In this document: in pieces, positions 1-64,000 of the stretch
How the letters are laid out: each line of letters starts with the position of its first letter
Numbering within the stretch: position 1 is the first letter of the stretch
Source: Polaribacter sp. L3A8
GTDB lineage: Bacteria; Bacteroidota; Bacteroidia; Flavobacteriales; Flavobacteriaceae
DNA length: 64,000 nt
Direction: 5' to 3'
Assembly (NCBI RefSeq): GCF_009796785.1
Contig: NZ_CP047026.1
Coordinates: 2,958,501-3,022,500 of the forward strand
Notes under the pieces: model-generated
Database searches by the model: none
What the model saw: only the letters and a program-made list of their open reading frames with translations
Told to the model about the DNA's origin: nothing
Program-made: the position numbers and the translations under genes

Positions 1-2495
1 ATTCACTTAAATTTTATTCACGATATATTCCACTTATTTATAAAGTTATTCTTAAACAAACCCAACAAATAATGTCTGAAGGGTTAAATGAACAACGAAA
101 AATGTTGTTAATGAGAGGAAGACCAAAAATTTTATTGGCAACGACTTATGAAGAAGGAATGCTTTTATTTGATACCTACAAAGAAAACTTACTAGGTGTA
201 ATATCTGATGTTAATTATTTTAAAGATGGTGTACGAAATGAAGAAGCAGGATTTTTATTTTTAGATTATGTAAGAAATTACAAGCGTTATTTTCCTTTTT
301 TAATTCAATCTTCGGATGCCAATAATAAAAAACGAGCTTTAGAACTAAAAGGAAAATTTTTATACAAGCATTCAGAAACATTAGGGGTAGATATTAAAAA
401 TTATATTGTAAAATATTTTGCATTTGGCGACTTTGAGTTTTGGGATCCTTTACAAATGAAAGTCTTAGCTAAAGCCAAAGATTTAAATGAATTTCAAAAA
501 GCTATCAAAATTGTTACGGAAGATTGTTTAATGTATCATGCCACAAGAAGCGAGTTTTCTAAATGGTTAAAATCTAGAGCGCTGTTTCCTTTGGCAGATT
601 TATTAAGTACTATAGAATATGATGATTTTGAAAACAGCAATCAAATAAGAGCGTTTTTAAATAACGCAATTAAATTATATAGAATTTATAGATCTAGAGG
701 AGTAATTGTAAAATTTAACAAACTTAAATATGATGAATTTGTTGGGTTTGCAAGAATAGGAGAAGGAGCTTTAGGAGGAAAAGGAAGAGGTTTGGCGTTT
801 ATAGACTCTTTTTTAAAGCGAAATAATTTATATAATAAATACGAAAACGTAAGCATATCAATACCAAGAACCGTTGTAATAAGTACCGAAGTTTTTGATC
901 AATTTATTGATACACACAAACTAATTGAATTTGTTGCCGAATGTTCGGATGATAATAAAATACTAAATAAATTTATTTCAAAAGATTTACCAGAATGGGC
1001 TTTAGAAGATATTAAAGCATTTTTAAAAACAACCAAATGCCCAATTGCCATAAGATCTTCTAGTATTTTAGAAGATTCTAATTTTCAGCCTTTTGCAGGT
1101 GTTTTTTCAACATATATGATTCCGGATGCTGACATTGATAAAAAAGTTGAAATGGTTTCTAATGCCATAAAATCGGTTATGGCCTCTTCTTTTTTCGAAA
1201 ACAGTAAAACATATTTAAAAGCATTAGCACACACTATAGAGGAAGATAAAATGGCGGTAATTTTACAAGAGGTTGCCGGTAAACAATACCAAGACGTGTA
1301 TTACCCAAATATATCTGGAGTAGCACGTTCTATTAATTTTTATCCGATTGGAGAAGAAAAGCCAAACGAAGGAATTGCTAATATTGCTTTAGGTTTAGGC
1401 GAGTTGATTGTAGGTGGAGGTAAATCTTTACGTTTTTCGCCCTATCATCCCAAAAAAGTATTACAATTATCTTCTCCGGGCTCTACCCAAAGAGAAACAC
1501 AGCAATATTTTTATGGTTTAGATTTAGACCCAGAAAGTTATCAAACATCTACCTGTGAGGCAATTAATAAAAAGAAAGTAACGATTAGAAAAGCAGAAAA
1601 CCATGGCTCTTTAAAATTTGTTGCATCTACCTACGATATACAAAACAATAGGATTAGACCAGGCGTAATGCACGATGGAATTCGTGTAATTACGTTTGAT
1701 AATATTTTAAAGTACAACACCTTCCCTTTGCCAGAAATTTTACAAGAATTATTAAGAATTGGGCAACGAGAAATGAGAAACCCTATAGAAATAGAGTTTG
1801 CTGTAAAGCTAGATGTTCCGTTAGGAAAACCCAAAGAATTTAGTTTTTTACAAATTAGACCTATTGTAGAAAGTGTAGAAACAGTGAGTAAATTACCCGA
1901 AAATCTAAATATTTTAGACACTATAATTTATTCTGAATCTGCTTTAGGAAATGGAAAATATGAAAACATTTGTGATGTTGTTTATGTAAAACCTCAAACC
2001 TTTAATTCTGCCAATACAAGAGATATTGCAAAAGCAGTAGAAGCTATTAATAAAAAATTTGTAGCTTCAAATAAACCTTATATTTTGGTGGGTCCTGGTC
2101 GTTGGGGATCTAGTGATTCTTGGTTAGGAATTCCGGTTCTTTGGTCTCAAATTTCTGCAGCAAAAATAATTGTAGAATCTGGTTTAAATGATTTTAGAAT
2201 AGACCCTAGCCAAGGAACTCATTTTTTTCAAAATTTAACCTCCTTTAAAGTGGGATATTTAACCATAAACCCATTTATAAAAGATGGTTTTTTTGATGTA
2301 GACTATTTAAATGAACAAGAAGCAGTCTTTGAAGATTCTTATTTAAGGCATATTTCTTTTAAAAAACCGCTTACCGTTATTGTTGATGGAACTAATAATA
2401 AAGCAGCAATTTTTAAATCTGGTATTTCATTAAAAGACATTTACCCAAATGAAGAAAAAACAGATGAAGAATTACCTCCTGAAGGATTTATGTAA
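1..2495 (+). CDS. PEP/pyruvate-binding (PEP-synthase-like) protein, 5' truncated by window edge
   Basis: The first ATG is at 72, but the frame is open back to base 3. The upstream residues (ending ILKQTQQI before the ATG) resemble a linker helix, so the gene very probably starts outside the window. The visible N-terminal part resembles a receiver-like domain (SSDANNKKRA region). Next comes a glycine-rich nucleotide-binding segment, GEGALGGKGRGLAF, and the R-SSS-LEDS-QPFAG motif typical of the ATP-grasp-like PEP/pyruvate-binding domain of PEP synthases and pyruvate phosphate dikinases. The C-terminus carries GPGRWGSSD and DPSQGTHFFQN. No phosphohistidine swivelling domain or PEP-binding TIM barrel is visible, so it is probably not a complete PEP synthase. 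The role is unknown and may be phosphotransfer signalling. The family call is firm; the function is not. Confidence 0.8.
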   Translation, partial: SLKFYSRYIPLIYKVILKQTQQIMSEGLNEQRKMLLMRGRPKILLATTYEEGMLLFDTYKENLLGVISDVNYFKDGVRNEEAGFLFLDYVRNYKRYFPFLIQSSDANNKKRALELKGKFLYKHSETLGVDIKNYIVKYFAFGDFEFWDPLQMKVLAKAKDLNEFQKAIKIVTEDCLMYHATRSEFSKWLKSRALFPLADLLSTIEYDDFENSNQIRAFLNNAIKLYRIYRSRGVIVKFNKLKYDEFVGFARIGEGALGGKGRGLAFIDSFLKRNNLYNKYENVSISIPRTVVISTEVFDQFIDTHKLIEFVAECSDDNKILNKFISKDLPEWALEDIKAFLKTTKCPIAIRSSSILEDSNFQPFAGVFSTYMIPDADIDKKVEMVSNAIKSVMASSFFENSKTYLKALAHTIEEDKMAVILQEVAGKQYQDVYYPNISGVARSINFYPIGEEKPNEGIANIALGLGELIVGGGKSLRFSPYHPKKVLQLSSPGSTQRETQQYFYGLDLDPESYQTSTCEAINKKKVTIRKAENHGSLKFVASTYDIQNNRIRPGVMHDGIRVITFDNILKYNTFPLPEILQELLRIGQREMRNPIEIEFAVKLDVPLGKPKEFSFLQIRPIVESVETVSKLPENLNILDTIIYSESALGNGKYENICDVVYVKPQTFNSANTRDIAKAVEAINKKFVASNKPYILVGPGRWGSSDSWLGIPVLWSQISAAKIIVESGLNDFRIDPSQGTHFFQNLTSFKVGYLTINPFIKDGFFDVDYLNEQEAVFEDSYLRHISFKKPLTVIVDGTNNKAAIFKSGISLKDIYPNEEKTDEELPPEGFM

Positions 2496-2560
2496 AATAT
2501 GTATTTAATAAAAAATATCTAGTATGGATTTAAATATATCTCATATTCTTAAAAAAGCGT

Positions 2561-2632
2561 TATATTTTTGTTAATACTTAAAAATCTAACAAAATATGTT
2601 GTTTAAATATCAATTTTAAAAATGTATTTTTG
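2561..2632 (+). promoter_or_regulatory. Candidate gdhA promoter region (two TAnnTTTG -7 elements)
   Basis: Two copies of TATTTTTG, matching the Bacteroidota -7 consensus TAnnTTTG, lie at 2563-2570 and 2625-2632. The second is 42 nt before the gdhA ATG. No clear -33 element was identified. In AT-rich DNA this 8-mer alone is weak evidence. Confidence 0.4.
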
Positions 2633-2673
2633 TTATTAAAATTATTCTATAAATAGTTGTTAATTATATAAAT

Positions 2674-4011
2674 ATGAATGTTACAGAAATTTTAACAAAT
2701 CTAGAAACCAAACATCCTAATGAAAAAGAATATTTACAGGCTGTTAAAGAGGTTTTAGAGTCTATTGAAACAATTTATAATGAAAACCCACAATACGAAT
2801 CGGCAAAAATTATTGAACGTTTAGTAGAACCAGATCGCATTTTTACTTTTAGAATTTCTTGGATGGATGATTCAGGAAATGTTCATGTTAATTTAGGTCA
2901 TAGAATACAATTTAATAATGCCATTGGTCCATATAAAGGAGGTATTCGATTACACCCAAGTGTAAATTTAAGCATCTTAAAGTTTTTAGGGTTTGAGCAA
3001 ATATTTAAAAATGCCTTAACTACTTTACCTATGGGAGGTGGAAAAGGAGGCTCTGATTTTAATCCTAAAGGAAAATCGGATACAGAAATTATGCGTTTTT
3101 GTCAGGCTTTTATGCTAGAATTATGGCGCTTTATTGGCCCAAGTACAGATGTACCTGCAGGAGATATAGGAACCGGGGCTAGAGAAATTGGGTTTATGTA
3201 CGGTATGTATAAAAAACTACAACAAGAAAACTCGGGCGTTTTTACAGGTAAAGGTTTAAATTGGGGAGGAAGTTTAATTAGACCAGAAGCAACAGGGTTT
3301 GGAGGCGTTTATTTTGCAAAAGAAATGCTAGAAACCAAAAATGATGATTTTAAAGGGAAAACAATTGCACTTTCTGGTTTTGGAAACGTTACTTGGGGTG
3401 TAGCTTTAAAAATTACAGAATTAGGCGGAAAAGTAATTACAATTTCTGGTCCTGATGGATATATTTATGATGAAAAAGGTTTGGATGAGGATAAAATAAG
3501 TTACTTGTTACAATTAAGAGCAAGTAATAATGATATTGTTTCTCCGTATGCAGATGAGTTTCCGGAAGCTATCTTTTATCCAAATGAAAGCCCTTGGGGT
3601 GTAAAATGCGATATTGCAATGCCTTGTGCTACTCAAAATGAGTTAAACGGAGATGATGCTGTTAAATTAATAGCAAATGGCGTACAATATGTTGCAGAGG
3701 TTTCTAATATGGGTTGTACCCCAGAAGCTATTCACGAGTTTCATAAAGTTAAAATTTTATACGCACCAGGTAAAGCGGTTAATGCAGGTGGAGTTGGAGT
3801 TTCTGGCTTAGAAATGTCTCAGAATGCAATGAAAATGAACTGGACAAAAGAAGAGGTAGATGCTAAATTACACCAAATAATGCACTCTATACATACTGCT
3901 TGTTTAAAATTTGGAACAGAAGAAGATGGGTATATCAACTATGTAAAAGGAGCAAATATTGCTGGTTTTATTAAAGTAGCCGATTCCATGTTAGACCAAG
4001 GAGTTATTTAA
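2674..4011 (+). CDS. gdhA: NADP-type glutamate dehydrogenase
   Basis: This enzyme reductively aminates 2-oxoglutarate with ammonium to give glutamate in the cytosol. At 445 aa it has the length of the hexameric bacterial and fungal NADP enzymes (about 447 aa in E. coli). The substrate domain shows GPYKGGIRLHPSVN and the catalytic-lysine segment LPMGGGKGGSDFNPKG. The Rossmann domain follows with SGFGNVTWGVALK, and PGKAVNAGGVGVSG completes the active site. NADP specificity is inferred from family and length. The gene stands alone: about 180 bp separate it from the upstream gene, and a strong terminator follows at 4045-4070. Confidence 0.96.
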   Translation: MNVTEILTNLETKHPNEKEYLQAVKEVLESIETIYNENPQYESAKIIERLVEPDRIFTFRISWMDDSGNVHVNLGHRIQFNNAIGPYKGGIRLHPSVNLSILKFLGFEQIFKNALTTLPMGGGKGGSDFNPKGKSDTEIMRFCQAFMLELWRFIGPSTDVPAGDIGTGAREIGFMYGMYKKLQQENSGVFTGKGLNWGGSLIRPEATGFGGVYFAKEMLETKNDDFKGKTIALSGFGNVTWGVALKITELGGKVITISGPDGYIYDEKGLDEDKISYLLQLRASNNDIVSPYADEFPEAIFYPNESPWGVKCDIAMPCATQNELNGDDAVKLIANGVQYVAEVSNMGCTPEAIHEFHKVKILYAPGKAVNAGGVGVSGLEMSQNAMKMNWTKEEVDAKLHQIMHSIHTACLKFGTEEDGYINYVKGANIAGFIKVADSMLDQGVI

Positions 4012-4044
4012 TAAAACTCATTTAAGTTATTACAAATATGAAAC

Positions 4045-4070
4045 GCGTCAATTTTTTGACGCTTTTTTTT
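4045..4070 (+). terminator. Intrinsic terminator of gdhA
   Basis: A 7-bp stem GCGTCAA/TTGACGC with a TTTT loop is followed directly by eight T residues. It lies 34 nt after the gdhA stop. It also argues against any start codon for the next gene before about 4071. Confidence 0.9.
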
Positions 4071-4098
4071 GTTTATTTGCCTATGTAAAAAACAATTT

Positions 4099-4725
4099 AT
4101 GCACATTCTAATTTTTATTTTCTTAGGTTTTTGTATTGCTGCTGCAGGTAGTATTACACCTAGTTTTTTAAACTTAACGGTTGTTAAATTCAGTTTAAGA
4201 AATGGTAAAAAAGCAGCATTTTATCTTATTGGTGGTTATGCAACCATCTTATTTTTTCAAGCAAATATAGGAGCCTATTTGTCTAGTGTTTTAATGGAGA
4301 ATTCAGAATATATAACCTTAATTCAAAAAATGGGAACAGGAATACTTTTTCTATTATCTATCAATTTTTTTAGATTATATTTTACATCAATAGAAAAGAA
4401 AGAGAAAAAAGAAATTCCGAAGTCTAAGGCTTATTTGCACGGTATTATCATGTCTTCTTTAAACACCATTGCTGTTCCTTTTTACTTTACTTCAATTTCT
4501 GTTTTAATAGGATTAGAATATTTTGAATACTCATATTTAAATGGTTTTTACTTTTCAATTGGTTCTACTTTGGGTTCTTTTACTTTATACTCTTTGTATG
4601 CTATTGTTGCTGAAAAAATTCAAGATAAACTGACATATGTTGCCACAAAAATGGATTTTATTTTAGGTTGTTTAACAGGAGTTGTTGCAATAGGAAATGC
4701 TGTATATTTGTATACAAATAATTAA
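4099..4725 (+). CDS. LysE-like multi-spanning membrane protein, tandem copy 1
   Basis: A 208-aa hydrophobic protein with about six predicted membrane helices. Its N-terminus (LGFCIAAAGSITPSFLNL) resembles LysE/RhtB-type exporters with their conserved G-x-x-x-P segment. The open frame extends back to a TTG at 4069, but that codon lies in the T-tract of the gdhA terminator. The ATG at 4099 also aligns with the starts of the next two paralogues, so it is preferred. A basic loop (residues about 93-107, KKEKKEIPKSK) divides the protein into two halves. It is the first of three tandem paralogues and the most diverged. The substrate is unknown; amino-acid or metabolite export is only the family guess. 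Confidence 0.7.
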   Translation: MHILIFIFLGFCIAAAGSITPSFLNLTVVKFSLRNGKKAAFYLIGGYATILFFQANIGAYLSSVLMENSEYITLIQKMGTGILFLLSINFFRLYFTSIEKKEKKEIPKSKAYLHGIIMSSLNTIAVPFYFTSISVLIGLEYFEYSYLNGFYFSIGSTLGSFTLYSLYAIVAEKIQDKLTYVATKMDFILGCLTGVVAIGNAVYLYTNN

Positions 4726-4727
4726 TT

Positions 4728-5348
4728 TTGAACATACTTTTACTTTTTTTCTTCGGATTTTTCTTCTCTTTCGTGGGTTCTATAACACCTAGCATGTTAA
4801 ACATGACTGCGTTAAAAATTAGTTTAGAAAAAGGAAGAACCGCTGTAAATAAATATGCACTAGGTGTTTCTATAATTGTAATTCCGCAAGTAATAATTGC
4901 CGTAATTTTAACCAAGTACATTGCAGAAAACCCAACAATTTTAGAAACTTTAGAAAAATTTGGTATTGTTATTTTTATCCTTTTGTCTTATTATTTTTAT
5001 AGAGAATCTAAGAAAGACAAAATTAAAGTTAATGGAATAAAAGCGAAAGAAACAAAACCGCTTTTAACGGGTATTACTTTGGCTATTTTAAACATGTTTT
5101 CAATTCCTTTTTTTAGTGGAACCACTATAACTTTAGATGCTTTTAATCTATTTAGTTTTAAATTTATACCTGTTTTATTTTTTACTTTAGGCGCAGTACT
5201 TGGTACGTATTACATCCTCTTCTTATACGGAAAATTTGCAAAAACAATTCAGCAAAAGACAGGAAAACTAACAAAAGATATTAATATCATTTTAGCTATT
5301 TTAACTGGTTTAGTAGCTGTTTTTTCTCTTGTAAAACTCTTATTTTAA
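4728..5348 (+). CDS. LysE-like multi-spanning membrane protein, tandem copy 2
   Basis: A 206-aa membrane protein that uses a TTG start two bases after the stop of copy 1, so the two are co-transcribed. The TTG start is supported by alignment of its first residues (MNILLLFFFGF) with copies 1 and 3. The N-terminal motif GSITPSMLNMTALKIS and the later segments LNMFSIPF and GTYYILFLYGKFAK-IQQKTG are shared almost word for word with copy 3. This points to a recent duplication. About six membrane helices surround a charged central loop (residues about 90-105). The LysE-like assignment is by topology and motif, not by known substrate. Confidence 0.7.
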   Translation: MNILLLFFFGFFFSFVGSITPSMLNMTALKISLEKGRTAVNKYALGVSIIVIPQVIIAVILTKYIAENPTILETLEKFGIVIFILLSYYFYRESKKDKIKVNGIKAKETKPLLTGITLAILNMFSIPFFSGTTITLDAFNLFSFKFIPVLFFTLGAVLGTYYILFLYGKFAKTIQQKTGKLTKDINIILAILTGLVAVFSLVKLLF

Positions 5349-5406
5349 TATTATAAAGTAATTTTTGTAAATAAATTCCGACAGAATTGTTACTAAATAA
5401 AGTAAC

Positions 5407-6012
5407 ATGATTTCGCTGTTTTTCTTTGGGTTTGTTTTTTCCTTTTTAGGATACACGCTACCAAGTGTGTTAAATATGACTGCCTTAAAAATTAGTTTAG
5501 ATGCAAATAAAAGAGAATTTACTAAGTTTACGTTAGGTGTTTCTTTGGTTGTTTTTATTCAAGTTTATATATCTATTTATACTATAGAGTACATTTCTAA
5601 GAACCCAACATTTCTAGAAATACTAGAAAAAACAGGTATTGTTGTTTTAATTTTCTTGTCTATTTATTTTTACAAACAGAATAAGAAAGAAAAAAAACAA
5701 CTAAAAATTAAACGAAAAAACTCTTTTTTTACGGGTGTTATTCTGTCTTTATTAAACATGTTTGCAATTCCTTTTTTTTGTGGTACTGCGGCACTTCTTA
5801 TTACTTTTAATAGTTTTAGTTTCGATATTGCTTCAACATTATTTTTTGTCTTTGGTTCTGTAGTTGGTACGTATTTTATTCTATATTTATACGGAAGATT
5901 TGCAAAATGTATTCAGCAAAAAACAGGCAATTTAACCAATAACATAAATTTAGTACTAAGTTTTATTACTGGAGGCTTTGCTTTGGTTACATTTCTTAGA
6001 TTTGTAGTATAA
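5407..6012 (+). CDS. LysE-like multi-spanning membrane protein, tandem copy 3
   Basis: A 201-aa paralogue of the preceding gene. It starts at an ATG after a 58-bp gap and is followed 10 bp later by the hydrolase gene. It keeps NMTALKISLDA, LLNMFAIPFFCGT and GTYFILYLYGRFAK-IQQKTG, but the N-terminal GSITPS of the other copies has become GYTLPS. Loss of that Gly/Ser pair in the family signature may mean a different substrate or relaxed constraint. It has six probable membrane helices and a lysine-rich central loop. Confidence 0.7.
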   Translation: MISLFFFGFVFSFLGYTLPSVLNMTALKISLDANKREFTKFTLGVSLVVFIQVYISIYTIEYISKNPTFLEILEKTGIVVLIFLSIYFYKQNKKEKKQLKIKRKNSFFTGVILSLLNMFAIPFFCGTAALLITFNSFSFDIASTLFFVFGSVVGTYFILYLYGRFAKCIQQKTGNLTNNINLVLSFITGGFALVTFLRFVV

Positions 6013-6022
6013 TTTACAGAAG

Positions 6023-6862
6023 ATGAAAATAATTAAAAATTTAGTTGTTAAAGGAAAACACAATAAACCAATTGTAACAGATGTTTTTTACAAAGAAGAA
6101 CATCAACCAAAAAAAGTTGTAATTTTTTGTCATGGTTACAAAGGTTTTAAAGATTGGGGAGCTTGGAATTTAATGGCAGAAGCATTTGCAAATGCAGGAT
6201 TCTTCTTTATCAAATTTAATTTTTCTTATAACGGAGGTACTTTAGAACAACCCATAGATTTCCCCGATTTAGAAGCTTTTGGTAATAATAATTACTCTAA
6301 AGAATTAGATGATTTAGGGAGTATTTTCGATTGGATTTCATCCGAAGAAAAATTTAAAAATGACGTTGATGCTAATGATATTTCTATAATAGGGCACAGT
6401 AGAGGTGGCGGTATTGTATTATTAAAAACCAATGAAGACCCAAGAGTTAAAAAAGTAATTACGTTAGCTGGAGTTTGTGATTTTGAAAAAAGAACTGCAA
6501 CTGTTGGTGATTTAAAAGAATGGAAACAAAAAGGTGTAAAATATGTTTTAAACGGAAGAACAAAACAAAATATGCCTCATTTTTATCAGTTTTATGAAGA
6601 TTTTCTTCAGAATAAAAAACGTTTGGATGTTAAAAGTGCAACGGAAAATTTAAAGATTCCACATTTAATAATCCACGGAGATAAGGATACTTCTGTTTTA
6701 ATTAATGAAGCAGAGAACCTGAAAAAATGGCATCCAAAAAGTAAATTTGAAATTATAGAAAACGCAAATCACGTTTTTAACGTTTCTCATCCTTGGCAAG
6801 AAAAAACAGTTTCTAAAGAGTTAGCGAAAGTAACACAACTTTGTGTTGATTTTTTAAAATAG
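6023..6862 (+). CDS. Alpha/beta hydrolase (dienelactone-hydrolase/acyl-peptidase-like)
   Basis: A 279-aa soluble serine hydrolase of the alpha/beta fold. An oxyanion-type HGYKGFKDW motif (residues about 37-45) is followed by the nucleophile elbow GHSRGGG (Ser about 126). A late Asp lies in HGDKDTSV and the catalytic His in ENANHVFN near residue 251. There is no signal peptide, so it acts in the cytosol. Such enzymes cleave esters or small acyl substrates; the natural substrate cannot be read from sequence. It lies 10 bp after the third LysE-like gene and may share its transcript. Confidence 0.85.
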   Translation: MKIIKNLVVKGKHNKPIVTDVFYKEEHQPKKVVIFCHGYKGFKDWGAWNLMAEAFANAGFFFIKFNFSYNGGTLEQPIDFPDLEAFGNNNYSKELDDLGSIFDWISSEEKFKNDVDANDISIIGHSRGGGIVLLKTNEDPRVKKVITLAGVCDFEKRTATVGDLKEWKQKGVKYVLNGRTKQNMPHFYQFYEDFLQNKKRLDVKSATENLKIPHLIIHGDKDTSVLINEAENLKKWHPKSKFEIIENANHVFNVSHPWQEKTVSKELAKVTQLCVDFLK

Positions 6863-6872
6863 ATTTGTTTTT

Positions 6873-6940
6873 ACGAATTAGCAACGAACTAAGTAATCTA
6901 TCTATTTAAAATGAGATTGCTTTGTAAACTCGCAATGACA
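6873..6940. repeat. Flavobacterial palindromic repeat, TGTCATTGCGAG family
   Basis: The right arm, read on the minus strand, is TGTCATTGCGAG followed by AAAGCAATCTC. The left arm is a degraded copy (AGCAACGAACTAAGTAATCT). The element sits between the hydrolase and dinB genes. Two further copies of this family lie after sdhB (24338-24415). Confidence 0.65.
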
Positions 6941-6968
6941 AATAACATCTTTTTAGTATTTTAGAAAC

Positions 6969-8051
6969 ATGGAATTGCAACCACCTTTTAGAAAAATAAT
7001 TCATGTAGATATGGATGCTTTTTATGCATCTGTAGCAGAATTAGACAACCCTGAATTAAGAGGAAAAGCAATAGCAGTTGGTGGAGAAGGTAGAAGAGGT
7101 GTTATTTCTGCAGCAAGTTACGAGGCGCGTAAATTTGGAGTAAAGTCTGCAATGAGTGGCACTTTAGCCAAACAAAAATGCCCGCATTTAATTTTTGTAA
7201 ACTCAGATTTTAAGCGTTATAAAGAGATTTCATTACAGGTTAGAGAAATATTTTATGAATACACAGATTTGGTAGAGCCACTTTCTTTAGATGAGGCTTA
7301 TTTAGATGTTACCGTAAACAAAAAAGGAAACCCGTCTGCAAATACTATTGCTAGAGAAATTAGAGATCGTATTTTCGAAGAAACAGGTTTAAGGGCTTCA
7401 GCAGGAATTTCTATAAATAAGTTTATTGCAAAAGTAGCGTCTGATATTAACAAACCAAACGGACAAAAAACGGTGCATCCCGATGAGGTCATTCAGTTTT
7501 TAGAAGAATTACCCGTTAATAAATTTTACGGAGTAGGAAAAGTGACTGCTTCAAAAATGTATAATTTAGGCATTTTTGTGGGGAATGATTTAAAGAAAAA
7601 ATCACTTGAAGAGTTGGTGAAGTCTTTTGGTAAATCTGGTGCTCATTACTATAATATTGTTCGTGGTATTCATAATAGTGCGGTAAAGCCTAATAGAATT
7701 CGAAAATCTGTGGCAGCAGAAAGAACCTTTAGCGAAAACATTTCTTCAGAAATTTTTATGATTCAAAAATTAGAAAAAATTGCTGATGAGTTAGAAAAAC
7801 GCATGAAAACAACAGATACAAAAGGAAAAACCATAACTTTAAAAATTAAATATTCTGATTTTACACAGCAAACAAGAAGTAAAACCAAAGACTATTTTAT
7901 GCAAACCAAAAAAGAATTTTTTCCTGTGGTAAAAGAGTTGTTGTTTCAAGATAAAATTACAAATTCTGTACGTTTATTAGGTTTATCTTTTGGTAATTTA
8001 AATACCGAAAATAAAGAACCTGTTTGGGTGCAATTAAAGTTCGAGTTCTGA
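6969..8051 (+). CDS. dinB: DNA polymerase IV (Y-family, error-prone)
   Basis: A translesion polymerase of 360 aa, the usual DinB length. The palm motif HVDMDAFYASVAE (residues about 13-25) supplies the first catalytic Asp and the Phe/Tyr steric gate. SLDEAYLDV (about 104-112) supplies the Asp-Glu pair. Helix-hairpin-helix residues follow (KFYGVGKVTASKMYNLGI), then the little-finger domain (SVAAERTF). No canonical C-terminal clamp-binding QLxLF peptide is obvious; the tail is VWVQLKFEF, where QLKF may serve. The gene appears to stand alone, and no LexA-type box was recognised upstream. Confidence 0.95.
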   Translation: MELQPPFRKIIHVDMDAFYASVAELDNPELRGKAIAVGGEGRRGVISAASYEARKFGVKSAMSGTLAKQKCPHLIFVNSDFKRYKEISLQVREIFYEYTDLVEPLSLDEAYLDVTVNKKGNPSANTIAREIRDRIFEETGLRASAGISINKFIAKVASDINKPNGQKTVHPDEVIQFLEELPVNKFYGVGKVTASKMYNLGIFVGNDLKKKSLEELVKSFGKSGAHYYNIVRGIHNSAVKPNRIRKSVAAERTFSENISSEIFMIQKLEKIADELEKRMKTTDTKGKTITLKIKYSDFTQQTRSKTKDYFMQTKKEFFPVVKELLFQDKITNSVRLLGLSFGNLNTENKEPVWVQLKFEF

Positions 8052-8379
8052 CGCTAAGCTTCTTTTTGTATGCTACAAAATTATGGTAAGCATTACTTAG
8101 TAATCTGTTAATTTAAATTATGAAGAGTTCAATTTCCGTAGACCTGCCTAAAAATAGAAAGGATTAATAATACCTCCAATTGTCATTTCGACGATAGGAG
8201 AAATCTCATAACCGTAAAAGCACAAAACTGAGTAACTTTATGTGATTTCTCTCAAAAAGTCGAAATGACAAAACTGAAAGAAATACTACGAGGCTTATCA
8301 GAGAAAGGACTAAATTGTACGTTATTATTTCTGGTCAATTTTTTTATCGGGTCTTAGAATGACATAAATAACATTAAAA
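8052..8379. other. Intergenic region, about 330 bp
   Basis: No credible gene is present. The central part is the palindromic element at 8181-8270. The rest is AT-rich sequence with no clear terminator after dinB. Confidence 0.6.
8181..8270. repeat. Palindromic repeat element, TGTCATTTCGAC family
   Basis: A 90-bp element bounded by perfect 12-bp inverted ends, TGTCATTTCGAC and GTCGAAATGACA. Inside are GAGAAATC and its complement GATTTCTC. It belongs to the same family as the array at 25090-25891. There is no coding content. Confidence 0.8.
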
Positions 8380-8832
8380 ATGAAAATAGAAATTATTAGA
8401 ACAAATTCAGAAGACAGAGATTTTATCAATTTGGTAAAAGAATTAGACGCATATCTAAAAATTACGGATGGAGAGGAACATGCTTTTTACCATCAGTTTA
8501 ATAATATAGATGTTTTAAAGAATTTGGTGGTTGTTTATGTTGATAAAAAAGCAGTTGGCTGCGGAGCAATTAAAAAGTTTGATAATACTTCTGTAGAGGT
8601 AAAAAGAATGTTTGTTTCTAAGGATGATAGAGGAAAAGGAGTAGCACAAAAAGTATTACAAGAATTAGAAACTTGGGCAAAAGAATTAGGGTATAAAAAA
8701 TGTGTATTAGAAACTGGAAAAAGACAAGTAGAAGCTGTTAAATTCTATCAGAAATGCAATTACAAAGTGATTGAAAATTATGGACAGTATAAAGAAATGG
8801 AAAATAGTGTTTGTTTTGAAAAAGCATTGTAA
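8380..8832 (+). CDS. GNAT-family N-acetyltransferase
   Basis: A 150-aa single-domain acetyltransferase of the GNAT fold. The acetyl-CoA-binding motif A is seen as VKRMFVSKDDRGKGVAQKVL (residues about 86-105), with the R-G-K-G-V-A pyrophosphate loop. The C-terminal motif includes LETGKRQVEAVKFYQKCNYK. The substrate is unknown. It lies 16 bp upstream of the polyketide cluster and could be transcribed with it, but nothing in the sequence ties it to that pathway. Confidence 0.88.
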   Translation: MKIEIIRTNSEDRDFINLVKELDAYLKITDGEEHAFYHQFNNIDVLKNLVVVYVDKKAVGCGAIKKFDNTSVEVKRMFVSKDDRGKGVAQKVLQELETWAKELGYKKCVLETGKRQVEAVKFYQKCNYKVIENYGQYKEMENSVCFEKAL

Positions 8833-8848
8833 AAGTCAATAGATTAGA

Positions 8849-10012
8849 ATGAAAAAACCGATGAACATAGATAGTTATAATAAAAGCAATTTAGATTTAG
8901 ATGTAATTATTATCGGTGGCGGTTTAGCAGGTTTATGCAATGCAATTCATTTATCAAAATTTAATAAAAAGGTTTTGTTGATTGAGAAAAATGAATATCC
9001 TAAACACAAAGTTTGTGGAGAATATATTTCGAATGAAGTGTTGCCTTATTTAGATTTTTTAGAGATTAATCCGTTTGATTTTGGCGCTGTTAAAATCTCT
9101 GAATTTCAATTATCAACTACCAAAAATAAACTTATTTCGGCAAAATTACCTTTGGGTGGATTCGGAATTTCACGATATCAATTAGATTTTATTTTATCAG
9201 AAAAAGCGATAAAAAACGGAGTTACAATTTTAAAAGATTCTGTAATAAATGTTGATTTTAAAAATGATGTTTTTTCGGTTGAAACCAAAGAAAATAATAC
9301 CTTCACTTCAAAAATTACTATTGGAGCTTTTGGAAAACGTTCTTTATTAGACGTAAAATTAGAAAGAGATTTCATCAAAAAAAAATCGCCTTATTTAGGC
9401 GTGAAAATTCATGTAAAAGGAAATTTTAAAGAAGATTTAGTAGCACTCCATAATTTTAAAGGTGGTTATTGTGGCGTTTCTAAGGTGGAAAATAAAGCTA
9501 TTAATTTGTGTTATATCACCAATTTTTCGTCTTTCAAAAAGTATAAAAATATCGAAGATTTTCAAGAACAAGTTGTTTTTAAAAATCAATTTTTAAAAGA
9601 AATATTCAATAATTCTAAAGCTATTTTTGAGAAACCTTTAACGATTAGTCAGGTTTCTTTTGAAACCAAAAAACCAGTAGAAAACCATATTTTAATGTGT
9701 GGCGATTCTGCAGGAATGATTCATCCACTTTGTGGAAACGGAATGAGTATGGCAATTCAGTCTGCACAAATTGCGTCTAAACTCATTCTAAACTATTACG
9801 AAGGTGCTATTTCGTCAAGAAGTGACCTTGAAAAGCTGTACATTAGACAGTGGAACAAACAATTTAAATGGAGATTAAAATCGGGTCATTTTATAGCAAT
9901 GTTATTTCGAAAAGATAGAATTGCATCCATTTTATTACAAATTTTAAAGAAACTACCTTTTTTATTACCAATTATAATTAAGCAAACACATGGTAAACCA
10001 ATGAAAATTTAA
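8849..10012 (+). CDS. FAD-dependent oxidoreductase (geranylgeranyl-reductase/monooxygenase type) of the type III PKS cluster
   Basis: A 387-aa flavoprotein. The ADP-binding fold is VIIIGGGLAGLCNAIHLS (residues about 18-35). It is followed by the family signature KHKVCGEYIS and the second FAD motif CGDSAGMIHPLCGNGMSMA near residue 285. These are features of the geranylgeranyl reductase/PHBH-like group, which includes aromatic hydroxylases and olefin reductases. Its stop codon overlaps the next ATG by one base (TAATG), so the two are translationally coupled. With a methyltransferase and type III PKS downstream, a role in hydroxylating or oxidising a phenolic or pyrone lipid is likely, as in the srs phenolic-lipid operon of Streptomyces. 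That role is inferred. Confidence 0.85.
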   Translation: MKKPMNIDSYNKSNLDLDVIIIGGGLAGLCNAIHLSKFNKKVLLIEKNEYPKHKVCGEYISNEVLPYLDFLEINPFDFGAVKISEFQLSTTKNKLISAKLPLGGFGISRYQLDFILSEKAIKNGVTILKDSVINVDFKNDVFSVETKENNTFTSKITIGAFGKRSLLDVKLERDFIKKKSPYLGVKIHVKGNFKEDLVALHNFKGGYCGVSKVENKAINLCYITNFSSFKKYKNIEDFQEQVVFKNQFLKEIFNNSKAIFEKPLTISQVSFETKKPVENHILMCGDSAGMIHPLCGNGMSMAIQSAQIASKLILNYYEGAISSRSDLEKLYIRQWNKQFKWRLKSGHFIAMLFRKDRIASILLQILKKLPFLLPIIIKQTHGKPMKI

Positions 10013-10731
10013 TGGATTTTTTTATCAGCACAAAAAATAGAACAGAGAAAGAAGAACTGATGGATGATTTTTCTATTGGCGGCGATTTACTGCGAGATAC
10101 TTTAGATAAGTTAGAAAATATTAATCGGTATTTAGGCGGAAATTTAGTTACTTTAAATTCCTTGAAAAAAGTATTAAAAAATCACCCAAAAGAACAAGAG
10201 TTAACCATTGTAGATATTGGTTGTGGTCATGGAGATATTTTACGAGATGTGGCAAAATTTGGAAGGAAGAAAGGCTATAAAATGAGCTTGTTAGGTGTTG
10301 ATGCAAACCCAACAGCAATAGCATACGCAAATGAATTATCTACAAAGTTTCCAGAACTGAGTTTTAAAACAGAAGATATTTTTTCTGATACATTTAAAAA
10401 TAGAAAATTCGATGTGGTATTGGCAACCTTATTTTTGCATCATTTTAAAGAAGAACAATTGGTTTCTTTTTTAGGAGATACTTTAAAACAAACAAAAATA
10501 GCAATTTTAGTAAACGATTTGCATCGACATAAATTGGCGTATTATCTGTTTATGTTGTTGTCTCTTTTTATTAAAAATAAAATGATTATTGAAGACGGAT
10601 TAACATCCGTTTTAAGAGGATTTAAAAGAAAAGATTTAGAAAGAATCTCTCAAAAATTAAAAGTAGAACCACAAATTTCATGGAAATGGGCATTCCGTTT
10701 TCGATGGATGCTATCAAGTTCAAAATTTTAG
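10012..10731 (+). CDS. Class I SAM-dependent methyltransferase of the type III PKS cluster
   Basis: A 239-aa methyltransferase. SAM motif I is IVDIGCGHGDILRDVA (residues about 65-80), the acidic residue of motif II is in LLGVDANP, and motif IV is FDVVLATLFLHHF. It is translationally coupled to the FAD oxidoreductase and followed by an 82-bp gap to the PKS gene. In related clusters the equivalent enzyme methylates the aromatic ring or a hydroxyl of the polyketide product. That the acceptor here is the type III PKS product is inferred from position. A start further downstream (Met17) cannot be excluded. Confidence 0.88.
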   Translation: MDFFISTKNRTEKEELMDDFSIGGDLLRDTLDKLENINRYLGGNLVTLNSLKKVLKNHPKEQELTIVDIGCGHGDILRDVAKFGRKKGYKMSLLGVDANPTAIAYANELSTKFPELSFKTEDIFSDTFKNRKFDVVLATLFLHHFKEEQLVSFLGDTLKQTKIAILVNDLHRHKLAYYLFMLLSLFIKNKMIIEDGLTSVLRGFKRKDLERISQKLKVEPQISWKWAFRFRWMLSSSKF

Positions 10732-10813
10732 TTTTTTAATTTTAATTACAAGCATAGGTAAAATTCTTGTCGAAATAAATTAGTACGAATTCGTGAAATT
10801 AGTATCTAAAAAT

Positions 10814-11866
10814 ATGAAAGTAAAAATAACATCGGTTGCAAAACAACTTCCAAAATATTATAGAGAAACAAAAGATATTATTCCGTTTGTAAAATTATGG
10901 ATGCAAGATCAAGACGAACGATTTCAACGGAAAGTTGTTAAGTTATTTGAAGGAGCTGGCGTAGATAAAAGGTATTCAATTATGGATCCAGAAGAAGTTT
11001 TTATAGCAACTTCTTTCGAAGAAAAAAATAATATTTATACAAGAGAAGTTGTAAAACTAGCAGAACAATCTTTAACAAAATCATTAGAGAAAGCAAATTT
11101 AGAACCTACGGATATCGATTATATAATTACGGTAAGTTGTACCGGAATTATGATTCCGTCTATGGATGCTTATTTGATTAATTCTCTGCAAATGAAACAA
11201 GATATTGTACGTTTGCCAGTAACAGAAATGGGTTGTGCAGCCGGAGTTTCTGGTATTATTTATGCGAAGAATTTTTTAAAAGCAAACCCCAATAAAAGAG
11301 CTGCTGTAATAGCTGTTGAAGCACCAACAGCAACTTTTCAGTTAGATGATTATTCGATGACAAACATTGTAAGTGCTGCTATTTTTGGTGATGGAGCTTC
11401 TGCTGTTATTTTGTCTTCTTATGAAGAAGATAAAGGTCCAGAAATTATTGATGAAGCCATGTATCATTTTTACGATGCTACTTCTATGATGGGTTTTAAA
11501 TTGGTAAATACAGGTTTACAAATGATATTGGATAAGGAGGTTCCACAGAAAATATCAGATCATTTTCCGGCAATTGTACATCCGTTTTTAGAACGAAATA
11601 ATTTAACAATTGATGATGTAGACCACTTAATTTTTCATCCTGGAGGAAAAAAAATTGTACAAACGGTAGAAGATTTATTTGGTGTTTTAGGAAAAAATAT
11701 AGACGATACAAAAGAAGTTTTACGATTATACGGTAATATGTCTAGTGCAACCGTTTTGTATGTTTTAGAACGATTTATGGATCGAAATCCTGCAAAAAGA
11801 GAACGTGGTTTAATGTTGAGTTTTGGTCCTGGTTTTTCTGCACAAAGAATTTTATTGGAGTGGTAA
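10814..11866 (+). CDS. Type III polyketide synthase (chalcone/stilbene synthase fold)
   Basis: A homodimeric ketosynthase that extends an acyl starter with malonyl-CoA and cyclises the product without a carrier protein. The 350-aa length is typical. Counting from the ATG at 10814, the catalytic triad is intact: Cys141 in EMGCAAGVSG, His275 in FHPGGKK and Asn308 in YGNMSSATV. The C-terminal FGPGFSAQRILLEW matches the family GFGPG loop. A GTG at 10793 could add seven residues, but the ATG start aligns better with the family. The neighbouring FabZ, ketosynthase and ACP genes suggest a fatty-acyl starter made in situ. An alkylresorcinol- or alkylpyrone-like product is the best inference. Confidence 0.95.
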   Translation: MKVKITSVAKQLPKYYRETKDIIPFVKLWMQDQDERFQRKVVKLFEGAGVDKRYSIMDPEEVFIATSFEEKNNIYTREVVKLAEQSLTKSLEKANLEPTDIDYIITVSCTGIMIPSMDAYLINSLQMKQDIVRLPVTEMGCAAGVSGIIYAKNFLKANPNKRAAVIAVEAPTATFQLDDYSMTNIVSAAIFGDGASAVILSSYEEDKGPEIIDEAMYHFYDATSMMGFKLVNTGLQMILDKEVPQKISDHFPAIVHPFLERNNLTIDDVDHLIFHPGGKKIVQTVEDLFGVLGKNIDDTKEVLRLYGNMSSATVLYVLERFMDRNPAKRERGLMLSFGPGFSAQRILLEW

Positions 11867-11890
11867 TTAAATGATGATAAAAAATTACAA

Positions 11891-11921
11891 GACCTCACAA
11901 GTTTTTAAAATCTGCGAGGTC
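11891..11921. repeat. Small palindromic repeat, GACCTCACA family
   Basis: Arms GACCTCACA and TGCGAGGTC (one mismatch) surround an A/T-rich loop, between the type III PKS and dehydratase genes. A second member lies at 13747-13775. A hairpin here could attenuate the operon mildly, but there is no clean T-tract. Confidence 0.7.
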
Positions 11922-11936
11922 TGTTAAATCGAGCAA

Positions 11937-12380
11937 ATGAACCAAATAGAAATTATAAAAAATCTTCCTTATACAAACCCATTTTTGTTTGTTGATGAAC
12001 TCACAGAAATTTCAGAAAACGGAGTTACAGGAAATTATACATTTAAAGAAAATGAATTTTTTTATGAAGGTCATTTTAAGGGAAATCCGATTACGCCAGG
12101 AGTAATTTTAACGGAAACCATGGCGCAAATTGGTGTTGTTTGTTTGGGAATTTATTTATTAAAAGACGAAATCTTATCAACAGAAAAAAAACCACAAATT
12201 GCTTTAACCTCTAATAATATTGATTTCTATTTACCCGTTTTACCAAATGAAAAAGTAACCGTAACTTCAGAAAAAGAATATTTTAGATTCAATAAATTAA
12301 AGTGCAAAGTAAAAATGATGAATGCCAAAAATGAATTGGTTTGCAGAGGAACTATTTCTGGAATGATAATAGCTAAATAA
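11937..12380 (+). CDS. FabZ-like 3-hydroxyacyl-ACP dehydratase of the type III PKS cluster
   Basis: A 147-aa hot-dog-fold protein. FLFVDELTEI and EGHFKGNPITPGVILTETMAQ match FabZ, with the catalytic His in GHFKGNP (residue about 49) and the acidic residue in the TETMAQ helix. In FabZ the reaction is dehydration of 3-hydroxyacyl-ACP to trans-2-enoyl-ACP. As a second copy outside the main fatty-acid genes and beside a ketosynthase and ACP, it probably builds or modifies the acyl starter or tail for the PKS. No reductase lies in the cluster, so any reduction steps would borrow FabG and FabI from primary metabolism. Confidence 0.88.
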   Translation: MNQIEIIKNLPYTNPFLFVDELTEISENGVTGNYTFKENEFFYEGHFKGNPITPGVILTETMAQIGVVCLGIYLLKDEILSTEKKPQIALTSNNIDFYLPVLPNEKVTVTSEKEYFRFNKLKCKVKMMNAKNELVCRGTISGMIIAK

Positions 12381-12386
12381 ATTAAT

Positions 12387-12431
12387 GTCAGTTCGAGTGA
12401 TTTCGATTATTCGCGAAATTGTATCGAGAAC
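12387..12431. repeat. Imperfect palindromic repeat, TGTCAGTTCGAG family
   Basis: The element runs from TGTCAGTTCGAGTG through TTTCG and CGAAAT to TATCGAGAACA. The imperfect arms pair with gaps. It fills the gap between the dehydratase and ketosynthase genes and resembles a repeat common in flavobacterial intergenic DNA (from general knowledge, not searched). Confidence 0.5.
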
Positions 12432-12451
12432 AAATTAATAAAAAATTAAAA

Positions 12452-13726
12452 TTGAAAAACAGAGTTGTAATTACTGGTTTAGGAGTGGTGTCGCCAAATG
12501 GCGTTGGTATACCTGCGTTTACAAATGCTATAAAAGCTGGAACTTCTGGCATTACCTTTCATCAAAATTTAAAAGACAAGGGGTTTTCTTGTTGTATTGG
12601 TGGAATTCCGGATATTTCTGAAGAAAAAAAAGCAACATATTTAACACCTTTACAACTACGTGGGTTTAATAGTACTTCTATTTTATACGGATGTATAGCA
12701 GGAATTGATGCGTGGAAAGATGCAGGTTTTTCTGTAGATGAAAACTCTAAATTAGATTATGATTCTGGTTTAATTTTTGGAACAGGAACATCTGGAATTG
12801 AGAAATTTAGAGAGGCAATTTATAAAATTGATGAGCAACAAGTAAGACGTTTAGGAAGTACTTCTGTGGTGCAAACCATGGCAAGCGGAATTTCGGCTTA
12901 TTTAGGTGGAATTTTAGGTTTAGGAAACCAAGTAACAACAAATTCATCTGCTTGTACAACGGGTACAGAAGCCTTGTTATTAGGTTTTGAACGTATTAAA
13001 AACGGAAAAGTAAAACGAATGTTGGTTGGCAGTTCTAGCGACAGTAGTTTGCATACTTGGGGCGGATTTGATGCCATGCGCGTAATGTCTTATAAACACA
13101 ATGAAACTCCAGAAAAAGGATCGAGACCTATGAGTGAAACTGCATCTGGTTTTGTTCCTGGAAGTGGCGCAGGAGCCTTGGTTTTAGAATCGTTAGAGAG
13201 CGCTTTAGAAAGAAAAGCAACTATTTATGCGGAGGTTTTAGGTGGGAATATCAATTCTGGCGGACAAAGAAATGGCGGAACGTTAACGGCGCCGAATGCA
13301 GAAGCTGTTCAGAAATGTATTACTGATGCAATTTTAGATGCCAATATTTCTGCGGATGAAATTGATGTCATAAACGGACATTTAACAGCAACATCTAAAG
13401 ACAGTTTAGAAATAGAAAATTGGACCAAAGCATTGCAAAGAAAAGGAACTGATTTTCCATACATTAATTCTTTAAAATCGATGATTGGTCATTGTTTGGC
13501 TGCTTCTGGCGCTATTGAGTCTGTTGCTGCTGTTTTACAAATTAAAGAACAATTTGTGTTTCCAAATATCAATTGTGAAGATGTACATCCAGAAATTACT
13601 GCATTAGTTTCTTCGGATAAAATTCCGACAAAAATGATGGAGAAAAACTTTACTATTTTAGCAAAAGCAAGTTTTGGTTTTGGTGATGTAAATGCTTGTG
13701 TTATCTTTAAAAAGTATAAATTGTAA
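12452..13726 (+). CDS. Beta-ketoacyl-ACP synthase (KAS I/II-like) of the type III PKS cluster
   Basis: A decarboxylating condensing enzyme acting on ACP-bound substrates, 424 aa from the TTG at 12452. That start gives the family N-terminus KNRVVITGLGVVSPNG. A TTG at 12419 is also possible but lies inside a palindromic repeat. The catalytic residues are intact: Cys in NSSACTTGTEA, His in INGHLTATSKDS (HGTST in FabF) and His in KSMIGHCLAASG. The loop sequence departs from housekeeping FabF, as seen in KAS enzymes of aryl-polyene and flexirubin clusters. It probably elongates the dedicated acyl chain on the ACP encoded next. Confidence 0.9.
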   Translation: MKNRVVITGLGVVSPNGVGIPAFTNAIKAGTSGITFHQNLKDKGFSCCIGGIPDISEEKKATYLTPLQLRGFNSTSILYGCIAGIDAWKDAGFSVDENSKLDYDSGLIFGTGTSGIEKFREAIYKIDEQQVRRLGSTSVVQTMASGISAYLGGILGLGNQVTTNSSACTTGTEALLLGFERIKNGKVKRMLVGSSSDSSLHTWGGFDAMRVMSYKHNETPEKGSRPMSETASGFVPGSGAGALVLESLESALERKATIYAEVLGGNINSGGQRNGGTLTAPNAEAVQKCITDAILDANISADEIDVINGHLTATSKDSLEIENWTKALQRKGTDFPYINSLKSMIGHCLAASGAIESVAAVLQIKEQFVFPNINCEDVHPEITALVSSDKIPTKMMEKNFTILAKASFGFGDVNACVIFKKYKL

Positions 13727-13746
13727 CTAATTTAAGATAAAGAAAA

Positions 13747-13775
13747 ACCTCACAGCTTTTAAAAAACTGTGAGGT
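13747..13775. repeat. Small palindromic repeat, GACCTCACA family
   Basis: Perfect 9-bp arms ACCTCACAG and CTGTGAGGT around an A/T-rich centre, between the ketosynthase and ACP genes. It is related to the copy at 11891-11921. Confidence 0.75.
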
Positions 13776-13794
13776 CTAAAACAATAAATAAAAA

Positions 13795-14046
13795 ATGACA
13801 AAAGAAGAAATTATAAGTAAACTAACAACCATTGTAAAGCCTTATATTCAAAATGAAGATGGGTTTAAAAACATCTCTGAAGACACAGATTTTATAAATG
13901 ATTTAGAAATAAACTCTGCAAATTTGGTAGATATTATTTTAGATGTAGAAGATGAATTTAAGATAGAAATAGACAATGCTTCTATGGAGAAAATGCTCTC
14001 TGTAAAAGCTACTGTAGCAATTATTCAAACAAAAATGAATGCATAG
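13795..14046 (+). CDS. Acyl carrier protein of the type III PKS cluster
   Basis: An 83-aa acidic four-helix carrier protein. The phosphopantetheine-accepting Ser lies in DLEINSANLVDIILDVEDEF, replacing the usual DSL with NSA-N-L. This marks it as a specialised ACP distinct from the housekeeping AcpP encoded at 28689. It overlaps the next gene, a phosphopantetheinyl transferase, by 8 bp, which fits modification by a dedicated partner. Its likely job is to carry the acyl chain made by the adjacent KAS and dehydratase. Confidence 0.9.
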   Translation: MTKEEIISKLTTIVKPYIQNEDGFKNISEDTDFINDLEINSANLVDIILDVEDEFKIEIDNASMEKMLSVKATVAIIQTKMNA

Positions 14047-14611
14047 AATTGGCAATGATATTGTAGATTTAAATCTTGCAGAAACCGAAAGTAATTGGCA
14101 ACGAAAAGGTTTTTTAGAGAAACAATTCACCCAAAAAGAGCAAACTGAAATTTTAAAAGCTAAAAATCCGTTTTTAAAAGTTTGGTTGTTTTGGAGCATG
14201 AAAGAAGCGGCTTACAAATGCTACACCCAAAAGGTAGAAAGGCGATTTTTTGCTCCTTTAAAATTTGAATGTAGTTTAGTTTCTAATAACGAAGGAATTG
14301 TTTCTTTCGAAGGAGATAAATACCATACTACTACGGTTATTAATTCATTTTATATTCATACAGTTGCTAAAGAAACCGATGGGGAGGTTAATTTTTTCTC
14401 GAATATTGGTTCTTTAGAAACAATAAATAGCATTTTAAAAATACAATTGGCAGCCAAAAAAGAAATTGTATCAGAAGAAATAGATAAAATAAAAACGCCT
14501 ATTGGAGCGCCACTTTTTTATCATCAAAAACAATTATTAACAAAATCTTGTTCAATTTCTCACCATGGAAATTATGGAGCATTTGCATTTATTTTAAATA
14601 ATGAAGCTTAA
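14039..14611 (+). CDS. 4'-phosphopantetheinyl transferase superfamily protein
   Basis: This enzyme transfers the phosphopantetheine arm of CoA to a serine of an acyl carrier protein. The 190-aa protein shows the AcpS/Sfp hallmarks: RIGNDIVDL at the N-terminus (Mg-binding Asp) and WSMKEAAYKCY at about residues 57-67 (Mg-binding Glu, Lys). A histidine-containing segment, CSISHHGNYGAFAF, is near the C-terminus. It overlaps the ACP gene by 8 bp and the next gene by 11 bp, so the three are translationally coupled. It may act only on the cluster ACP or also on AcpP. Confidence 0.9.
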   Translation: MHRIGNDIVDLNLAETESNWQRKGFLEKQFTQKEQTEILKAKNPFLKVWLFWSMKEAAYKCYTQKVERRFFAPLKFECSLVSNNEGIVSFEGDKYHTTTVINSFYIHTVAKETDGEVNFFSNIGSLETINSILKIQLAAKKEIVSEEIDKIKTPIGAPLFYHQKQLLTKSCSISHHGNYGAFAFILNNEA

Positions 14612-15050
14612 AGAAGAACTCTATTATAAGTGCGAAGCATTTGTAAATAATCGGTTACAAACGGTAGATGACATAATTTCATCGAACCAAAAAGCATTGC
14701 AATCAGAAACTAAAAGTTCTGCAGGTGATAAGCATGAAACTGGGCGTGCAATGTTACAATTAGAAATGGAAAAAGCGGGTCAGCAATTAGCAGGAATCAA
14801 CCAAATGAAAGAAGTTTTGGCTAAAATAGATATATCAAAAAAGAGCACTATTGCTCATTTGGGTAGTGTAATTGAAACAAGTTCTGCAAATTATTTTTTA
14901 TCCATTTCTGCAGGACAATTAATTGTTTCTGGTAAAGTATATTTTGCTATTTCAGTATCATCACCCATAGGGAAACTTTTGTTAGGTAAGAGTATTAATG
15001 ATGAATTGGTTTTTAACAATAATAGAAGTATAATTAAAGGTATTAGTTAA
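14601..15050 (+). CDS. GreA/GreB C-terminal-domain-like protein
   Basis: A 149-aa protein with a helical N-terminal half (residues 1-75, SSAGDKHETGRAMLQLEMEK). The C-terminal half resembles the FKBP-like domain of transcription factors GreA/GreB: VIETSSANYFLSISAG followed by AISVSSPIGKLLLGKSINDEL. Public Bacteroidota annotations sometimes call such proteins 3-oxoacyl-ACP synthase, apparently because of the neighbouring genes; nothing in the sequence supports that activity. The N-terminal coiled coil lacks the acidic tip expected of a true GreA secretion-channel finger. It overlaps the transferase gene by 11 bp, so it belongs to the operon. Its function is unknown. Confidence 0.6.
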   Translation: MKLKEELYYKCEAFVNNRLQTVDDIISSNQKALQSETKSSAGDKHETGRAMLQLEMEKAGQQLAGINQMKEVLAKIDISKKSTIAHLGSVIETSSANYFLSISAGQLIVSGKVYFAISVSSPIGKLLLGKSINDELVFNNNRSIIKGIS

Positions 15051-15087
15051 TATTTTGTATTTTAGGTGTTTAAATAGTTAATTATCA

Positions 15088-15963
15088 ATGATAAAAACTC
15101 CAATTATAACGCATAATTATCAAAAACTTGAAAAATTTAATTTTGATATTGTAAAACTTGAAAAATTAGTAGAACTTGAAAGTACGGAGGTTCTTGCAAA
15201 AAATCATAAAGTAAATTTTTACGCGTTAATTTTTATTACAGATAATAGTGGTAAACATTCAATAGATTTTACAGATTACGATTATAGTAAAGGAACCATA
15301 CTTTCTATAAGAAAAGATCAAATGCATAAGTTTTATTTAAGTAAAGACACAAAAGGTTTTTTGTTATGTTTTAAAGAAGAGTTTTTAAATAGTTATTTAA
15401 ATGAGCTAGAAATAGCTAGTGCATTACAGATGTTTAATGAGTTGTTAGTGTCTCCAAAAACACAATTAATAAATAGCGATTTCGGAGGTATTTTTCAATT
15501 GATAAAAGTTATAGAAAAAGAAGCTTTAGTGGTTAATGATATGTATTCTTATAAGCTTATTAGAAGTCTTTTACATATTTTAATTACCTTAATTTATAGG
15601 TTAAAATCTAAAGAATATAATAATGTACAACAAAGTAAATATTTAAAAGAGTTTATTAAATTTCAAAATGCTTTAGAAGAGGATTATTTTAAAACTAAAA
15701 AAGTGTATGATTATGCAAATAAATTAGGTTTTTCAACAAAAAAGTTAAATACGGTAGTAAAGTTTATTGCAAATAAAGCTGCAAAAGAGTTTATTGATGA
15801 CACGGTTATTATAAAAATAAAAAGATTGCTTTTGCAAAATAACCTTTCTATAAAAGAGATTGCATTTAAAGTAGGTTTTAAAGACCCCGCCAATTTATAT
15901 AAGTACTTTAAAAAGCATACTACATTTACGCCAGAAGAGTTTAGAAAACAATTTATACGTTAA
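15088..15963 (+). CDS. AraC-family transcriptional regulator
   Basis: A 291-aa regulator. The N-terminal half is a cupin-like sensor (YALIFITDNSGKHSIDF and the GTILSIRKDQMHKF strand). The C-terminal two helix-turn-helix motifs of AraC/XylS follow: VYDYANKLGFSTKKLNTVVK, then SIKEIAFKVGFKDPANLYKYFKKHTTFTPEEFRKQ. It lies 37 bp after the GreA-fold gene on the same strand and ends at a terminator, so it may be the last gene of the polyketide operon and its local regulator. The effector is unknown. Confidence 0.9.
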   Translation: MIKTPIITHNYQKLEKFNFDIVKLEKLVELESTEVLAKNHKVNFYALIFITDNSGKHSIDFTDYDYSKGTILSIRKDQMHKFYLSKDTKGFLLCFKEEFLNSYLNELEIASALQMFNELLVSPKTQLINSDFGGIFQLIKVIEKEALVVNDMYSYKLIRSLLHILITLIYRLKSKEYNNVQQSKYLKEFIKFQNALEEDYFKTKKVYDYANKLGFSTKKLNTVVKFIANKAAKEFIDDTVIIKIKRLLLQNNLSIKEIAFKVGFKDPANLYKYFKKHTTFTPEEFRKQFIR

Positions 15964-16302
15964 TTTATCCCATTTTTACAGTTTAAAGGCACTTTATTAC
16001 CTTTCCTGCGTAATACATTACACTTAGTTTTGTCGAACAACATTTAATGTTTAAAATAAGAAGTTATATTCCCCAATTTTTCATAAAATTTACTTTTTGA
16101 AAAGTATATAATTAAATCACCTTAATTCTTTTTTAGAATCAAGGTGATTCTTTTTTAGAGTTACTTTAATCTAAAAAAAATATTTTTCACCATTTTTAGA
16201 GGAATCCTTATAAGAGTTTTGAAATTGATGAGAAGGGAATCATGGTTAAAAAAAAGCCTTATTTTTACCATATTAAGTTTATTAACAATCTTATTTTTTT
16301 AA
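15964..16302. other. Intergenic region, about 340 bp
   Basis: Holds the terminator at 16115-16156. The rest is AT-rich with no recognisable gene, and no convincing TAnnTTTG element was found before the next start. Confidence 0.5.
16115..16156 (+). terminator. Intrinsic terminator after the AraC gene
   Basis: A 15-bp stem with one mismatch (AATCACCTTAATTCT against AGAATCAAGGTGATT) and a short T-rich loop is followed by C and six T residues. It marks the probable end of the polyketide/AraC transcript. Confidence 0.85.
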
Positions 16303-16938
16303 ATGAAAAAACAACTCTTTTTTTTAGCACTATTATTTTCTGTTCAAATGTTTTCTCAATCTAATTTTAAAAGCTTTTTTAAACTTTCTGCCCCCATTAA
16401 AAAATGGGTATTATTTCATCCGTTTAAAGCAAAAAGATCTTTAACAGTTTCTAACGAAGCCAACAGAGTTTCTGATTCTATTGCAAAAACAAACTTATTA
16501 GATGGAGATGGTGCAGGTGGTCAAGTAGATGCATTTAGACATGGATATTGGATGGCACGTATGCGTCAAGAAATAGGAGAAGGTGCCGCACGTTCTTTAG
16601 GAAAAGCACATGAAAAAGAGAATTATATTAGCTATAAAAAACGAAAGCTAGAAGAGGGTATTGTGCCAGATGAGATATCATCAAAAATGGATTTATACAA
16701 TAATGAAGAAGGGTTAAAATTAATTACTAAAGGAAGTAAAGTTTCTAGAAAAGTATTAATTTATAAAATTGTAAACGCCATTAATAAAGGTTCTTTCAAA
16801 ATTATAAAAAAAGATATAAAGGGTAATTTTTTAACTTGTAAAGGAGAAGTTATTGCCAAAGAAGTACTTAGGGGAACTTGGGAAAATAGTAAATGCTTAA
16901 TTTCATCTAAAAAAGGTAAAAACATCAGTTTTAATTAA
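16303..16938 (+). CDS. Secreted protein resembling the DUF6973 family
   Basis: A 211-aa protein with a Sec signal peptide (MKKQLFFLALLFSVQMFSQS, cleavage about residue 19). The mature part carries a conserved block GQVDAFRHGYWMARMRQ and LGKAHEKENY (residues about 68-104), which resembles the DUF6973 family found in Bacteroidota and in some toxin C-termini. The Asp, Arg-His and His-Glu pairs could form a catalytic or metal site, but no activity is established. It stands alone between two intergenic gaps. Confidence 0.55.
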   Translation: MKKQLFFLALLFSVQMFSQSNFKSFFKLSAPIKKWVLFHPFKAKRSLTVSNEANRVSDSIAKTNLLDGDGAGGQVDAFRHGYWMARMRQEIGEGAARSLGKAHEKENYISYKKRKLEEGIVPDEISSKMDLYNNEEGLKLITKGSKVSRKVLIYKIVNAINKGSFKIIKKDIKGNFLTCKGEVIAKEVLRGTWENSKCLISSKKGKNISFN

Positions 16939-17130
16939 GAAAAAATTTACTACAACGTATTCGTTCAATAAGCATGGTTGTTAGCGTACTTTAAACTAAA
17001 AAAAAACCAATAAAAGCAAGGCTTCAGCTGATAAATATCATATAAGCTTATTGTGGTAAAGACCTACTTTTGTCTACTCAAATGAAATTTAGTTTTTTAT
17101 AAAATTACATTTAAATAAATATTAAAATTT

Positions 17131-18747
17131 ATGGAATTTTTTTCAGAATTACTCACCAAAGATTACTTTGTGTTATTTCTAGTTATTGGCTTAGGAATTA
17201 CCCTTGGAAATATTCGAGTAAAAGGGATTAATTTTGATACTTCGGCAGTTATTTTTGTAGCCATTTTTTTCGGGTACTTATATAACTTATATGGTATTAC
17301 TTTTAATATTCCTTCTATCATACAAAGTGTGGGGTTGGTTTTATTTATTTACACCATAGGTATGCAAGCAGGCCCTTCTTTTTTCAGTTCTTTTAAAGAA
17401 CAAGGAACAAAATTGATTACACTGGCAGGAATTACAGTATTAACAGGTGGAATTACAGCTGTCTCTATTTCTTATATTTATGATGTAGATATGAATATGA
17501 TGAGTGGTTTGTTAACAGGTGCATTAACCTCTACACCTGGTTTGGCTGCTTCTATAGAGGCTTCTCAATCTCCTTTAGCATCAATTGGTTATGGTATTGC
17601 GTATCCTTTTGGGGTTTTAGGCGTTATTTTATTTGTAAAACTAGGCCCCTCTTTATTTAGAGTTAACATTAAAAAAGAAGAAAAAGATTTTGAAGAAAAA
17701 TCAAACTCTAATACTCCAATGGTAATTAATAAAAACTTAATTATCTCTAATGAAAACGTTAACGGAAAAACTATTAAAGAGTTAAGAATACGTTTTATGA
17801 CCAAAGCGAATATTTCTCGTATCATGAAACCGAATCAACTACCTATTTGCCCTACAAAAGACACAATCTTAGAAACTGGAGATATTATTAAAGCGGTAGG
17901 TACAGTAAATGCATTAGAAAGAATAGAAGTTTTATTAGGTAAAGTTACCGATATAGAAATTCCACGTAGTGGAACTTACGAGGTAAAATGGTATGTTGTA
18001 AGTAATGATGCTGTGGTAAATAAAAGCATTAGAGAACTCAATTTGTTAGAAAACTATTCTGCAACAATTACACGTATTAGAAGAGCAAGTATCGATTTAG
18101 CACCGCACCCAACAACTAAAATAAAATTTGGAGATAAAATTTTAGTTTCTTGCTCTATAGGAAACGTTTCTGCTGTTACACAACTCTTTGGAAATAGTTT
18201 AAAAAGAATTGGGCAAACGAGTTTTTTACCAGTTGCACTTGGTATTGTTATTGGTATTCTTGTTGGTGCAATCGCAATTCCTTTGGGAGGGATCAGTTTA
18301 AAACTAGGTCTTACAGGAGGTGTGCTTTTAGCTTCTATTTTTTTAAGTTGGAAAGGAAAAGTTGGGCCTGTAATTTGGAATTTATCTGGGCCTGCAAATC
18401 AAATACTACGTCAGTTTGGGTTATTATTATTCTTAACACCTGTTGGTCTTAATGCAGGACAGAGTTTAATTTCTGCCATTGAAAAACATGGTTTTATTTT
18501 ATTTTTGTATGGAGCGCTTATTACTTTAGTTCCAATGATTACAACGGTTCTTGTTGGACGCTTCTTACTAAAAATTAATTTTTTATCTATTTTAGGAGCA
18601 TTAACCGGAGGGATGACTTCAACTCCAGGTTTAAGTGCAACAGATTCTATGACAGAATCAGAAGCACCACAAGTTGCTTATGCAGCAGTTTATCCTTTTT
18701 CTTTAGTACTTATTATTATAGTAGCAGAAGTGATGGCGATGTTATAA
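17131..18747 (+). CDS. AspT/YidE-type transporter with two RCK_C domains
   Basis: A 538-aa inner-membrane protein of the AspT (AAE, aspartate:alanine exchanger) family. Two membrane halves (residues about 8-175 and 370-538) carry the repeated GALTSTPGLAA and GGMTSTPGLSATD motifs. Between them are two RCK_C (TrkA-C) domains at about residues 195-275 and 280-355. The family exchanges dicarboxylic amino acids or is uncharacterised (YidE, YbjL). A gene for another RCK_C-bearing transporter starts 46 bp downstream, so the two are probably one operon. The substrate is not known. Confidence 0.85.
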   Translation: MEFFSELLTKDYFVLFLVIGLGITLGNIRVKGINFDTSAVIFVAIFFGYLYNLYGITFNIPSIIQSVGLVLFIYTIGMQAGPSFFSSFKEQGTKLITLAGITVLTGGITAVSISYIYDVDMNMMSGLLTGALTSTPGLAASIEASQSPLASIGYGIAYPFGVLGVILFVKLGPSLFRVNIKKEEKDFEEKSNSNTPMVINKNLIISNENVNGKTIKELRIRFMTKANISRIMKPNQLPICPTKDTILETGDIIKAVGTVNALERIEVLLGKVTDIEIPRSGTYEVKWYVVSNDAVVNKSIRELNLLENYSATITRIRRASIDLAPHPTTKIKFGDKILVSCSIGNVSAVTQLFGNSLKRIGQTSFLPVALGIVIGILVGAIAIPLGGISLKLGLTGGVLLASIFLSWKGKVGPVIWNLSGPANQILRQFGLLLFLTPVGLNAGQSLISAIEKHGFILFLYGALITLVPMITTVLVGRFLLKINFLSILGALTGGMTSTPGLSATDSMTESEAPQVAYAAVYPFSLVLIIIVAEVMAML

Positions 18748-18793
18748 TATATTTTTTATTCAATTTACACTAGAAGTTATAAATACTCAAACT

Positions 18794-20656
18794 ATGACAA
18801 CTACATTTATTATTTTAGCAATAACAATTGTTCTTTTTGTATCAGGAAAAATTAGACCAGATATTGTAGCAATCACTAGTATGATGGCGCTAAGTATGAC
18901 AGGGATCTTAACTGTTAACGAAACTTTTTCTGGATTTAGTAATTCGAGTATTATTTTAATTGCAGGTCTTTTTATTGTTGGAGAAGCAATGAGTAGAACC
19001 GGATTAACTTCTTGGTTGGGTAATAAAATTATTGTGCTATCAAAAAATAATTCAAATAAACTATTAGTCTTAATTATTATTGGTTCGGCTATTCTGTCTG
19101 CCTTTATGAGTAACACGGGTACAGTTGCATCTTTAATGCCTGTTATAATTGCTGCTTCTTGGAGATTAAAAACTCCTGCTTCAAAAATGTTAATTCCTTT
19201 ATCGTTTGCAGCTGCTACCGGAGGTTTGTTAACGTTAACAGGTACGCCAACAAATATTGTTACAAACCAAGCAATGATAGATGCTGGAATTCCTGAATTT
19301 GGTTTTTTCGAATTTGCATACATAGGGGTTCCTTTGTTACTGTTAACGGTAATTTATATGCGTTATTTGGGAACAAAATTACTACCAAGTAATAAGTCTA
19401 GAAGAGTAGAAGATATTGATGAATCAATACAAAGTATAGAAGATTCCTATCAATTATTTCAAGGGTTTTGGAGGGTAAGGATTAGACCTAATTCTTCAGC
19501 TGTTGGTAAAACGATGAAAGAATTAAAGTTAGGATCCTTAATGGGAGTAACTATTATAAAAATGATTTCTAAAGAAGATATTACAACTTCTTTTCTTAAA
19601 AAGGTAGGTTTCAAAAAAAGTGATTTGGATGAATTTCCAGATTTAAATAGACAAATGAATGTTGGAGATGAGCTCATTGTTAATTGTAGTGAAAATCGTA
19701 TTCATAGATTTATTGATAAGTATAATGTAGCTGCAACTAAATTGGCAGATGTTGATGGTGAATTTATCAAACAGAATGTACTTTCGGATGAGATTGGGAT
19801 GTGTGAGTTGATTATTGCTCCAAAATCTAGCTATAAAGGGAGGCATATTAATACCGGTAGATTCGGAAAAAAATACAATTTGCAAGTTATTGCAGTAAGT
19901 AGATATAATAAAAGAATTAGAGGTAGAGAATTTGATTTGAGAGAAGGCGATGTTATTTTGGTTCGTGCTAAATGGGAAGACATTAAAGCGATTCAAGAAG
20001 AAAGTAGAGATTTCTTAATTATTGGTTCTCCAGAAGAGTTGTCTAAAGAAGTTGGTACCATAACAAGAAAAGGTATTATCTCCATTTTGGCAATGGTATT
20101 TATGGTGTGCATGTTTATTTGGGGGCCTTATTCGTCATCAATTACAGTAATGTTAACCGCATTTATTATGATTGCTGCAGGTTGTATTAATATGAATCAA
20201 TCTTATAGATCTATCAATTGGAATGTGATTATTATAATGGCAGGTATGATACCGATGGGGGTTGCACTTCAAAAAACAGGAGGCGCAAAATTTATTGCAG
20301 ATTCTATGATTTTATTAGTAGGAGAAAAACATCCCACTTATTTCTTAGCAGGTATCTTCTTAATTACTTCTTTTTTAAGTCAGGTAATGAGTAATACTGC
20401 AACGGCAATTTTAATGGCACCAATTGTTTTGGTAGCGTCTTTAGAGTTGGGGTATTCTCCGCATCCATTTATGATGGCATTAGCAGTAAGTGCATCTACG
20501 GCTTTTTTAACGCCTTTTGGTACACCTACAAATACAATGGTAATGAATGCAGGTAATTATAAGTTTACAGATTATTTAAAAAGTGGTGCTATTTTACTTC
20601 TAATGTTTTTTATAGTAAGCATTGTATTGATCCCTATAATTTGGCCATATAGTTAA
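18794..20656 (+). CDS. SLC13/DASS-family permease with two RCK_C domains
   Basis: A 620-aa permease of the divalent anion:sodium symporter class. Family features are the duplicated hairpin signatures MSNTGTVASLMPVI and LTLTGTPTNIVTNQ in the first half, and VMSNTATAILMAPI and LTPFGTPTNTMVM in the second. Two RCK_C domains occupy the central loop (residues about 215-300 and 315-400). Candidate substrates are sulfate, C4-dicarboxylates or other anions. The RCK_C domains in this and the preceding transporter suggest shared control by a cytosolic ligand. Confidence 0.88.
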   Translation: MTTTFIILAITIVLFVSGKIRPDIVAITSMMALSMTGILTVNETFSGFSNSSIILIAGLFIVGEAMSRTGLTSWLGNKIIVLSKNNSNKLLVLIIIGSAILSAFMSNTGTVASLMPVIIAASWRLKTPASKMLIPLSFAAATGGLLTLTGTPTNIVTNQAMIDAGIPEFGFFEFAYIGVPLLLLTVIYMRYLGTKLLPSNKSRRVEDIDESIQSIEDSYQLFQGFWRVRIRPNSSAVGKTMKELKLGSLMGVTIIKMISKEDITTSFLKKVGFKKSDLDEFPDLNRQMNVGDELIVNCSENRIHRFIDKYNVAATKLADVDGEFIKQNVLSDEIGMCELIIAPKSSYKGRHINTGRFGKKYNLQVIAVSRYNKRIRGREFDLREGDVILVRAKWEDIKAIQEESRDFLIIGSPEELSKEVGTITRKGIISILAMVFMVCMFIWGPYSSSITVMLTAFIMIAAGCINMNQSYRSINWNVIIIMAGMIPMGVALQKTGGAKFIADSMILLVGEKHPTYFLAGIFLITSFLSQVMSNTATAILMAPIVLVASLELGYSPHPFMMALAVSASTAFLTPFGTPTNTMVMNAGNYKFTDYLKSGAILLLMFFIVSIVLIPIIWPYS

Positions 20657-20848
20657 AGTGGGTTAAAATAGATTCTTTTTTTGGTTAACCAGTTTTGTGA
20701 AAGATGAAATTTTTTATATTTTTTAAATAAATTTAGACACATAAATAACTGATTTTAAGTTGTTTAAAATATGTTTATTTTCTTTATTAAAACGATTCTA
20801 AATAATTAAAAAACCCCTGTTTTATTTCAATAAAGAATATGTAAATAG

Positions 20849-20856
20849 TACATTTG
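20849..20856 (+). promoter_or_regulatory. Candidate sdh promoter -7 element
   Basis: TACATTTG matches the Bacteroidota -7 consensus and lies 37 nt before the sdhC ATG. No convincing -33 TTTG was identified. Confidence 0.45.
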
Positions 20857-20893
20857 TAAAACAACAATTATAACTTAATTATACATTTATACA

Positions 20894-21559
20894 ATGAGCG
20901 GATTTTTCAAATCTTCAGTTGGAAGAAAGATAGCCATGGCGCTTTCTGCATTCTTCCTCATGTTTTTTCTAATAATGCATATATCAGTAAATTTACTTTC
21001 ACTTTTTAGTGAAGATGCATTTAATACAGCTTCTCACTTTATGGGGACAAACCCTATAGTACAGTTTGCTTTGCAGCCGGTATTAATTATTGGTGTTGTT
21101 TTTCATTTTGTAATGGGTTTTATTTTAGAGTTAAAAAACAAAAAAGCAAACGGAGTTGCTTATGCTAAAAATAATGGAGCTGCTAATTCATCTTGGATGA
21201 GTAGAAACATGATTTACAGTGGAATTGCAATTTTAGCTTTTATTGTTTTACACTTTATCGATTTCTGGTTTCCAGAAATTAACCATAAATATATTGCTGC
21301 TTTACCAGAAGATCCAACAAGATATTTTCATGAATTACAAGAGAAGTTTGTAAACCCTATTAGAGTTATTGCTTATGTAGTTGCATTTGTTTTCTTAGGA
21401 TTGCATTTAGCACATGGTTTTGCATCTGCTTTTCAATCGATGGGAGTTACCGCAGGAAGAAAAAAAGCATTACAAAATTTTGGTAAAATATATTCAATAG
21501 TTATTCCTTTAGGATTTATAATTATTGCATTATTTCATCATTTATTTAATAACCATTAA
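20894..21559 (+). CDS. sdhC: Succinate dehydrogenase cytochrome b subunit
   Basis: A membrane-anchor subunit of complex II, 221 aa, of the single-subunit b558 type found in Bacteroidota and Bacillus. It has about five membrane helices and several His residues suited to haem ligation (LIMHISVN, GVVFHFVMGF, IVLHFIDFWF, LGLHLAHGF). It starts the sdhC-sdhA-sdhB operon, which is the first enzyme complex shared by the citric acid cycle and respiratory chain and reduces menaquinone. The next gene begins 12 bp later. Confidence 0.95.
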   Translation: MSGFFKSSVGRKIAMALSAFFLMFFLIMHISVNLLSLFSEDAFNTASHFMGTNPIVQFALQPVLIIGVVFHFVMGFILELKNKKANGVAYAKNNGAANSSWMSRNMIYSGIAILAFIVLHFIDFWFPEINHKYIAALPEDPTRYFHELQEKFVNPIRVIAYVVAFVFLGLHLAHGFASAFQSMGVTAGRKKALQNFGKIYSIVIPLGFIIIALFHHLFNNH

Positions 21560-21571
21560 TTTTAAATAACA

Positions 21572-23584
21572 ATGGCTTTAGATTCAAAAGTACCAAAAGG
21601 TCCAATTAAAGATAAATGGACAGATTATAAAAATAAAATAGACTTGGTAAACCCTGCAAACAAACGTAATATAGACGTTATTGTTGTAGGTACAGGATTA
21701 GCAGGTGGTTCTGCCGCAGCAACATTAGCAGAGTTAGGCTATAATGTTAAAGCATTTGCTTACCAAGATTCTCCAAGAAGAGCGCATTCTATTGCTGCAC
21801 AAGGAGGAATTAACGCTGCAAAAAATTACCAAGGAGATGGAGATTCTACTTACAGATTATTTTACGATACTGTAAAAGGTGGAGATTACCGTTCTCGTGA
21901 AGCAAACGTATATCGTTTAGCTGAAGTTTCTGCAAATATTATTGATCAATGTGTAGCACAAGGAGTTCCTTTTGCACGTGATTATGGTGGTTTGTTAGAC
22001 AATCGTTCTTTTGGTGGAGTTTTAGTTTCTAGAACTTTTTATGCAAAAGGACAAACGGGGCAACAATTATTATTGGGAGCGTATTCTGCAATGAATAGAC
22101 AAATTGCTCGTGGTAAAATAGAGATGTTTAACAGACATGAAATGTTAGACGTTGTTATTGTTGATGGAAAAGCAAGAGGAATTATTGCAAGAAATTTAAT
22201 TACAGGAGAAATTGAGCGTCATTCTGCACATGCTGTTGTAATTGGTTCTGGAGGTTACGGAAATGTATATTTCTTATCTACAAACGCAATGGGTTCTAAT
22301 GCAACTGCAGCTTGGAAAATACACAAGAAAGGAGCTTATTTTGCAAATCCTTGTTATACGCAAATTCACCCAACATGTATTCCTCGTTCTGGAGATTATC
22401 AGTCTAAATTAACATTGATGTCTGAGTCTTTACGTAATGATGGACGTATTTGGGTTCCTAAAAACATGGAAGATGTTTTAGCAATTAGAGAAGGAAAGAA
22501 ATCACCTAATGATTTAACAGAAGATCAAAGAGATTACTATTTAGAAAGACGTTACCCTGCATTTGGTAACTTAGTACCGCGTGATGTTGCATCTAGAGCA
22601 GCAAAAGAACGTTGTGATGCTGGTTACGGAGTAAATGCAACAGGAGAAGCTGTGTATTTAGATTTTGCATCTGCTTTTACACGTTACGGAAAAGAGCAAG
22701 CAAAAATTCATAATATAGAAAATGCATCACCTGCAAAAATAAAAGAATTAGGACAAGAGATTGTTAGAGCAAAATATGGAAACTTATTTCAGATGTATGA
22801 GAAAATCATAGATCAAAACCCGTATGAAACTCCAATGATGATTTATCCAGCGGTACACTATACAATGGGTGGTGTTTGGGTAGATTATAACTTAATGACA
22901 ACTATTCCTGGATGTTACTGTATTGGAGAAGCAAATTTCTCTGACCACGGAGCAAACAGATTAGGAGCTTCTGCATTAATGCAAGGTTTGGCAGATGGTT
23001 ATTTTGTACTACCTTATACTATTGGAGATTATTTATCTGCTGATATTAGAACAGGAAAAATATCTACTGAAACTGCAGAATTTGACGCAGCAGAAAAAGA
23101 AGTTACAGAAAGAATCAATCATTTTATTGAAAATAAAGGAACAAAATCTGTAGACTATTTCCATAAGAAATTAGGAAAAGTAATGTGGGACAAGGCAGGT
23201 ATGTCTAGAAACGCAAAAGGATTACAAGAAGCAATGGTAGAAATTAAAGCCATTCGTGAAGAATTCTGGAAAGAAGTTTCTGTACCAGGATCTGCAAGTG
23301 AAATGAACCCAGAATTAGAAAAAGCAGGTAGAGTTGCAGATTTCTTAGAGTTAGGTGAGTTATTTGCTAAAGATGCCTTAATGAGAGCAGAATCTTGTGG
23401 AGGTCACTTTAGAGAAGAATCTGCAGAATTAGATGGCCCTCAAAAAGGAGAAGCAAAACGTAACGATGTAGATTTCGCTTTTGCAGCTGCTTGGGAATAT
23501 AAAGGAGAACCTGCAGATGCAGTTTTACACAAAGAAGAATTAGAGTTTAACGATATTGAATTGAAACAACGTTCATACAAATAA
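21572..23584 (+). CDS. sdhA: Succinate dehydrogenase flavoprotein subunit
   Basis: The catalytic FAD subunit of complex II, 670 aa. The dinucleotide fold is [17 protein letters not shown]. The histidine of [10 protein letters not shown] corresponds to the covalent FAD attachment site. Substrate-binding motifs include HPTCIPRSG, the active-site arginine region [12 protein letters not shown], and [10 protein letters not shown]. The C-terminal segment [10 protein letters not shown] is typical. It lies 12 bp after sdhC and 10 bp before sdhB. Confidence 0.97.
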
Positions 23585-23594
23585 GAAAGACAAG

Positions 23595-24335
23595 ATGAAT
23601 TTAACACTTAAAATTTGGAGACAAAAAGACGCTGGTTCAAAGGGTCAAATGGTAGACTATAAAGTGAATGATATTTCAGAGCACATGTCTTTTTTAGAAA
23701 TGATGGATGTTTTGAATGAACAATTAGTAAACACAGGTGAAGAGCCAGTTGCTTTTGATCATGATTGTAGAGAAGGTATCTGTGGTGCTTGTTCTTTATA
23801 TATTAATGGAGAAGCTCACGGACCAGATAGAGGTGTTACTACATGTCAGTTGCACATGCGTATGTTTAAAGATGGCGATACTATTACCATAGAGCCATTT
23901 AGAGCATCAGCATTTCCTGTAATAAAAGATTTAGTAGTAGACAGAATGGCTTTTGAGCGTATACAACAATCGGGTGGTTACATTTCTGTAAACACATCTG
24001 GTAATACGCAAGATGCAAACTCATTGCCAATTTCTAAACACGCAGCAGATGACGCTATGGATGCAGCAACTTGTATTGGTTGTGGTGCTTGTGTGGCTAC
24101 TTGTAAAAACTCTTCTGCAATGTTATTTGTTGGTGCAAAAGTATCTCAGTATGCTTTATTACCACAAGGACAGGTAGAGGCTGCAGATCGTGTAAAAAAC
24201 ATGGTTGCACAAATGGATTTAGAAGGTTTTGGTAACTGTACAAATACAGGTGCTTGTGAGGTAGAATGTCCTAAAGGAATCTCTTTAGACAACATTGCAA
24301 GAATGAATAGAGAATTGATGAAGGCTAATTTATAA
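23595..24335 (+). CDS. sdhB: Succinate dehydrogenase iron-sulfur subunit
   Basis: The electron-transfer subunit of complex II, 246 aa. The plant-type [2Fe-2S] cluster ligands are in [15 protein letters not shown] with a fourth Cys in TTCQ. The C-terminal ferredoxin domain has [17 protein letters not shown] and [14 protein letters not shown] for the [4Fe-4S] and [3Fe-4S] clusters. It ends the sdh operon, and a bidirectional terminator follows about 100 bp later. Confidence 0.97.
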
Positions 24336-24337
24336 TT

Positions 24338-24415
24338 TGTCATTGCGAACGATAGTGAAGCAATCTGTTTAATAATAAGAATGAATTGTCATTGCGAGTT
24401 TTTACGAAGCAATCT
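24338..24415. repeat. Two direct copies of the TGTCATTGCGA repeat
   Basis: Copy 1 (24338-24366) and copy 2 (24387-24415) both run from TGTCATTGCGA to GAAGCAATCT. They lie directly after sdhB and before its terminator. They are related to the element at 6873-6940. Confidence 0.75.
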
Positions 24416-24435
24416 TAAAGTAAATTAATAAATAT

Positions 24436-24469
24436 AAAAACCCAAAACTAAACATAGTTTTGGGTTTTT
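24436..24469. terminator. Bidirectional terminator between sdhB and the HTH gene
   Basis: A perfect 14-bp stem (AAAAACCCAAAACT and its complement) with a 6-nt loop. Its A and T ends give a T-tract on either strand. It serves sdhB on the plus strand and the convergent HTH gene on the minus strand. Confidence 0.9.
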
Positions 24470-24491
24470 ACTTTTAGTTTGTAATCTACAA

Positions 24492-24746
24492 TTAGTCTTT
24501 ATAATCTTTAAAAAACTCCTTTGGCGAAATAGCTAGTTTATTTAAAATAAGTAATAAGCGTTCTGTATCTAGCTTTGTGTGTCCTTTAATAACTTTAAAA
24601 TAACCATTTTCTGTTATCCCTAAATGAAGTGCCATATCATAACGGCTTATACCAACTTGTTTTCTTTTTTCTTCTAAATTGTTTAATATACTTTTACAAG
24701 TATCTTTTATTTTTTCTCTTTCTCTTTCTCTTTCTCTTTCTCTCAT
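24492..24746 (-). CDS. Small XRE-type helix-turn-helix protein with an N-terminal RE repeat
   Basis: An 84-aa protein. Residues about 32-80 form a Cro/C1-type HTH (VGISRYDMALHLGITENGYFK, then KLAISPKEFF). The first eleven residues are M followed by five Arg-Glu pairs, encoded by five perfect copies of a hexanucleotide. It is therefore unclear whether translation begins at the ATG beside the repeat or further in, but no other ATG precedes the HTH. The gene is isolated, with a long structured upstream region and the sdh terminator downstream. The partner and targets are unknown; it may be an orphan antitoxin-like regulator. Confidence 0.65.
   Translation of the reverse strand: MREREREREREKIKDTCKSILNNLEEKRKQVGISRYDMALHLGITENGYFKVIKGHTKLDTERLLLILNKLAISPKEFFKDYKD
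24713..24742. repeat. Hexanucleotide microsatellite, five copies of TTTCTC
   Basis: Five perfect tandem copies of TTTCTC (GAGAAA on the coding strand), immediately after the start codon of the HTH gene. Gain or loss of units changes the number of Arg-Glu pairs without shifting the frame. Confidence 0.9.
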
Positions 24747-25461
24747 TAATTTTTTCTTTTTCGATGTAAAAATAAGTAAAATTAGTATTTAAAATATTTC
24801 CATTTTGGCATACCTGAAAACAGTGAGGTTCTTATACCCTATAATTGGGTATGCTATAATGGAAAGTGATTTTTTAGGTTTTTAAAAATTTCTTTTCCAT
24901 CTTTGACAAGAGAAAAATGCTGTGAAAAAGAAAAATTTCTCCACTATAAAATCATTCAAAATAAGAATGATAAAATCATCTATATCTAAATACCATTTTA
25001 AAATTAGTCTTTTTTGTTGATCCAGAAAGTTTATAATTTTTAAAAAAAAACCTCCGCTTGCGGAATTAAGAAGTATAAAATGAAACGATTGTCATTTCGA
25101 CGCTAGGAGAAATCACATAATGTTTGATAGGTTTTGCGTTACGACTGTTATGCGACTTTTCAATACTTCGAAGTGACAATTTTGTGGTTTATTTTCATAC
25201 AGTTTTGTCATTCCGACGATAGGAGAAATCACATAATGCATTTTAAGTTTTGCGTTATCACTGTTATGCGACTTCTCAATACTTCGAAGTGACAATTTTT
25301 GTGGTTTATTTTCATGCAGTTTGTTATTTCTACGATAGGAGAAATCGCATACTATTTTTAAGTATTGTTGCGTTATCACTACTGTTCTGTAACTTCCCAA
25401 TACTTCGAAGTAACAATTTTTGGAGATTCTTTTTATAATACATACCTTTTAAGAAAAAAGG
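24747..25461. other. Non-coding region of about 700 bp upstream of the HTH gene
   Basis: Contains an imperfect 19-bp inverted repeat (24797-24815 with 24847-24865), a nested perfect hairpin ATACCC/GGGTAT (24834-24852), and the first three units of the palindromic array (25090-25415). Short open frames over the array on both strands are made of repeat sequence and are not credible genes. Nothing recognisable lies in 24870-25089. Confidence 0.6.
25090..25415. repeat. Tandem array of three palindromic repeat units, 116-bp period
   Basis: Units begin at 25090, 25206 and 25322 (exactly 116 bp apart) and end at 25178, 25294 and 25415. Each opens with TGTCATTTCGACG or a close variant, contains AGGAGAAATC, and closes with CTTCGAAGTGACA or a variant. 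Spacers of 27 bp carry GTGGTTTATTTTCAT and CAGTTT. The units belong to the family at 8181-8270. A fourth unit lies at 25804-25891, beyond the GIY-YIG gene. Confidence 0.85.
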
Positions 25462-25779
25462 ATGCTAAACCCACAAAAAGGATTTCATAGTTATTATGTT
25501 TATATAATTACAAATAGTTACCGTTCCACATTTTATATTGGAGTAACAAATAACTTAAAAGAACGTTTGCAACAACATAAAACAAACATACTTGAAAAGA
25601 AGAAAACATTTGCAGCAAAATATAATATTGAGTTCTTAGTGTATTACGAAAAACATTCTTGGATTCAATTGGCTATTGCGAGGGAAAAAGAATTGAAAAA
25701 ATGGAGACGTGAGAAGAAACTAACACTTATAAAAGAAGTGAACCCTTCTTTTATTTTTTTGAATAATGAATTTGATTAA
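25462..25779 (+). CDS. GIY-YIG nuclease family protein
   Basis: A 105-aa single-domain protein of the UPF0213/YhbQ-like class. The catalytic core shows YYVYIITN (GIY equivalent), FYIGVTN (YIG equivalent) and the following Arg in NNLKERLQQHK. A Glu in AIAREKELKKWRREKK near residue 72 fits the metal-binding Glu. The gene sits exactly in a spacer of the palindromic array, between unit 3 and unit 4. Similar small GIY-YIG genes occur in many flavobacterial genomes beside such repeats (general knowledge, not searched). The role is unknown; it could be a passenger or driver of repeat spread. Confidence 0.85.
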   Translation: MLNPQKGFHSYYVYIITNSYRSTFYIGVTNNLKERLQQHKTNILEKKKTFAAKYNIEFLVYYEKHSWIQLAIAREKELKKWRREKKLTLIKEVNPSFIFLNNEFD

Positions 25780-25803
25780 TAATGTTTGGTTTTCATACAG
25801 TTT

Positions 25804-25891
25804 TGTCATTCCGACGATAGGAGAAATCGCATAGTGATATTCAGTTTTGTGTTATCACTGTTATGAGACTTCTCAATACTTTGAAGTGACA
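25804..25891. repeat. Fourth palindromic unit of the array
   Basis: TGTCATTCCGACG ... CTTTGAAGTGACA, 88 bp. It is preceded by TTTTCATACAGTTT, the same spacer text that precedes unit 2. The GIY-YIG gene therefore lies inside the array rather than beside it. Confidence 0.85.
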
Positions 25892-26006
25892 AGTAGTATG
25901 TATTAATAAGAATTGTTATGTTTTCTATTGGATAGAAGTCATAGAATTTATAAATTCGACACTATCCTAAAAACTGTGTAAGTTCAAAAAATCAGGGTTA
26001 ACTTAT

Positions 26007-27203
26007 TTATAGTTTAATCCTGTTTTCAAATATAGCTAAAAATTGGTTTAGAATAATTCCCCAATTTCTAATTGGCATTTTCCATTTTTTAGTGCTTTCT
26101 CTTACTGCTAAATATACAGATTTCATCACTGCATCATCAGTTGGAAAAGAGAGTTTATTTTTGGTGTATTTTCTAATTTTTCCGTTTAGATTTTCTATTA
26201 AATTTGTGGTATAAATAATAGTTCTAATTTCCACTGGAAAATCAAAGAATATGGTAAGTTCATCCCAGTTATTCTCCCAACTTCTAATGGCGTAAGAATA
26301 TTTAGATTCCCATTTGGTTTTAAAGTCTTTTAAGGCAGCTCTTGCAGCTTCTTTTGTTGGAGCTGTATAGATTTGTTTCATATCTTTTGTAAAGGCTTTT
26401 TTATCTTTCCAAACAACATAGCGACAAGAGTTTCTAATTTGATGAACTACACAAATTTGAGTAGTTGAATTCGGGAAAATGGTTTTTATAGTGTCTGTAA
26501 AACCGTTTAAATTATCGGTTGCAGTAATCAGTATATCTTGAGTTCCTCTGGCTTTTATATCAGTTAAAACACTCATCCAGAAAGCAGAAGATTCATTTTT
26601 ACCCAACCACAAACCTAAAACTTCTTTTTTGCCATCTGTTCTAAGCCCAACAGCAATGTAAATGGTTTTGTTAATTGCTTTAGAGTTTTCTCGTACTTTA
26701 AAAACAATTCCATCCATCCAAACAATTAAATAAGTAGTCTCTAATGGTCTATTTTTCCAAGCGATAACATCAGTGGTGATAGCGTCAGTTATTCTTGAAA
26801 TTGTGGAAGTAGATACATTAAAATTATAGAGTTCTCGGATTTGTTCTTCGATATCAATATTGCTCATCCCTTTGGCATACAATGAGATAATAACATTTTC
26901 GACACCATCCGCAGTACTTTGTCTTTTCTTTATAATCATTGGATTAAAAGAACTATTACGATCTCTTGGCACTTGTATTTCTGTCTCCCCTAAAGTAGTT
27001 TTTAGCTTCTTTTTAGTGTAGCCATTTCGTAAGTTATTTGCTTTACTTTTTTGATGTTTATCATAATCTAAATAAGCATCGAGTTCGCCTTCTAAAATCT
27101 TTTCAACTCCTCGTTTGTGAAGTTGTTCGATGAAGCTGGTTAGCTCTGATCCGTTGTTAAATTGTTTTAAAAAATCATCGTTTAATAAATCTTCTGGTCT
27201 CAT
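26007..27203 (-). CDS. IS256-family (mutator-type) transposase
   Basis: A 398-aa DDE transposase, intact. The catalytic residues appear in [10 protein letters not shown] (first Asp), [10 protein letters not shown] (second Asp) and [18 protein letters not shown] (Glu). The C-H motif of the family is seen as [13 protein letters not shown]. The N-terminal part (residues 1-100) is the DNA-binding region. The full length and exact target duplications suggest recent, potentially active transposition. Confidence 0.97.
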
Positions 27204-27234
27204 AAGTATATAAAATTTAAAGTTAATAAAAATA

Positions 27235-27267
27235 AAAAACTCAGGATTTGAACAATCCTGAGTTTTT
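27235..27267. terminator. Hairpin inside the IS256 element, upstream of the transposase
   Basis: A perfect 14-bp inverted repeat (arms AAAAACTCAGGATT and complement, loop TGAAC) with A/T ends that can terminate transcription on both strands. It lies between the right terminal repeat and the transposase start. That position suits blocking of read-through from neighbouring genes into the transposase. Confidence 0.75.
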
Positions 27268-27316
27268 AAAACTTACACACTTTATGAGACAGTGCCATAA
27301 ATTCTGATAACTGATT

Positions 27317-27952
27317 TTACTTTCTCCCAAAATCTGCAGGAATTTCTCCCCAAGCTTTGGTTTCCCATTTCAAAATAGGATTTTTATATGTGTTTTCTTT
27401 CAGCCATTTTTCGGCTCTTTTTATCAAGTCTAATAAATCTTTATTAGAAGCATCAAAATGCATGTTGGTTTTACATCTTTTCTGCTTTACCCAACTCATG
27501 GCAATCTTAGAATCAGAATAAATAGGAATATGCTCTTTGTTCTTACTCTTTAAAAGCGCAATTCCGTGCACTAGAGCTAGAAATTCGCCAATATTATTGG
27601 TTCCCTTAGCAAATGGGCCTTTTAAAAAAAGTTGTTGCTTATTATGTGTTAAAACACCTCTGTATTCCATTTTCCCAGGATTTCCAGAGCAAGCAGCGTC
27701 TACAGAAATACTTTCTAAAATAGGTCTTCCTAATTTTTCTTTTTCTGCGGATGATAAAGTGGGTTTTTTAGTGTCTTTACCAACGTAATCTGCATAGATT
27801 TTGGTAGCTGCAATTTCGGCTTCGTTTAAATCTGCAAAAGATTTGTATTGTGCGCCTTCAAAACCTTCAATTTGCTTTTTACAGACTTTCCAAGAAGTAA
27901 AAACTCCTTTTCTTCGTCCGTTCCAAACAACATAAAACTTTTTTTTACTCAT
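27317..27952 (-). CDS. rnhA: Ribonuclease H with N-terminal viroplasmin-like domain
   Basis: A 211-aa enzyme that cleaves the RNA strand of RNA-DNA hybrids. Residues about 4-48 form the RNA/DNA-hybrid-binding domain shared with eukaryotic RNase H1 (FYVVWNGRRKGVFTSW and QIEGFEGAQYKSF). The catalytic domain follows with VDAACSGNPG (Asp), NNIGEFLALVHG (Glu) and PIYSDSKIAMSWVK (Asp). The fourth Asp is likely near the C-terminus (IPADFGRK). Its start overlaps the purN stop by 8 bp, so the two are coupled. An insertion sequence lies just after its stop. Confidence 0.93.
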   Translation of the reverse strand: MSKKKFYVVWNGRRKGVFTSWKVCKKQIEGFEGAQYKSFADLNEAEIAATKIYADYVGKDTKKPTLSSAEKEKLGRPILESISVDAACSGNPGKMEYRGVLTHNKQQLFLKGPFAKGTNNIGEFLALVHGIALLKSKNKEHIPIYSDSKIAMSWVKQKRCKTNMHFDASNKDLLDLIKRAEKWLKENTYKNPILKWETKAWGEIPADFGRK

Positions 27953-28517
27953 TTATAGTTAAAATTACATCTTCAATAACTCTTGGAAAGTAACGTTGTT
28001 CTAAAATATGAATCTTTTCTGCGATTTTTTCTGGTGTATCTTCATTTAAAAGAGCTGTTTTTTCTTGAAAAATGATAGCTCCTTCATCATAATTGGCATT
28101 TACGTAGTGAATAGTGATGCCAGTTTCTGTTTCTTTATTTTCTTTTACAGCTTTATGAACGTTCATTCCATACATCCCTTTTCCACCATATTTTGGCAAC
28201 AATGCAGGGTGAATATTGATGATTTTATTTGGAAAAGCGTCAATAATTTTTGTTGGAATTTTCCATAAAAAACCTGCTAAAACAATATAATCTGCTTGTT
28301 CTTTTAGAAGATTTAGAACTTCATTCGAAGTAAAAAACGCCTCTTTTTTAAAATGTAAACATTTGATGTCTAAATTTTTACATCGATCAAAAACTTTGGC
28401 ATGTTCATTGTTACATAACACATAAGTAACCTTAGCGGTTTTAGTATGATTAAAAAATTTAATAATGTTTTCTGCGTTCGTTCCAGAACCAGATGCAAAA
28501 ATAACAATACGCTTCAT
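27945..28517 (-). CDS. purN: Phosphoribosylglycinamide formyltransferase
   Basis: Catalyses the third step of purine synthesis, formylating glycinamide ribonucleotide with 10-formyl-tetrahydrofolate. The 190-aa length is typical. The phosphate-binding loop FASGSGTNAENI is at residues 7-18. The catalytic Asn-His pair is in INIHPALLPKYGGKGMYG, and the folate-side Asp is in NYDEGAIIFQE. It is divergent from acpP, with a 171-bp intergenic region, and is transcribed together with the RNase H gene. Confidence 0.95.
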   Translation of the reverse strand: MKRIVIFASGSGTNAENIIKFFNHTKTAKVTYVLCNNEHAKVFDRCKNLDIKCLHFKKEAFFTSNEVLNLLKEQADYIVLAGFLWKIPTKIIDAFPNKIINIHPALLPKYGGKGMYGMNVHKAVKENKETETGITIHYVNANYDEGAIIFQEKTALLNEDTPEKIAEKIHILEQRYFPRVIEDVILTINE

Positions 28518-28649
28518 AACTTCATTTCTAAGCTACAAAAAAAAGAATAATTATTAACAAATAGATTGTTTTAAGTAAAGATTAAATATTTTTCTTTACT
28601 TTTAAGAATCATTTTTGCGGCAAAAATTAGTTTTAATTGTTAAGATTCG

Positions 28650-28657
28650 TATTTTTG
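28650..28657 (+). promoter_or_regulatory. Candidate acpP promoter -7 element
   Basis: TATTTTTG lies 31 nt before the acpP ATG and matches TAnnTTTG. A T-rich stretch (TTTTAATTG) is at roughly -33. Confidence 0.5.
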
Positions 28658-28688
28658 CCACGATTAAAATTTTAAAAAACACAAAATT

Positions 28689-28925
28689 ATGTCAGACATT
28701 GCATCAAGAGTAAAAGCTATTATCGTAGACAAATTAGGAGTAGACGATAACGAAGTAACAACAGAAGCTAGCTTCACAAACGATTTAGGAGCAGATTCTT
28801 TGGATACTGTTGAGTTAATTATGGAATTCGAAAAAGAATTCGATATTCAAATTCCAGACGATCAAGCTGAAAACATCGGAACAGTAGGTCAAGCAGTTAG
28901 CTATATTGAAGAAGCAAAAAAGTAA
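28689..28925 (+). CDS. acpP: Housekeeping acyl carrier protein
   Basis: A 78-aa acidic carrier for type II fatty acid synthesis. The phosphopantetheine Ser is in [15 protein letters not shown] (Ser about 37), with the classic DSL context. It is followed 6 bp later by fabF, then rnc, the usual order in many bacteria. This is the primary ACP, in contrast to the specialised one at 13795. Confidence 0.97.
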
Positions 28926-28931
28926 ATTTAT

Positions 28932-30185
28932 ATGCAATTAAAACGAGTTGTAATCACTGGACTTGGCGCATTAACGCCAATTGGTAATAATATTGAAGAG
29001 TATTGGAATGCCTTAGTTAACGGAGTTAGCGGAGCAGCGCCTATTAAAAGTTTTGATGCTGCCAAGTTCAAAACTCGTTTTGCATGTGAATTAAAAAACT
29101 TTGAAGTAACGGACTTTATTAATAGAAAGGACGCCCGTAAAATGGATAGGTTTACACAGTATGCAATGGTAGCTTCTGATGAAGCAATTGCAGATGCAAA
29201 CCTAGACTTAGACAAAATTAACAAATTACGCGTTGGTGTAATTTGGGGAGCAGGAATTGGAGGTTTAGAAACTTTTCAAAACGAAGCTATAAACTTTGGT
29301 GTTGGAGACGGTACACCAAGATTTAATCCTTTCTTTATCCCAAAAATGATTGCAGATATTGCGCCAGGAAACATTTCTATTAAGAATGGATTTATGGGGC
29401 CTAATTATACTACAGTTTCTGCATGTGCATCATCTGCTAACGCAATGATAGATGCTTTAAACTATATTCGTTTAGGAACTTGTGATGTTATTGTAACTGG
29501 TGGCTCTGAAGCTGCAGTTGTAATTTCTGGTGTTGGTGGTTTTAACGCTATGCACGCCTTATCTACAAGAAACGAAAGTCCAGAAACAGCTTCTAGACCT
29601 TTTGATGCAGAACGAGATGGTTTTGTATTAGGAGAAGGAGCAGGTGCTTTGGTTTTAGAAAGCTACGAACATGCAAAAGCAAGGGGAGCAAAAATTTATG
29701 CAGAGGTTATTGGAGGCGGTATGTCTTCTGATGCTTATCATATGACTGCACCTCACCCAGAAGGAATTGGGGTAATTGCTGTAATGAAAAATTGTTTAGA
29801 AAATTCAGGAATTAATCCAGAAGATGTAGACCATATTAACACACATGGTACTTCTACACCTTTAGGAGATGTTGCAGAATTAAAAGCAATTTCTGAGGTT
29901 TTTGGTGAACATGCCAAAAACATTAATATTAACTCTACAAAATCGATGACAGGTCATTTGTTGGGAGCTGCAGGAGCTATAGAATCTATAGCGGCAGTTT
30001 TAGCCATGAAACATGGTATTGTACCACCAACAATTAATCATGTTAATGTAGATGAAAATATCAATCCAGATTTAAACTTAACTTTAAATAAAGCTCAAAA
30101 GCGCGATATTAAAGTAGCTATGAGTAATACGTTTGGTTTTGGAGGACATAATGCATGTGTTGCATTTAGAAAATTAGAAGATTAA
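28932..30185 (+). CDS. fabF: 3-oxoacyl-ACP synthase II
   Basis: The elongating condensing enzyme of fatty acid synthesis, 417 aa. The N-terminus RVVITGLGALTPIG, active-site Cys in SACASSANAMIDAL, and His residues in NTHGTSTPLGD and STKSMTGHLLGAAG are all canonical. It sits between acpP and rnc, with gaps of 6 bp on either side. Confidence 0.97.
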   Translation: MQLKRVVITGLGALTPIGNNIEEYWNALVNGVSGAAPIKSFDAAKFKTRFACELKNFEVTDFINRKDARKMDRFTQYAMVASDEAIADANLDLDKINKLRVGVIWGAGIGGLETFQNEAINFGVGDGTPRFNPFFIPKMIADIAPGNISIKNGFMGPNYTTVSACASSANAMIDALNYIRLGTCDVIVTGGSEAAVVISGVGGFNAMHALSTRNESPETASRPFDAERDGFVLGEGAGALVLESYEHAKARGAKIYAEVIGGGMSSDAYHMTAPHPEGIGVIAVMKNCLENSGINPEDVDHINTHGTSTPLGDVAELKAISEVFGEHAKNININSTKSMTGHLLGAAGAIESIAAVLAMKHGIVPPTINHVNVDENINPDLNLTLNKAQKRDIKVAMSNTFGFGGHNACVAFRKLED

Positions 30186-30191
30186 TTCTCT

Positions 30192-30929
30192 ATGAATTTT
30201 ATTCGTAAAATAGTAAAGCCTCACAATGAAGAGGATGCGCAATTATATAACGAATTAAAAAAATTACTAAACTTTTCACCAAGGAGTATCAATAAATACA
30301 AAAAAGCATTTACACATAGATCTGTGCAAATGTTAGACAACAAAGGAATTCCTATTAATTACGAACGCTTAGAGTTTTTAGGTGATTCTATTTTAGGGTC
30401 TGTTATTGCTGCTTATTTGTATAAAAAAGTTCCTACTGGTAGTGAAGGTTACCTTACGCAAATGCGCTCTAAAATAGTAAGTAGAGAGCATTTAAATGAA
30501 TTGGGTAAAGATCTAGATTTAATACGATTTGTAAAAAGTAATATAGATCAGGCTAACGTTGGTGATAATATTCATGGTAATATTTTTGAGGCATTAGTAG
30601 GTGCTATTTATTTAGATAAAAACTACAATACTTGTCAGAAATTTATTTATGAAAATGTAATTGTTCCTTATGTTGATATTCAAAAACTAGAAGGAAAAAT
30701 AACGAGTTACAAAGGTCTTATTATAGAGTGGTGTCAGAAACAAAAGAAAAAATACACTTTTGATACTTACGAAGATTCGGGTAACGAAGCGATTAAGCAT
30801 TTTAGTGTTAAAATTAGTATCGATGGCGAGCAAATAGCCAAAGGTAGAGCCACTTCTAAGAAAAAAGCAGAAGAACAAGCCGCTAAAAGAGTCTATTTTG
30901 CTTTTCAGGAAGAGATTTCTTTAGGATAA
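30192..30929 (+). CDS. rnc: Ribonuclease III
   Basis: A double-strand-specific endoribonuclease used in rRNA and mRNA processing, 245 aa. The signature NYERLEFLGDSILGSVIA (residues about 55-72) holds the catalytic Glu and Asp. A second acidic patch is in NIFEALVGAIYLD. The C-terminal double-stranded RNA-binding domain spans about residues 165-238 (TSKKKAEEQAAKRVYFAF). It is the last gene of acpP-fabF-rnc. Confidence 0.96.
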   Translation: MNFIRKIVKPHNEEDAQLYNELKKLLNFSPRSINKYKKAFTHRSVQMLDNKGIPINYERLEFLGDSILGSVIAAYLYKKVPTGSEGYLTQMRSKIVSREHLNELGKDLDLIRFVKSNIDQANVGDNIHGNIFEALVGAIYLDKNYNTCQKFIYENVIVPYVDIQKLEGKITSYKGLIIEWCQKQKKKYTFDTYEDSGNEAIKHFSVKISIDGEQIAKGRATSKKKAEEQAAKRVYFAFQEEISLG

Positions 30930-31292
30930 TATAACTTATTATTTTTGTTTACCAATCTTCTTTAAACTCAAATTTATAGTGTTTAATGGAATGTAAATCA
31001 ACATCTATTTTTAAAAGAAATTAATTTAACAGCACCTAAGCTAGATTGAAAGGTATTTAATATAACTTTTTAACTAGTTCTTAGAGGATTTTCTTTTAAT
31101 AAAAGAACAAAAATCTAAGGTAGTTTAGAAGTGTTTATAATTATTAAAAAAAGTTTAGAAAGAGAATACTTTGTGCACTAAGGTCACTTTAATTTAAGAT
31201 ATCAGCGATAACGTTTTCGTTAAATTAACACTAAAATTCGTAAACAATTAGTAATTTAGCTAACTCATAAAAACGAGTATTAGTTATAATTT
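30930..31292. other. Intergenic region, about 360 bp
   Basis: No gene recognised. A TAATTTAG at 31252-31259, 33 nt before the next ATG, is a possible -7 element. No strong terminator hairpin was seen after rnc. Confidence 0.4.
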
Positions 31293-31763
31293 ATGCAGGT
31301 ACACGCTTTAGAAATGGACGATTTTTTTGAAGAAGAATATTCTTTAATAGGCATCCATTCTACCTTGGAAGATTATAAACTTGCCTACTTATTAAATAAA
31401 AACCTAAACGCAAGGTTTTATAAAGCAAAAGAAGATTTAGAGTTTGTTAGAGAAAAAAAGAAATCCTCTTTTTCTATTTATAAATATAAAAATATAGAAT
31501 TCGATTTCGATTGTTTTTTAATAGCAAATAGTTATAAAGGAGAAAATCAAACAACGTCTAATCAATTATTACTAACATTAGAAACAAAGACATATTTAAT
31601 TCCAGAAAAGAAAAAAGTAGATTTTTTCTTGAAAATTTGTGGAGTATCAGAAGATGAATTTGTTTCGAAAACAATAAATAGAATTAAAAGTATTGACAAT
31701 GTAATTACTGCATATTCAATAGATAAGAACACCTTAAAGTCGAAAGACTTTTTAATATTTTAA
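31293..31763 (+). CDS. IPExxxVDY family protein
   Basis: A 156-aa protein of a Bacteroidota-restricted family named for its motif, seen here as IPEKKKVDF (residues about 111-119). It is mixed alpha/beta with no signal peptide or membrane helix. It lies only 3 bp upstream of pyruvate kinase, the conserved context for this family. That suggests a role tied to pyk, but none is established. A second in-frame ATG at 31314 could be the true start. Confidence 0.8.
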   Translation: MQVHALEMDDFFEEEYSLIGIHSTLEDYKLAYLLNKNLNARFYKAKEDLEFVREKKKSSFSIYKYKNIEFDFDCFLIANSYKGENQTTSNQLLLTLETKTYLIPEKKKVDFFLKICGVSEDEFVSKTINRIKSIDNVITAYSIDKNTLKSKDFLIF

Positions 31764-31766
31764 ACA

Positions 31767-33194
31767 ATGAAAGACTACAAAAAAACAAAAATAGTTGCAA
31801 CCTTAGGGCCAGCAATTGATACTAAAGAAAAAATGAAAAACTTGGCCATAGCTGGTGTCAATGTTTTTAGAATTAATTTTTCTCATGCAGATTATGATGT
31901 TGTAAAACAAAATGTGCAAAGAATTAGAGAAATTAATGAAGAAGAAGGTTTCAATGTAGCAATTTTAGCAGACTTACAAGGTCCAAAACTTCGTGTAGGA
32001 GTTATGGAAGAAGGTGTCGTTTTAAAAGATGGTGACTTATTTACCTTTACTACAGAAAAATGTATTGGTAACAAGGAGAAAGCATTTATGACATACCAAC
32101 GTTTTCCTAAAGACGTAAAAGTAGGAGAACAAATTATGGTAGATGATGGTAAATTATTATTTGAAGTAGTTTCTACAGATAAAGATAAAGCCGTTGTTGT
32201 AAAAGTAATTGTAGGTGGACCTTTAAATTCTAAAAAAGGAGTAAACTTACCAAACACCGCTATTTCTTTACCAGCCTTAACAGAAAAAGATAAAGAAGAT
32301 GCAGTTTTTGCATTAGGTTTAAATGTAGATTGGATGGCACTTTCTTTTGTTAGAACGCCAGAAGATTTAAGAATGTTACGTGATTTAATTGACCAACATT
32401 CAGATTATAGAGTACCCGTAATTGCTAAAATAGAAAAGCCAGAAGCAGTTGCAAATATAGATGCATTAATTCCTTATTGTGATGGATTAATGGTTGCCCG
32501 TGGAGATTTAGGTGTAGAAATTCCTATGCAAGATGTACCATTAATTCAGAAAAAATTAGTGAGACGTGCAAAGAGAGCAAGAATTCCTGTAATTATTGCA
32601 ACTCAAATGATGGAAACAATGATTGACAACCCTGTACCAACTAGGGCAGAAGTAAATGATGTTGCAAATTCTATTATGGACGGAGCAGATGCAGTAATGT
32701 TATCTGGAGAAACTTCTGTAGGGAAACACCCATTAAGAGTAATTCAAAAAATGGCAGAAATTATTAAAGCTGTTGAGAACTCTAGAATGATTAAAGTACC
32801 ACATGAAGCACCACATATTAGAACAAACAGATTTATAACAAAATCGGTTTGTCATCACGCAGCTTTAATGGCAAATGATATTGATGCTACAGCAATTTCT
32901 ACATTAACAAATAGTGGGTATACTGCATTTCAAATTTCTGCTTGGAGACCACAAGCTAAAATATTAGCATTTTCATCAGAAAGAAGAATTTTAGGAAAAC
33001 TAAACTTACTTTGGGGTGTAAAAGCTTTTTATTACGATAAAAACTTAAGTACAGATGATACTGTAGTAGATATTAATAAAATATCTAAAGAAAAAGGCTT
33101 TGTTAAAGAAGGAGATTTAATGATTAACCTTACTTCTATGCCAGTAGAAGCTAAAGGTATGGTAAATACCTTAAGAGTATCTGAAATAGACTAA
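31767..33194 (+). CDS. pyk: Pyruvate kinase
   Basis: Catalyses transfer of phosphate from PEP to ADP in the last step of glycolysis. The 475-aa length is normal. The N-terminus KTKIVATLGPA, ADLQGPKLRVG, the active-site lysine region PVIAKIEKPEA, the metal site MVARGDLGVEIP and ATQMMETMIDNPVPTRAE are canonical. The C-terminal regulatory domain (residues about 350-475) is present. It is co-transcribed with the preceding IPExxxVDY gene and followed by a strong terminator. Confidence 0.97.
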   Translation: MKDYKKTKIVATLGPAIDTKEKMKNLAIAGVNVFRINFSHADYDVVKQNVQRIREINEEEGFNVAILADLQGPKLRVGVMEEGVVLKDGDLFTFTTEKCIGNKEKAFMTYQRFPKDVKVGEQIMVDDGKLLFEVVSTDKDKAVVVKVIVGGPLNSKKGVNLPNTAISLPALTEKDKEDAVFALGLNVDWMALSFVRTPEDLRMLRDLIDQHSDYRVPVIAKIEKPEAVANIDALIPYCDGLMVARGDLGVEIPMQDVPLIQKKLVRRAKRARIPVIIATQMMETMIDNPVPTRAEVNDVANSIMDGADAVMLSGETSVGKHPLRVIQKMAEIIKAVENSRMIKVPHEAPHIRTNRFITKSVCHHAALMANDIDATAISTLTNSGYTAFQISAWRPQAKILAFSSERRILGKLNLLWGVKAFYYDKNLSTDDTVVDINKISKEKGFVKEGDLMINLTSMPVEAKGMVNTLRVSEID

Positions 33195-33217
33195 ATACCA
33201 GTTTTTAATAATATTCT

Positions 33218-33251
33218 AAAAAGCATTTTGATTTTTCAAGATGCTTTTTTT
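33218..33251 (+). terminator. Intrinsic terminator of pyk
   Basis: A 14-bp stem (AAAAAGCATTTTGA with TCAAGATGCTTTTT, one G-U pair), loop TTTT, then a T-tract. It begins 24 nt after the pyk stop. Confidence 0.88.
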
Positions 33252-33340
33252 GTTTTCTGATGTTAATTTTTTTGTCATCTAATTATTTATACACCTGTTT
33301 AATTAGAAGTATAGAAACAAAACTAAAAAAGCTTTTTAAT

Positions 33341-34316
33341 TAATTTTTCAGAGGTCAGTATTTAAATTCATATCTTTAAAGTCAATAAATAGAGTATTAT
33401 TATGAATATATTTAAAGGACAAAATCTTCTAGAGTTTGCTGATCGGTTTAAAACGGATGAAGATTGCAAGAAATACTTGGCAGATATTAAATGGAAAGAT
33501 GGATTTCAATGTGTTAAATGTGGTCATAACAAGGCTCAAATAAGAAAAGATTTTTCACGTACATGTAATATTTGTTCTCATCAAGAATCATCTACCTCAA
33601 ACACACTTTTTCACAAGGTAAAGTTTGGTGTTAGAAAAGCTTTTTTTATTGTTTTTGAAATGAGTACAAGTACTAAAAGCCTTTCTGCTAGTTATGTTGC
33701 AGTTCGTTTTAGCGTAACAGAAAAGACAGCCCGTTTATTTATGCTCAAAATTAGAGAAGCAATGGAAAGTAGTGGAAATAGTCCTATGACTGGTATTGTT
33801 CATGTAGATGAATTTGTTTTGGGTGGACGAGAAAAAGACAAAGTAGGAAGAAGTTATAATGCTAAGAAAAAGAAAGCTATAACTGCTGTTGAACTAACTC
33901 AAGATGGAAAAGTTAAAAGAATGTATGCCATGAGAATCGAAGATTTTTCAGCTAGTTCTTTGCAATATATTTTTGTGAATCATATCAGTCGAAAAGCTAA
34001 AGTGATAACCGACAAATGGAGAGGTTACAGGCCTATTGCTAAAGTTTATAATATTACTCAAATAGAAAGTAATGGTGGTATGAATTTTAAAGCACTTCAT
34101 ACAATGATTCATCAAGTGAAATCTTGGATAAGAACAACGTATTCTTGGGTTAGTGACTTTAATCTAAATAGATATTTTAATGAATTTTGTTTTAGAATTA
34201 ATCGATCACAAAGTAAAGCAACAATATTCAATAACTTAATAACTAAAATGGTTGAAAAGGAGAAAGTAGAACATCACAAAATTATATGTAACTAACTACT
34301 GACCTCTATAATTTTT
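33341..34316. mobile_element. Complete IS1595-family insertion sequence with 8-bp target duplications
   Basis: The element is 33349-34308 (960 bp). The ends are inverted repeats (CAGAGGTCAGTA on the left, TAGAGGTCAGTA on the right when reversed, with further scattered matches). TAATTTTT is directly repeated at 33341-33348 and 34309-34316, an 8-bp duplication as known for IS1595. One intact transposase gene fills it. It lies between the pyk terminator and the CBS gene without breaking a gene. Confidence 0.92.
33402..34295 (+). CDS. IS1595-family (ISXO2-like) transposase
   Basis: A 297-aa transposase. The N-terminal zinc ribbon has Cys pairs in CVKCGHNKAQ and TCNICSH (residues about 38-65). 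The ISXO2-like DDE domain follows: HVDEFVLGGREKDKVGRS (first Asp), VITDKWRGY (second Asp) and the C-terminal FNEFCFRINR (Glu/Asn). It is intact and full length, so possibly active. Confidence 0.95.
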   Translation: MNIFKGQNLLEFADRFKTDEDCKKYLADIKWKDGFQCVKCGHNKAQIRKDFSRTCNICSHQESSTSNTLFHKVKFGVRKAFFIVFEMSTSTKSLSASYVAVRFSVTEKTARLFMLKIREAMESSGNSPMTGIVHVDEFVLGGREKDKVGRSYNAKKKKAITAVELTQDGKVKRMYAMRIEDFSASSLQYIFVNHISRKAKVITDKWRGYRPIAKVYNITQIESNGGMNFKALHTMIHQVKSWIRTTYSWVSDFNLNRYFNEFCFRINRSQSKATIFNNLITKMVEKEKVEHHKIICN

Positions 34317-34422
34317 TAATAAAAAAGTCTCTTAAATTATAAGAAATAGATTTTTTTTTGATGTAAAGGTTGTATAAAACAGAAAAAACAGTACATTTAA
34401 AAGAACTAAAAACTACATCATT

Positions 34423-34893
34423 ATGGCAATTAAAAGCTTTCAAGGCAAAAGAGATACAAATCAAGGAAAAGAAGAGACTCAAATTTTAGTATCAGATTAC
34501 ATGACTACAAAATTAATAACCTTTAAAGCTGAAGATACTTTAGATCATGTAATTAACCAATTAATTACCTATAAAATTTCTGGTGGGCCTGTAGTAAATG
34601 AGAAAAATGAACTAATTGGTATTATTTCTGAGACAGATTGTATTAAACATATTTCTGAAAGTAAGTACTATAATATGCCTTCGGATACAAATAATACTGT
34701 AGGTAAATATATGGTTACAGATGTTGATACAATTGATAAAAACATGAATATTTTTGATGCTGCTTTTAAATTTATTAGCTCACATAGAAGAAGATTTCCT
34801 GTTGTAGATAACGGAAAATTAATAGGACAATTAAGTCAGAAAGATGTTTTAAAAGCTGCAATTAGCGTAAAAGGAAATACTTGGAATAGTTAA
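34423..34893 (+). CDS. CBS-domain protein
   Basis: A 156-aa cytosolic protein consisting of two CBS motifs (residues about 23-80 and 95-150; VSDYMTTKLITF, GGPVVNEKNELIGIISETD, then VGKYMVTDVDTI, RRFPVVDNGKLIGQLSQKD). Such Bateman modules bind adenosine nucleotides. No catalytic domain is attached. It opens the stress-related block and lies directly downstream of the IS1595 element. A TACATTTA at 34392-34399 may be its -7 element. The function is unknown. Confidence 0.85.
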   Translation: MAIKSFQGKRDTNQGKEETQILVSDYMTTKLITFKAEDTLDHVINQLITYKISGGPVVNEKNELIGIISETDCIKHISESKYYNMPSDTNNTVGKYMVTDVDTIDKNMNIFDAAFKFISSHRRRFPVVDNGKLIGQLSQKDVLKAAISVKGNTWNS

Positions 34894-34944
34894 AATGTAT
34901 TTTATTCTTTAATATATGAGGATAGTGGGTACTATCCTTTTTTA

Positions 34945-35295
34945 TTACTCTTTTCTAATCAGTAAAAAAGTTTCATTCTCTAATGGTAAATAACCTTCAT
35001 CATAAATATAAAAATAAGTATTACCTGTTTTTGTTTTATAGATAGAGGTAAAAAACTGAAAGTCGAAACCTTTATCATATAATTTGGTTCTAGTTACTTT
35101 AGTTTTTCCTGATGTATTTAATTCTGATAAAATTTTATAGTTTTTTCTAAGACGATTATTAATATTTCTGATTAGGTTTTTACTGTCTTTATTTACACGA
35201 TTGTTATAGGCATTTCTACAATAATCAGAACAGAATTTCTTATCAATTCTACCCTTTACAATTTCATCACATTCTAAACATGTTCTATTTTCCAT
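34945..35295 (-). CDS. Small zinc-ribbon protein of unknown function
   Basis: A 116-aa protein. An N-terminal treble-clef-like cluster, CLECDEIVKGR followed by KKFCSDYCRNAYNNR (residues about 5-33), provides four Cys in a C-x2-C...C-x3-C pattern. The rest is basic then mixed alpha/beta (YDKGFDFQFFTSIYKT). Proteins of this look are common in Flavobacteria as hypotheticals. It overlaps the preceding acetyltransferase gene by 11 bp on the same strand, so they are co-translated. Confidence 0.7.
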   Translation of the reverse strand: MENRTCLECDEIVKGRIDKKFCSDYCRNAYNNRVNKDSKNLIRNINNRLRKNYKILSELNTSGKTKVTRTKLYDKGFDFQFFTSIYKTKTGNTYFYIYDEGYLPLENETFLLIRKE

Positions 35296-35827
35296 AATTT
35301 ATTTTTTTTAGTTCATACCAATTTACTTGCTCATTACCTTCTTTAAACTCATTAACAAATTGCAAACCAATTTTTTGTAAAATTTTGTTAGAACCAACAT
35401 TTCTTATTTCTGCTGCTCCATAAATAATGTTATAATTCATGGTTTTAAAACCGTAGTCTAAACATGCAATTGCAGCTTCTAATCCATACCCTTTTTTCCA
35501 ATATTTAGGAATCAATCGATAGCCAATATCTATAAAATCTTGGTAACCATTTAAGCTTTCTTTTTTACCTTTATTTAGTTTTAATCCAGACCAACCTATA
35601 AAATCACCAGAAGATTTTTCTATTACAGCAAACCTACCAATACCATGTTCTTGATATTGCTTAATAACAAAAGCAATATTTTTTTCAGCTGCTGCTTTAG
35701 TTGTAATACTATTATTTCCTAAATATTTATGTACTTCTGGGTTAGAATCTAATTTAAACATAGCTTCTAAATCACTTTGTCTAAGCTCTCTAAGAAGTAA
35801 TCTTTCTGTTTCTAATTGAAATTTCAT
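35285..35827 (-). CDS. GNAT acetyltransferase, RimJ/RimL type
   Basis: A 180-aa acetyltransferase. The start ETERLLLRELRQSDLEAMF is diagnostic of the RimJ/RimL-like branch. The acetyl-CoA region is IGYRLIPKYWKKGYGLEAA (residues about 104-122), followed by AEIRNVGSNKILQKIGLQF. Members acetylate ribosomal-protein N-termini, antibiotics or small amines; the substrate here is unknown. It is the first gene of a two-gene transcript with the zinc-ribbon gene. Confidence 0.88.
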   Translation of the reverse strand: MKFQLETERLLLRELRQSDLEAMFKLDSNPEVHKYLGNNSITTKAAAEKNIAFVIKQYQEHGIGRFAVIEKSSGDFIGWSGLKLNKGKKESLNGYQDFIDIGYRLIPKYWKKGYGLEAAIACLDYGFKTMNYNIIYGAAEIRNVGSNKILQKIGLQFVNEFKEGNEQVNWYELKKINYGK

Positions 35828-35985
35828 ATCGTAAATATAGTTAAAAAATATCCGTTTACAAACGACTACAAATAATTACAACCGAAAGTAATTGTTTTGT
35901 AACCGAATAAAATTGCAATGGTGTCGCAACTTTGCAGTGTCAAAACGAATTGACATCAACAAATAATAATTTAAAAACTTATCTT

Positions 35986-36321
35986 ATGAATACGTTAAGA
36001 AACAAAGTACAGTTAATTGGTAGATTAGGTCAAGAACCAGAAATAGTATCTTTTAAAGATGGAAATAAAATGGCTAAATTTTCTATGGCAACAGACGATA
36101 GCTATAAAGACAAAGCAGGTAACAAAGTAGAGCGTGCTTATTGGCATAATATTGTTATTACAGGTGGTTTGGTTAATGTGGTAGAAAACTATGTAAAAAA
36201 AGGGCAGGAAATAGCTGTTGAGGGAAAATTAACAAACAGGTCTTACAACACCAAAGAAGGTGAAAAAAGATATATAACTGAAATTTTAGTACATGATTTA
36301 TTGCTTTTAGGAAGTAAATAG
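35986..36321 (+). CDS. ssb: Single-stranded DNA-binding protein, short form without acidic tail
   Basis: A 111-aa OB-fold protein: NKVQLIGRLGQEPEI, KMAKFSMATDDSYKDKAG, AYWHNIVITGG and the RSYNTKEGEKRYITEI strand. It starts at the ATG at 35986; an upstream TTG at 35932 would add 18 residues that do not fit the family. The chain ends LLLLGSK, right after the OB domain. The linker and the acidic tip (usually ending DDDIPF) that recruits partner proteins are missing. This suggests a secondary SSB rather than the replicative one. It stands alone on the plus strand. Confidence 0.88.
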   Translation: MNTLRNKVQLIGRLGQEPEIVSFKDGNKMAKFSMATDDSYKDKAGNKVERAYWHNIVITGGLVNVVENYVKKGQEIAVEGKLTNRSYNTKEGEKRYITEILVHDLLLLGSK

Positions 36322-36385
36322 ATTTTATAATTTATAGAACTAGAAAGCCTCTAGAATTATGTTATGATTTCTTAGAAAGAAGTAG

Positions 36386-36427
36386 AATGATATTCATCAG
36401 ACCTAAAACCAACTGATGAATATCATT
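36386..36427. terminator. Long hairpin between ssb and the PPOX gene, carrying two FNR-like boxes
   Basis: A perfect 15-bp inverted repeat (AATGATATTCATCAG and complement) with a 12-nt loop lies between two convergent genes. It may serve both as a bidirectional terminator, although the T-tract is weak. Each arm contains TGAT-N4-ATCA (36388-36399 and 36414-36425), and the left arm has exactly the box TGATATTCATCA found at 38944-38955. No -7 element at the expected spacing was found on either side. Confidence 0.6.
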
Positions 36428-36521
36428 TTAATTTGATGGGTTTTTAAAGAGTTGATAAAACAGGAAGTTATATTTTATAAAACCCAATTAGGTTTTTAAC
36501 TTTATTTTTCAAAAAAAAAGA

Positions 36522-36986
36522 TTAAGAATTATCACTTGTAATTTTTTTACCAGTAATCTCATCAATTATAATTTTAAACACAATTGGTGTGTTTTTTGTA
36601 TTTATTTTATGTGAAAAATCGCTAATGCAGTGTAAATTTTTGTGTTCTTTTTTGGAAATAAGTTCTTTAATTCCTGCAGAAAATTCATGTAAATGTTTTT
36701 TTGCACCAGAACCAGATAATTCTTCATAAATTCCATGTACCAAAATAGAATTACAAATATGATCATTCTTTTTTTCTGAAACTTGCAACGATACTTTTCT
36801 ATAATTTCTCATTGCCATTGTTTTATGTCCATCTTCAGAATAACCAACAATACTATTATTTTCCTTGTCAAAAAAATAAGTCATAGGTATTACAAAAGGT
36901 CTGTCTATATAAATATAACCTAGTTGACCTATATAGTTATTTGATAAAACTTGTACGCATTCATTATCGTTTAAATTGGTTACCAT
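36522..36986 (-). CDS. PPOX-type flavin-binding protein (nitroimidazole-resistance/pyridoxamine oxidase-like)
   Basis: A 154-aa split-barrel protein. The N-terminus (LNDNECVQVLSNNYIGQLGYI), IPMTYFFDKENNSIVGYSEDGHK and MRNYRKVSLQVSEK match the FMN-binding pyridoxamine-5'-phosphate-oxidase-like family that includes NimA. Members bind FMN or a related cofactor and are often expressed under low oxygen or nitrosative stress. It has its own promoter with a near-perfect FNR-type dyad 53-78 nt upstream, so it is the clearest predicted target of the local regulator. Confidence 0.82.
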   Translation of the reverse strand: MVTNLNDNECVQVLSNNYIGQLGYIYIDRPFVIPMTYFFDKENNSIVGYSEDGHKTMAMRNYRKVSLQVSEKKNDHICNSILVHGIYEELSGSGAKKHLHEFSAGIKELISKKEHKNLHCISDFSHKINTKNTPIVFKIIIDEITGKKITSDNS

Positions 36987-37014
36987 GATGCTAGTTTTTA
37001 AATAAGAGTAGCGT

Positions 37015-37065
37015 CTAAGGTATTTAAAATCAGTTAAATAAAAACTGATATATATCAGTTTTTAT
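37015..37065 (-). promoter_or_regulatory. FNR-like dyad and -7 element of the PPOX gene
   Basis: A perfect 28-nt palindrome (37038-37065) has the core ACTGATATATATCAGT, centred at 37051.5. On the minus strand a -7-like TACCTTAG starts at 37022, 29.5 nt from the centre. This spacing is identical to that of four other promoters in the block and is that of a class II activator site near -41.5. Confidence 0.8.
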
Positions 37066-37159
37066 AAATTTTATTTGTAGTGTAATTTAAATGAGTAATC
37101 ATTTTATTTGTAAACCCTAAAATTATGAAGGACTAATAATAAAAAATTAATTTAGTATT

Positions 37160-37456
37160 TTAATGCTTTTTATAAAACGAAAGCTTGTTTTGTAAATCTG
37201 TAATTTCTTTTTTTAAAGTACTTACTTGGTTTAATAAGTTGTAAATTACATCAACACCTTCTAAATTTATGTTTAAATCATAGTGTAAACGAATCATTTT
37301 TTCTACTTCTGTAATTTGAGTAATTTTTATATAATGATCATCGTTTTCTACAATAACTTCTATTAATTCATACTCTTTTAATTCATTTATAAAAGTTTTA
37401 GGAATGCTGTAGTGCTTACAAAATTGCTGTATAGATATTAAATTTTGAGTTTCCAT
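37160..37456 (-). CDS. cbpM: Chaperone modulator CbpM
   Basis: A 98-aa MerR-like helical protein that in E. coli binds the J-domain of CbpA and inhibits it. Features are ISIQQFCKHYSIPKTFINELKEYELIEV, MIRLHYDLNINLEGVDVIYNLL and a C-terminal coiled coil (TLKKEITDLQNKLSF). It starts 2 bp after the stop of cbpA, so the two form one operon. No DNA-binding activity is expected. Confidence 0.88.
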   Translation of the reverse strand: METQNLISIQQFCKHYSIPKTFINELKEYELIEVIVENDDHYIKITQITEVEKMIRLHYDLNINLEGVDVIYNLLNQVSTLKKEITDLQNKLSFYKKH

Positions 37457-37458
37457 AT

Positions 37459-38349
37459 TTAGCGTTGTTTTTGTAATTCTTTAATTAACTCTATTTCTTT
37501 TTTGTTTAACTTAGTAGGTATTTTAAGTTGATAGGTGATAAACAAATCTCCAAATTGATCTTCTTTTTTATATGCAGGAAATCCTTTTCCTTTTAGTTTT
37601 ACTTTGCTACCGTTTTCTGTTTCTGGTTTAATGGTTAGTTTTACTTTTCCATCAAAAGTATCTACCAATATTTGTCCGCCCAATAAAGCAGTGTACACAT
37701 CTAAATCAACATCAATATAAAGGTTGTCTTTGTCTCGTTTAAATTTTGTGTTGTTTGCAATAGAAAACTGAATATATAAATCGCCATTAGGACCATTATT
37801 TACACCTTTGCCACCATGCCCTTTTATTTTTATAACTTGTCCGTTTTCTACACCAGCAGGAATGGTAATTCTAATGTTTTTTCCATTAACAGTAATCACC
37901 TGTTTTTGGGTTTTATAAACATCTTTTAAATCTAGTTGAATTTCAGAATTGTAATCTTGCCCTCTATATTTAGCGCTTGTTCTTCTTCCAGAAGATGCAC
38001 CACCTCCAAAGATGTCTCCAAAAATATCAGAAAAATCTTCTTGTGAATAGCCACCTTTTTGACTATTTTGAGACCTTTTGTGCTGCTCTTGCTGTCTTTG
38101 TTTTTCTTGCTCGTAGGCTTCACTATTTTGCCAATGCTCTCCATATACATCGTATTTTTTACGATTTTCTGAATTGCTTAAAACTTCATTGGCTTCATTA
38201 ATTTCTTTAAATTTTTTTTCGGCAGTTTTATCATTCGGATTTAAATCTGGATGGTATTTTCGTGCTAATTTTCTGTAGGCTTTTTTAATATCAGCTTCAG
38301 AAGCACTTTTAGTAATTCCTAATATTTTGTAATAATCTACAAATGCCAT
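37459..38349 (-). CDS. cbpA: DnaJ-type co-chaperone CbpA
   Basis: A 296-aa Hsp40 homologue. The J-domain (residues 1-70) has [14 protein letters not shown] with the HPD motif needed to stimulate DnaK. A Gly/Phe-rich linker (about 100-130, [16 protein letters not shown]) follows. The two C-terminal substrate-binding domains come next ([23 protein letters not shown]) with no CxxCxGxG zinc finger, which separates it from DnaJ. It forms an operon with cbpM and has an FNR-like box at its promoter. Confidence 0.93.
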
Positions 38350-38381
38350 TTATATGTTTTTTTGTGCTTAGAGCGTAATAT

Positions 38382-38424
38382 TAAAAGTAGTACAACTAAA
38401 TTGTAGATAAAATGAGAATTATCA
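38382..38424 (-). promoter_or_regulatory. FNR-like box and -7 element of cbpA-cbpM
   Basis: On the minus strand, TGATAATTCTCA (plus 38413-38424, one mismatch to TGAT-N4-ATCA) is centred at 38418.5. It lies 29.5 nt before TACTTTTA at 38389-38382, which differs from TAnnTTTG in the last base. The cbpA ATG follows 33 nt later. Confidence 0.7.
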
Positions 38425-38474
38425 GTTTTCTAAACATTCATCATTTTAACTGTTTTTTCTGTAGAGATTAGAGG

Positions 38475-38888
38475 TTATGTTGTTTTTTCTAATGCTAAAT
38501 TCAGTTTTTTAACCAAGTTAAATTCAGATTGATCTATGTCATCTACAGAAGCCGCTATTTTGCTCGCAGTCTTACTTATTAGACTTTTAATACCTTCTGT
38601 AAATAGAGAAGGGTGTTCTTTTTTAAAATCAATAAACTCATTATAACAAGTTTTAGAGTTAGAAAAACCTTCGTTATTTAACCAATCAAAAACAGTTTCA
38701 ATTTGATAAGCAGCATCAGATTGAAATTCATCATCAACAGGATCAACTTTAGTCCATTTATTTTTTACGATTTCTTTTAAAACATGAAACTCAATTTCTT
38801 CTACAACATTATCTGCAGCAGCTATTGCGTAAAATAATTTACCGAGGTTTTCATAAAAAGAAATAATGGTGTTTTGTGAAGGTTTCAT
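38475..38888 (-). CDS. TerB-like helical protein
   Basis: A 137-aa all-helical protein from the ATG at 38888. FYENLGKLFYAIAAADNVVEEIEFHVLKEIV resembles the tellurite-resistance TerB domain, with its acidic residues after the AAADN turn. The open frame extends to 38966, but the extra 26 residues are hydrophobic and low-complexity. They would also overlap the promoter box at 38913-38955, so the shorter start is chosen. It is divergent from the histidine kinase gene. The function is unknown; it is a predicted member of the FNR-like regulon. Confidence 0.65.
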   Translation of the reverse strand: MKPSQNTIISFYENLGKLFYAIAAADNVVEEIEFHVLKEIVKNKWTKVDPVDDEFQSDAAYQIETVFDWLNNEGFSNSKTCYNEFIDFKKEHPSLFTEGIKSLISKTASKIAASVDDIDQSEFNLVKKLNLALEKTT

Positions 38889-38912
38889 AATTAAATTAAT
38901 TATGAATGTTAG

Positions 38913-38955
38913 TAAAATTAAAATAATATGAGGAGCTATTCTATGATATTCATCA
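38913..38955 (-). promoter_or_regulatory. FNR-like box and -7 element of the TerB-like gene
   Basis: TGATATTCATCA (38944-38955), a perfect TGAT-N4-ATCA site centred at 38949.5. On the minus strand TAATTTTA (38920-38913) starts 29.5 nt away, and the ATG at 38888 follows 24 nt later. No matching -7 element was found toward the divergent kinase gene. Confidence 0.75.
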
Positions 38956-39024
38956 TTATTAACCATATTTTTACATAAAATAGCGAACTTTAGATTTTCT
39001 TTAACTTAAAATCCATCATAAAAA

Positions 39025-40266
39025 ATGCTGAATAAAGAACAAGATATTTTTAATGTACTTTTTGAAGCAGTCTCTGAGGGCGTTGTAGTTGTTAACGACC
39101 AACAAAAAATAGTTTCTGTAAACACTTCTGTAGAAAAAATGTTTGGTTACAACCACGGAGAGCTTGTAAATCAATCACTTAATGTCTTAATTCCTAAAAA
39201 CTATCATGCTGGTCATGGAGCCCATTTTAAAGGCTTTATGAAACAAAAAGAAAAAAGGCAGATGGGCAATGGAAGAGATTTGCATGGGGCTAGAAAAAAT
39301 GGAGATATTTTTCCGTTAGAAGCAGGTTTAAATCCGTTTAAAATTTATGGAGAAACTTTTGTAATGGCTTTGGTTATTGATATTTCTGCTAGAAAAGAAC
39401 AAGAACAAGAAATTATTAAATTAAATGAAGAGCTAGAGAAAAAGGTTAATGAAAGAACAAAAGAGTTAAGTAAAACGGTTAATGAATTAAAGGTTGTTAA
39501 TATTGAGTTAGATGCAGAAAACCATAAAAGGATAGAAGCAGAAAATAAAATTAAAGATGCTTTAAAAAAAGAAAAAGAACTAAATGAATTAAAGACAAAA
39601 TTCTTGTCGTTAGTGTCTCATGAGTTTAAAACCCCTTTAAGTGGTATTTTAACATCTACCATGTTATTAGGCAAATATAAATTGGCAGAACAACAAGAAA
39701 AAAGAGACAAGCATTTAGAAACAATTACAAATAAAGTTCATTATTTAAATAATATTTTAAATGATTTTTTATCCGTAGAAAAATTAGAGACAGGTAAAAT
39801 AAATTACAAATTTCATACCTTTAAACTAAGTAAGGTTGTAGATGAGGTAATTTACAATGCCAACATGCTTTTAAAGGAAGGGCAAAGAATTAATTACCCA
39901 GAAGATATTGATGAAATTTCTTTAACTCAAGATGAAAAAACTGTAGAACTTGCATTATCTAATTTAGTAAACAATGCTATTAAATATTCGCCAGAAAAGA
40001 CAGAAATAAGCATTAATATAACGCAAGATAAAAAAGAGACTACTATTAAAATTAAAGATAACGGAATTGGGATTCCGAAGGCAGATCAGAAAAATATTTT
40101 TAACCGTTATTTTAGAGCAGAAAATGCGTTATTAACACAAGGAACAGGAATTGGTTTAAATATTATTAAAAGCCATTTAGAAAATTTAGGAGGAACGATT
40201 ACTTTTGAAAGTAAAGAAAATGTCGGTTCTACTTTTACAATGAAGATTATTAACAAAGCAATATGA
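39025..40266 (+). CDS. Soluble PAS-domain sensor histidine kinase
   Basis: A 413-aa kinase with no membrane helices. It has a PAS domain at residues about 5-125 (VVVVNDQQKIVSVNTSVEKMFGY, with IPKNYHAGHGAHFKGFM), a coiled coil (130-190), and a HisKA H-box FLSLVSHEFKTPLSGIL with the phospho-His at about 199. The ATP-binding N, G1 and G2 boxes are ALSNLVNNAIKYSPE, KDNGIGIPKAD and GTGIGLNI. A cytosolic PAS suggests sensing of redox state, oxygen, NO or another internal signal; a bound haem or flavin is possible but unproven. It overlaps the response regulator gene by 4 bp. Confidence 0.93.
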   Translation: MLNKEQDIFNVLFEAVSEGVVVVNDQQKIVSVNTSVEKMFGYNHGELVNQSLNVLIPKNYHAGHGAHFKGFMKQKEKRQMGNGRDLHGARKNGDIFPLEAGLNPFKIYGETFVMALVIDISARKEQEQEIIKLNEELEKKVNERTKELSKTVNELKVVNIELDAENHKRIEAENKIKDALKKEKELNELKTKFLSLVSHEFKTPLSGILTSTMLLGKYKLAEQQEKRDKHLETITNKVHYLNNILNDFLSVEKLETGKINYKFHTFKLSKVVDEVIYNANMLLKEGQRINYPEDIDEISLTQDEKTVELALSNLVNNAIKYSPEKTEISINITQDKKETTIKIKDNGIGIPKADQKNIFNRYFRAENALLTQGTGIGLNIIKSHLENLGGTITFESKENVGSTFTMKIINKAI

Positions 40267-41321
40267 AAAAAATACTATTAATTGAAGACGATGTAGTTTT
40301 AAGAGAAAACACGTCAGAACTTTTAGAACTATCTAACTACGAGGTTGTAAATGCTGCAAATGGAAAAATAGGAGTACAAGTAGCAAAAGAAACTTTACCA
40401 GATATTATTGTTTGTGATATTATGATGCCAGAACTAGATGGTTATGGCGTGTTAGAAGCTTTAACTAAAAACGAAAGCACACAACACATCCCTTTTATAT
40501 TTTTATCTGCAAAAACAGAAAGAAAAGATGTTAGAAAAGGAATGGATTTAGGTGCAGATGATTATATAACAAAACCTTTTAGTGAAGATGAGTTGATTAG
40601 TGCTATAGAAAGTAGACTAGCAAAAGCTTCTATATTAAAAGATATTAGAGAAAACAAAGTAGTAAAAACAGAAAGCACAGAAGAAACGGAAGAAATTAGA
40701 AGTCTTAATGATTTAAAAAATTATTTTGAAGACAATGGAGAGTCTTTTCTTTTTGCTAAAGAAGCAACCGTCTATAAAGAAGGTAATAACTCTAATTTTA
40801 TTTATTTAATAAATAAAGGGTTAGTAAAGTGCCATAAATTAGATGAACAAGGAAAACAACTTACCACTGCTTTGTATAAAGAAGATGATTTGTTTGGCTA
40901 TACTTCTTTTTCTCAAAATTTAGCGTATCAAGAATCTGCAACAGCAATTAAAAAAACAGAATTGGTAGGTCTTTCTAAAAAAGCATTAACCAATGTTTTA
41001 AACAAAAACCATAAAGTAACTTTAGAGTTAATAGAATTACTAACAGAAGATTTAGCTGTAGTAAAGGACCAACTTTTACAAATGGCCTATAGTTCTGTAA
41101 GTAAAAAAACGGCAAAGACTATTTTAATGTTTGCAGAAAAATTAAATAGAAAGCCAGAAGATCAAATAAAAATTTCTAGAAACGATTTAGCAAGTGTTGC
41201 TGGTATTGCAACAGAAACGTTAATTAGAACAATGTCTAGTTTTAAAAAACAAGGACTTATAGAAATAGAGGGTAGAACTATTAGAATTCTAGACTTAGAA
41301 AGGTTAAAAGAAATCTGTTAA
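40263..41321 (+). CDS. Response regulator with REC, cNMP-binding-like and CRP/FNR-type DNA-binding domains
   Basis: A 352-aa fusion. The receiver domain is residues 1-120, with phospho-acceptor Asp52 in IIVCDIMMPELDG, the acidic pair EDD, and Lys in ITKPFSEDEL. A linker (about 125-150) leads to a cyclic-nucleotide-binding-like beta barrel (about 155-255; AKEATVYKEGNNSNFIYLI, DLFGYTSF). The C-terminal CRP winged helix (about 270-345) has RNDLASVAGIATETLIRTMS. Its recognition helix has Glu and Arg at the positions of E. coli FNR Glu209 and Arg213, with Ile replacing Ser212. No FNR-type Cys cluster is present. It is the likely regulator of the five dyad-bearing promoters around it. Confidence 0.92.
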   Translation: MKKILLIEDDVVLRENTSELLELSNYEVVNAANGKIGVQVAKETLPDIIVCDIMMPELDGYGVLEALTKNESTQHIPFIFLSAKTERKDVRKGMDLGADDYITKPFSEDELISAIESRLAKASILKDIRENKVVKTESTEETEEIRSLNDLKNYFEDNGESFLFAKEATVYKEGNNSNFIYLINKGLVKCHKLDEQGKQLTTALYKEDDLFGYTSFSQNLAYQESATAIKKTELVGLSKKALTNVLNKNHKVTLELIELLTEDLAVVKDQLLQMAYSSVSKKTAKTILMFAEKLNRKPEDQIKISRNDLASVAGIATETLIRTMSSFKKQGLIEIEGRTIRILDLERLKEIC

Positions 41322-41345
41322 TTACCTACTAAGTAAAGGTAGATA

Positions 41346-41388
41346 TGACCAATATCATTTTTTAAAAAGCATTGTAGCAATAAATTTG
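41346..41388 (+). promoter_or_regulatory. FNR-like box and -7 element of uspA
   Basis: TGACCAATATCA (41346-41357; one mismatch to TGAT-N4-ATCA), centred at 41351.5. A perfect -7 TAAATTTG starts at 41381, 29.5 nt away. The ATG is at 41412. Confidence 0.75.
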
Positions 41389-41411
41389 TCTAATATTAAA
41401 GACGAATTACA

Positions 41412-42251
41412 ATGAAAAATATTTTACTACCCACAGATTTTTCTGATAATTCTTGGAACGCTATAGAGTACGCTTTAAATTTTTATAAAGACTCCAAGTG
41501 TAATTTTTATTTATTGCATATTAATAGATTAAGCAACGTTGCAACAGAAGGCTATTGTTACGGTCAAACACAAGAACTTCTTGTGGATATTAACGTAGAA
41601 AATGCAAAGAAAAAGCTAAAAATAGTACAACAAAAAATAGCACAAAATTTTAATAATAGCAAACATAAATTTTACACTTTAACAGATACTAACTTTTTTA
41701 TTGAATCGATAAGACAACACATCGAAGAAAAAAAAGTAGATGTAATTGTTATGGGTACAAAAGGAGCTAGTGGTTTTGCTGGTTTTATTACAGGTAGCAA
41801 TACCGGAGATGTTATTACAAAAGTAAAGTGTACAACTCTGGTGGTGCCAGAGAATGCTAAATTTGGCAAAATCGAAGAGATTGCATTTCCTACTGATTTT
41901 TCATTATCTACCGATTTGCAATTATTACAACCGATCATAGATATTTTAGAAGAAAAAAAAGCATCTTTAAGAGTTTTAAATATCAGTAAAAAAGTAACAG
42001 TATTAAATACAGACCAACAAAAAAGTAAAGAATTAGTAGAAGATTATTTTTATAATTATAGCCATAGTTTTCATTTTTTAACCAATAAAAAAGTAGAAGA
42101 TGCAGTGCAGTGTTTTGTAAATAGTAGAAATATAGACATGATTGTTATGGTTGCAAAAAACCTTAATTATTTTCAACAAATACTATTTCATACCAAGGTG
42201 GCAGAAATAAGTTATCATACAGACGTTCCTTTTTTAGTGCTTCATGAATAA
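41412..42251 (+). CDS. Universal stress protein, tandem UspA domains
   Basis: A 279-aa protein with two Usp folds. The first half is clear: ILLPTDFSDNSWNAIEYAL, VIVMGTKGASGFAGFITGSNTGDVI, CTTLVVPE. It includes the nucleotide-binding G-x2-G-x9-G-S/T motif, so ATP binding is likely. The second half (residues about 145-279; EEIAFPTDFSLSTDLQLL, IDMIVMVAKNL) is more degenerate and lacks that motif. It follows the response regulator gene but has its own dyad-bearing promoter. Confidence 0.9.
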   Translation: MKNILLPTDFSDNSWNAIEYALNFYKDSKCNFYLLHINRLSNVATEGYCYGQTQELLVDINVENAKKKLKIVQQKIAQNFNNSKHKFYTLTDTNFFIESIRQHIEEKKVDVIVMGTKGASGFAGFITGSNTGDVITKVKCTTLVVPENAKFGKIEEIAFPTDFSLSTDLQLLQPIIDILEEKKASLRVLNISKKVTVLNTDQQKSKELVEDYFYNYSHSFHFLTNKKVEDAVQCFVNSRNIDMIVMVAKNLNYFQQILFHTKVAEISYHTDVPFLVLHE

Positions 42252-42337
42252 GAATAATATTATAGATTAAGTATTTAAGTTCAATTATCTACATAACTAA
42301 AAATAGTAGTAACAAAGCAATTTCTAAACTTATTTTA

Positions 42338-42386
42338 AGATACTGATATATATCAGTATCTATTTTTTTCTTTAAATGTAATTTAG
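42338..42386 (+). promoter_or_regulatory. FNR-like dyad and -7 element of the 149-aa gene
   Basis: A perfect 24-nt palindrome (42338-42361) has the core ACTGATATATATCAGT, identical to the PPOX site and centred at 42349.5. TAATTTAG starts at 42379, 29.5 nt away. The ATG is at 42429. Confidence 0.8.
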
Positions 42387-42428
42387 TACAACAACTTTTT
42401 TTAACCTGAATTTAATAATATTACTATT

Positions 42429-42878
42429 ATGAAAATTACACCAGTAAATACACGTTTTATAAAATGGTTAAGTGCAGAAGAAATGCATAATGATTCTAAA
42501 GAATGGCTTATAGATTTAGAATTTTTAAATGATGAGTATCTTTTTTTTGAAGATTTAATAAAGTGGAATACACTTCAGTTAATAGATTTTCAGTCTTATT
42601 CTAAAAGTAAAGAATTTATCGAAATTTTAAGTAACTCTAAAAAAACCAATGACAAGTTAATTGAGTTGGTTAAAAAGCATAAAAAAGGTCTTGAAGTTTT
42701 AGTAGACGTAAAAGATGAACCTAAAAAAGAGGAAGCTTATAAAACAGAACACAAAACAGTTCTTGTTCTGTTTAAAAATCATTTAAAAGAGCACAGAGCT
42801 CTAAAATTAAATTTATTTGAGATTTTAAAAAAAATTAAAAAAACAGAAAAAGGAAAACGAATAATAGATGTAGAATAA
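42429..42878 (+). CDS. Small helical protein of unknown function
   Basis: A 149-aa, Lys/Glu-rich protein, predicted almost entirely alpha-helical (residues about 20-60 and 100-145), with no signal peptide, Cys cluster or recognised motif. A charged hinge (DVKDEPKKEEAYKTEHK) divides two helical bundles. I do not recognise the family. Its promoter carries the best FNR-like palindrome of the window, so it is predicted to be induced together with the PPOX, CbpA and Usp genes. A strong terminator follows. Confidence 0.75.
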   Translation: MKITPVNTRFIKWLSAEEMHNDSKEWLIDLEFLNDEYLFFEDLIKWNTLQLIDFQSYSKSKEFIEILSNSKKTNDKLIELVKKHKKGLEVLVDVKDEPKKEEAYKTEHKTVLVLFKNHLKEHRALKLNLFEILKKIKKTEKGKRIIDVE

Positions 42879-42928
42879 AATTACCGTAAAATATTAAGAT
42901 AAAGCTGCAGAAAATTGCAATGAAAATT

Positions 42929-42962
42929 AAGAACTCGTTCATTATTGAACGGGTTCTTTTTT
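42929..42962 (+). terminator. Intrinsic terminator after the 149-aa gene
   Basis: A 12-bp stem (AAGAACTCGTTC with GAACGGGTTCTT, one G-U pair), loop ATTATT, then TTTT. It begins 51 nt after the stop. Confidence 0.9.
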
Positions 42963-43057
42963 GTTAAAAAAATCACAAATACTCTTGGTTTTACACCTGG
43001 TTAAAATAGCAAAGGCAATTTTTTGTAACTTTCAAGTTAAATCATAAACCTCTTTCT

Positions 43058-43519
43058 ATGCCAAATTATAAGCTTCATATTAACGGAAAAGTACGTGCAG
43101 TTTCTGCAGATGCAGATACACCCTTGTTATGGGTTTTAAGGGATGAACTAAATTTAGTAGGTACAAAATTTGGTTGTGGTATTGCACAATGTGGTGCTTG
43201 TACAGTACATATAGACGGTGTTGCTACAAGAAGTTGCCAAATGCAAGTTTCTATTTTAGATGATGTAAAAATTACAACGATAGAAGGGTTGTCTGATGAT
43301 GGAAAACACCCAGTACAAGAGGCTTGGAAAGAAATTGATGTGCCACAATGTGGATATTGTCAGGCAGGACAAATTATGACTGCTTCTGCGTTTTTATCAG
43401 AAAATAAAAATCCTTCAGAAGAAGAAATTAGAGAAGCTATGCATGGTAATATTTGTAGATGTGCTTCTTATAATAGAATAGAAAAAGCGGTAAAAGTTGC
43501 TGCAGAAAAAATGTCTTAA
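43058..43519 (+). CDS. [2Fe-2S] subunit of a molybdenum hydroxylase (isoquinoline 1-oxidoreductase alpha-like)
   Basis: A 153-aa electron-transfer subunit of the xanthine-oxidase family. The plant-type [2Fe-2S] site is FGCGIAQCGACTVHIDG with Cys in SCQMQ (residues about 40-68). The second cluster ligands are in CGYCQAGQIMTA and NICRCASYNRI. It pairs with the large subunit encoded 61 bp downstream. Two-subunit enzymes of this type lack the FAD subunit and often face the periplasm with a cytochrome c acceptor. The substrate is unknown; aldehydes or N-heterocycles are typical of the family. Confidence 0.92.
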   Translation: MPNYKLHINGKVRAVSADADTPLLWVLRDELNLVGTKFGCGIAQCGACTVHIDGVATRSCQMQVSILDDVKITTIEGLSDDGKHPVQEAWKEIDVPQCGYCQAGQIMTASAFLSENKNPSEEEIREAMHGNICRCASYNRIEKAVKVAAEKMS

Positions 43520-43580
43520 TATAAAAAAGTAGTTCCTCAAATTTTTTTCGAAGAGGAAAACCTAAAAATTACTTCACAAA

Positions 43581-45797
43581 ATGGAATCTAAATCAAAGAA
43601 TAATTTTAGCAGAAGAAACTTTTTAAAGGCATCTGTTTTAGCAAGTGGTGGCCTTTTAGTTGGTTTTAATTTATTAACGGCTTGCAAACCAGAAGCCGTA
43701 ATGCCAGTAGATCTTGATAGTTTAAACTTTAATGATTTTAATGCATTTATTAAAATCTCTGATGATGGTTACGTTACTATTTTTTCTCCAAATCCAGAAA
43801 TTGGACAAGGTGTAAAAACAGCAATGCCAATGATTATTGCAGAAGAATTAGATGTAGAATGGAGCAAAGTACGTGTTGTACAAGCCAATTTAGATACTAA
43901 AAACTTTAAAAGACAAGTTGCTGGTGGAAGTCAATCGATACGTTTTGGTTGGGATGCTTTAAGACAAACGGGGGCAACTACAAAACAATTATTAGTAAAT
44001 GCGGCTGCAGTAAAATGGAATGTAGATGCTAGTACTTGTAAAGCATCAAAAGGAATTATTACAAATGCAAACGGAGATAAATTAGGCTATGGAGATGTTG
44101 TAAAAGAAGCAGCTTTGTTATCAATTCCGGAAGATGTAAAGTTGAAAGAAATTAAAGATTTTACAATTATTGGTCAAGAAATAGTAAATGTAGATATTGA
44201 TAAAATTATTACAGGAAAACCTCTTTTTGGATTGGATTATAAAGCAGAAGGTATGTTATATGCATCTGTTTTAAGACCGCCTGCTTTTGGGCAAATATTA
44301 GAAAGTTTTGATGCTTCTGAAGCAAAAAAAATAAATGGTGTTATTGATGTAATTATCATTGGTGATAAAGCTAGAAAGTACGTGCAGTCTGGTAAAATAA
44401 ACTGAACTTTTAAAATGTCAGAAACCGATAAAGTAGTGGTAATTGCAACAAATACTTGGGCTGCAATTAAAGGAAAAAAAGCACTTACTGCAATTTGGAA
44501 AGAAGACTCTAAATTAGAATCTACAGAAAATCAAAATAAAGCATTAACGAAGATATTAGAAGGTAAAGGGTTAACTACAAGGAGAGAAGATGGTAATTTA
44601 AAAAAGGCTTTTGCAACGGCAGATAAAGTAATTGAAAAAACATATCACTCGCCATTTTTACCACATAACTGTATGGAACCTATGAATTTTTATGCAAATG
44701 TAACTGCAGAAAATATTCAATTAGTAGGCCCTGTACAAACACCAGAATTTGCAGCACAAGTGGTTGCAGAAATGTTAGATTTTGATGTAAATAAGGTGTC
44801 TGTAGAAATGACAAGAATGGGTGGTGGTTTTGGTAGAAGACTCTATGGAGATTTTGTATACGAAGCCGCAGAAATATCTAGTGTTATAAAAAAACCTGTT
44901 AAATTAGTTTCTACAAGAGAAGATGATATGACTACAGGAGTATACAAACCTTCTGTAAAATATAGAATAAAAGCCGCTTTAAAAGACGGAAAAGTAACCG
45001 GATATCATTTAATTGAAGCTGCTGTAGGTGGCAATATGTATGGATTAATTCCTAATTTTTTTCCTGCAGGGTGCATTCCTAATTATAAAGTAGAAACAGG
45101 TAATTATAAAAGTAACGTTACAACAGGTGCGTGGAGAGCTCCTTATACCAATTTTTTAGCATTTGCAGAACAAAGTTTCTTTGATGAATTGGCATCAGCA
45201 TTAAATATAGATCCTATTCAATTACGTTTAGATTTATTGCAAAATGTAAAAGGGACTACTGATAATAAAATTGAATATTCCGGACAAAGAATGCAAGACA
45301 CTATTAAATTAGTGAGAGAAAAAGGAAATTGGGGAAAAACAAAAGAAGGTGTTTACCAAGGTTTTTCTGCATATTATAGCCATAATACACATGTTGCAGA
45401 AATTGCAGATATTGTTTTAAAAGATGGTTTTCCTATAGTTAAAAAAGTAACTGTTGCGGTAGATTGTGGTGTTGTAGTAAACCCAACAGGAGCAAGAAAC
45501 CAAGTAGAAGGTGGTGTTTTAGATGGAATAGGGCACGCTATGTATGCTGATTTTTCTTTAAAGGATGGAAAACCAACACACAAAAATTTTGATACATATA
45601 GATTAATCAGAATGCAAGAAACGCCAAAAGTCGCCGTCCATTTTGTAGAAAATGATTTATCTCCTACAGGTTTGGGAGAACCAGGTTTACCTCCAGCAGG
45701 TGGAGCAGTTGCCAACGCAATTAATGCGGCTTTAGGTAAGAGAATTTACAAGCAGCCGTTTATAAATGAATTAAAACAAGATTCAATTTTAAGCTAA
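43581..45797 (+). pseudogene. Molybdenum-binding large subunit (isoquinoline 1-oxidoreductase beta-like) interrupted by an in-frame TGA
   Basis: Two open segments, 43581-44405 and 44415-45797, are in the same reading frame and separated only by TGA at 44403-44405. Together they give about 738 residues, the normal length of the family's large subunit. The first part has a twin-arginine signal (SRRNFLKASVLASGG, then LLTAC). Domain text runs through the stop: ...YVQSGKIN-stop-TFKMSETDKVVVIA. A Trp codon (TGG) changed to TGA is the simplest explanation. The second part keeps the Moco motifs (GGGFGRRLYGD, GAWRAPYTNF, GLGEPGLPPAGGAVANA). An ATG 12 bases after the stop could allow re-initiation, but without a signal peptide. 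Confidence 0.85.
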
Positions 45798-45821
45798 TTT
45801 TAAATGAGTTTAAAACAAAAA

Positions 45822-45855
45822 AATTGCCAAAACCAAATACATGGTTTTGACAATT
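45822..45855. terminator. Terminator hairpin between the molybdenum hydroxylase genes and metG
   Basis: 14-bp arms (AATTGCCAAAACCA and TGGTTTTGACAATT, one mismatch) around a 6-nt loop. On the minus strand a T-run follows directly, so it best fits the end of the metG transcript. It may also act on the plus strand for the hydroxylase genes. Confidence 0.75.
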
Positions 45856-46081
45856 GGATGTGAGTAATTTTTTTTTGTTAAAATTCTTAGGGAACCTTTT
45901 AACTTGTTACTCAATATTTAGCACATTTATGGGGGCATTGCTAATATGATACAAATATAAAGCGTTTCTAAAAGTAATTTTTTAAATGCTTACAAAGTGT
46001 AAGTGTCTTTTGATTATTGACAATAATCTTTCGATTAAAAGAGTATCTTTAGTCGTGTAAAATTACTATAAACAACTAGAT

Positions 46082-48136
46082 TTAACTTACTTGTTGCCCG
46101 TTTTTAACTGCTTTTGTAGGTTCTACAAAGGCTAATTTACCATCAGGAGTATCCGTCATTAAAATCATTCCTTGGCTTTCTACGCCTCTAATTTTCCTAG
46201 GTGCTAAGTTTACCAAAACAGAAACTTGCTGACCAATAATATCTTCTGGTGAAAAGCTTTCTGCAATACCAGAAACAATAGTTCTTGTATCAATACCTAC
46301 ATCAACCTTTAATTTTAAAAGCTTTTTAGTTTTAGCCACTTTTTCTGCTTCTAAAATAGTACCAATTCTAATATCTAGTTTGGTAAAATCTTCAAATTCA
46401 ATAGTTTCTTTTTGAGGTTCTAGCACTTTATTTTCTTGCTCGTTGGCAATTTTAGTTGCTTCTAATTTTTCTATCTGAGCATCAATTGTTTTATCTTCAA
46501 TTTTAGAAAACAACAATTCTGCTTTGTTTATTTGATGCGCTGCAGGTAATAAAACATCTTTTTCGGTAACATCTGTCCAAGAAAGCGTATCATCAATATT
46601 TAAAATTCCTTTTAATTTATCCGAAGTAAACGGTAAAAATGGTTTAGAAGCCACTGCCAATGCTGTAGAAATTTGCAAAGCAACATACATAATTGTTTGT
46701 ACACGTGCTGCATCTACTTTTATCACTTTCCAAGGCTCTTCATCCGCTAAATACTTGTTACCAAGTCTTGCTAAATTCATTAATTCTTGGCTAGCTTCTC
46801 TAAATCTATATCTTTCTATAGATTTACCAATAATATTAGGAAACTCTTTTATAGCTGCTAAAACATCTTCATCTACTTCTGTAAAATCATTTGGCGCAGG
46901 TACAATTCCCTCGTAATATTTGTTGGTTAAAACGACAACTCTGTTAATAAAGTTGCCAAAAATAGCAACCAATTCGTTGTTGTTTTTAGCTTGAAAATCT
47001 TTCCAAGTAAAATCGTTGTCTTTACTTTCTGGTGCGTTTGCAGTTAATGTATAACGTAAAACATCTTGCTGATCTGGAAATTCTTCTAAATACTCGTGTA
47101 ACCAAACTGCCCAGTTTTTAGAAGTAGATAATTTATTTCCTTCTAAATTTAAAAACTCGTTTGCAGGTACATTATCTGGTAAAATATAATCTCCATGTGC
47201 TTTTAACATCGATGGAAAAATAATACAGTGAAAAACAATATTGTCTTTCCCTATAAAATGAACCAATTTGGTATCATCCTTTTTCCAATAATCTTCCCAG
47301 TTTTTTCCTTCTCTAGCAGCCCATTCTTTGGTAGATGAAATGTAGCCAATTGGTGCATCAAACCAAACATATAAAACTTTTCCTTCGGCATCTTTTAAAG
47401 GAACCGGAATTCCCCAATCTAAATCTCTTGTTACTGCTCTTGGTCTTAAACCATCTTCTACCCAACTTTTTACTTGTCCGTAAACATTAGGTTTCCAATC
47501 TTTTTTATGACCTTCTAAAATCCACTCACGTAAAAAATCTTCGTGCTTATCTAGAGGTAAAAACCAGTGTTTTGTTTCTTTTACGGTTGGTACATTTCCT
47601 GTAATTGCAGATTTAGGATTAATTAAATCTGTAGCGTTATGAGAAGTACCGCAGTTTTCACATTGATCTCCATAACTTTCTTCGAAACCACATTTTGGGC
47701 AAGTTCCTACCACAAATCGGTCTGCTAAAAACTGATTTGCTTCCTCATCATACAATTGTGCCGAAACTTCTTCTATAAACTCACCATCATTATACATTTT
47801 TGTAAAAAACTCTGAGGCAGTTTCATGATGAATTTTAGCTGAAGTTCTTGAATAATTATCAAAAGAAATTCCGAAATCTTCAAAAGATTTTTTGATGATT
47901 CCATGGTATTTATCAATAATTACTTGCGGAGAAACGCCTTCTTTTTTAGCTCTCATTGGTATGGCAGCACCATGCTCATCCGAACCAGAAATGTAGGCAA
48001 CATCATTACCTGTTAAACGTAAATAACGCGCATAAATATCTGCAGGAACGTAAACACCTGCTAAATGACCAATATGTATTGGACCATTTGTATATGGTAA
48101 AGCGGCAGTAATTGTATATCTTTTAGGAGCACTCAT
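46082..48136 (-). CDS. metG: Methionyl-tRNA synthetase with C-terminal tRNA-binding domain
   Basis: Charges tRNA-Met with methionine; 684 aa. The class I signature is [14 protein letters not shown] (residues about 15-28). The zinc knuckle is [18 protein letters not shown] (about 145-162), and the KMSKS equivalent is KLSTSKN. An EMAP-II-like tRNA-binding/dimerisation domain (about 575-684; [20 protein letters not shown]) is fused at the C-terminus. The start is supported by a -7 element TACTTTTG about 40 nt upstream. Confidence 0.97.
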
Positions 48137-48174
48137 GTGTTCTATGTATTAATTGTGTACTGATTTTTGAAGTG

Positions 48175-48182
48175 CAAAAGTA
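48175..48182 (-). promoter_or_regulatory. Candidate metG promoter -7 element
   Basis: TACTTTTG on the minus strand, 38 nt before the metG ATG, matching TAnnTTTG. Confidence 0.5.
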
Positions 48183-48272
48183 CGAAAAAGGGAGTTTTAA
48201 AAACCATTGAAAATTGATACATTTACCAGAATAAGATTTTTACACAATTTTAACCTAGAAACAAGACCTATT

Positions 48273-49262
48273 TTGAAGAAAAATATGCTATTTATTACAT
48301 TTTTATTGATGATTTTTTCATCGATAAAAGCACAAGACAAATTAAGTACGCCAGCCTATTTAGAAAAAGGAGATACAATTGCTATTGTTGCACCTGCAGG
48401 TATTTTAAGAGGCAGACAAGCAACCATTGATAATGCTAAGAAATTAGCCGAAAGTTGGGGTTTAAAAGTGGTTATAGGTAAAAATGTATTTAAACAAAAC
48501 AATCATTTTGCAGGAACGGATGTAGAACGTTGTCAAGATTTTCAAGATGCGTTAGACAACCCAAATATTAAAGCAATTTGGGCTGCAAGAGGCGGTTATG
48601 GTTCTGTAAGAATTTTAGATCTATTAGATTTTACAAAATTTAAAGAGCAACCAAAATGGATTATTGGGTATTCTGATATTACTGCGTTTCACAACCACAT
48701 TCATAATTTAGGTGTAGAAACGATTCACGGAATGATGGCAAGTAGTTTAGAGGAGAAGCCAGAGGAAATTATTAAAACAATTTCGAGTTTTAAAAATGCG
48801 TTGTTTGGTAAAGACATTTCTTATAAAATTACTTCATCTAAATACAATAGAACTACTTCATCAAAAATTATAGAAGGACAAATTATAGGAGGAAACTTAG
48901 CTATTTTAACATCTATGTTAGGTTCTAAAAGTCAGTTAAATACGGATGGTAAAGTGTTGTTTATCGAAGAGATTGGCGAGTATAAATATTCTATTGATAG
49001 AATGTTGCAAAGTTTAAAACGTGCCGGATATTTTACAAATGTAAATGCTGTAATTATAGGTAATATGTCTTCTATCAGAAAGAATTCTACCAAATGGGGA
49101 AGTACTATTGAGCAATTAATTTTAGATGTTGTTCCAGAAGATACTCCTGTTTTCTTTGATTTTCCTGCAGGACATGAAGCAGATAATAGAGCAATGATTT
49201 TTGGACGAAACGTAAAGTTATCTGTTGGTAACGGACAGTATTCTGTTGATTTTATAAAATAG
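48273..49262 (+). CDS. LD-carboxypeptidase (peptidase S66), exported
   Basis: Cleaves the terminal D-Ala from murein tetrapeptides in cell-wall recycling. From the TTG at 48273 the protein has 329 aa and an N-terminal signal peptide (basic KKN, then MLFITFLLMIFSSIKAQ). The ATG at 48285 is an alternative that loses the basic residues. Family motifs are GDTIAIVAPAG, AARGGYGSVRILDLLDF, the nucleophile Ser in IGYSDITAFHN, IGGNLAIL, and DFPAGHEADN with the catalytic His. Export suggests action in the periplasm, unlike cytosolic E. coli LdcA. Its 3' end overlaps the convergent next gene by 11 bp. Confidence 0.85.
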   Translation: MKKNMLFITFLLMIFSSIKAQDKLSTPAYLEKGDTIAIVAPAGILRGRQATIDNAKKLAESWGLKVVIGKNVFKQNNHFAGTDVERCQDFQDALDNPNIKAIWAARGGYGSVRILDLLDFTKFKEQPKWIIGYSDITAFHNHIHNLGVETIHGMMASSLEEKPEEIIKTISSFKNALFGKDISYKITSSKYNRTTSSKIIEGQIIGGNLAILTSMLGSKSQLNTDGKVLFIEEIGEYKYSIDRMLQSLKRAGYFTNVNAVIIGNMSSIRKNSTKWGSTIEQLILDVVPEDTPVFFDFPAGHEADNRAMIFGRNVKLSVGNGQYSVDFIK

Positions 49263-49605
49263 ATTTTACTTTAAATAAAGTAGCGTCTAGCTCGTTGTAA
49301 AGTTTTAAAAACCGTTGTTTACGATTTTCTTGTTGCTTAAATTCATTAGCCTGAAAACCACCAAGAAAATTGAGCCATTTGTATTTTGGATTATTGTGAT
49401 TTTCTTCATCTAGGTTAAAGTCTATTTGTGATATTATGAATTTTATTTCTTTAGAAAATAAGCTTTCTTTAACTTTCTGTATAAATCTGTTTATTTCAAT
49501 TTCTAATTGATTTAATTCATCATCAGTAATAATTTTATCGTTTTGATGCCTTTTGGATGCTGTTTTTAAGAACTCTAAATATTTAATAAGCGTTTCTTTT
49601 TCCAT
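49252..49605 (-). CDS. Hypothetical helical protein
   Basis: A 117-aa protein from the ATG at 49605 (MEKETLIKYLEFLK). An earlier in-frame start at 49641 would add 12 hydrophobic residues of doubtful value. It is mostly helical and charged, with a central NPKYKWLNFLGGFQANEFKQ segment that looks conserved. I do not recognise the family. It is convergent with, and overlaps by 11 bp, the carboxypeptidase gene. Confidence 0.6.
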   Translation of the reverse strand: MEKETLIKYLEFLKTASKRHQNDKIITDDELNQLEIEINRFIQKVKESLFSKEIKFIISQIDFNLDEENHNNPKYKWLNFLGGFQANEFKQQENRKQRFLKLYNELDATLFKVKSIL

Positions 49606-49721
49606 TATTATAAAAGTAAGTAATAATTTGTAAATTAACACGTTGCAATTTTCAATTAAGAATCTTTTTAAAATTTAACAATCGACTGAAAACTGCCACT
49701 GAATACTGAAAACTCAAAAAA

Positions 49722-50081
49722 ATGGCAGAACACAATGAACTTGGAAAAGAAGGAGAAAAATTAGCGATTAAATTTTTATTAAAAAATGGTTATAAAATTC
49801 TAGAAACAAACTACCGTTATTTAAAGGCAGAAGTAGATATTATTGCTCTAAAAGGAGAAATATTAGCTGCTGTTGAGGTAAAAACAAGAAGTTCAGATTA
49901 TTTTGAAGAACCACAAGATGCCGTAAAAGCTAAAAAAATTAAATTATTGGTTTCTGCAATTGATTATTATGTGGTGCAAAGAGATTTAGATGTGGAAGTA
50001 AGATTTGATATTATTGCAATTTTAATCAATAAAAAAGGAACAAAATTGGAGCATTTAGAAGATGCTTTTCTTTATTTTTAA
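49722..50081 (+). CDS. YraN/UPF0102 family endonuclease-fold protein
   Basis: A 119-aa protein of the YraN family, which has a restriction-endonuclease-like (Holliday-resolvase-like) fold. The core motif is LGKEGEKLAIKFLLKNGYKIL, then AEVDIIALKGEILAAVEVKTR (the E-x-D...E-x-K metal site, residues about 36-57). The usual context is near rRNA-processing or DNA genes; here it stands beside unrelated genes. The function in the cell is unsettled. Confidence 0.92.
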   Translation: MAEHNELGKEGEKLAIKFLLKNGYKILETNYRYLKAEVDIIALKGEILAAVEVKTRSSDYFEEPQDAVKAKKIKLLVSAIDYYVVQRDLDVEVRFDIIAILINKKGTKLEHLEDAFLYF

Positions 50082-50160
50082 TGTTCTCTTTTCATACTGA
50101 ACATCGTAATCAATACCTAATAAAAGAACTTTTTAAAACGGTAAGTTTTAGTTTCGTTCT

Positions 50161-51063
50161 ATGGTTACAAAAAAGTTTTGGTTTGGTGTTCTCTTAGGGG
50201 TTTTAGGTATTGTACTTTTCTCTTCTAAAGCTGTAATGGTAAAGCTAGCGTACAATTATAATGTAGATGCTATTACCATGTTGTTGCTAAGAATGTTATT
50301 TTCTTTTCCTTTTTATGTGGTGATTGTATATCTATATCGAAATAAAAATCAGGAAATAAAAATAACCAAAAAAGATTATTATTGGGTAGTATTTTTTGGT
50401 TTGGTTGGTTATTATTTGGCTAGCTATTTCGATTTTGTAGGTTTAAGCTATATAAAGGCAAGTTTAGAACGTATTATTTTGTTTGTATATCCTACCATTG
50501 TAATTTTATTAAATAGATTATTCTTTAAACAACCTATTACTAAATTTCAGGCGCTTGCCATCTTTTTATCATACGTAGGTATTGTAATTGCTTTTTCTGA
50601 TGAGGTTGATATTTCTGGTAATAATGTGTATTTAGGAGGCTTTTTTGTGCTTTTAAGTGCAATAACGTATGCTTCTTATTTGGTAGGAAGTGGATGGTTA
50701 ATTCCTAAATTTGGGGTAGTAAAGTTTACAGCTTATGCCATGTTAGTTTCTTGTTTTTGTGTGTTTGTTCACTTTAGCATTATTGGTGAAACAGATTTGT
50801 TTAATTTGCCTTGGCAAGTATATGGTTTTGGGCTTCTAATAGCAATATTTGCTACTGTAATTCCGTCTTTTTTAGTAAGTACTTCTATTAAAATGATTAG
50901 CTCATCTAACTTTGCAATTGTTGCAGGTGTTGGGCCAATATCTACCATAATACTAGCCTCTTTTTTCTTAGGAGAAAGGTTGACTTTAGTTCAGTTTTTT
51001 GGTGCTTTTTTAGTAATAATAGGTATTGTTATTACCTCCTTAAAACAAGCAAAGAAAAAGTAA
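50161..51063 (+). CDS. EamA/DMT-family permease
   Basis: A 300-aa inner-membrane protein with ten predicted helices in two EamA repeats (residues about 8-145 and 158-295). Helix-rich segments include LLLRMLFSFPFYVVIVYLY and ASLERIILFVYPTIVILLNR. Members export amino acids or other metabolites; the substrate is unknown. It ends 2 bp from the convergent thioredoxin-like gene, with no terminator visible between them. Confidence 0.9.
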   Translation: MVTKKFWFGVLLGVLGIVLFSSKAVMVKLAYNYNVDAITMLLLRMLFSFPFYVVIVYLYRNKNQEIKITKKDYYWVVFFGLVGYYLASYFDFVGLSYIKASLERIILFVYPTIVILLNRLFFKQPITKFQALAIFLSYVGIVIAFSDEVDISGNNVYLGGFFVLLSAITYASYLVGSGWLIPKFGVVKFTAYAMLVSCFCVFVHFSIIGETDLFNLPWQVYGFGLLIAIFATVIPSFLVSTSIKMISSSNFAIVAGVGPISTIILASFFLGERLTLVQFFGAFLVIIGIVITSLKQAKKK

Positions 51064-51065
51064 GA

Positions 51066-51557
51066 CTACTTTAAAGCTTTTAAAATAGCTTTTCTTAAAT
51101 CACTAATATCAGATTTTTTATTGCCACTATCTATGTAGGCAATTTTTCCTTTTTTATTGATAATAAAATAAGAGGGATACACTTGTTGTTTGTTAAATTT
51201 CTGACTAACATCCATCGCAGAATAAGCAATTTTAAAATGAAAAGGATGTACTTTTAATAGCTTTTCTATTGTGGGTTTTCTATCTAATGCCGGTGCAATA
51301 AATAAAATATCATCTCTATTTTTAAACTCTTTTACAAGACTATTTAATTTAGGAATGTCTGTTAAACAAGGCATGCAAGAGGTAAACCAAAATTTAAAAA
51401 CAACTACTTTTTTATTAATTTCTTTATTGGTTAATTTTGTGCCATCTGTAATCCATAATTTAAAGCTAGGCGCGTCATCATTAATTTTAAAATATTGTTG
51501 ACTAATAACATTATAATTAATAAATAACGCAAAAATAACTACCCATTTTTTTACCAT
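51066..51557 (-). CDS. TlpA-like thioredoxin-fold protein, exported
   Basis: A 163-aa protein with a signal peptide or membrane anchor (residues 1-18). A thioredoxin/AhpC-TSA domain carries VVFKFWFTSCMPCLTDIPKL, with the redox motif C-M-P-C (residues about 59-62). Members reduce or transfer disulfides in the periplasm. Its start overlaps the stop of the next upstream gene by one base, so it is translationally coupled to another TlpA-like gene. Confidence 0.88.
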   Translation of the reverse strand: MVKKWVVIFALFINYNVISQQYFKINDDAPSFKLWITDGTKLTNKEINKKVVVFKFWFTSCMPCLTDIPKLNSLVKEFKNRDDILFIAPALDRKPTIEKLLKVHPFHFKIAYSAMDVSQKFNKQQVYPSYFIINKKGKIAYIDSGNKKSDISDLRKAILKALK

Positions 51558-52921
51558 TACTTTTCGGTAAAAAAATCTTTTACATCTTTTAAATGTTCTG
51601 GTTTTGCAATAATTTTTTTGTTAGCATCTAAAATAAAATAACTTGGTGTAGAAACAATATTATAGGTTCTTGCAATTTTGTTTTCCCATTTGTTTAATCC
51701 TAAAACATGGTGCCAATTTGGTAATGTATTCTTAAAGCTGTTCCAACCAAAAGCCTCTTTTTCTAAAGAAAAAGCAATCACTTTTACCTTTTTATTTTCT
51801 TTTAAAAATTTATGTACTTGTGGTACTTCGTTTAAACAATGTGAGCAAGTAGTACTCCAAAAAATCAATAAATAATTTTCTGCATCGCCTAACTTAGAAA
51901 GTTTTAATTCTTTTCCGTTTTCTTTCCAAGAAAAGTCTGGTGCAATTCTACCTATTTCGGCAGCAAATAAGGCTTGTTTTGATTCTTTAAAACTTTTATT
52001 TTGAATGTTAGTAGGTAATTTGTTATAATAAGTTTCAAATAAATAATCTATTAAATCTAAATTCATAGAAGATTCAAACTGAGTTATTAAAAACTCAATT
52101 ACATCTTTTTTATAAGTGATACTTTCAATTTTAGAAAGTACGGTATCTACCGATTTTTTATATAATTTTTGTTGTGTTTCTTGATCTTCAGAAAAGTTAA
52201 TATAAAAAACATAATCTGTAATTCTACTGATTAAAAAAGAAGAGTTTAAAAGCGTTTTATTATCAAAATCTATGTTGTTAAAAAAGGTATTATTCATGCT
52301 AGACATATATTCTTCTGGAGTTTTTAAAATATCCGAAGAATTATTTTTTAAGGAAGCTTTAATAAAAGGATAAACATACATGCCGTTTGACGTTTCTAAA
52401 TATTCTTTTTGAATATCATTTACCTGCTTTAAAGCTTTTTTATATTCTTTATTTAAATTTAAACTTTTATTTTGTAACCCTACAACTTGTATAGAATCTA
52501 ATGTTTGTTGCGCTGCAGCACTTTTGTCTAAATAACTTTTATATAAAATATTTTCTTTTGAAGCTGTAAAAAAAACGGTTTGGTTTCCGTAATTAGGATT
52601 AAAACTAAAACTTACATCTTCTTTATTAAAAATAAAATCTACAAAACCAGCTTCCTCTAATTTATAAGTTAATCTATAAGAACCCGGTTTTGTGTTTGTT
52701 GGTAGTGTAAAACTAAACTTACCTATTGCTTGTTTTTTTCCTTGAATTGTAACAGTATCTATTGCTATTTTAGAATTTTGTACAAACTTTTGTGTAGCTC
52801 CTTCTATTTTGTATAAAATAACCCAATCACTTTTTAAAGTAGGATACATTGTACCGTTTACAGTATATTGTGCTTGTGCAAATGAAGAGATTAAGAATAT
52901 AAAAGCGAGTATTTTTTTCAT
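51557..52921 (-). CDS. TlpA-type thioredoxin with large N-terminal domain, exported
   Basis: A 454-aa exported protein. After the signal peptide (MKKILAFIFLISSFAQA) comes a beta-rich domain resembling DUF4369-type modules (residues about 20-110; YTVNGTMYPTLKSDW). A helical middle (about 120-310) follows, then a C-terminal thioredoxin domain (about 320-454; LLIFWSTTCSHCLNEVPQVHK) with C-S-H-C. The architecture is common in Bacteroidota periplasmic disulfide proteins. It is the first gene of a coupled pair. Confidence 0.88.
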   Translation of the reverse strand: MKKILAFIFLISSFAQAQYTVNGTMYPTLKSDWVILYKIEGATQKFVQNSKIAIDTVTIQGKKQAIGKFSFTLPTNTKPGSYRLTYKLEEAGFVDFIFNKEDVSFSFNPNYGNQTVFFTASKENILYKSYLDKSAAAQQTLDSIQVVGLQNKSLNLNKEYKKALKQVNDIQKEYLETSNGMYVYPFIKASLKNNSSDILKTPEEYMSSMNNTFFNNIDFDNKTLLNSSFLISRITDYVFYINFSEDQETQQKLYKKSVDTVLSKIESITYKKDVIEFLITQFESSMNLDLIDYLFETYYNKLPTNIQNKSFKESKQALFAAEIGRIAPDFSWKENGKELKLSKLGDAENYLLIFWSTTCSHCLNEVPQVHKFLKENKKVKVIAFSLEKEAFGWNSFKNTLPNWHHVLGLNKWENKIARTYNIVSTPSYFILDANKKIIAKPEHLKDVKDFFTEK

Positions 52922-53071
52922 TTTTTAAGGTTGATTTGTTCTTATTAAACTAATTTCAAGAAACGTACCAAAAGTACTATTTCTCTATTAAATTAGGAAT
53001 TTATTTAATAAATTCTCCCCAAAAAAAGGTTTTTAAAAAGATATGAAGATTACGGGTTATTTAGAGTATTA

Positions 53072-53422
53072 CTAATAATTTAAAGTCTCAAAATAGTTAA
53101 CAACCGCTTCTTTCATTAACACAGTTTGTTCTCCTGGTTTTAAGTTTGGTAATTCTGTAAGTGTTTTATAATGTGGCCAAGCATCATCATCAAAAAAATC
53201 GAATTCGTAATAACCATACGGTTCTAAAAGCTTACAAATGGCAATATGCATTAGGTTTACTTTTTCGTCTTTTTTAAATTCTCTATGACCTTGCCCTAAT
53301 TCTTGTACGCCAATTAAATAGATAATTCCATCCATATTTAATTCGTCTCCATCTGCAAATTGATCTGTTAATTTACCAACTAACAAATCCCATTTTTCTT
53401 TTAAGGTGAGTGTTTTAGACAT
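53072..53422 (-). CDS. Conserved hypothetical protein
   Basis: A 116-aa acidic soluble protein with aromatic-rich segments (GYYEFDFFDDDAWPHYKTL). There is no signal peptide, metal-binding cluster or recognised domain. The text IYLIGVQELGQGHREFKKDEKV looks like a conserved core. It is probably a Flavobacteriia-specific family. The gene is isolated and divergent from cvpA. The function is unknown. Confidence 0.7.
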   Translation of the reverse strand: MSKTLTLKEKWDLLVGKLTDQFADGDELNMDGIIYLIGVQELGQGHREFKKDEKVNLMHIAICKLLEPYGYYEFDFFDDDAWPHYKTLTELPNLKPGEQTVLMKEAVVNYFETLNY

Positions 53423-53504
53423 CTAATTTTTTTATAAGTTGTAAAGATACAACTGGCATTTTTAAATTGACTAAAAATTATGTAGGTTTGAGGAAATTAA
53501 TTTC

Positions 53505-54008
53505 ATGAATATTTTTGATATTATTATAGCTTCTTTATTACTTTTTGGTTTTGTTAGAGGTATTTTAAAAGGTTTATTTGTAGAAGTTGCATCTTTGGTT
53601 GCTTTAATAGGTGGTGTATATGGTGCAATTCATTTTTCTCACTTTGCTTCTAATTTCTTAACAGCATATGTTTCTTGGAAACCAGAATATATTTCTTTAG
53701 CTTCTTTTGCAATTACTTTTGTTATTATTATTTTGGTAATAGCACTTCTAGGAAAAGCATTAACTAAAATTGCAGATTTTGCTTCTTTAGGTATTTTAAA
53801 TAAAATATTAGGCGGTGTATTTGGCGCTTTAAAAATAGGATTGATATTAAGTGTCGTTTTCATTTTTTTTGGTAAAATGAATGATACAATTCCTTTTATA
53901 GAAAAAGAAACATTAGAAGAATCTATTTTATATGCTCCAGTAAAAAAAGTAGCTCCGAGTATTTTTCCATCAATAATTAAAGAAGAGGTAGAGGAGAAGC
54001 CTTTATAA
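53505..54008 (+). CDS. CvpA family membrane protein
   Basis: A 167-aa inner-membrane protein with four helices. The N-terminus IFDIIIASLLLFGFVRGILKGLFVEVASL is the family signature (colicin V production protein), followed by Gly/Ala-rich helices. In E. coli, CvpA is linked to purF expression, colicin V export and envelope stress; no such context is seen here. It is followed by a bidirectional terminator. Confidence 0.88.
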   Translation: MNIFDIIIASLLLFGFVRGILKGLFVEVASLVALIGGVYGAIHFSHFASNFLTAYVSWKPEYISLASFAITFVIIILVIALLGKALTKIADFASLGILNKILGGVFGALKIGLILSVVFIFFGKMNDTIPFIEKETLEESILYAPVKKVAPSIFPSIIKEEVEEKPL

Positions 54009-54027
54009 AAATAGTATACTTAAAATT

Positions 54028-54057
54028 AAAAACCCAAGGAATTTTCCTTGGGTTTTT
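54028..54057. terminator. Bidirectional terminator between cvpA and the carbonic anhydrase gene
   Basis: A perfect 13-bp stem (AAAAACCCAAGGA and complement) with loop ATTT and flanking A/T runs. It serves both convergent genes. Confidence 0.93.
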
Positions 54058-54061
54058 AGTT

Positions 54062-54688
54062 TTAATCTAAATGATAAATTTGCATAATATCTTCTAGATA
54101 TTTTTCAAAATCGATTTTAAGATCTATTAGTTTTCCTGAGTGAATATCAAAAACCCAACCATGTACTTTTAAGCCACGATCTCTGTATGCTTTTTGTACT
54201 GTTGCTGTTTTAATTAAGTTTACGCATTGTTCTTTAACGTTTAATTCTACCAAGCGTTCATATTTTTTTTCTTCATTAGAAATTGCATTTAACTCATCTG
54301 CATGAATTCTATACACATCTCTAATATTACGCAACCAAGGGTTTAAAATACCTAGATCTGCAGATTGCATAGCGGCTTTTACGCCACCACATCCATAATG
54401 ACCACAAACAATAACGTGTTTTACTTTTAATTGGTCTACGGCATAATTTACAACAGACATTGCATTTAAATCGATACTAATAACCATATTGGCTATATTT
54501 CTATGCACAAAAACTTCTCCGGGTTTTGCGCCCATCAATTCTTCTGCGGTTGCTCTACTGTCTGAACAACCAATGTATAATAACTCTGGGCTTTGACCTT
54601 TGGCTAATTCTTCGAAATAATTTTTATCAATAGATAATTTATCTTTTATCCAATTTTCATTATTTATAAAAACGTTATCTAAATCCAT
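54062..54688 (-). CDS. can: Beta-carbonic anhydrase (Can type), module 1
   Basis: Interconverts CO2 and bicarbonate; 208 aa, the usual size of beta-class enzymes. The zinc ligands are Cys and Asp/Arg in YIGCSDSRATAEEL (residues about 39-52), and His and Cys in VCGHYGCGGVKAAM (about 95-108). The text NPWLRNIRDVYRIH matches E. coli Can. It lies 3 bp after the SulP gene of module 1 on the same strand, so transport and hydration are coupled genetically. Confidence 0.95.
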   Translation of the reverse strand: MDLDNVFINNENWIKDKLSIDKNYFEELAKGQSPELLYIGCSDSRATAEELMGAKPGEVFVHRNIANMVISIDLNAMSVVNYAVDQLKVKHVIVCGHYGCGGVKAAMQSADLGILNPWLRNIRDVYRIHADELNAISNEEKKYERLVELNVKEQCVNLIKTATVQKAYRDRGLKVHGWVFDIHSGKLIDLKIDFEKYLEDIMQIYHLD

Positions 54689-54691
54689 TTT

Positions 54692-56554
54692 TTAATATTT
54701 TTCTTTTACATTTTTTTTTGCCCATTTTATACACTCATCAAAAGAGTTAAAAATATGTTCTGTTGGTATAAAATCTGGTATAATATCAATTCTCTCCATC
54801 ATGTATTTAGGTTGCTTCAATAAATTTACAAATAAAACCTCTATGTTTTTTGTTTTTAAATCTTGCAGCATATCTTCCATTGCATATAAACCTGATTGGT
54901 CCATATATTGCATTCTACCCAAACGCATAATTACCATAGATGCAGAGTCTGGTATTTGTTGAGAAAGTGCTTGAAAATCGCTAGTAGAGCCAAAGAACAA
55001 AGGTCCTTTTATATGTTTGATAAAAATTTCTCCTTTTAAGGCTTTAGGGAAACCAGTTTCATCTTCCCAAGACTCTTCTTTAAGCGTTTTAACATCAGAT
55101 CTTTCTGCAGTTAAATCTCCAATTTTTTTCATAAACATTAATGATGCTATTATTAGTCCAATACCTACAGCGTATACTAAATTCCAAAAGGTAGATAGTA
55201 GTAAAACAACAATCATAATTAATACTTCAGAACTTAGTTTTAAAGGGCCTATTTTAATGTCTTTAGGTAAACTTGGTATTGCTTTTAATCCTTTATAATC
55301 CATTACACCAATACCCACAGTAATTAAAATACCTGCCAATACTGCTGCGGGTATTTTAGAAGCAATAGGTCCTAAGCCTAACATTACAATTAGTAACATA
55401 ATACCAGCAATCATTCCAGAAAGCTTGGTTTTTCCACCAGCATTAATATTTACAACAGTTCTAATTGTGGCTCCAGCACCTGGTATTCCACCAAACAAAG
55501 CAGCAATACTATTTCCTATTCCTTGCCCTACTAATTCATTATTTGGTTTGTGTTTTGTTTTGGTCATGTTATCTGCAACAACACTTGTTAAAAGGGAATC
55601 TATAGCACCTAAGAGTGCTAATGTTAAGGCTGTAAAAATATAGGGAGTGATGCTGTTTAAAGAAAATCCTGTAAATATTTCCCATTTAATAGAGGGGATT
55701 CCACTTGGAATTTCTTGAATCGTTTTATAATCTAGATTAAAGGCAACTGCAATACCAGACATTATAATTAATGCAACCAACGTACTCGGAATTTTAGTGG
55801 TAATCCGCTTAAAGCCATAAATTATAAAGATGGTTCCTAAGGCAAGTATAAATTCTAACCAATTAATGTTTTGTACTGCTCTAGGAAAAGATTTAATTGC
55901 TCCTAAGGCTCCAGAAGTTTCTTTTGCAGCTAATGTTTGAGATTCTTTTAAAATGTCTGCAGCAGTAATTAATTGACCTCTTCTATTGGTTTCTTTAAAG
56001 TTTTCTAAAACTAAAATTCCTTCACCTGCTTCTTCTTTTAATATATTCTGTAAAATTACCTCTTGTGCTTCTGCTTTAAATTGCGAAACAAACTCTACAT
56101 CTTCTTTTGGGTAATAACCAACAGAAGGTAGTACTTGTGTTAGCAAAATAATTAAACCAATTGCTGTCATAAAACCAGAAACTACCGGATAAGGAATATA
56201 TCTAATGTATTTTCCTAAGCCAATTAGTCCTAATCCAATTTGAAACAAACCAGCTAATAAAAAAACAGTTAAAATTGCTGGTAAGGCTTTAGATAGATCT
56301 CCATCATTTGCAGCAATAAGACCTGCAATAACCACCATACTAACAGCCGTCATTGGAGCTGTTGGTCCAGAAATTTGTGTGTTGGTTCCTCCAAAAAGTG
56401 CAGCAAAAAAACTAATAAAAATAGCGCCATATAAACCTGCACTTGGCCCTAAACCAGAAGAAACTCCAAAAGCTAGTGCTAATGGTAGTGCAACAATACC
56501 TGCCGTTATTCCACCAAAAACATCACCTTTAATATTTGAGAATAAATTTTTCAT
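54692..56554 (-). CDS. SulP-family anion transporter (probable bicarbonate transporter), module 1
   Basis: A 620-aa SulP protein. The membrane domain (residues about 10-490) includes GGITAGIVALPLALAFGVSSG and QISGPTAPMTAV. A C-terminal STAS domain (about 510-610; VIMRLGRMQYMDQSGLYAMEDML) follows. An extra loop of about 75 residues (155-230) between membrane segments is unusual. SulP proteins transport sulfate or, as in BicA, bicarbonate with sodium. The adjacent carbonic anhydrase makes bicarbonate the better guess, as argued for Polaribacter MED152. Confidence 0.88.
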   Translation of the reverse strand: MKNLFSNIKGDVFGGITAGIVALPLALAFGVSSGLGPSAGLYGAIFISFFAALFGGTNTQISGPTAPMTAVSMVVIAGLIAANDGDLSKALPAILTVFLLAGLFQIGLGLIGLGKYIRYIPYPVVSGFMTAIGLIILLTQVLPSVGYYPKEDVEFVSQFKAEAQEVILQNILKEEAGEGILVLENFKETNRRGQLITAADILKESQTLAAKETSGALGAIKSFPRAVQNINWLEFILALGTIFIIYGFKRITTKIPSTLVALIIMSGIAVAFNLDYKTIQEIPSGIPSIKWEIFTGFSLNSITPYIFTALTLALLGAIDSLLTSVVADNMTKTKHKPNNELVGQGIGNSIAALFGGIPGAGATIRTVVNINAGGKTKLSGMIAGIMLLIVMLGLGPIASKIPAAVLAGILITVGIGVMDYKGLKAIPSLPKDIKIGPLKLSSEVLIMIVVLLLSTFWNLVYAVGIGLIIASLMFMKKIGDLTAERSDVKTLKEESWEDETGFPKALKGEIFIKHIKGPLFFGSTSDFQALSQQIPDSASMVIMRLGRMQYMDQSGLYAMEDMLQDLKTKNIEVLFVNLLKQPKYMMERIDIIPDFIPTEHIFNSFDECIKWAKKNVKEKY

Positions 56555-56577
56555 AGCTTAATTGTAATTATTAAGCT
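56555..56577 (-). promoter_or_regulatory. Leader inverted repeat abutting the SulP module 1 start
   Basis: Perfect 8-bp arms AGCTTAAT/ATTAAGCT around a 7-nt centre, ending at the base before the ATG (52-54 of that line). In the mRNA this hairpin would sit directly against the start codon. It may be an operator or translational control element. Confidence 0.35.
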
Positions 56578-56652
56578 GTAATATAATTATTATAACTTAA
56601 TAAAAGAACCCTTTTAATAGCTCATTTATTAAATTATTTAGTTTTTTTAGCC

Positions 56653-56685
56653 AAAAAAAAATCCCCGAGGTGTTGCCTCGAGGAT
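56653..56685 (-). terminator. Terminator of SulP/Usp/carbonic anhydrase module 2
   Basis: A stem of CGAGG/CCTCG plus ATCC/GGAT (one internal mismatch), loop TGTTG, with a run of A at 56653-56661 that gives a U-tract on the minus strand. It lies just after the module 2 carbonic anhydrase gene. Confidence 0.88.
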
Positions 56686-56706
56686 CTCTAATAAAAAAAT
56701 AAATAT

Positions 56707-57336
56707 TTATTTTAAAAAGGTAACAGCGCCATCATTAATATTATACATAGCACCTATAATCATAATTTCTCCGTTTTGTTCCATTTCTGATAAAACATCA
56801 CTTTCGTTTCTTATTCTTGCAATAGTCAAAGCTACGTTTTGTGCAGAAACATTATCTACAAAATCTAAATTTGCAGAGGTTCTTAAACTAGCGTCTTTTG
56901 GTTCTAAAACAGAATTTACTGCTGGCTTAATTTTGTTAAGCATTGCTGTTAGGTTTCCTAATTTAGCATTGTCGCAAGCACCTTTTATGGCTCCACAACT
57001 TGTGTGGCCTAAAACAACAACTAATTTTGTTCCTGCTAGTTTGCAACCAAACTCCATAGAACCTAAAATATCTTGGTTTACAAAGTTACCGGCAATTCTT
57101 ATGCTAAAAACATCACCTAATCCTTGATCGAATACTAATTCTGCAGAAACTCTAGAATCGATACAACTTAAAATTGTTGCAAAAGGAAATTGACCTGTAC
57201 TAGTATCGTTAACCTGTTCTAATAAGTTTCTATGTGCTTTTAAATTGTCTTGAAATCTTTGGTTTCCTTCTGTTAAATATTGTAATGACTTTTCTGGAGT
57301 CATTGTTGCTTGCGTTTCTCTTGTATGTGCTTTCAT
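56707..57336 (-). CDS. Beta-carbonic anhydrase, module 2
   Basis: A 209-aa enzyme of a different beta-class subgroup from module 1. The zinc ligands are in LSCIDSRVSAELVF (residues about 58-71) and VLGHTSCGAIKGACDN (about 112-127). The N-terminus MTPEKSLQYLTEGNQRF, within the first 28 residues, is typical of the CynT/SulP-associated type. It is the last gene of the SulP-Usp-carbonic anhydrase operon and is followed by a terminator. Met12 is an alternative start. Confidence 0.94.
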   Translation of the reverse strand: MKAHTRETQATMTPEKSLQYLTEGNQRFQDNLKAHRNLLEQVNDTSTGQFPFATILSCIDSRVSAELVFDQGLGDVFSIRIAGNFVNQDILGSMEFGCKLAGTKLVVVLGHTSCGAIKGACDNAKLGNLTAMLNKIKPAVNSVLEPKDASLRTSANLDFVDNVSAQNVALTIARIRNESDVLSEMEQNGEIMIIGAMYNINDGAVTFLK

Positions 57337-57347
57337 AATGAGTTTTT

Positions 57348-58136
57348 TTATGTTGTTAAAAGTAATGATACCTCAGTATCTTTAATTATATTTTTTAAAA
57401 AGGCAGTGTTGTTATCTGCTTTTTTGGTGAAACAAAGTAAATTTACATTGTTTTTAGTTAAATAATTAGAAATGTTTTTAGAGCTAGTGCTGTTTTCTTC
57501 AAAAACATACTCATTTTTTTCTTCTTCTAAATTTTCAGATGTTTTGTTATAAAGTTCAGCATCTTTTACAACTCTAAAGTACTTTATTGGTTCTTTAGAT
57601 TTCTCTTTTAACTCTAAAGCCAAACTTATACTAGTATTGTCTTTTGTATTATTTAAAAAACCTAAATTTAATTTTTTATGTGGTTCTAAAGTACTTTTTT
57701 CTGATGCAATAATTACAGACCCAATGTGTTTTTGTAAAACAAAATCGGTAATATTATCTCCTAAAAAATTTAAAGACTTTGATTTTCTTTTTCCTAAAAC
57801 AACAACATCTGGTTTATTTTTACTTAAAAAATCACCAATTTCACTTTTCACATTTCCAAATGAAAAAGAATGTTTAATGTTAATATTACTGTCTTCGGAA
57901 AACGAACTTATTAGGCTTTTTATTTTTTTATCAATAATAAAATATTCTTCATTTATTGCTCTCTTAGCAGATAATTGATTGTCGTTCTTTACAATCTCTG
58001 CTGGCTTTTTAGTGTAAAAAAAGTGTATGTCTGCATCTATTATCTTTGCAAAACTTACGGTACTTTTTAAAACACTCTGCGTGTTCTCTTTAAGGTCTGA
58101 TAGGACTAAAATTTTATATTTCTTTTCCTTTTTCAT
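57348..58136 (-). CDS. Universal stress protein between the SulP and carbonic anhydrase genes
   Basis: A 262-aa protein. The first half is Usp-like (YKILVLSDLKENTQSVLKSTVSFAKI, DVVVLGKRKSK, IGSVIIASE). The second half (KKLNLGFLNNTKDNTSISLALELK, VNLLCFTKKADN) is a degenerate repeat. The nucleotide-binding G-rich motif is not clear in either half. It starts 4 bp after the SulP gene stop and ends 11 bp before the carbonic anhydrase gene, so it belongs to the module. A regulatory role on transport is inferred. Confidence 0.75.
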   Translation of the reverse strand: MKKEKKYKILVLSDLKENTQSVLKSTVSFAKIIDADIHFFYTKKPAEIVKNDNQLSAKRAINEEYFIIDKKIKSLISSFSEDSNINIKHSFSFGNVKSEIGDFLSKNKPDVVVLGKRKSKSLNFLGDNITDFVLQKHIGSVIIASEKSTLEPHKKLNLGFLNNTKDNTSISLALELKEKSKEPIKYFRVVKDAELYNKTSENLEEEKNEYVFEENSTSSKNISNYLTKNNVNLLCFTKKADNNTAFLKNIIKDTEVSLLLTT

Positions 58137-58140
58137 ACCC

Positions 58141-59733
58141 TTAACTTAAACTTAAATCAGATTTAGGTTTCTCTTTAAAAAAGTGAATAAAACTTGCTGG
58201 GTTTTCTGCTGTACCACGTTTAGATATTAATTTTATATCAATGTTTCGTTCTTTTGCTTTATGTAAGAAGTCTTCTAAAATTTCTATAATATCATTATCT
58301 AAATATCTAGTTTTAATAAGATTAATTTCTAATTGAGTATCTCTTGGTAAACTGTCTAATTCTTTTAAGATAGCACCTTTATTAAAGAAAGTTACCTCTT
58401 CTGCTAAAGTCATTTTTATTTTGTGTTTACCATTGCTATTATCTTCAATATGAAGAAAATGAGAGTTTTGGTAACTCTTTAATAAAATAACTACAATACC
58501 TACAGCAAGACCTAAACCAATACCTACTAATAAATCTGTAAAAACAATACCAACAACAGTTACAATAAATGGTACAAATTGTTTCCATCCTAATTTATAC
58601 ATTTGTTTAAATAATGCTGGTTTTGCCAATTTGTAACCTACAACTAATAGAATAGCAGCAAGAACAGATAATGGAATTTTATTTAATAAAGTTGGAATTA
58701 AAATTACAGAAATTAATAAAAAGAAACCGTGTATAATTGTTGATAATTTTGTTTTTCCACCAGATTGTACATTTGCAGAACTTCTTACAATTACTTGTGT
58801 AATTGGTAAACCTCCTACTAAACCAGAAATAATGTTTCCTGCTCCTTGTGCCAATAATTCTCTATTGGTTGGGGTTACGTTTTTGTCTGGATCTAATTTA
58901 TCACAAGCCTCTACACTTAATAAAGTTTCTAAACTTGCTACCAATGCAATTGTAAATGCTACAATCCATACTTCAGCATTTGTAATTGCTCCAAAATTAG
59001 GAAAACTAAATTGACCTATAAAAGAGTCAATATCATCTGGAATTGGCACACTTACTAAATGCGATGCCGAAATAGCCAACGTTTCATTAGTACTTGTAAG
59101 CAAATGGTAAATAATACCTAAAACCACCGCAATTAATGGTCCTTGAATTACTGTAAAAAATTTAGCTTTTTTTGCTAAAACAGTATCCCAGAATAAGATA
59201 ACAGCCAATCCTAAAAGACCAATAATAACAGATCCTAAAATAAGATTATCGAATATATTAAAAATAGAAGAAAACGTATTTTCTCCTGAAGTTTCTAAGA
59301 AAGCATCAGCTCCTTCTGGTTCTGCATCATACCCAAAAAAGTGAGGAATTTGCTTTAATATAATGATGATACCAATACCGGTTAACATCCCTTTAATTAC
59401 AGAAGATGGAAAATAATAACCAATAACTCCGGCTTTTAATACTCCAAAAATTAATTGAATAATACCTGCTAATACTACAGCAACTAAAAAGTTTTCATAA
59501 CTACCTAAAGTTCCAATTGCAGTTAATACAATAGCAGCTAATCCTGCTGCAGGACCACTAACCCCTAATTTAGACCCACTAAGGCTCCCTACTATAACAC
59601 CACCAATAATACCGGCAATAACTCCAGAAAATAATGGTGCTCCACTTGCTAAAGCAATACCTAAACATAAAGGTAATGCTACGAAAAATACTACAATACT
59701 TGCAGGTAAGTCGTTTTTAATGTTTTTAAACAT
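58141..59733 (-). CDS. SulP-family anion transporter (probable bicarbonate transporter), module 2
   Basis: A 530-aa SulP protein. Membrane segments include ASIVVFFVALPLCLGIALASGAP, GVSGPAAGLAAIVL and GLPITQVIVRSSANVQSGGKTKLS. A short C-terminal STAS domain spans about residues 440-520 (NLIKTRYLDNDIIEILEDFL). It is first in an operon with usp and beta-carbonic anhydrase. It is clearly diverged from the module 1 transporter, so the two may differ in affinity or ion use. Bicarbonate is the inferred substrate. Confidence 0.88.
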   Translation of the reverse strand: MFKNIKNDLPASIVVFFVALPLCLGIALASGAPLFSGVIAGIIGGVIVGSLSGSKLGVSGPAAGLAAIVLTAIGTLGSYENFLVAVVLAGIIQLIFGVLKAGVIGYYFPSSVIKGMLTGIGIIIILKQIPHFFGYDAEPEGADAFLETSGENTFSSIFNIFDNLILGSVIIGLLGLAVILFWDTVLAKKAKFFTVIQGPLIAVVLGIIYHLLTSTNETLAISASHLVSVPIPDDIDSFIGQFSFPNFGAITNAEVWIVAFTIALVASLETLLSVEACDKLDPDKNVTPTNRELLAQGAGNIISGLVGGLPITQVIVRSSANVQSGGKTKLSTIIHGFFLLISVILIPTLLNKIPLSVLAAILLVVGYKLAKPALFKQMYKLGWKQFVPFIVTVVGIVFTDLLVGIGLGLAVGIVVILLKSYQNSHFLHIEDNSNGKHKIKMTLAEEVTFFNKGAILKELDSLPRDTQLEINLIKTRYLDNDIIEILEDFLHKAKERNIDIKLISKRGTAENPASFIHFFKEKPKSDLSLS

Positions 59734-59815
59734 ATGTAATATATTTTTACTCCGTTCTTATAAGAATAGAGTTTTTTGTTAAGTTTTATAAATTGTTGTT
59801 TTTTTTGTACGGTGG

Positions 59816-60112
59816 TTAAAGTACAAACTTAGGTGGTGGGGTAGTTATTTTAGGAAACAAAGAGATGTAGTCTTTAGATGTAAAACGTACAATCTCTCTT
59901 CTTTCAATTTTTCTAAAAAACACGGTTAAAGAAGAGTGAGGATATACTTTTAGTTCTTTAAAAGTTTCTGACTCGTAATTGTCTTCTTCCTCTTCATTTA
60001 AACTTAAGAAAATTGAAATATCTTGATTTTCATCAACAAAACTTATAATTGTTGGTGCTGTAATAACACTAACAAAAAGTATAGAAAGTAAGATTGCAAT
60101 TTTAATTTTCAA
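59816..60112 (-). CDS. Small exported hypothetical protein
   Basis: A 98-aa protein with an N-terminal signal peptide or single membrane helix (KIKIAILLSILFVSVITAPTI). A very acidic stretch (NEEEEDNYESETF) and a C-terminal proline run (TTPPPKFVL) follow. I do not recognise the family. It is on the same strand as the bat genes and follows batE by 64 bp, so it could share their transcript. Confidence 0.6.
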   Translation of the reverse strand: MKIKIAILLSILFVSVITAPTIISFVDENQDISIFLSLNEEEEDNYESETFKELKVYPHSSLTVFFRKIERREIVRFTSKDYISLFPKITTPPPKFVL

Positions 60113-60176
60113 ATATTTTTTATTTTACGAATTGCAAAAATAACAAAGCAAACCTTAAAAACTTGTTAATTAAACA

Positions 60177-60935
60177 TTAAAAATCGCTTATTATTTTAAT
60201 TTCGTCAGCAATTATCCAACCTAGTTTACCATCAGCCAGTTTAATCTTTTTCCAGTTATCTACTTCGTCTAAGACAAACACTTTAGTGCCTTCGTGCAGC
60301 GTAAAAACTTCTTCAGAATTTAATGTTGGTGCATTTCTTACTTCTGTTTTCCCTGCAAAAACAATGGCTTCTTTGGTTTTAATAGTAAAATTATATTGAT
60401 TGTAGGTAATAAATAAAGAAGCAATTAAGAGTATAAAACTTATACTACTTATTGTAAAATAGAATCTTTTTTTAGAAGGTCCTTCTGCAAAATAAAATAA
60501 TAAAAACAACAGGCTTCCTAAAATAGAGCATACAATAACTACTATTGCCCACTGGTTATAAGAAAGTTTTTGTAAATAATTTACAGCAAACTTTTGTAAA
60601 ACTGTTTTTGGTAATACTTCAATATTATCGAGTGCTAAACGTTTTGCAAAAACCAAATTGTTTTTTACATCTTCGTTTAAAGGATTTAATTTTAAAGCTT
60701 TTTCGTAATAATAGATTGATGGACCTACTTTGTTAAGCTTATAGTAAGAATTACCCAAATTATAATACAATTCTGAGGATACTAATTTTTGTGATTCTAC
60801 TTTCTTATATAACTCAATAGCTTCGTTAAATTTACCGTTTTTATATAAATTATTTGCAGATTCAAATAAGCTATCTACATTTTGTGCAGTAACCGAATTG
60901 GCAATTATCAACAATAAAAAAAATAGTTTCTTCAT
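60177..60935 (-). CDS. batE: BatE-type TPR and SH3 membrane protein
   Basis: A 252-aa protein of the Bacteroides aerotolerance cluster. After the signal peptide come two to three TPR repeats (residues about 20-95; NKVGPSIYYYEKALKLNP). Two membrane helices (about 128-150 and 160-178) follow, then a bacterial SH3 domain (about 190-250; VRNAPTLNSEEVFTLHEGTKV). It sits 1 bp after batD. Bat proteins are linked to oxidative-stress tolerance in Bacteroides and Leptospira, but the mechanism is unsettled. Confidence 0.88.
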   Translation of the reverse strand: MKKLFFLLLIIANSVTAQNVDSLFESANNLYKNGKFNEAIELYKKVESQKLVSSELYYNLGNSYYKLNKVGPSIYYYEKALKLNPLNEDVKNNLVFAKRLALDNIEVLPKTVLQKFAVNYLQKLSYNQWAIVVIVCSILGSLLFLLFYFAEGPSKKRFYFTISSISFILLIASLFITYNQYNFTIKTKEAIVFAGKTEVRNAPTLNSEEVFTLHEGTKVFVLDEVDNWKKIKLADGKLGWIIADEIKIISDF

Positions 60936-60936
60936 C

Positions 60937-62700
60937 TTATAATTGTTTATCTAATTCAACAATAACTTGTTTTGCTCTTTCAAATTCAGCTTCCATTTCC
61001 GTATTTGTTATTTGAGAATAACGCGCCATATCAGAATGTTTTAGTACTTCTATAAATTGATGAATTGTGGTTGTTTCAATCTTTTTGCTTTCTAAAATTT
61101 CAGTAATTTTTTCTTTACTGATATCTGCTGTTTCAATACCTAGTTTTGCTTTTAAATAATTGTGTAATGCACGCTCTAAAGCTTCATAAAAAGCTTCTTT
61201 TTTACCTAATTGTTTCTGTGCTTCAGATAAATATTTCTTAGCCAGTCTTTCTGCTTTTCTAAGTTTGTTTCCAATAAGATCATTACTTCTTTCTTCATTC
61301 TTTTTAGCAATAAAAATACCAATCGGAATTGTAATTAGAGGTAATAATAATAAAATATAAAACAAGTTAGATTTAAAGAAATCATCTGTATCTACAAGTT
61401 CTAAATTACTCTTTGTTTGTATATATCTAAAGTTTTTACCTGTAGAAGTTACCGTCTTTTTTTGAATAGCATTAGTGTCTGCCACTGGTTTTAATTCTTT
61501 TCCTTCTAGTACATTTACATAGAAATCGTCGGTAGTAATAGTGTGATATTTTTCTTCCTGTGGATTAAAATAAGAGAAAGAAACATTCGGAATTTTATAT
61601 TTTCCTTTATACTGTGGCACAATGGTGTATAAATCGGAAACTGAACCCGATATTCCGCCAGCATTTACGCTAACTTTTTCTTTTCTTTCTGGTTGATATT
61701 TTTCTAACTCAACCGGAGTTGTAACTTCTGGTAATTCAAATAATTTTAAATTCCCTTCCCCAGAAACTGCTACTTTAATTTGAGAGCTTTCATTCGCTTT
61801 TAAAACATCTTTGTTTAAAGAAACATCAAAGTTAAAATTACCAACAGCACCGTTAAAGTTTGTAGGTTTTCCATTTAAAGGTAGACTTCTAGGAGTAATT
61901 GTTTTTTTTATGGATGCAAATTCTTTTCTAACATTTCTTGTAATTACGTTTCCAAAAAAATCTGCTCTCCCTGTAGGAACTCCAATTACAATATCCATTT
62001 TCATTGGATCTATAGTTAATCTTCCTGTTTTTGTAGGTACCAATAAAGCTTTTTGAAGTACAATATATCTATAATCTTCACCATTATACTTACCTATTTT
62101 TACAGGGTAAGCATTTATTTTAATTGCTTGATTCCAAAAACCGTTATATTGTGGTGCTTCTGTAACATTGGTATCGTAAACACTAACATTTTCGCTTACA
62201 TAAAGTCTATATTCTACATAAATTCCTTCGCCTACATAAGGGCTAGATTTAGAAATTTCTGCAACTAAATGTATATTTTGTTGAGCAATATAATTTGGGT
62301 CATTTGGGTTTTTAGGAACCGCGACTGCATCTGAAACAATAATTTTTATAGGTTCAGATTTTATTGTTTTTCCACCAATTTTAATACTTGCCGTTCCAAT
62401 AGTTAATTCACCCTTTGTTTTTGGTTGAATAATGTACGAGTAAGACTGTGTAAAACTAGCTTTTCCGTTTATCCAAGATTGACTTACCGATTGGCTTGGT
62501 CCGCCAACAACTTTGAAATTAGAAAATTTTGGAGGAGAAAAATCATCTCCACCTTGTTTGTTTATTGAAAACTCTATTCGTAATCGTTGGTTTACGCCCA
62601 ACTTGTTTTTACTCACTTTAGCCAATAAGGTTGCGTCTTGTGCAACTACTGCAAGCGAAAGCAAACTTATAAATAATGTTATGTAAAATTTCAACTTCAT
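60937..62700 (-). CDS. batD: BatD (oxygen tolerance protein)
   Basis: A 587-aa protein with a signal peptide (FYITLFISLLSLAVVAQ). A long series of Ig-like beta domains occupies residues about 25-400 (VGEGIYVEYRLYVSENVSVYD). A single membrane helix (about 440-460) and a cytosolic helical tail (about 470-587) follow. This matches the BatD/oxygen-tolerance family. It lies between batC and batE on the same strand. Confidence 0.92.
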   Translation of the reverse strand: MKLKFYITLFISLLSLAVVAQDATLLAKVSKNKLGVNQRLRIEFSINKQGGDDFSPPKFSNFKVVGGPSQSVSQSWINGKASFTQSYSYIIQPKTKGELTIGTASIKIGGKTIKSEPIKIIVSDAVAVPKNPNDPNYIAQQNIHLVAEISKSSPYVGEGIYVEYRLYVSENVSVYDTNVTEAPQYNGFWNQAIKINAYPVKIGKYNGEDYRYIVLQKALLVPTKTGRLTIDPMKMDIVIGVPTGRADFFGNVITRNVRKEFASIKKTITPRSLPLNGKPTNFNGAVGNFNFDVSLNKDVLKANESSQIKVAVSGEGNLKLFELPEVTTPVELEKYQPERKEKVSVNAGGISGSVSDLYTIVPQYKGKYKIPNVSFSYFNPQEEKYHTITTDDFYVNVLEGKELKPVADTNAIQKKTVTSTGKNFRYIQTKSNLELVDTDDFFKSNLFYILLLLPLITIPIGIFIAKKNEERSNDLIGNKLRKAERLAKKYLSEAQKQLGKKEAFYEALERALHNYLKAKLGIETADISKEKITEILESKKIETTTIHQFIEVLKHSDMARYSQITNTEMEAEFERAKQVIVELDKQL

Positions 62701-62832
62701 ATTCGTTTCTCTATATCTCCCAAAAGGGGAGAAACACGCTTATTTTAATTTTTAATCTATATTTCTCTCAACCGTAAGTGATCTTTTAAGGTTGAATTTC
62801 TTCTCTTTTAAAGAAGTAAAGATGGGTTTTTT

Positions 62833-63663
62833 TTACCAATCTTTTTCTTGTTTTACTTTTTTACCTTTTGCTTTTTTAGCATTCATTTTCTTCTGAGTTT
62901 TCTTTTCCTCATTATTTAGGCTTTCTAGCAATTGTTTAACCTGTTGCGGAGACATTTTTCCTTGTTGTGGTTTGGGTTTTTGCTGCTCTTTTTTCTCATC
63001 TTTTTTAGGGTCTTGATTTTTCTTTTGATCCTCGTCTCCCTTACCATCTTTATCTTTGTTGTCTTTTTTGTCCTTGTCGTCTCCGTCTTTTTTATCTTTA
63101 TCCTTGTCTTTATTTTTGTCGTCTTTGTCTTTCTTGTCCTTATCTTTATTATCCTTATTGTCTTTGTTATCTTTGTTTTTGTCGTCTTTATTATCCTGAT
63201 TTTCCTTCTCTAATAATTTCTGAGCAACCGCTAAATTATAGCGAGTTTCATCATCATTAGGGTTGTTTCTTAAAGAATTTTTATAGGCATCAACCGCTGG
63301 TTGATATTGTTTTTGCTCCATCATGGCGTTACCAATATTATGAAACGCTTCTGCCTTTGTAAATTTATCTTCCGCAGTTTTTGCAGTTAATTCGTATTGC
63401 GGAACAGCCTCTTTAAAATTTTTATTTTCATAAAAAGCATTTCCTAAATTATAAGATGCTTTATCATAATTTGCGTTATTACCTAAAGATTTTTGATAGG
63501 CTACAGAGGCATCGGTAAATTGTTTTTTATTGTACAATTCATTTCCTTGTCTTAACAACTTTCTTGCTTTTCGTTGTAAGAGAATAGAATCTTTTTGTGC
63601 TAAAATTTCTTTAGAGGAAAATAGCATTAAGAAAACGATAAGGATGTAATGTAAATTCTTCAT
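62833..63663 (-). CDS. batC: BatC-type TPR protein with Lys/Asp-rich tail
   Basis: A 276-aa protein. The ATG at 63663 gives a proper signal peptide (MKNLHYILIVFLMLFSS, cleaved after ILAQ). An earlier ATG at 63684 adds seven residues. Three TPR repeats (residues about 28-145; YDKASYNLGNAFYENKNF, AFHNIGNAMMEQKQ) are followed by about 80 residues made almost entirely of Lys, Asp and Asn, then KMSPQQVKQLLESLNNEE. It is the first visible gene of the batC-batD-batE operon, with its own promoter. Confidence 0.88.
   Translation of the reverse strand: MKNLHYILIVFLMLFSSKEILAQKDSILLQRKARKLLRQGNELYNKKQFTDASVAYQKSLGNNANYDKASYNLGNAFYENKNFKEAVPQYELTAKTAEDKFTKAEAFHNIGNAMMEQKQYQPAVDAYKNSLRNNPNDDETRYNLAVAQKLLEKENQDNKDDKNKDNKDNKDNKDKDKKDKDDKNKDKDKDKKDGDDKDKKDNKDKDGKGDEDQKKNQDPKKDEKKEQQKPKPQQGKMSPQQVKQLLESLNNEEKKTQKKMNAKKAKGKKVKQEKDW
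62955..63205 (-). repeat. Low-complexity Lys/Asp/Asn coding tract within batC
   Basis: An irregular run of GAC/GAT, AAA/AAG and AAC/AAT codons giving KDNKDNKD-type text. The near-tandem nature of the tract makes length variation between strains likely. Confidence 0.7.
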
Positions 63664-63719
63664 GTTATTTTGAATTTCTGTCATAATTCTGTATCATTAT
63701 TCATAAAAGTTAATGATTA

Positions 63720-63727
63720 CAAAAGTA
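63720..63727 (-). promoter_or_regulatory. Candidate bat operon promoter -7 element
   Basis: TACTTTTG on the minus strand (matches TAnnTTTG), 36 nt before the ATG at 63684 and 57 nt before the ATG at 63663. Confidence 0.5.
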
Positions 63728-63932
63728 CGGCATTCAAAAAAAGAATTTTGTTAATAAGTTGTTATTTTTAATAATTTATACAGTGTAAAAATTACATTTT
63801 TTTTAGTTAAAAAGCCCCTTGCAATCTATAAAACTAAGGTTTTTTTAGGGTTGTTTTTGGGTATCTTGTTCGTTATCAGTTATCTGAGAGGTTAGGTGTT
63901 TTGTGTAGCTTTATATAAAACACCTATAAACA

Positions 63933-63970
63933 AAAAATTGATGAACAATAAATAGTATTTATCGTTCATC
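63933..63970 (-). terminator. Terminator of a minus-strand gene entering from the right edge
   Basis: A 31-bp near-perfect palindrome (63940-63970; arms GATGAACAATAAATA and complement with one mismatch). On the minus strand it is followed by AATTTTTTG. It separates the bat operon from whatever lies to the right. Confidence 0.75.
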
Positions 63971-64000
63971 AATAGAATTAGGGGTTACTTCTTTAACCGA
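63959..64000 (-). CDS. Possible 3' end of a gene continuing beyond the window
   Basis: On the minus strand the frame is open from the window edge to a TAA at 63961-63959, reading SVKEVTPNSIDER before the stop. The stop lies inside the terminator hairpin, which supports a real gene end. Thirteen residues are too few to identify it. Confidence 0.4.
   Translation of the reverse strand, partial: SVKEVTPNSIDER

Follow-up and report, generated by a model that had tools for sequence, protein, structure and literature searches.

The FNR and Anr proteins act at class II promoters in which a dyad of the TGAT-N4-ATCA type, with TTGAT as the half-site of FNR, is centred at -41.5, and they carry a recognition helix of the form E..xR. 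The mycobacterial regulator DosR/DevR has a LuxR-type output and GAF kinases, and its targets include universal stress and small heat-shock proteins. Together with OsdR of Streptomyces it is described as a response regulator that answers hypoxia and is tied to a dormancy programme (PMC5069765). FixJ of the FixL-FixJ-FixK chain is portrayed as a receiver joined to a LuxR-type output (PMC5234846), and the low-oxygen-activated (lxa) locus of Burkholderia is reported to encode a heat-shock protein along with six universal stress proteins (PMC6127331, PMC5234846); the FixK homologue has been proposed as the oxygen-sensing regulator (PMC6127331), and it may drive the lxa locus. In Myxococcus xanthus, NmpRSTU is described as a kinase system of several components that governs an oxygen-utilisation regulon (PMC11841059).

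Like the lxa locus, the island considered here is a stress island with a universal stress protein among its products, and it shares with the FixL-FixJ-FixK and lxa systems a PAS kinase on top and a CRP/FNR-type activator at the bottom. It lies in a 64-kb stretch of the genome of Polaribacter sp. L3A8, the whole of which is called the window below. Among the degraders of marine organic matter flavobacteria are abundant, and little is known of their gene regulation; no publication on the regulator of this island or on its boxes was among the matches listed in the open-licence PMC literature. The original prediction, made from the letters of the window, held that five promoters share an FNR-type dyad at one fixed distance from the -7 element, and that the regulator encoded among them activates all five as a local stress or low-oxygen regulon.

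The kinase and its response regulator

The pair consists of a sensor histidine kinase of PAS-HisKA-HATPase make-up (39025..40266, + strand; Pfam PAS_9, HisKA, HATPase_c), in whose sequence no membrane segment was seen by eye, and a response regulator (40263..41321, + strand; Pfam Response_reg, cNMP_binding, HTH_Crp_2) composed of a receiver, a cNMP-binding fold and a Crp-type helix-turn-helix, hereafter REC-CRP. The two genes adjoin in 85 of 88 loci, a tally in which two loci of the same genome (L048 and L065) are both counted, as they are in the tallies given below for homologue boxes, the FixL histidine, target clusters and divergent regions. The receiver (Response_reg match, E 1.8e-28) has D9, D10, D52, S82 and K104 invariant in eight congeneric orthologues, which marks it as that of a response regulator; cNMP_binding and HTH_Crp_2, both above the Pfam cut-off, place the protein in the CRP/FNR superfamily, and the PDB matches of its output are mostly CRP/FNR proteins. 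The recognition helix (E318 TLIR) is likewise invariant in the eight orthologues.

Three narrower assignments were rejected. In E. coli CRP, cAMP is contacted by Glu72 and Arg82; REC-CRP lacks the contact residues of a cAMP-responsive CRP, reading FGY...YQESA where 4cyd has FGE...RTSSA. It has no N-terminal cysteine cluster as in the Fe-S oxygen-sensing FNR, the only cysteine invariant in the eight orthologues being C51 of the receiver, and its output is CRP-type, not the LuxR-type of FixJ proper.

The PAS domain of the kinase finds its best matches in the haem domains of FixL and DosP: of the 16 PDB sequences that this region matches, 13 come from FixL or DosP/YddU, as constructs or variants, and haem binding is a candidate property only. 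The position of the FixL proximal histidine is occupied by His in 82 of 85 aligned kinases, and many PAS domains without haem may have that residue as well. At the four positions described as the distal haem pocket of SmFixL (Ile209, Ile210, Leu230 and Val232; PMC10765370), the PDB-match alignment gives Gln, Met, Ala and Leu for the window kinase, so that all four differ; the haem sensor DosP likewise differs from SmFixL there, with Val, Glu, Phe and Leu.

Five phased promoters in the island

Boxes of the TGAT-N4-ATCA type are centred at 37051.5, 38418.5, 38949.5, 41351.5 and 42349.5, and in all five promoters the box lies upstream of the -7 element, with 29.5 nt from its centre to the first T of that element, just as originally predicted. 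Three of these promoters are on the minus strand. The gene for a pyridoxamine-phosphate-oxidase-like (PPOX) protein (36522..36986; Pfam Pyridox_ox_2) has the box ACTGATATATATCAGT at 37044..37059, read in the sequence, and the -7 element TACCTTAG at 37015..37022, with a predicted start near 37010. The genes for a CbpA-type DnaJ co-chaperone (37459..38349; Pfam DnaJ, DnaJ_C) and a CbpM-like protein (37160..37456; Pfam MerR_2), which adjoin on the same strand, follow the box ACTGATAATTCTCATT (38411..38426) and the -7 element TACTTTTA (38382..38389; predicted start near 38377). The third gene (38475..38888) encodes a TerB-like helical protein, 137 aa long when read from its ATG at 38888; its box AATGATGAATATCATA (38942..38957) stands between this gene and the kinase operon, a region that is divergent in relatives also, and its -7 element TAATTTTA occupies 38913..38920 (predicted start near 38908). 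On the plus strand, the universal stress protein gene uspA (41412..42251; Pfam Usp) has the box TATGACCAATATCATT (41344..41359) and the -7 element TAAATTTG (41381..41388; predicted start near 41393), while the gene for a 149-aa protein (42429..42878) has, at 42342..42357 and again read in the sequence, a box identical to that of PPOX, and the -7 element TAATTTAG (42379..42386; predicted start near 42391). TGAT-N4-ATCA is exact in three of the five boxes; those of cbpA and uspA match at seven of eight positions.

The predicted starts use the -7 position published for flavobacteria, the element of F. psychrophilum being placed at -12 to -5 (PMC9723704). Combined with the 29.5-nt spacing, this position puts the predicted box centre at -41.5 in five of five promoters, as the suggested class II geometry would have it.

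Two of the target proteins are less easily named. The TerB family label was not borne out by the TerB sequence profile; of 43 TerB-like sequences, 6 were left out of one analysis. Among 59 genomes, this gene and the regulator are found in an identical set of 8. The 149-aa protein has no Pfam family and shows three long helices in its predicted model (pLDDT 83.2), and its homologue in locus L056 matched no Pfam or NCBIfam family.

Within the window, a box of at least 7/8 with TAnnTT at 29.5 nt is found only at the five island sites, and the same box criterion gives 0-4 matches at every further offset in the range 20.5 to 44.5; with a looser box (6/8) the 29.5-nt offset stands out little (9 versus 2-8 elsewhere). 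TGAT-N4-ATCA alone has nine matches. In 300 dinucleotide shuffles of the window the phased pattern had a mean of 1.32 matches, reached five or more in 0.7%, and never occurred more than three times within 6 kb; the clustering of five in 6 kb, claimed to exceed chance, does so.

Conservation in relatives and genome-wide occurrence

Across 80 named loci related to that of the regulator, 424 box/-7 pairs were found at the 29.5-nt offset, against 37.9 +/- 8.1 at 50 other offsets, and seven congeneric loci gave 47 pairs at this offset versus 0-12 at 34 others; 22 control loci (L021-L042) gave 2 pairs versus 1.6, and with perfect boxes 2 versus 0.2 (maximum 3). The boxes are linked to the REC-CRP gene: none of the 80 loci is without a phased pair (median 5, with about 0.5 per locus expected by chance, and seven loci with just one), and the density of pairs falls from 4.35 per 10 kb up to 2 kb away from the regulator to about 1.9 at distances above 4 kb, values 9- to 14-fold those of the other offsets. 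The spacer past its first four positions has at most 0.08 bits, so that box and -7 element stay conserved amid drifting sequence.

Conservation in orthologous promoters was found for three of the targets, the best homologue per locus having a phased box in 74/85 cases for uspA (171 of 310 homologous universal stress protein frames in all), 47/59 for the TerB-like gene and 9/13 for PPOX, but only a minority kept it for cbpA (9/26) and the 149-aa gene (6/28). The CbpM-like gene has a phased box of its own in none of 26 homologues, and a box at this spacing precedes the kinase gene in only 3 of 85 cases and the regulator gene in only 2 of 87. In relatives, whose regulator loci bear 32 genus names, the downstream genes (single-linkage clusters, each named from one or two members) are mostly those of universal stress proteins, followed by TerB-like, Hsp20, ribosome-hibernation type and CbpA proteins, in agreement with a stress-gene regulon; ccoS (nine loci) and hemN (two loci) are predicted targets in some.

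The genome of the window has 12 exact matches to TGAT-N4-ATCA-N23-TAnnTT (three in the cluster) versus 4 to the reversed pattern, and 13 to the refined TGAY-N4-RTCAT-N22-TAnnTTTR versus 0 reversed, of which two (TerB-like, uspA) are in the cluster; the architecture is therefore not confined to the cluster. Refined-pattern sites number 8-37 per genome in the eight genomes with REC-CRP (mean 19.1) and 0-11 in congeners without it (mean 5.8 in the 21 that are at least 90% complete, seven below 90% having been left out of this comparison). The ranges overlap, and they are raw counts, irrespective of genome size, from genomes that share ancestry, so that p values computed from them are too low. The reversed refined pattern has 8 matches over 5 of 59 genomes. 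In G029, which has the regulator, Pfam scans of 27 proteins encoded downstream of sites outside the island (of 28 frames, one short one was left out) gave only 2 universal stress proteins. Stress genes do surround REC-CRP, but the predicted regulon is probably not only local.

The activator of the phased promoters

Congeners that lack REC-CRP have the same box/-7 architecture before ccoS, nirK-like and other genes, and in them a one-component FNR-type protein most likely uses it; the genus thus also has a general FNR-type regulon of this architecture. Box and spacing alone thus do not name the activator. A protein of this type (L175), with an N-terminal CxxC and a gene about 5 kb from ccoS, has a very similar recognition helix, TATESAIRLL (TESAIR), where REC-CRP of the same genome has ATETLIRTM (TETLIR). 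The flanks differ: among island boxes, C stands at position -7 in 209/366 and T at +8 in 179/366, against 8/46 and 6/46 at sites of congeners without the regulator, counts of sites that share ancestry and are not independent, so that here too the p values are too low (locus L048 and, from 375 sites, the nine at ccoS were excluded; the controls are 46 of 47 sites from six of 28 such congeners, one in G013 being left out). This difference favours REC-CRP as the activator of the island boxes. On linkage, phasing and flanks we consider it probable that REC-CRP activates these promoters, alone or together with FNR. Against this count the one-component FNR-type protein, which could bind the same boxes, the few universal stress proteins at the sites of G029 beyond the island, and the rarity of phased boxes before the kinase and regulator genes; support among the five promoters is uneven, cbpA and the 149-aa gene keeping the box in a minority of homologues.

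A form of this explanation, with which its probability overlaps, is that the boxes are common to both regulators, FNR providing a low-oxygen input and REC-CRP adding a signal of energy, redox or stress through the kinase. At several loci, including several of Aquimarina, the ccoS boxes resemble island boxes, so that the two site classes overlap, as do the site preferences; the differing flanks, on the other side, suggest that the two are at least partly separate. We regard such sharing as plausible, at rather less than an even chance. It is unlikely that the boxes are sites of the one-component regulator L175 alone, with REC-CRP controlling something else: the CxxC, the similar helix and the ccoS and nirK-like sites of congeners without REC-CRP speak for it, but those congeners have only 0-11 sites, a universal stress protein is encoded by 1 of 40 frames downstream of the 46 control sites (39 of 40 Pfam-scanned), the island flanks differ, and every one of the 80 REC-CRP loci has a phased box, with more of them near the gene. 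Chance or the base composition of AT-rich DNA can hardly account for the phasing: lone TGAT-N4-ATCA matches are indeed common, nine in the window, but five within 6 kb were reached by none of 300 shuffles, the excess at a single offset is 11-fold across 80 loci, and the refined pattern stands at 13 to 0 in the genome itself.

Proposed circuit and comparison with known systems

With REC-CRP as activator, the island would be a two-component stress regulon in which the PAS histidine kinase, with its FixL-like PAS domain, would phosphorylate the REC-CRP receiver; the phosphorylated protein would bind boxes of the aCTGATnnwTATCATT type centred at -41.5 and activate, in class II fashion, sigma-A promoters that carry TAnnTTT(G/A) as the -7 element and lack a visible -33 element. 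Its targets would be universal stress proteins first, then TerB-like, Hsp20, ribosome-hibernation type, CbpA and PPOX proteins, with ccoS and hemN in some genomes, and it would run beside the general FNR regulon, whose architecture is the same. The likeliest signal may be low oxygen or a blocked respiratory chain, and oxygen as the signal is a tentative choice, which we rate just short of even. With equal reserve, we suggest that flavobacteria could have here a conserved regulon for survival that combines the FixJ and FixK tiers in one phospho-activated CRP/FNR protein under a FixL-like PAS kinase. It would operate beside the classical FNR regulon, have some promoters in common with it, and induce universal stress proteins, new families of helical proteins and ribosome hibernation when respiration stops.

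Since the regulator and its domain make-up, the promoter grammar of boxes and phasing, the linkage and the target families are readable from sequence in loci with 32 genus names, the circuit is directly testable. The site definition can be used to predict targets, and two protein families without known function are tied to the circuit. As a likely regulon for stress or low oxygen in flavobacteria, it can be compared with DosR and with the lxa locus of Burkholderia.

Among the described systems, NmpRSTU has an NtrC-like regulator in place of the CRP/FNR output of REC-CRP, and DosR/DevR and OsdR differ in phylum and in DNA site. FNR and Anr have in common with REC-CRP the type of dyad, its position at -41.5, which is a predicted one for the island, and the E..xR helix; unlike FNR, REC-CRP has no conserved N-terminal cysteine cluster and would take its input via a receiver, and its probable half-sites are aCTGAT/AATGAT, not TTGAT. 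The scheme would work like the FixL-FixJ-FixK chain, but with a single fused protein in place of FixJ and FixK: in that chain FixJ turns on the fixK gene, whereas here one protein combines the receiver with the CRP/FNR module, so that one transcriptional tier would be missing.

Results

Conservation of phased boxes

Each box in the island (36522-42878) was found where the original prediction had placed it, together with its -7 element and oriented toward the gene named (PPOX, cbpA-cbpM, TerB-like, uspA and a 149-aa gene). The distance from the box centre to the initial T of the -7 element is 29.5 nt in all five promoters; TGAT-N4-ATCA is exact in three boxes and matches at seven of eight positions in the other two. 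A scan of the whole 64-kb window for boxes with at least 7/8 matching positions and TAnnTT at 29.5 nt returned none besides these five, and 300 dinucleotide shuffles of the window gave a mean of 1.32 matches and a maximum of 3 within 6 kb. The five-box phasing is a real and strong observation. Between ssb and PPOX, a stem-loop-like inverted repeat noticed by eye (36388-36425; gatattcatca / tgatgaatatc), perhaps a terminator, contains two of the window's nine exact TGAT-N4-ATCA matches; an IS1595-type transposase gene (33402-34295, + strand) lies a few kb from the island.

Full-length relatives of the response regulator REC-CRP (40263-41321, + strand) at 70% identity or more occur in 7 of 35 congeneric genomes, its own aside, and their loci (18 kb each) hold 47 box/-7 pairs at 29.5 nt, with 0 to 12 at 34 other offsets. 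Named genomes were searched with an alignment of eight regulators, and the best 80 of 571 relatives were used, with titles giving genera that we take to be Flavobacteriaceae and also including MAGs titled Flavobacteriaceae, Flavobacteriales or Bacteroidia. Phasing is conserved in these relatives: the loci of the best 80 of 571 contain 424 pairs at 29.5 nt versus 37.9 +/- 8.1 for 50 other offsets, or, for perfect boxes only, 229 versus 8.5 elsewhere (maximum 22), whereas 22 control loci fetched for weaker regulator matches gave 2 versus 1.6 (perfect boxes, 2 versus 0.2). All of the 80 have at least one phased pair (median 5; seven loci with one), and pair density peaks close to the regulator gene. 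Two congeners, G029 and G016, have a second regulator locus (L050, L051; 44 and 42% identity) with its own phased boxes; that of G029 has one 212 nt upstream of the start of a PAS kinase gene (L253).

Promoter grammar

The box consensus of 469 distinct promoters, a(C/A)TGA(T/C)nnwT(A/G)TCATT, is followed by a 21-nt spacer and TAnnTTT(A/G), and is partly set by the search itself, which imposed TA, TT and most box positions. Spacers show a weak T preference over positions one to four and no more than 0.08 bits beyond; in this flat stretch no -33 element is visible across the 469 promoters, which would fit activator-dependent class II promoters. Given that the -7 box of Flavobacterium psychrophilum spans -12 to -5 (excerpt of PMC9723704), the phasing predicts a box centre at -41.5, in agreement with the class II position proposed originally. 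In 20 cases on the kinase side of TerB-kinase intergenic regions, the -7 element lies 30.5 or 31.5 nt from a box, a spacing longer by one or two bases than elsewhere, and some such boxes fall within the TerB-like gene.

Predicted targets

The 477 pairs from the window, the seven congeneric loci and the best 80 of 571 named loci precede 436 frames, with clusters named from scanned members. Universal stress proteins form the largest (180 frames in 84 loci), followed by TerB-like proteins (48 in 47) and the 149-aa family (18 in 16); further clusters are WG-repeat and Hsp20 (14 each), S30AE ribosome-hibernation type and a DUF3298-like family scoring slightly under the Pfam cut-off (13 each), PPOX and an 88-aa family (10 each), DnaJ and FixS/CcoS (9 each), thioredoxin (7), MlaE (6), kinase (4) and hemN (2). 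Taking the best homologue per locus, a phased box precedes uspA in 74/85, the TerB-like gene in 47/59, PPOX in 9/13, cbpA in 9/26 and the 149-aa gene in 6/28; for other frames of at least 120 aa, a set that includes other-family targets, the figure is 128/1168. The outside neighbours (ssb, GNAT, two xanthine-dehydrogenase-like genes and pyk) have 1-2 homologues each in the loci, too few for a control. The 149-aa protein (42429-42878, + strand) matched no family; its structure model has three long helices.

A general FNR-type regulon

The genome encodes five Crp-type HTH matches. Its one-component FNR-type protein (L175), which has CxxC and a recognition helix closely resembling that of REC-CRP, lies ~5 kb from ccoS (G000:C1:1416052-1424000; loci L004, L132, L175). 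Scanned genome-wide, the refined pattern TGAY-N4-RTCAT-N22-TAnnTTTR gave 13 sites versus 0 for its reverse; among the genes concerned are ccoS and others identified by eye as nirK-like and pta. The pattern is also present in most congeners without REC-CRP, at 0-11 sites per genome; reversed matches total 8, spread over 5 of the 59 genomes scanned. In six of 28 such genomes, 46 of 47 sites were fetched, and the 40 downstream frames include ccoS (6), nirK-like copper proteins (4), OmpW (2), PEPCK (1), a universal stress protein (1) and, by eye, three resembling truncated haemoglobins. The genus thus has a general regulon of FNR type that shares the box/-7 architecture. Its boxes (ccoS, nirK-like, pta, PEPCK) are of the TATGAYN4RTCATA kind, at identical phase. 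In G029, which has REC-CRP, 31/36 sites lie outside the main island; universal stress proteins are 2 of the 27 proteins scanned there, and the others include pta, ccoS, a pyruvate-oxidoreductase, a BON-domain protein and a YaaH-type transporter.

Higher site counts, TerB-like co-occurrence and distinct flanks tie the island to REC-CRP. Genomes with the regulator have 8, 10, 13, 13, 14, 22, 36 and 37 sites (mean 19.1, versus 5.8 in 21 congeners without it; raw per-genome counts with overlapping ranges), and exactly these 8 of 59 have the TerB-like gene, leaving out one extra match at E 3.5e-4. C at flank position -7 occurs in 209/366 island sites versus 8/46 from congeners without REC-CRP, and T at +8 in 179/366 versus 6/46; as the former span many genera and the latter six genomes of one genus, part of this difference may be phylogenetic. 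Within the genus the shift is modest (C:A at -7, summed by hand, 47:87 with the regulator and 23:89 without).

Kinase and regulator

The PAS kinase gene (39025-40266, + strand) adjoins the regulator gene in 85 of 88 loci (one genome present twice). Its PAS region matches 16 PDB sequences at E<=0.001; a few FixL and DosP/YddU proteins, as constructs or variants, account for 13 of them. Of the kinases, 82/85 have His where FixL has its proximal histidine, and 69/85 have a conserved Arg downstream. All four distal residues that the excerpted PMC10765370 names for SmFixL differ in the window kinase (conservative Met and Leu; non-conservative Gln and Ala), and DosP differs there too. We do not class the kinase as FixL, since its haem binding is putative.

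All eight REC-CRP orthologues keep the receiver acidic residues, Asp52 and Lys104 and lack a conserved cysteine cluster; the absence of a cAMP-contact stretch from REC-CRP, taken with this, suggests phosphorylation as the simplest input. FNR and FixJ were each dropped as its identity because a defining feature of each was looked for and was absent.

Discussion

The best reading is a putative class II regulon of REC-CRP, alone or with FNR, which we consider probable. The original proposal of REC-CRP as activator is kept in this form; the FNR-type regulon shares the architecture, and FNR may join it. Low oxygen is a plausible candidate signal: the PAS domain is FixL-like, ccoS and hemN are among the predicted targets, and the system resembles the Burkholderia lxa locus and FixLJ-FixK (excerpts of PMC6127331 and PMC5234846). 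We propose that the system would work similarly to the FixL-FixJ-FixK chain, but with the last two members, FixJ and FixK, fused.
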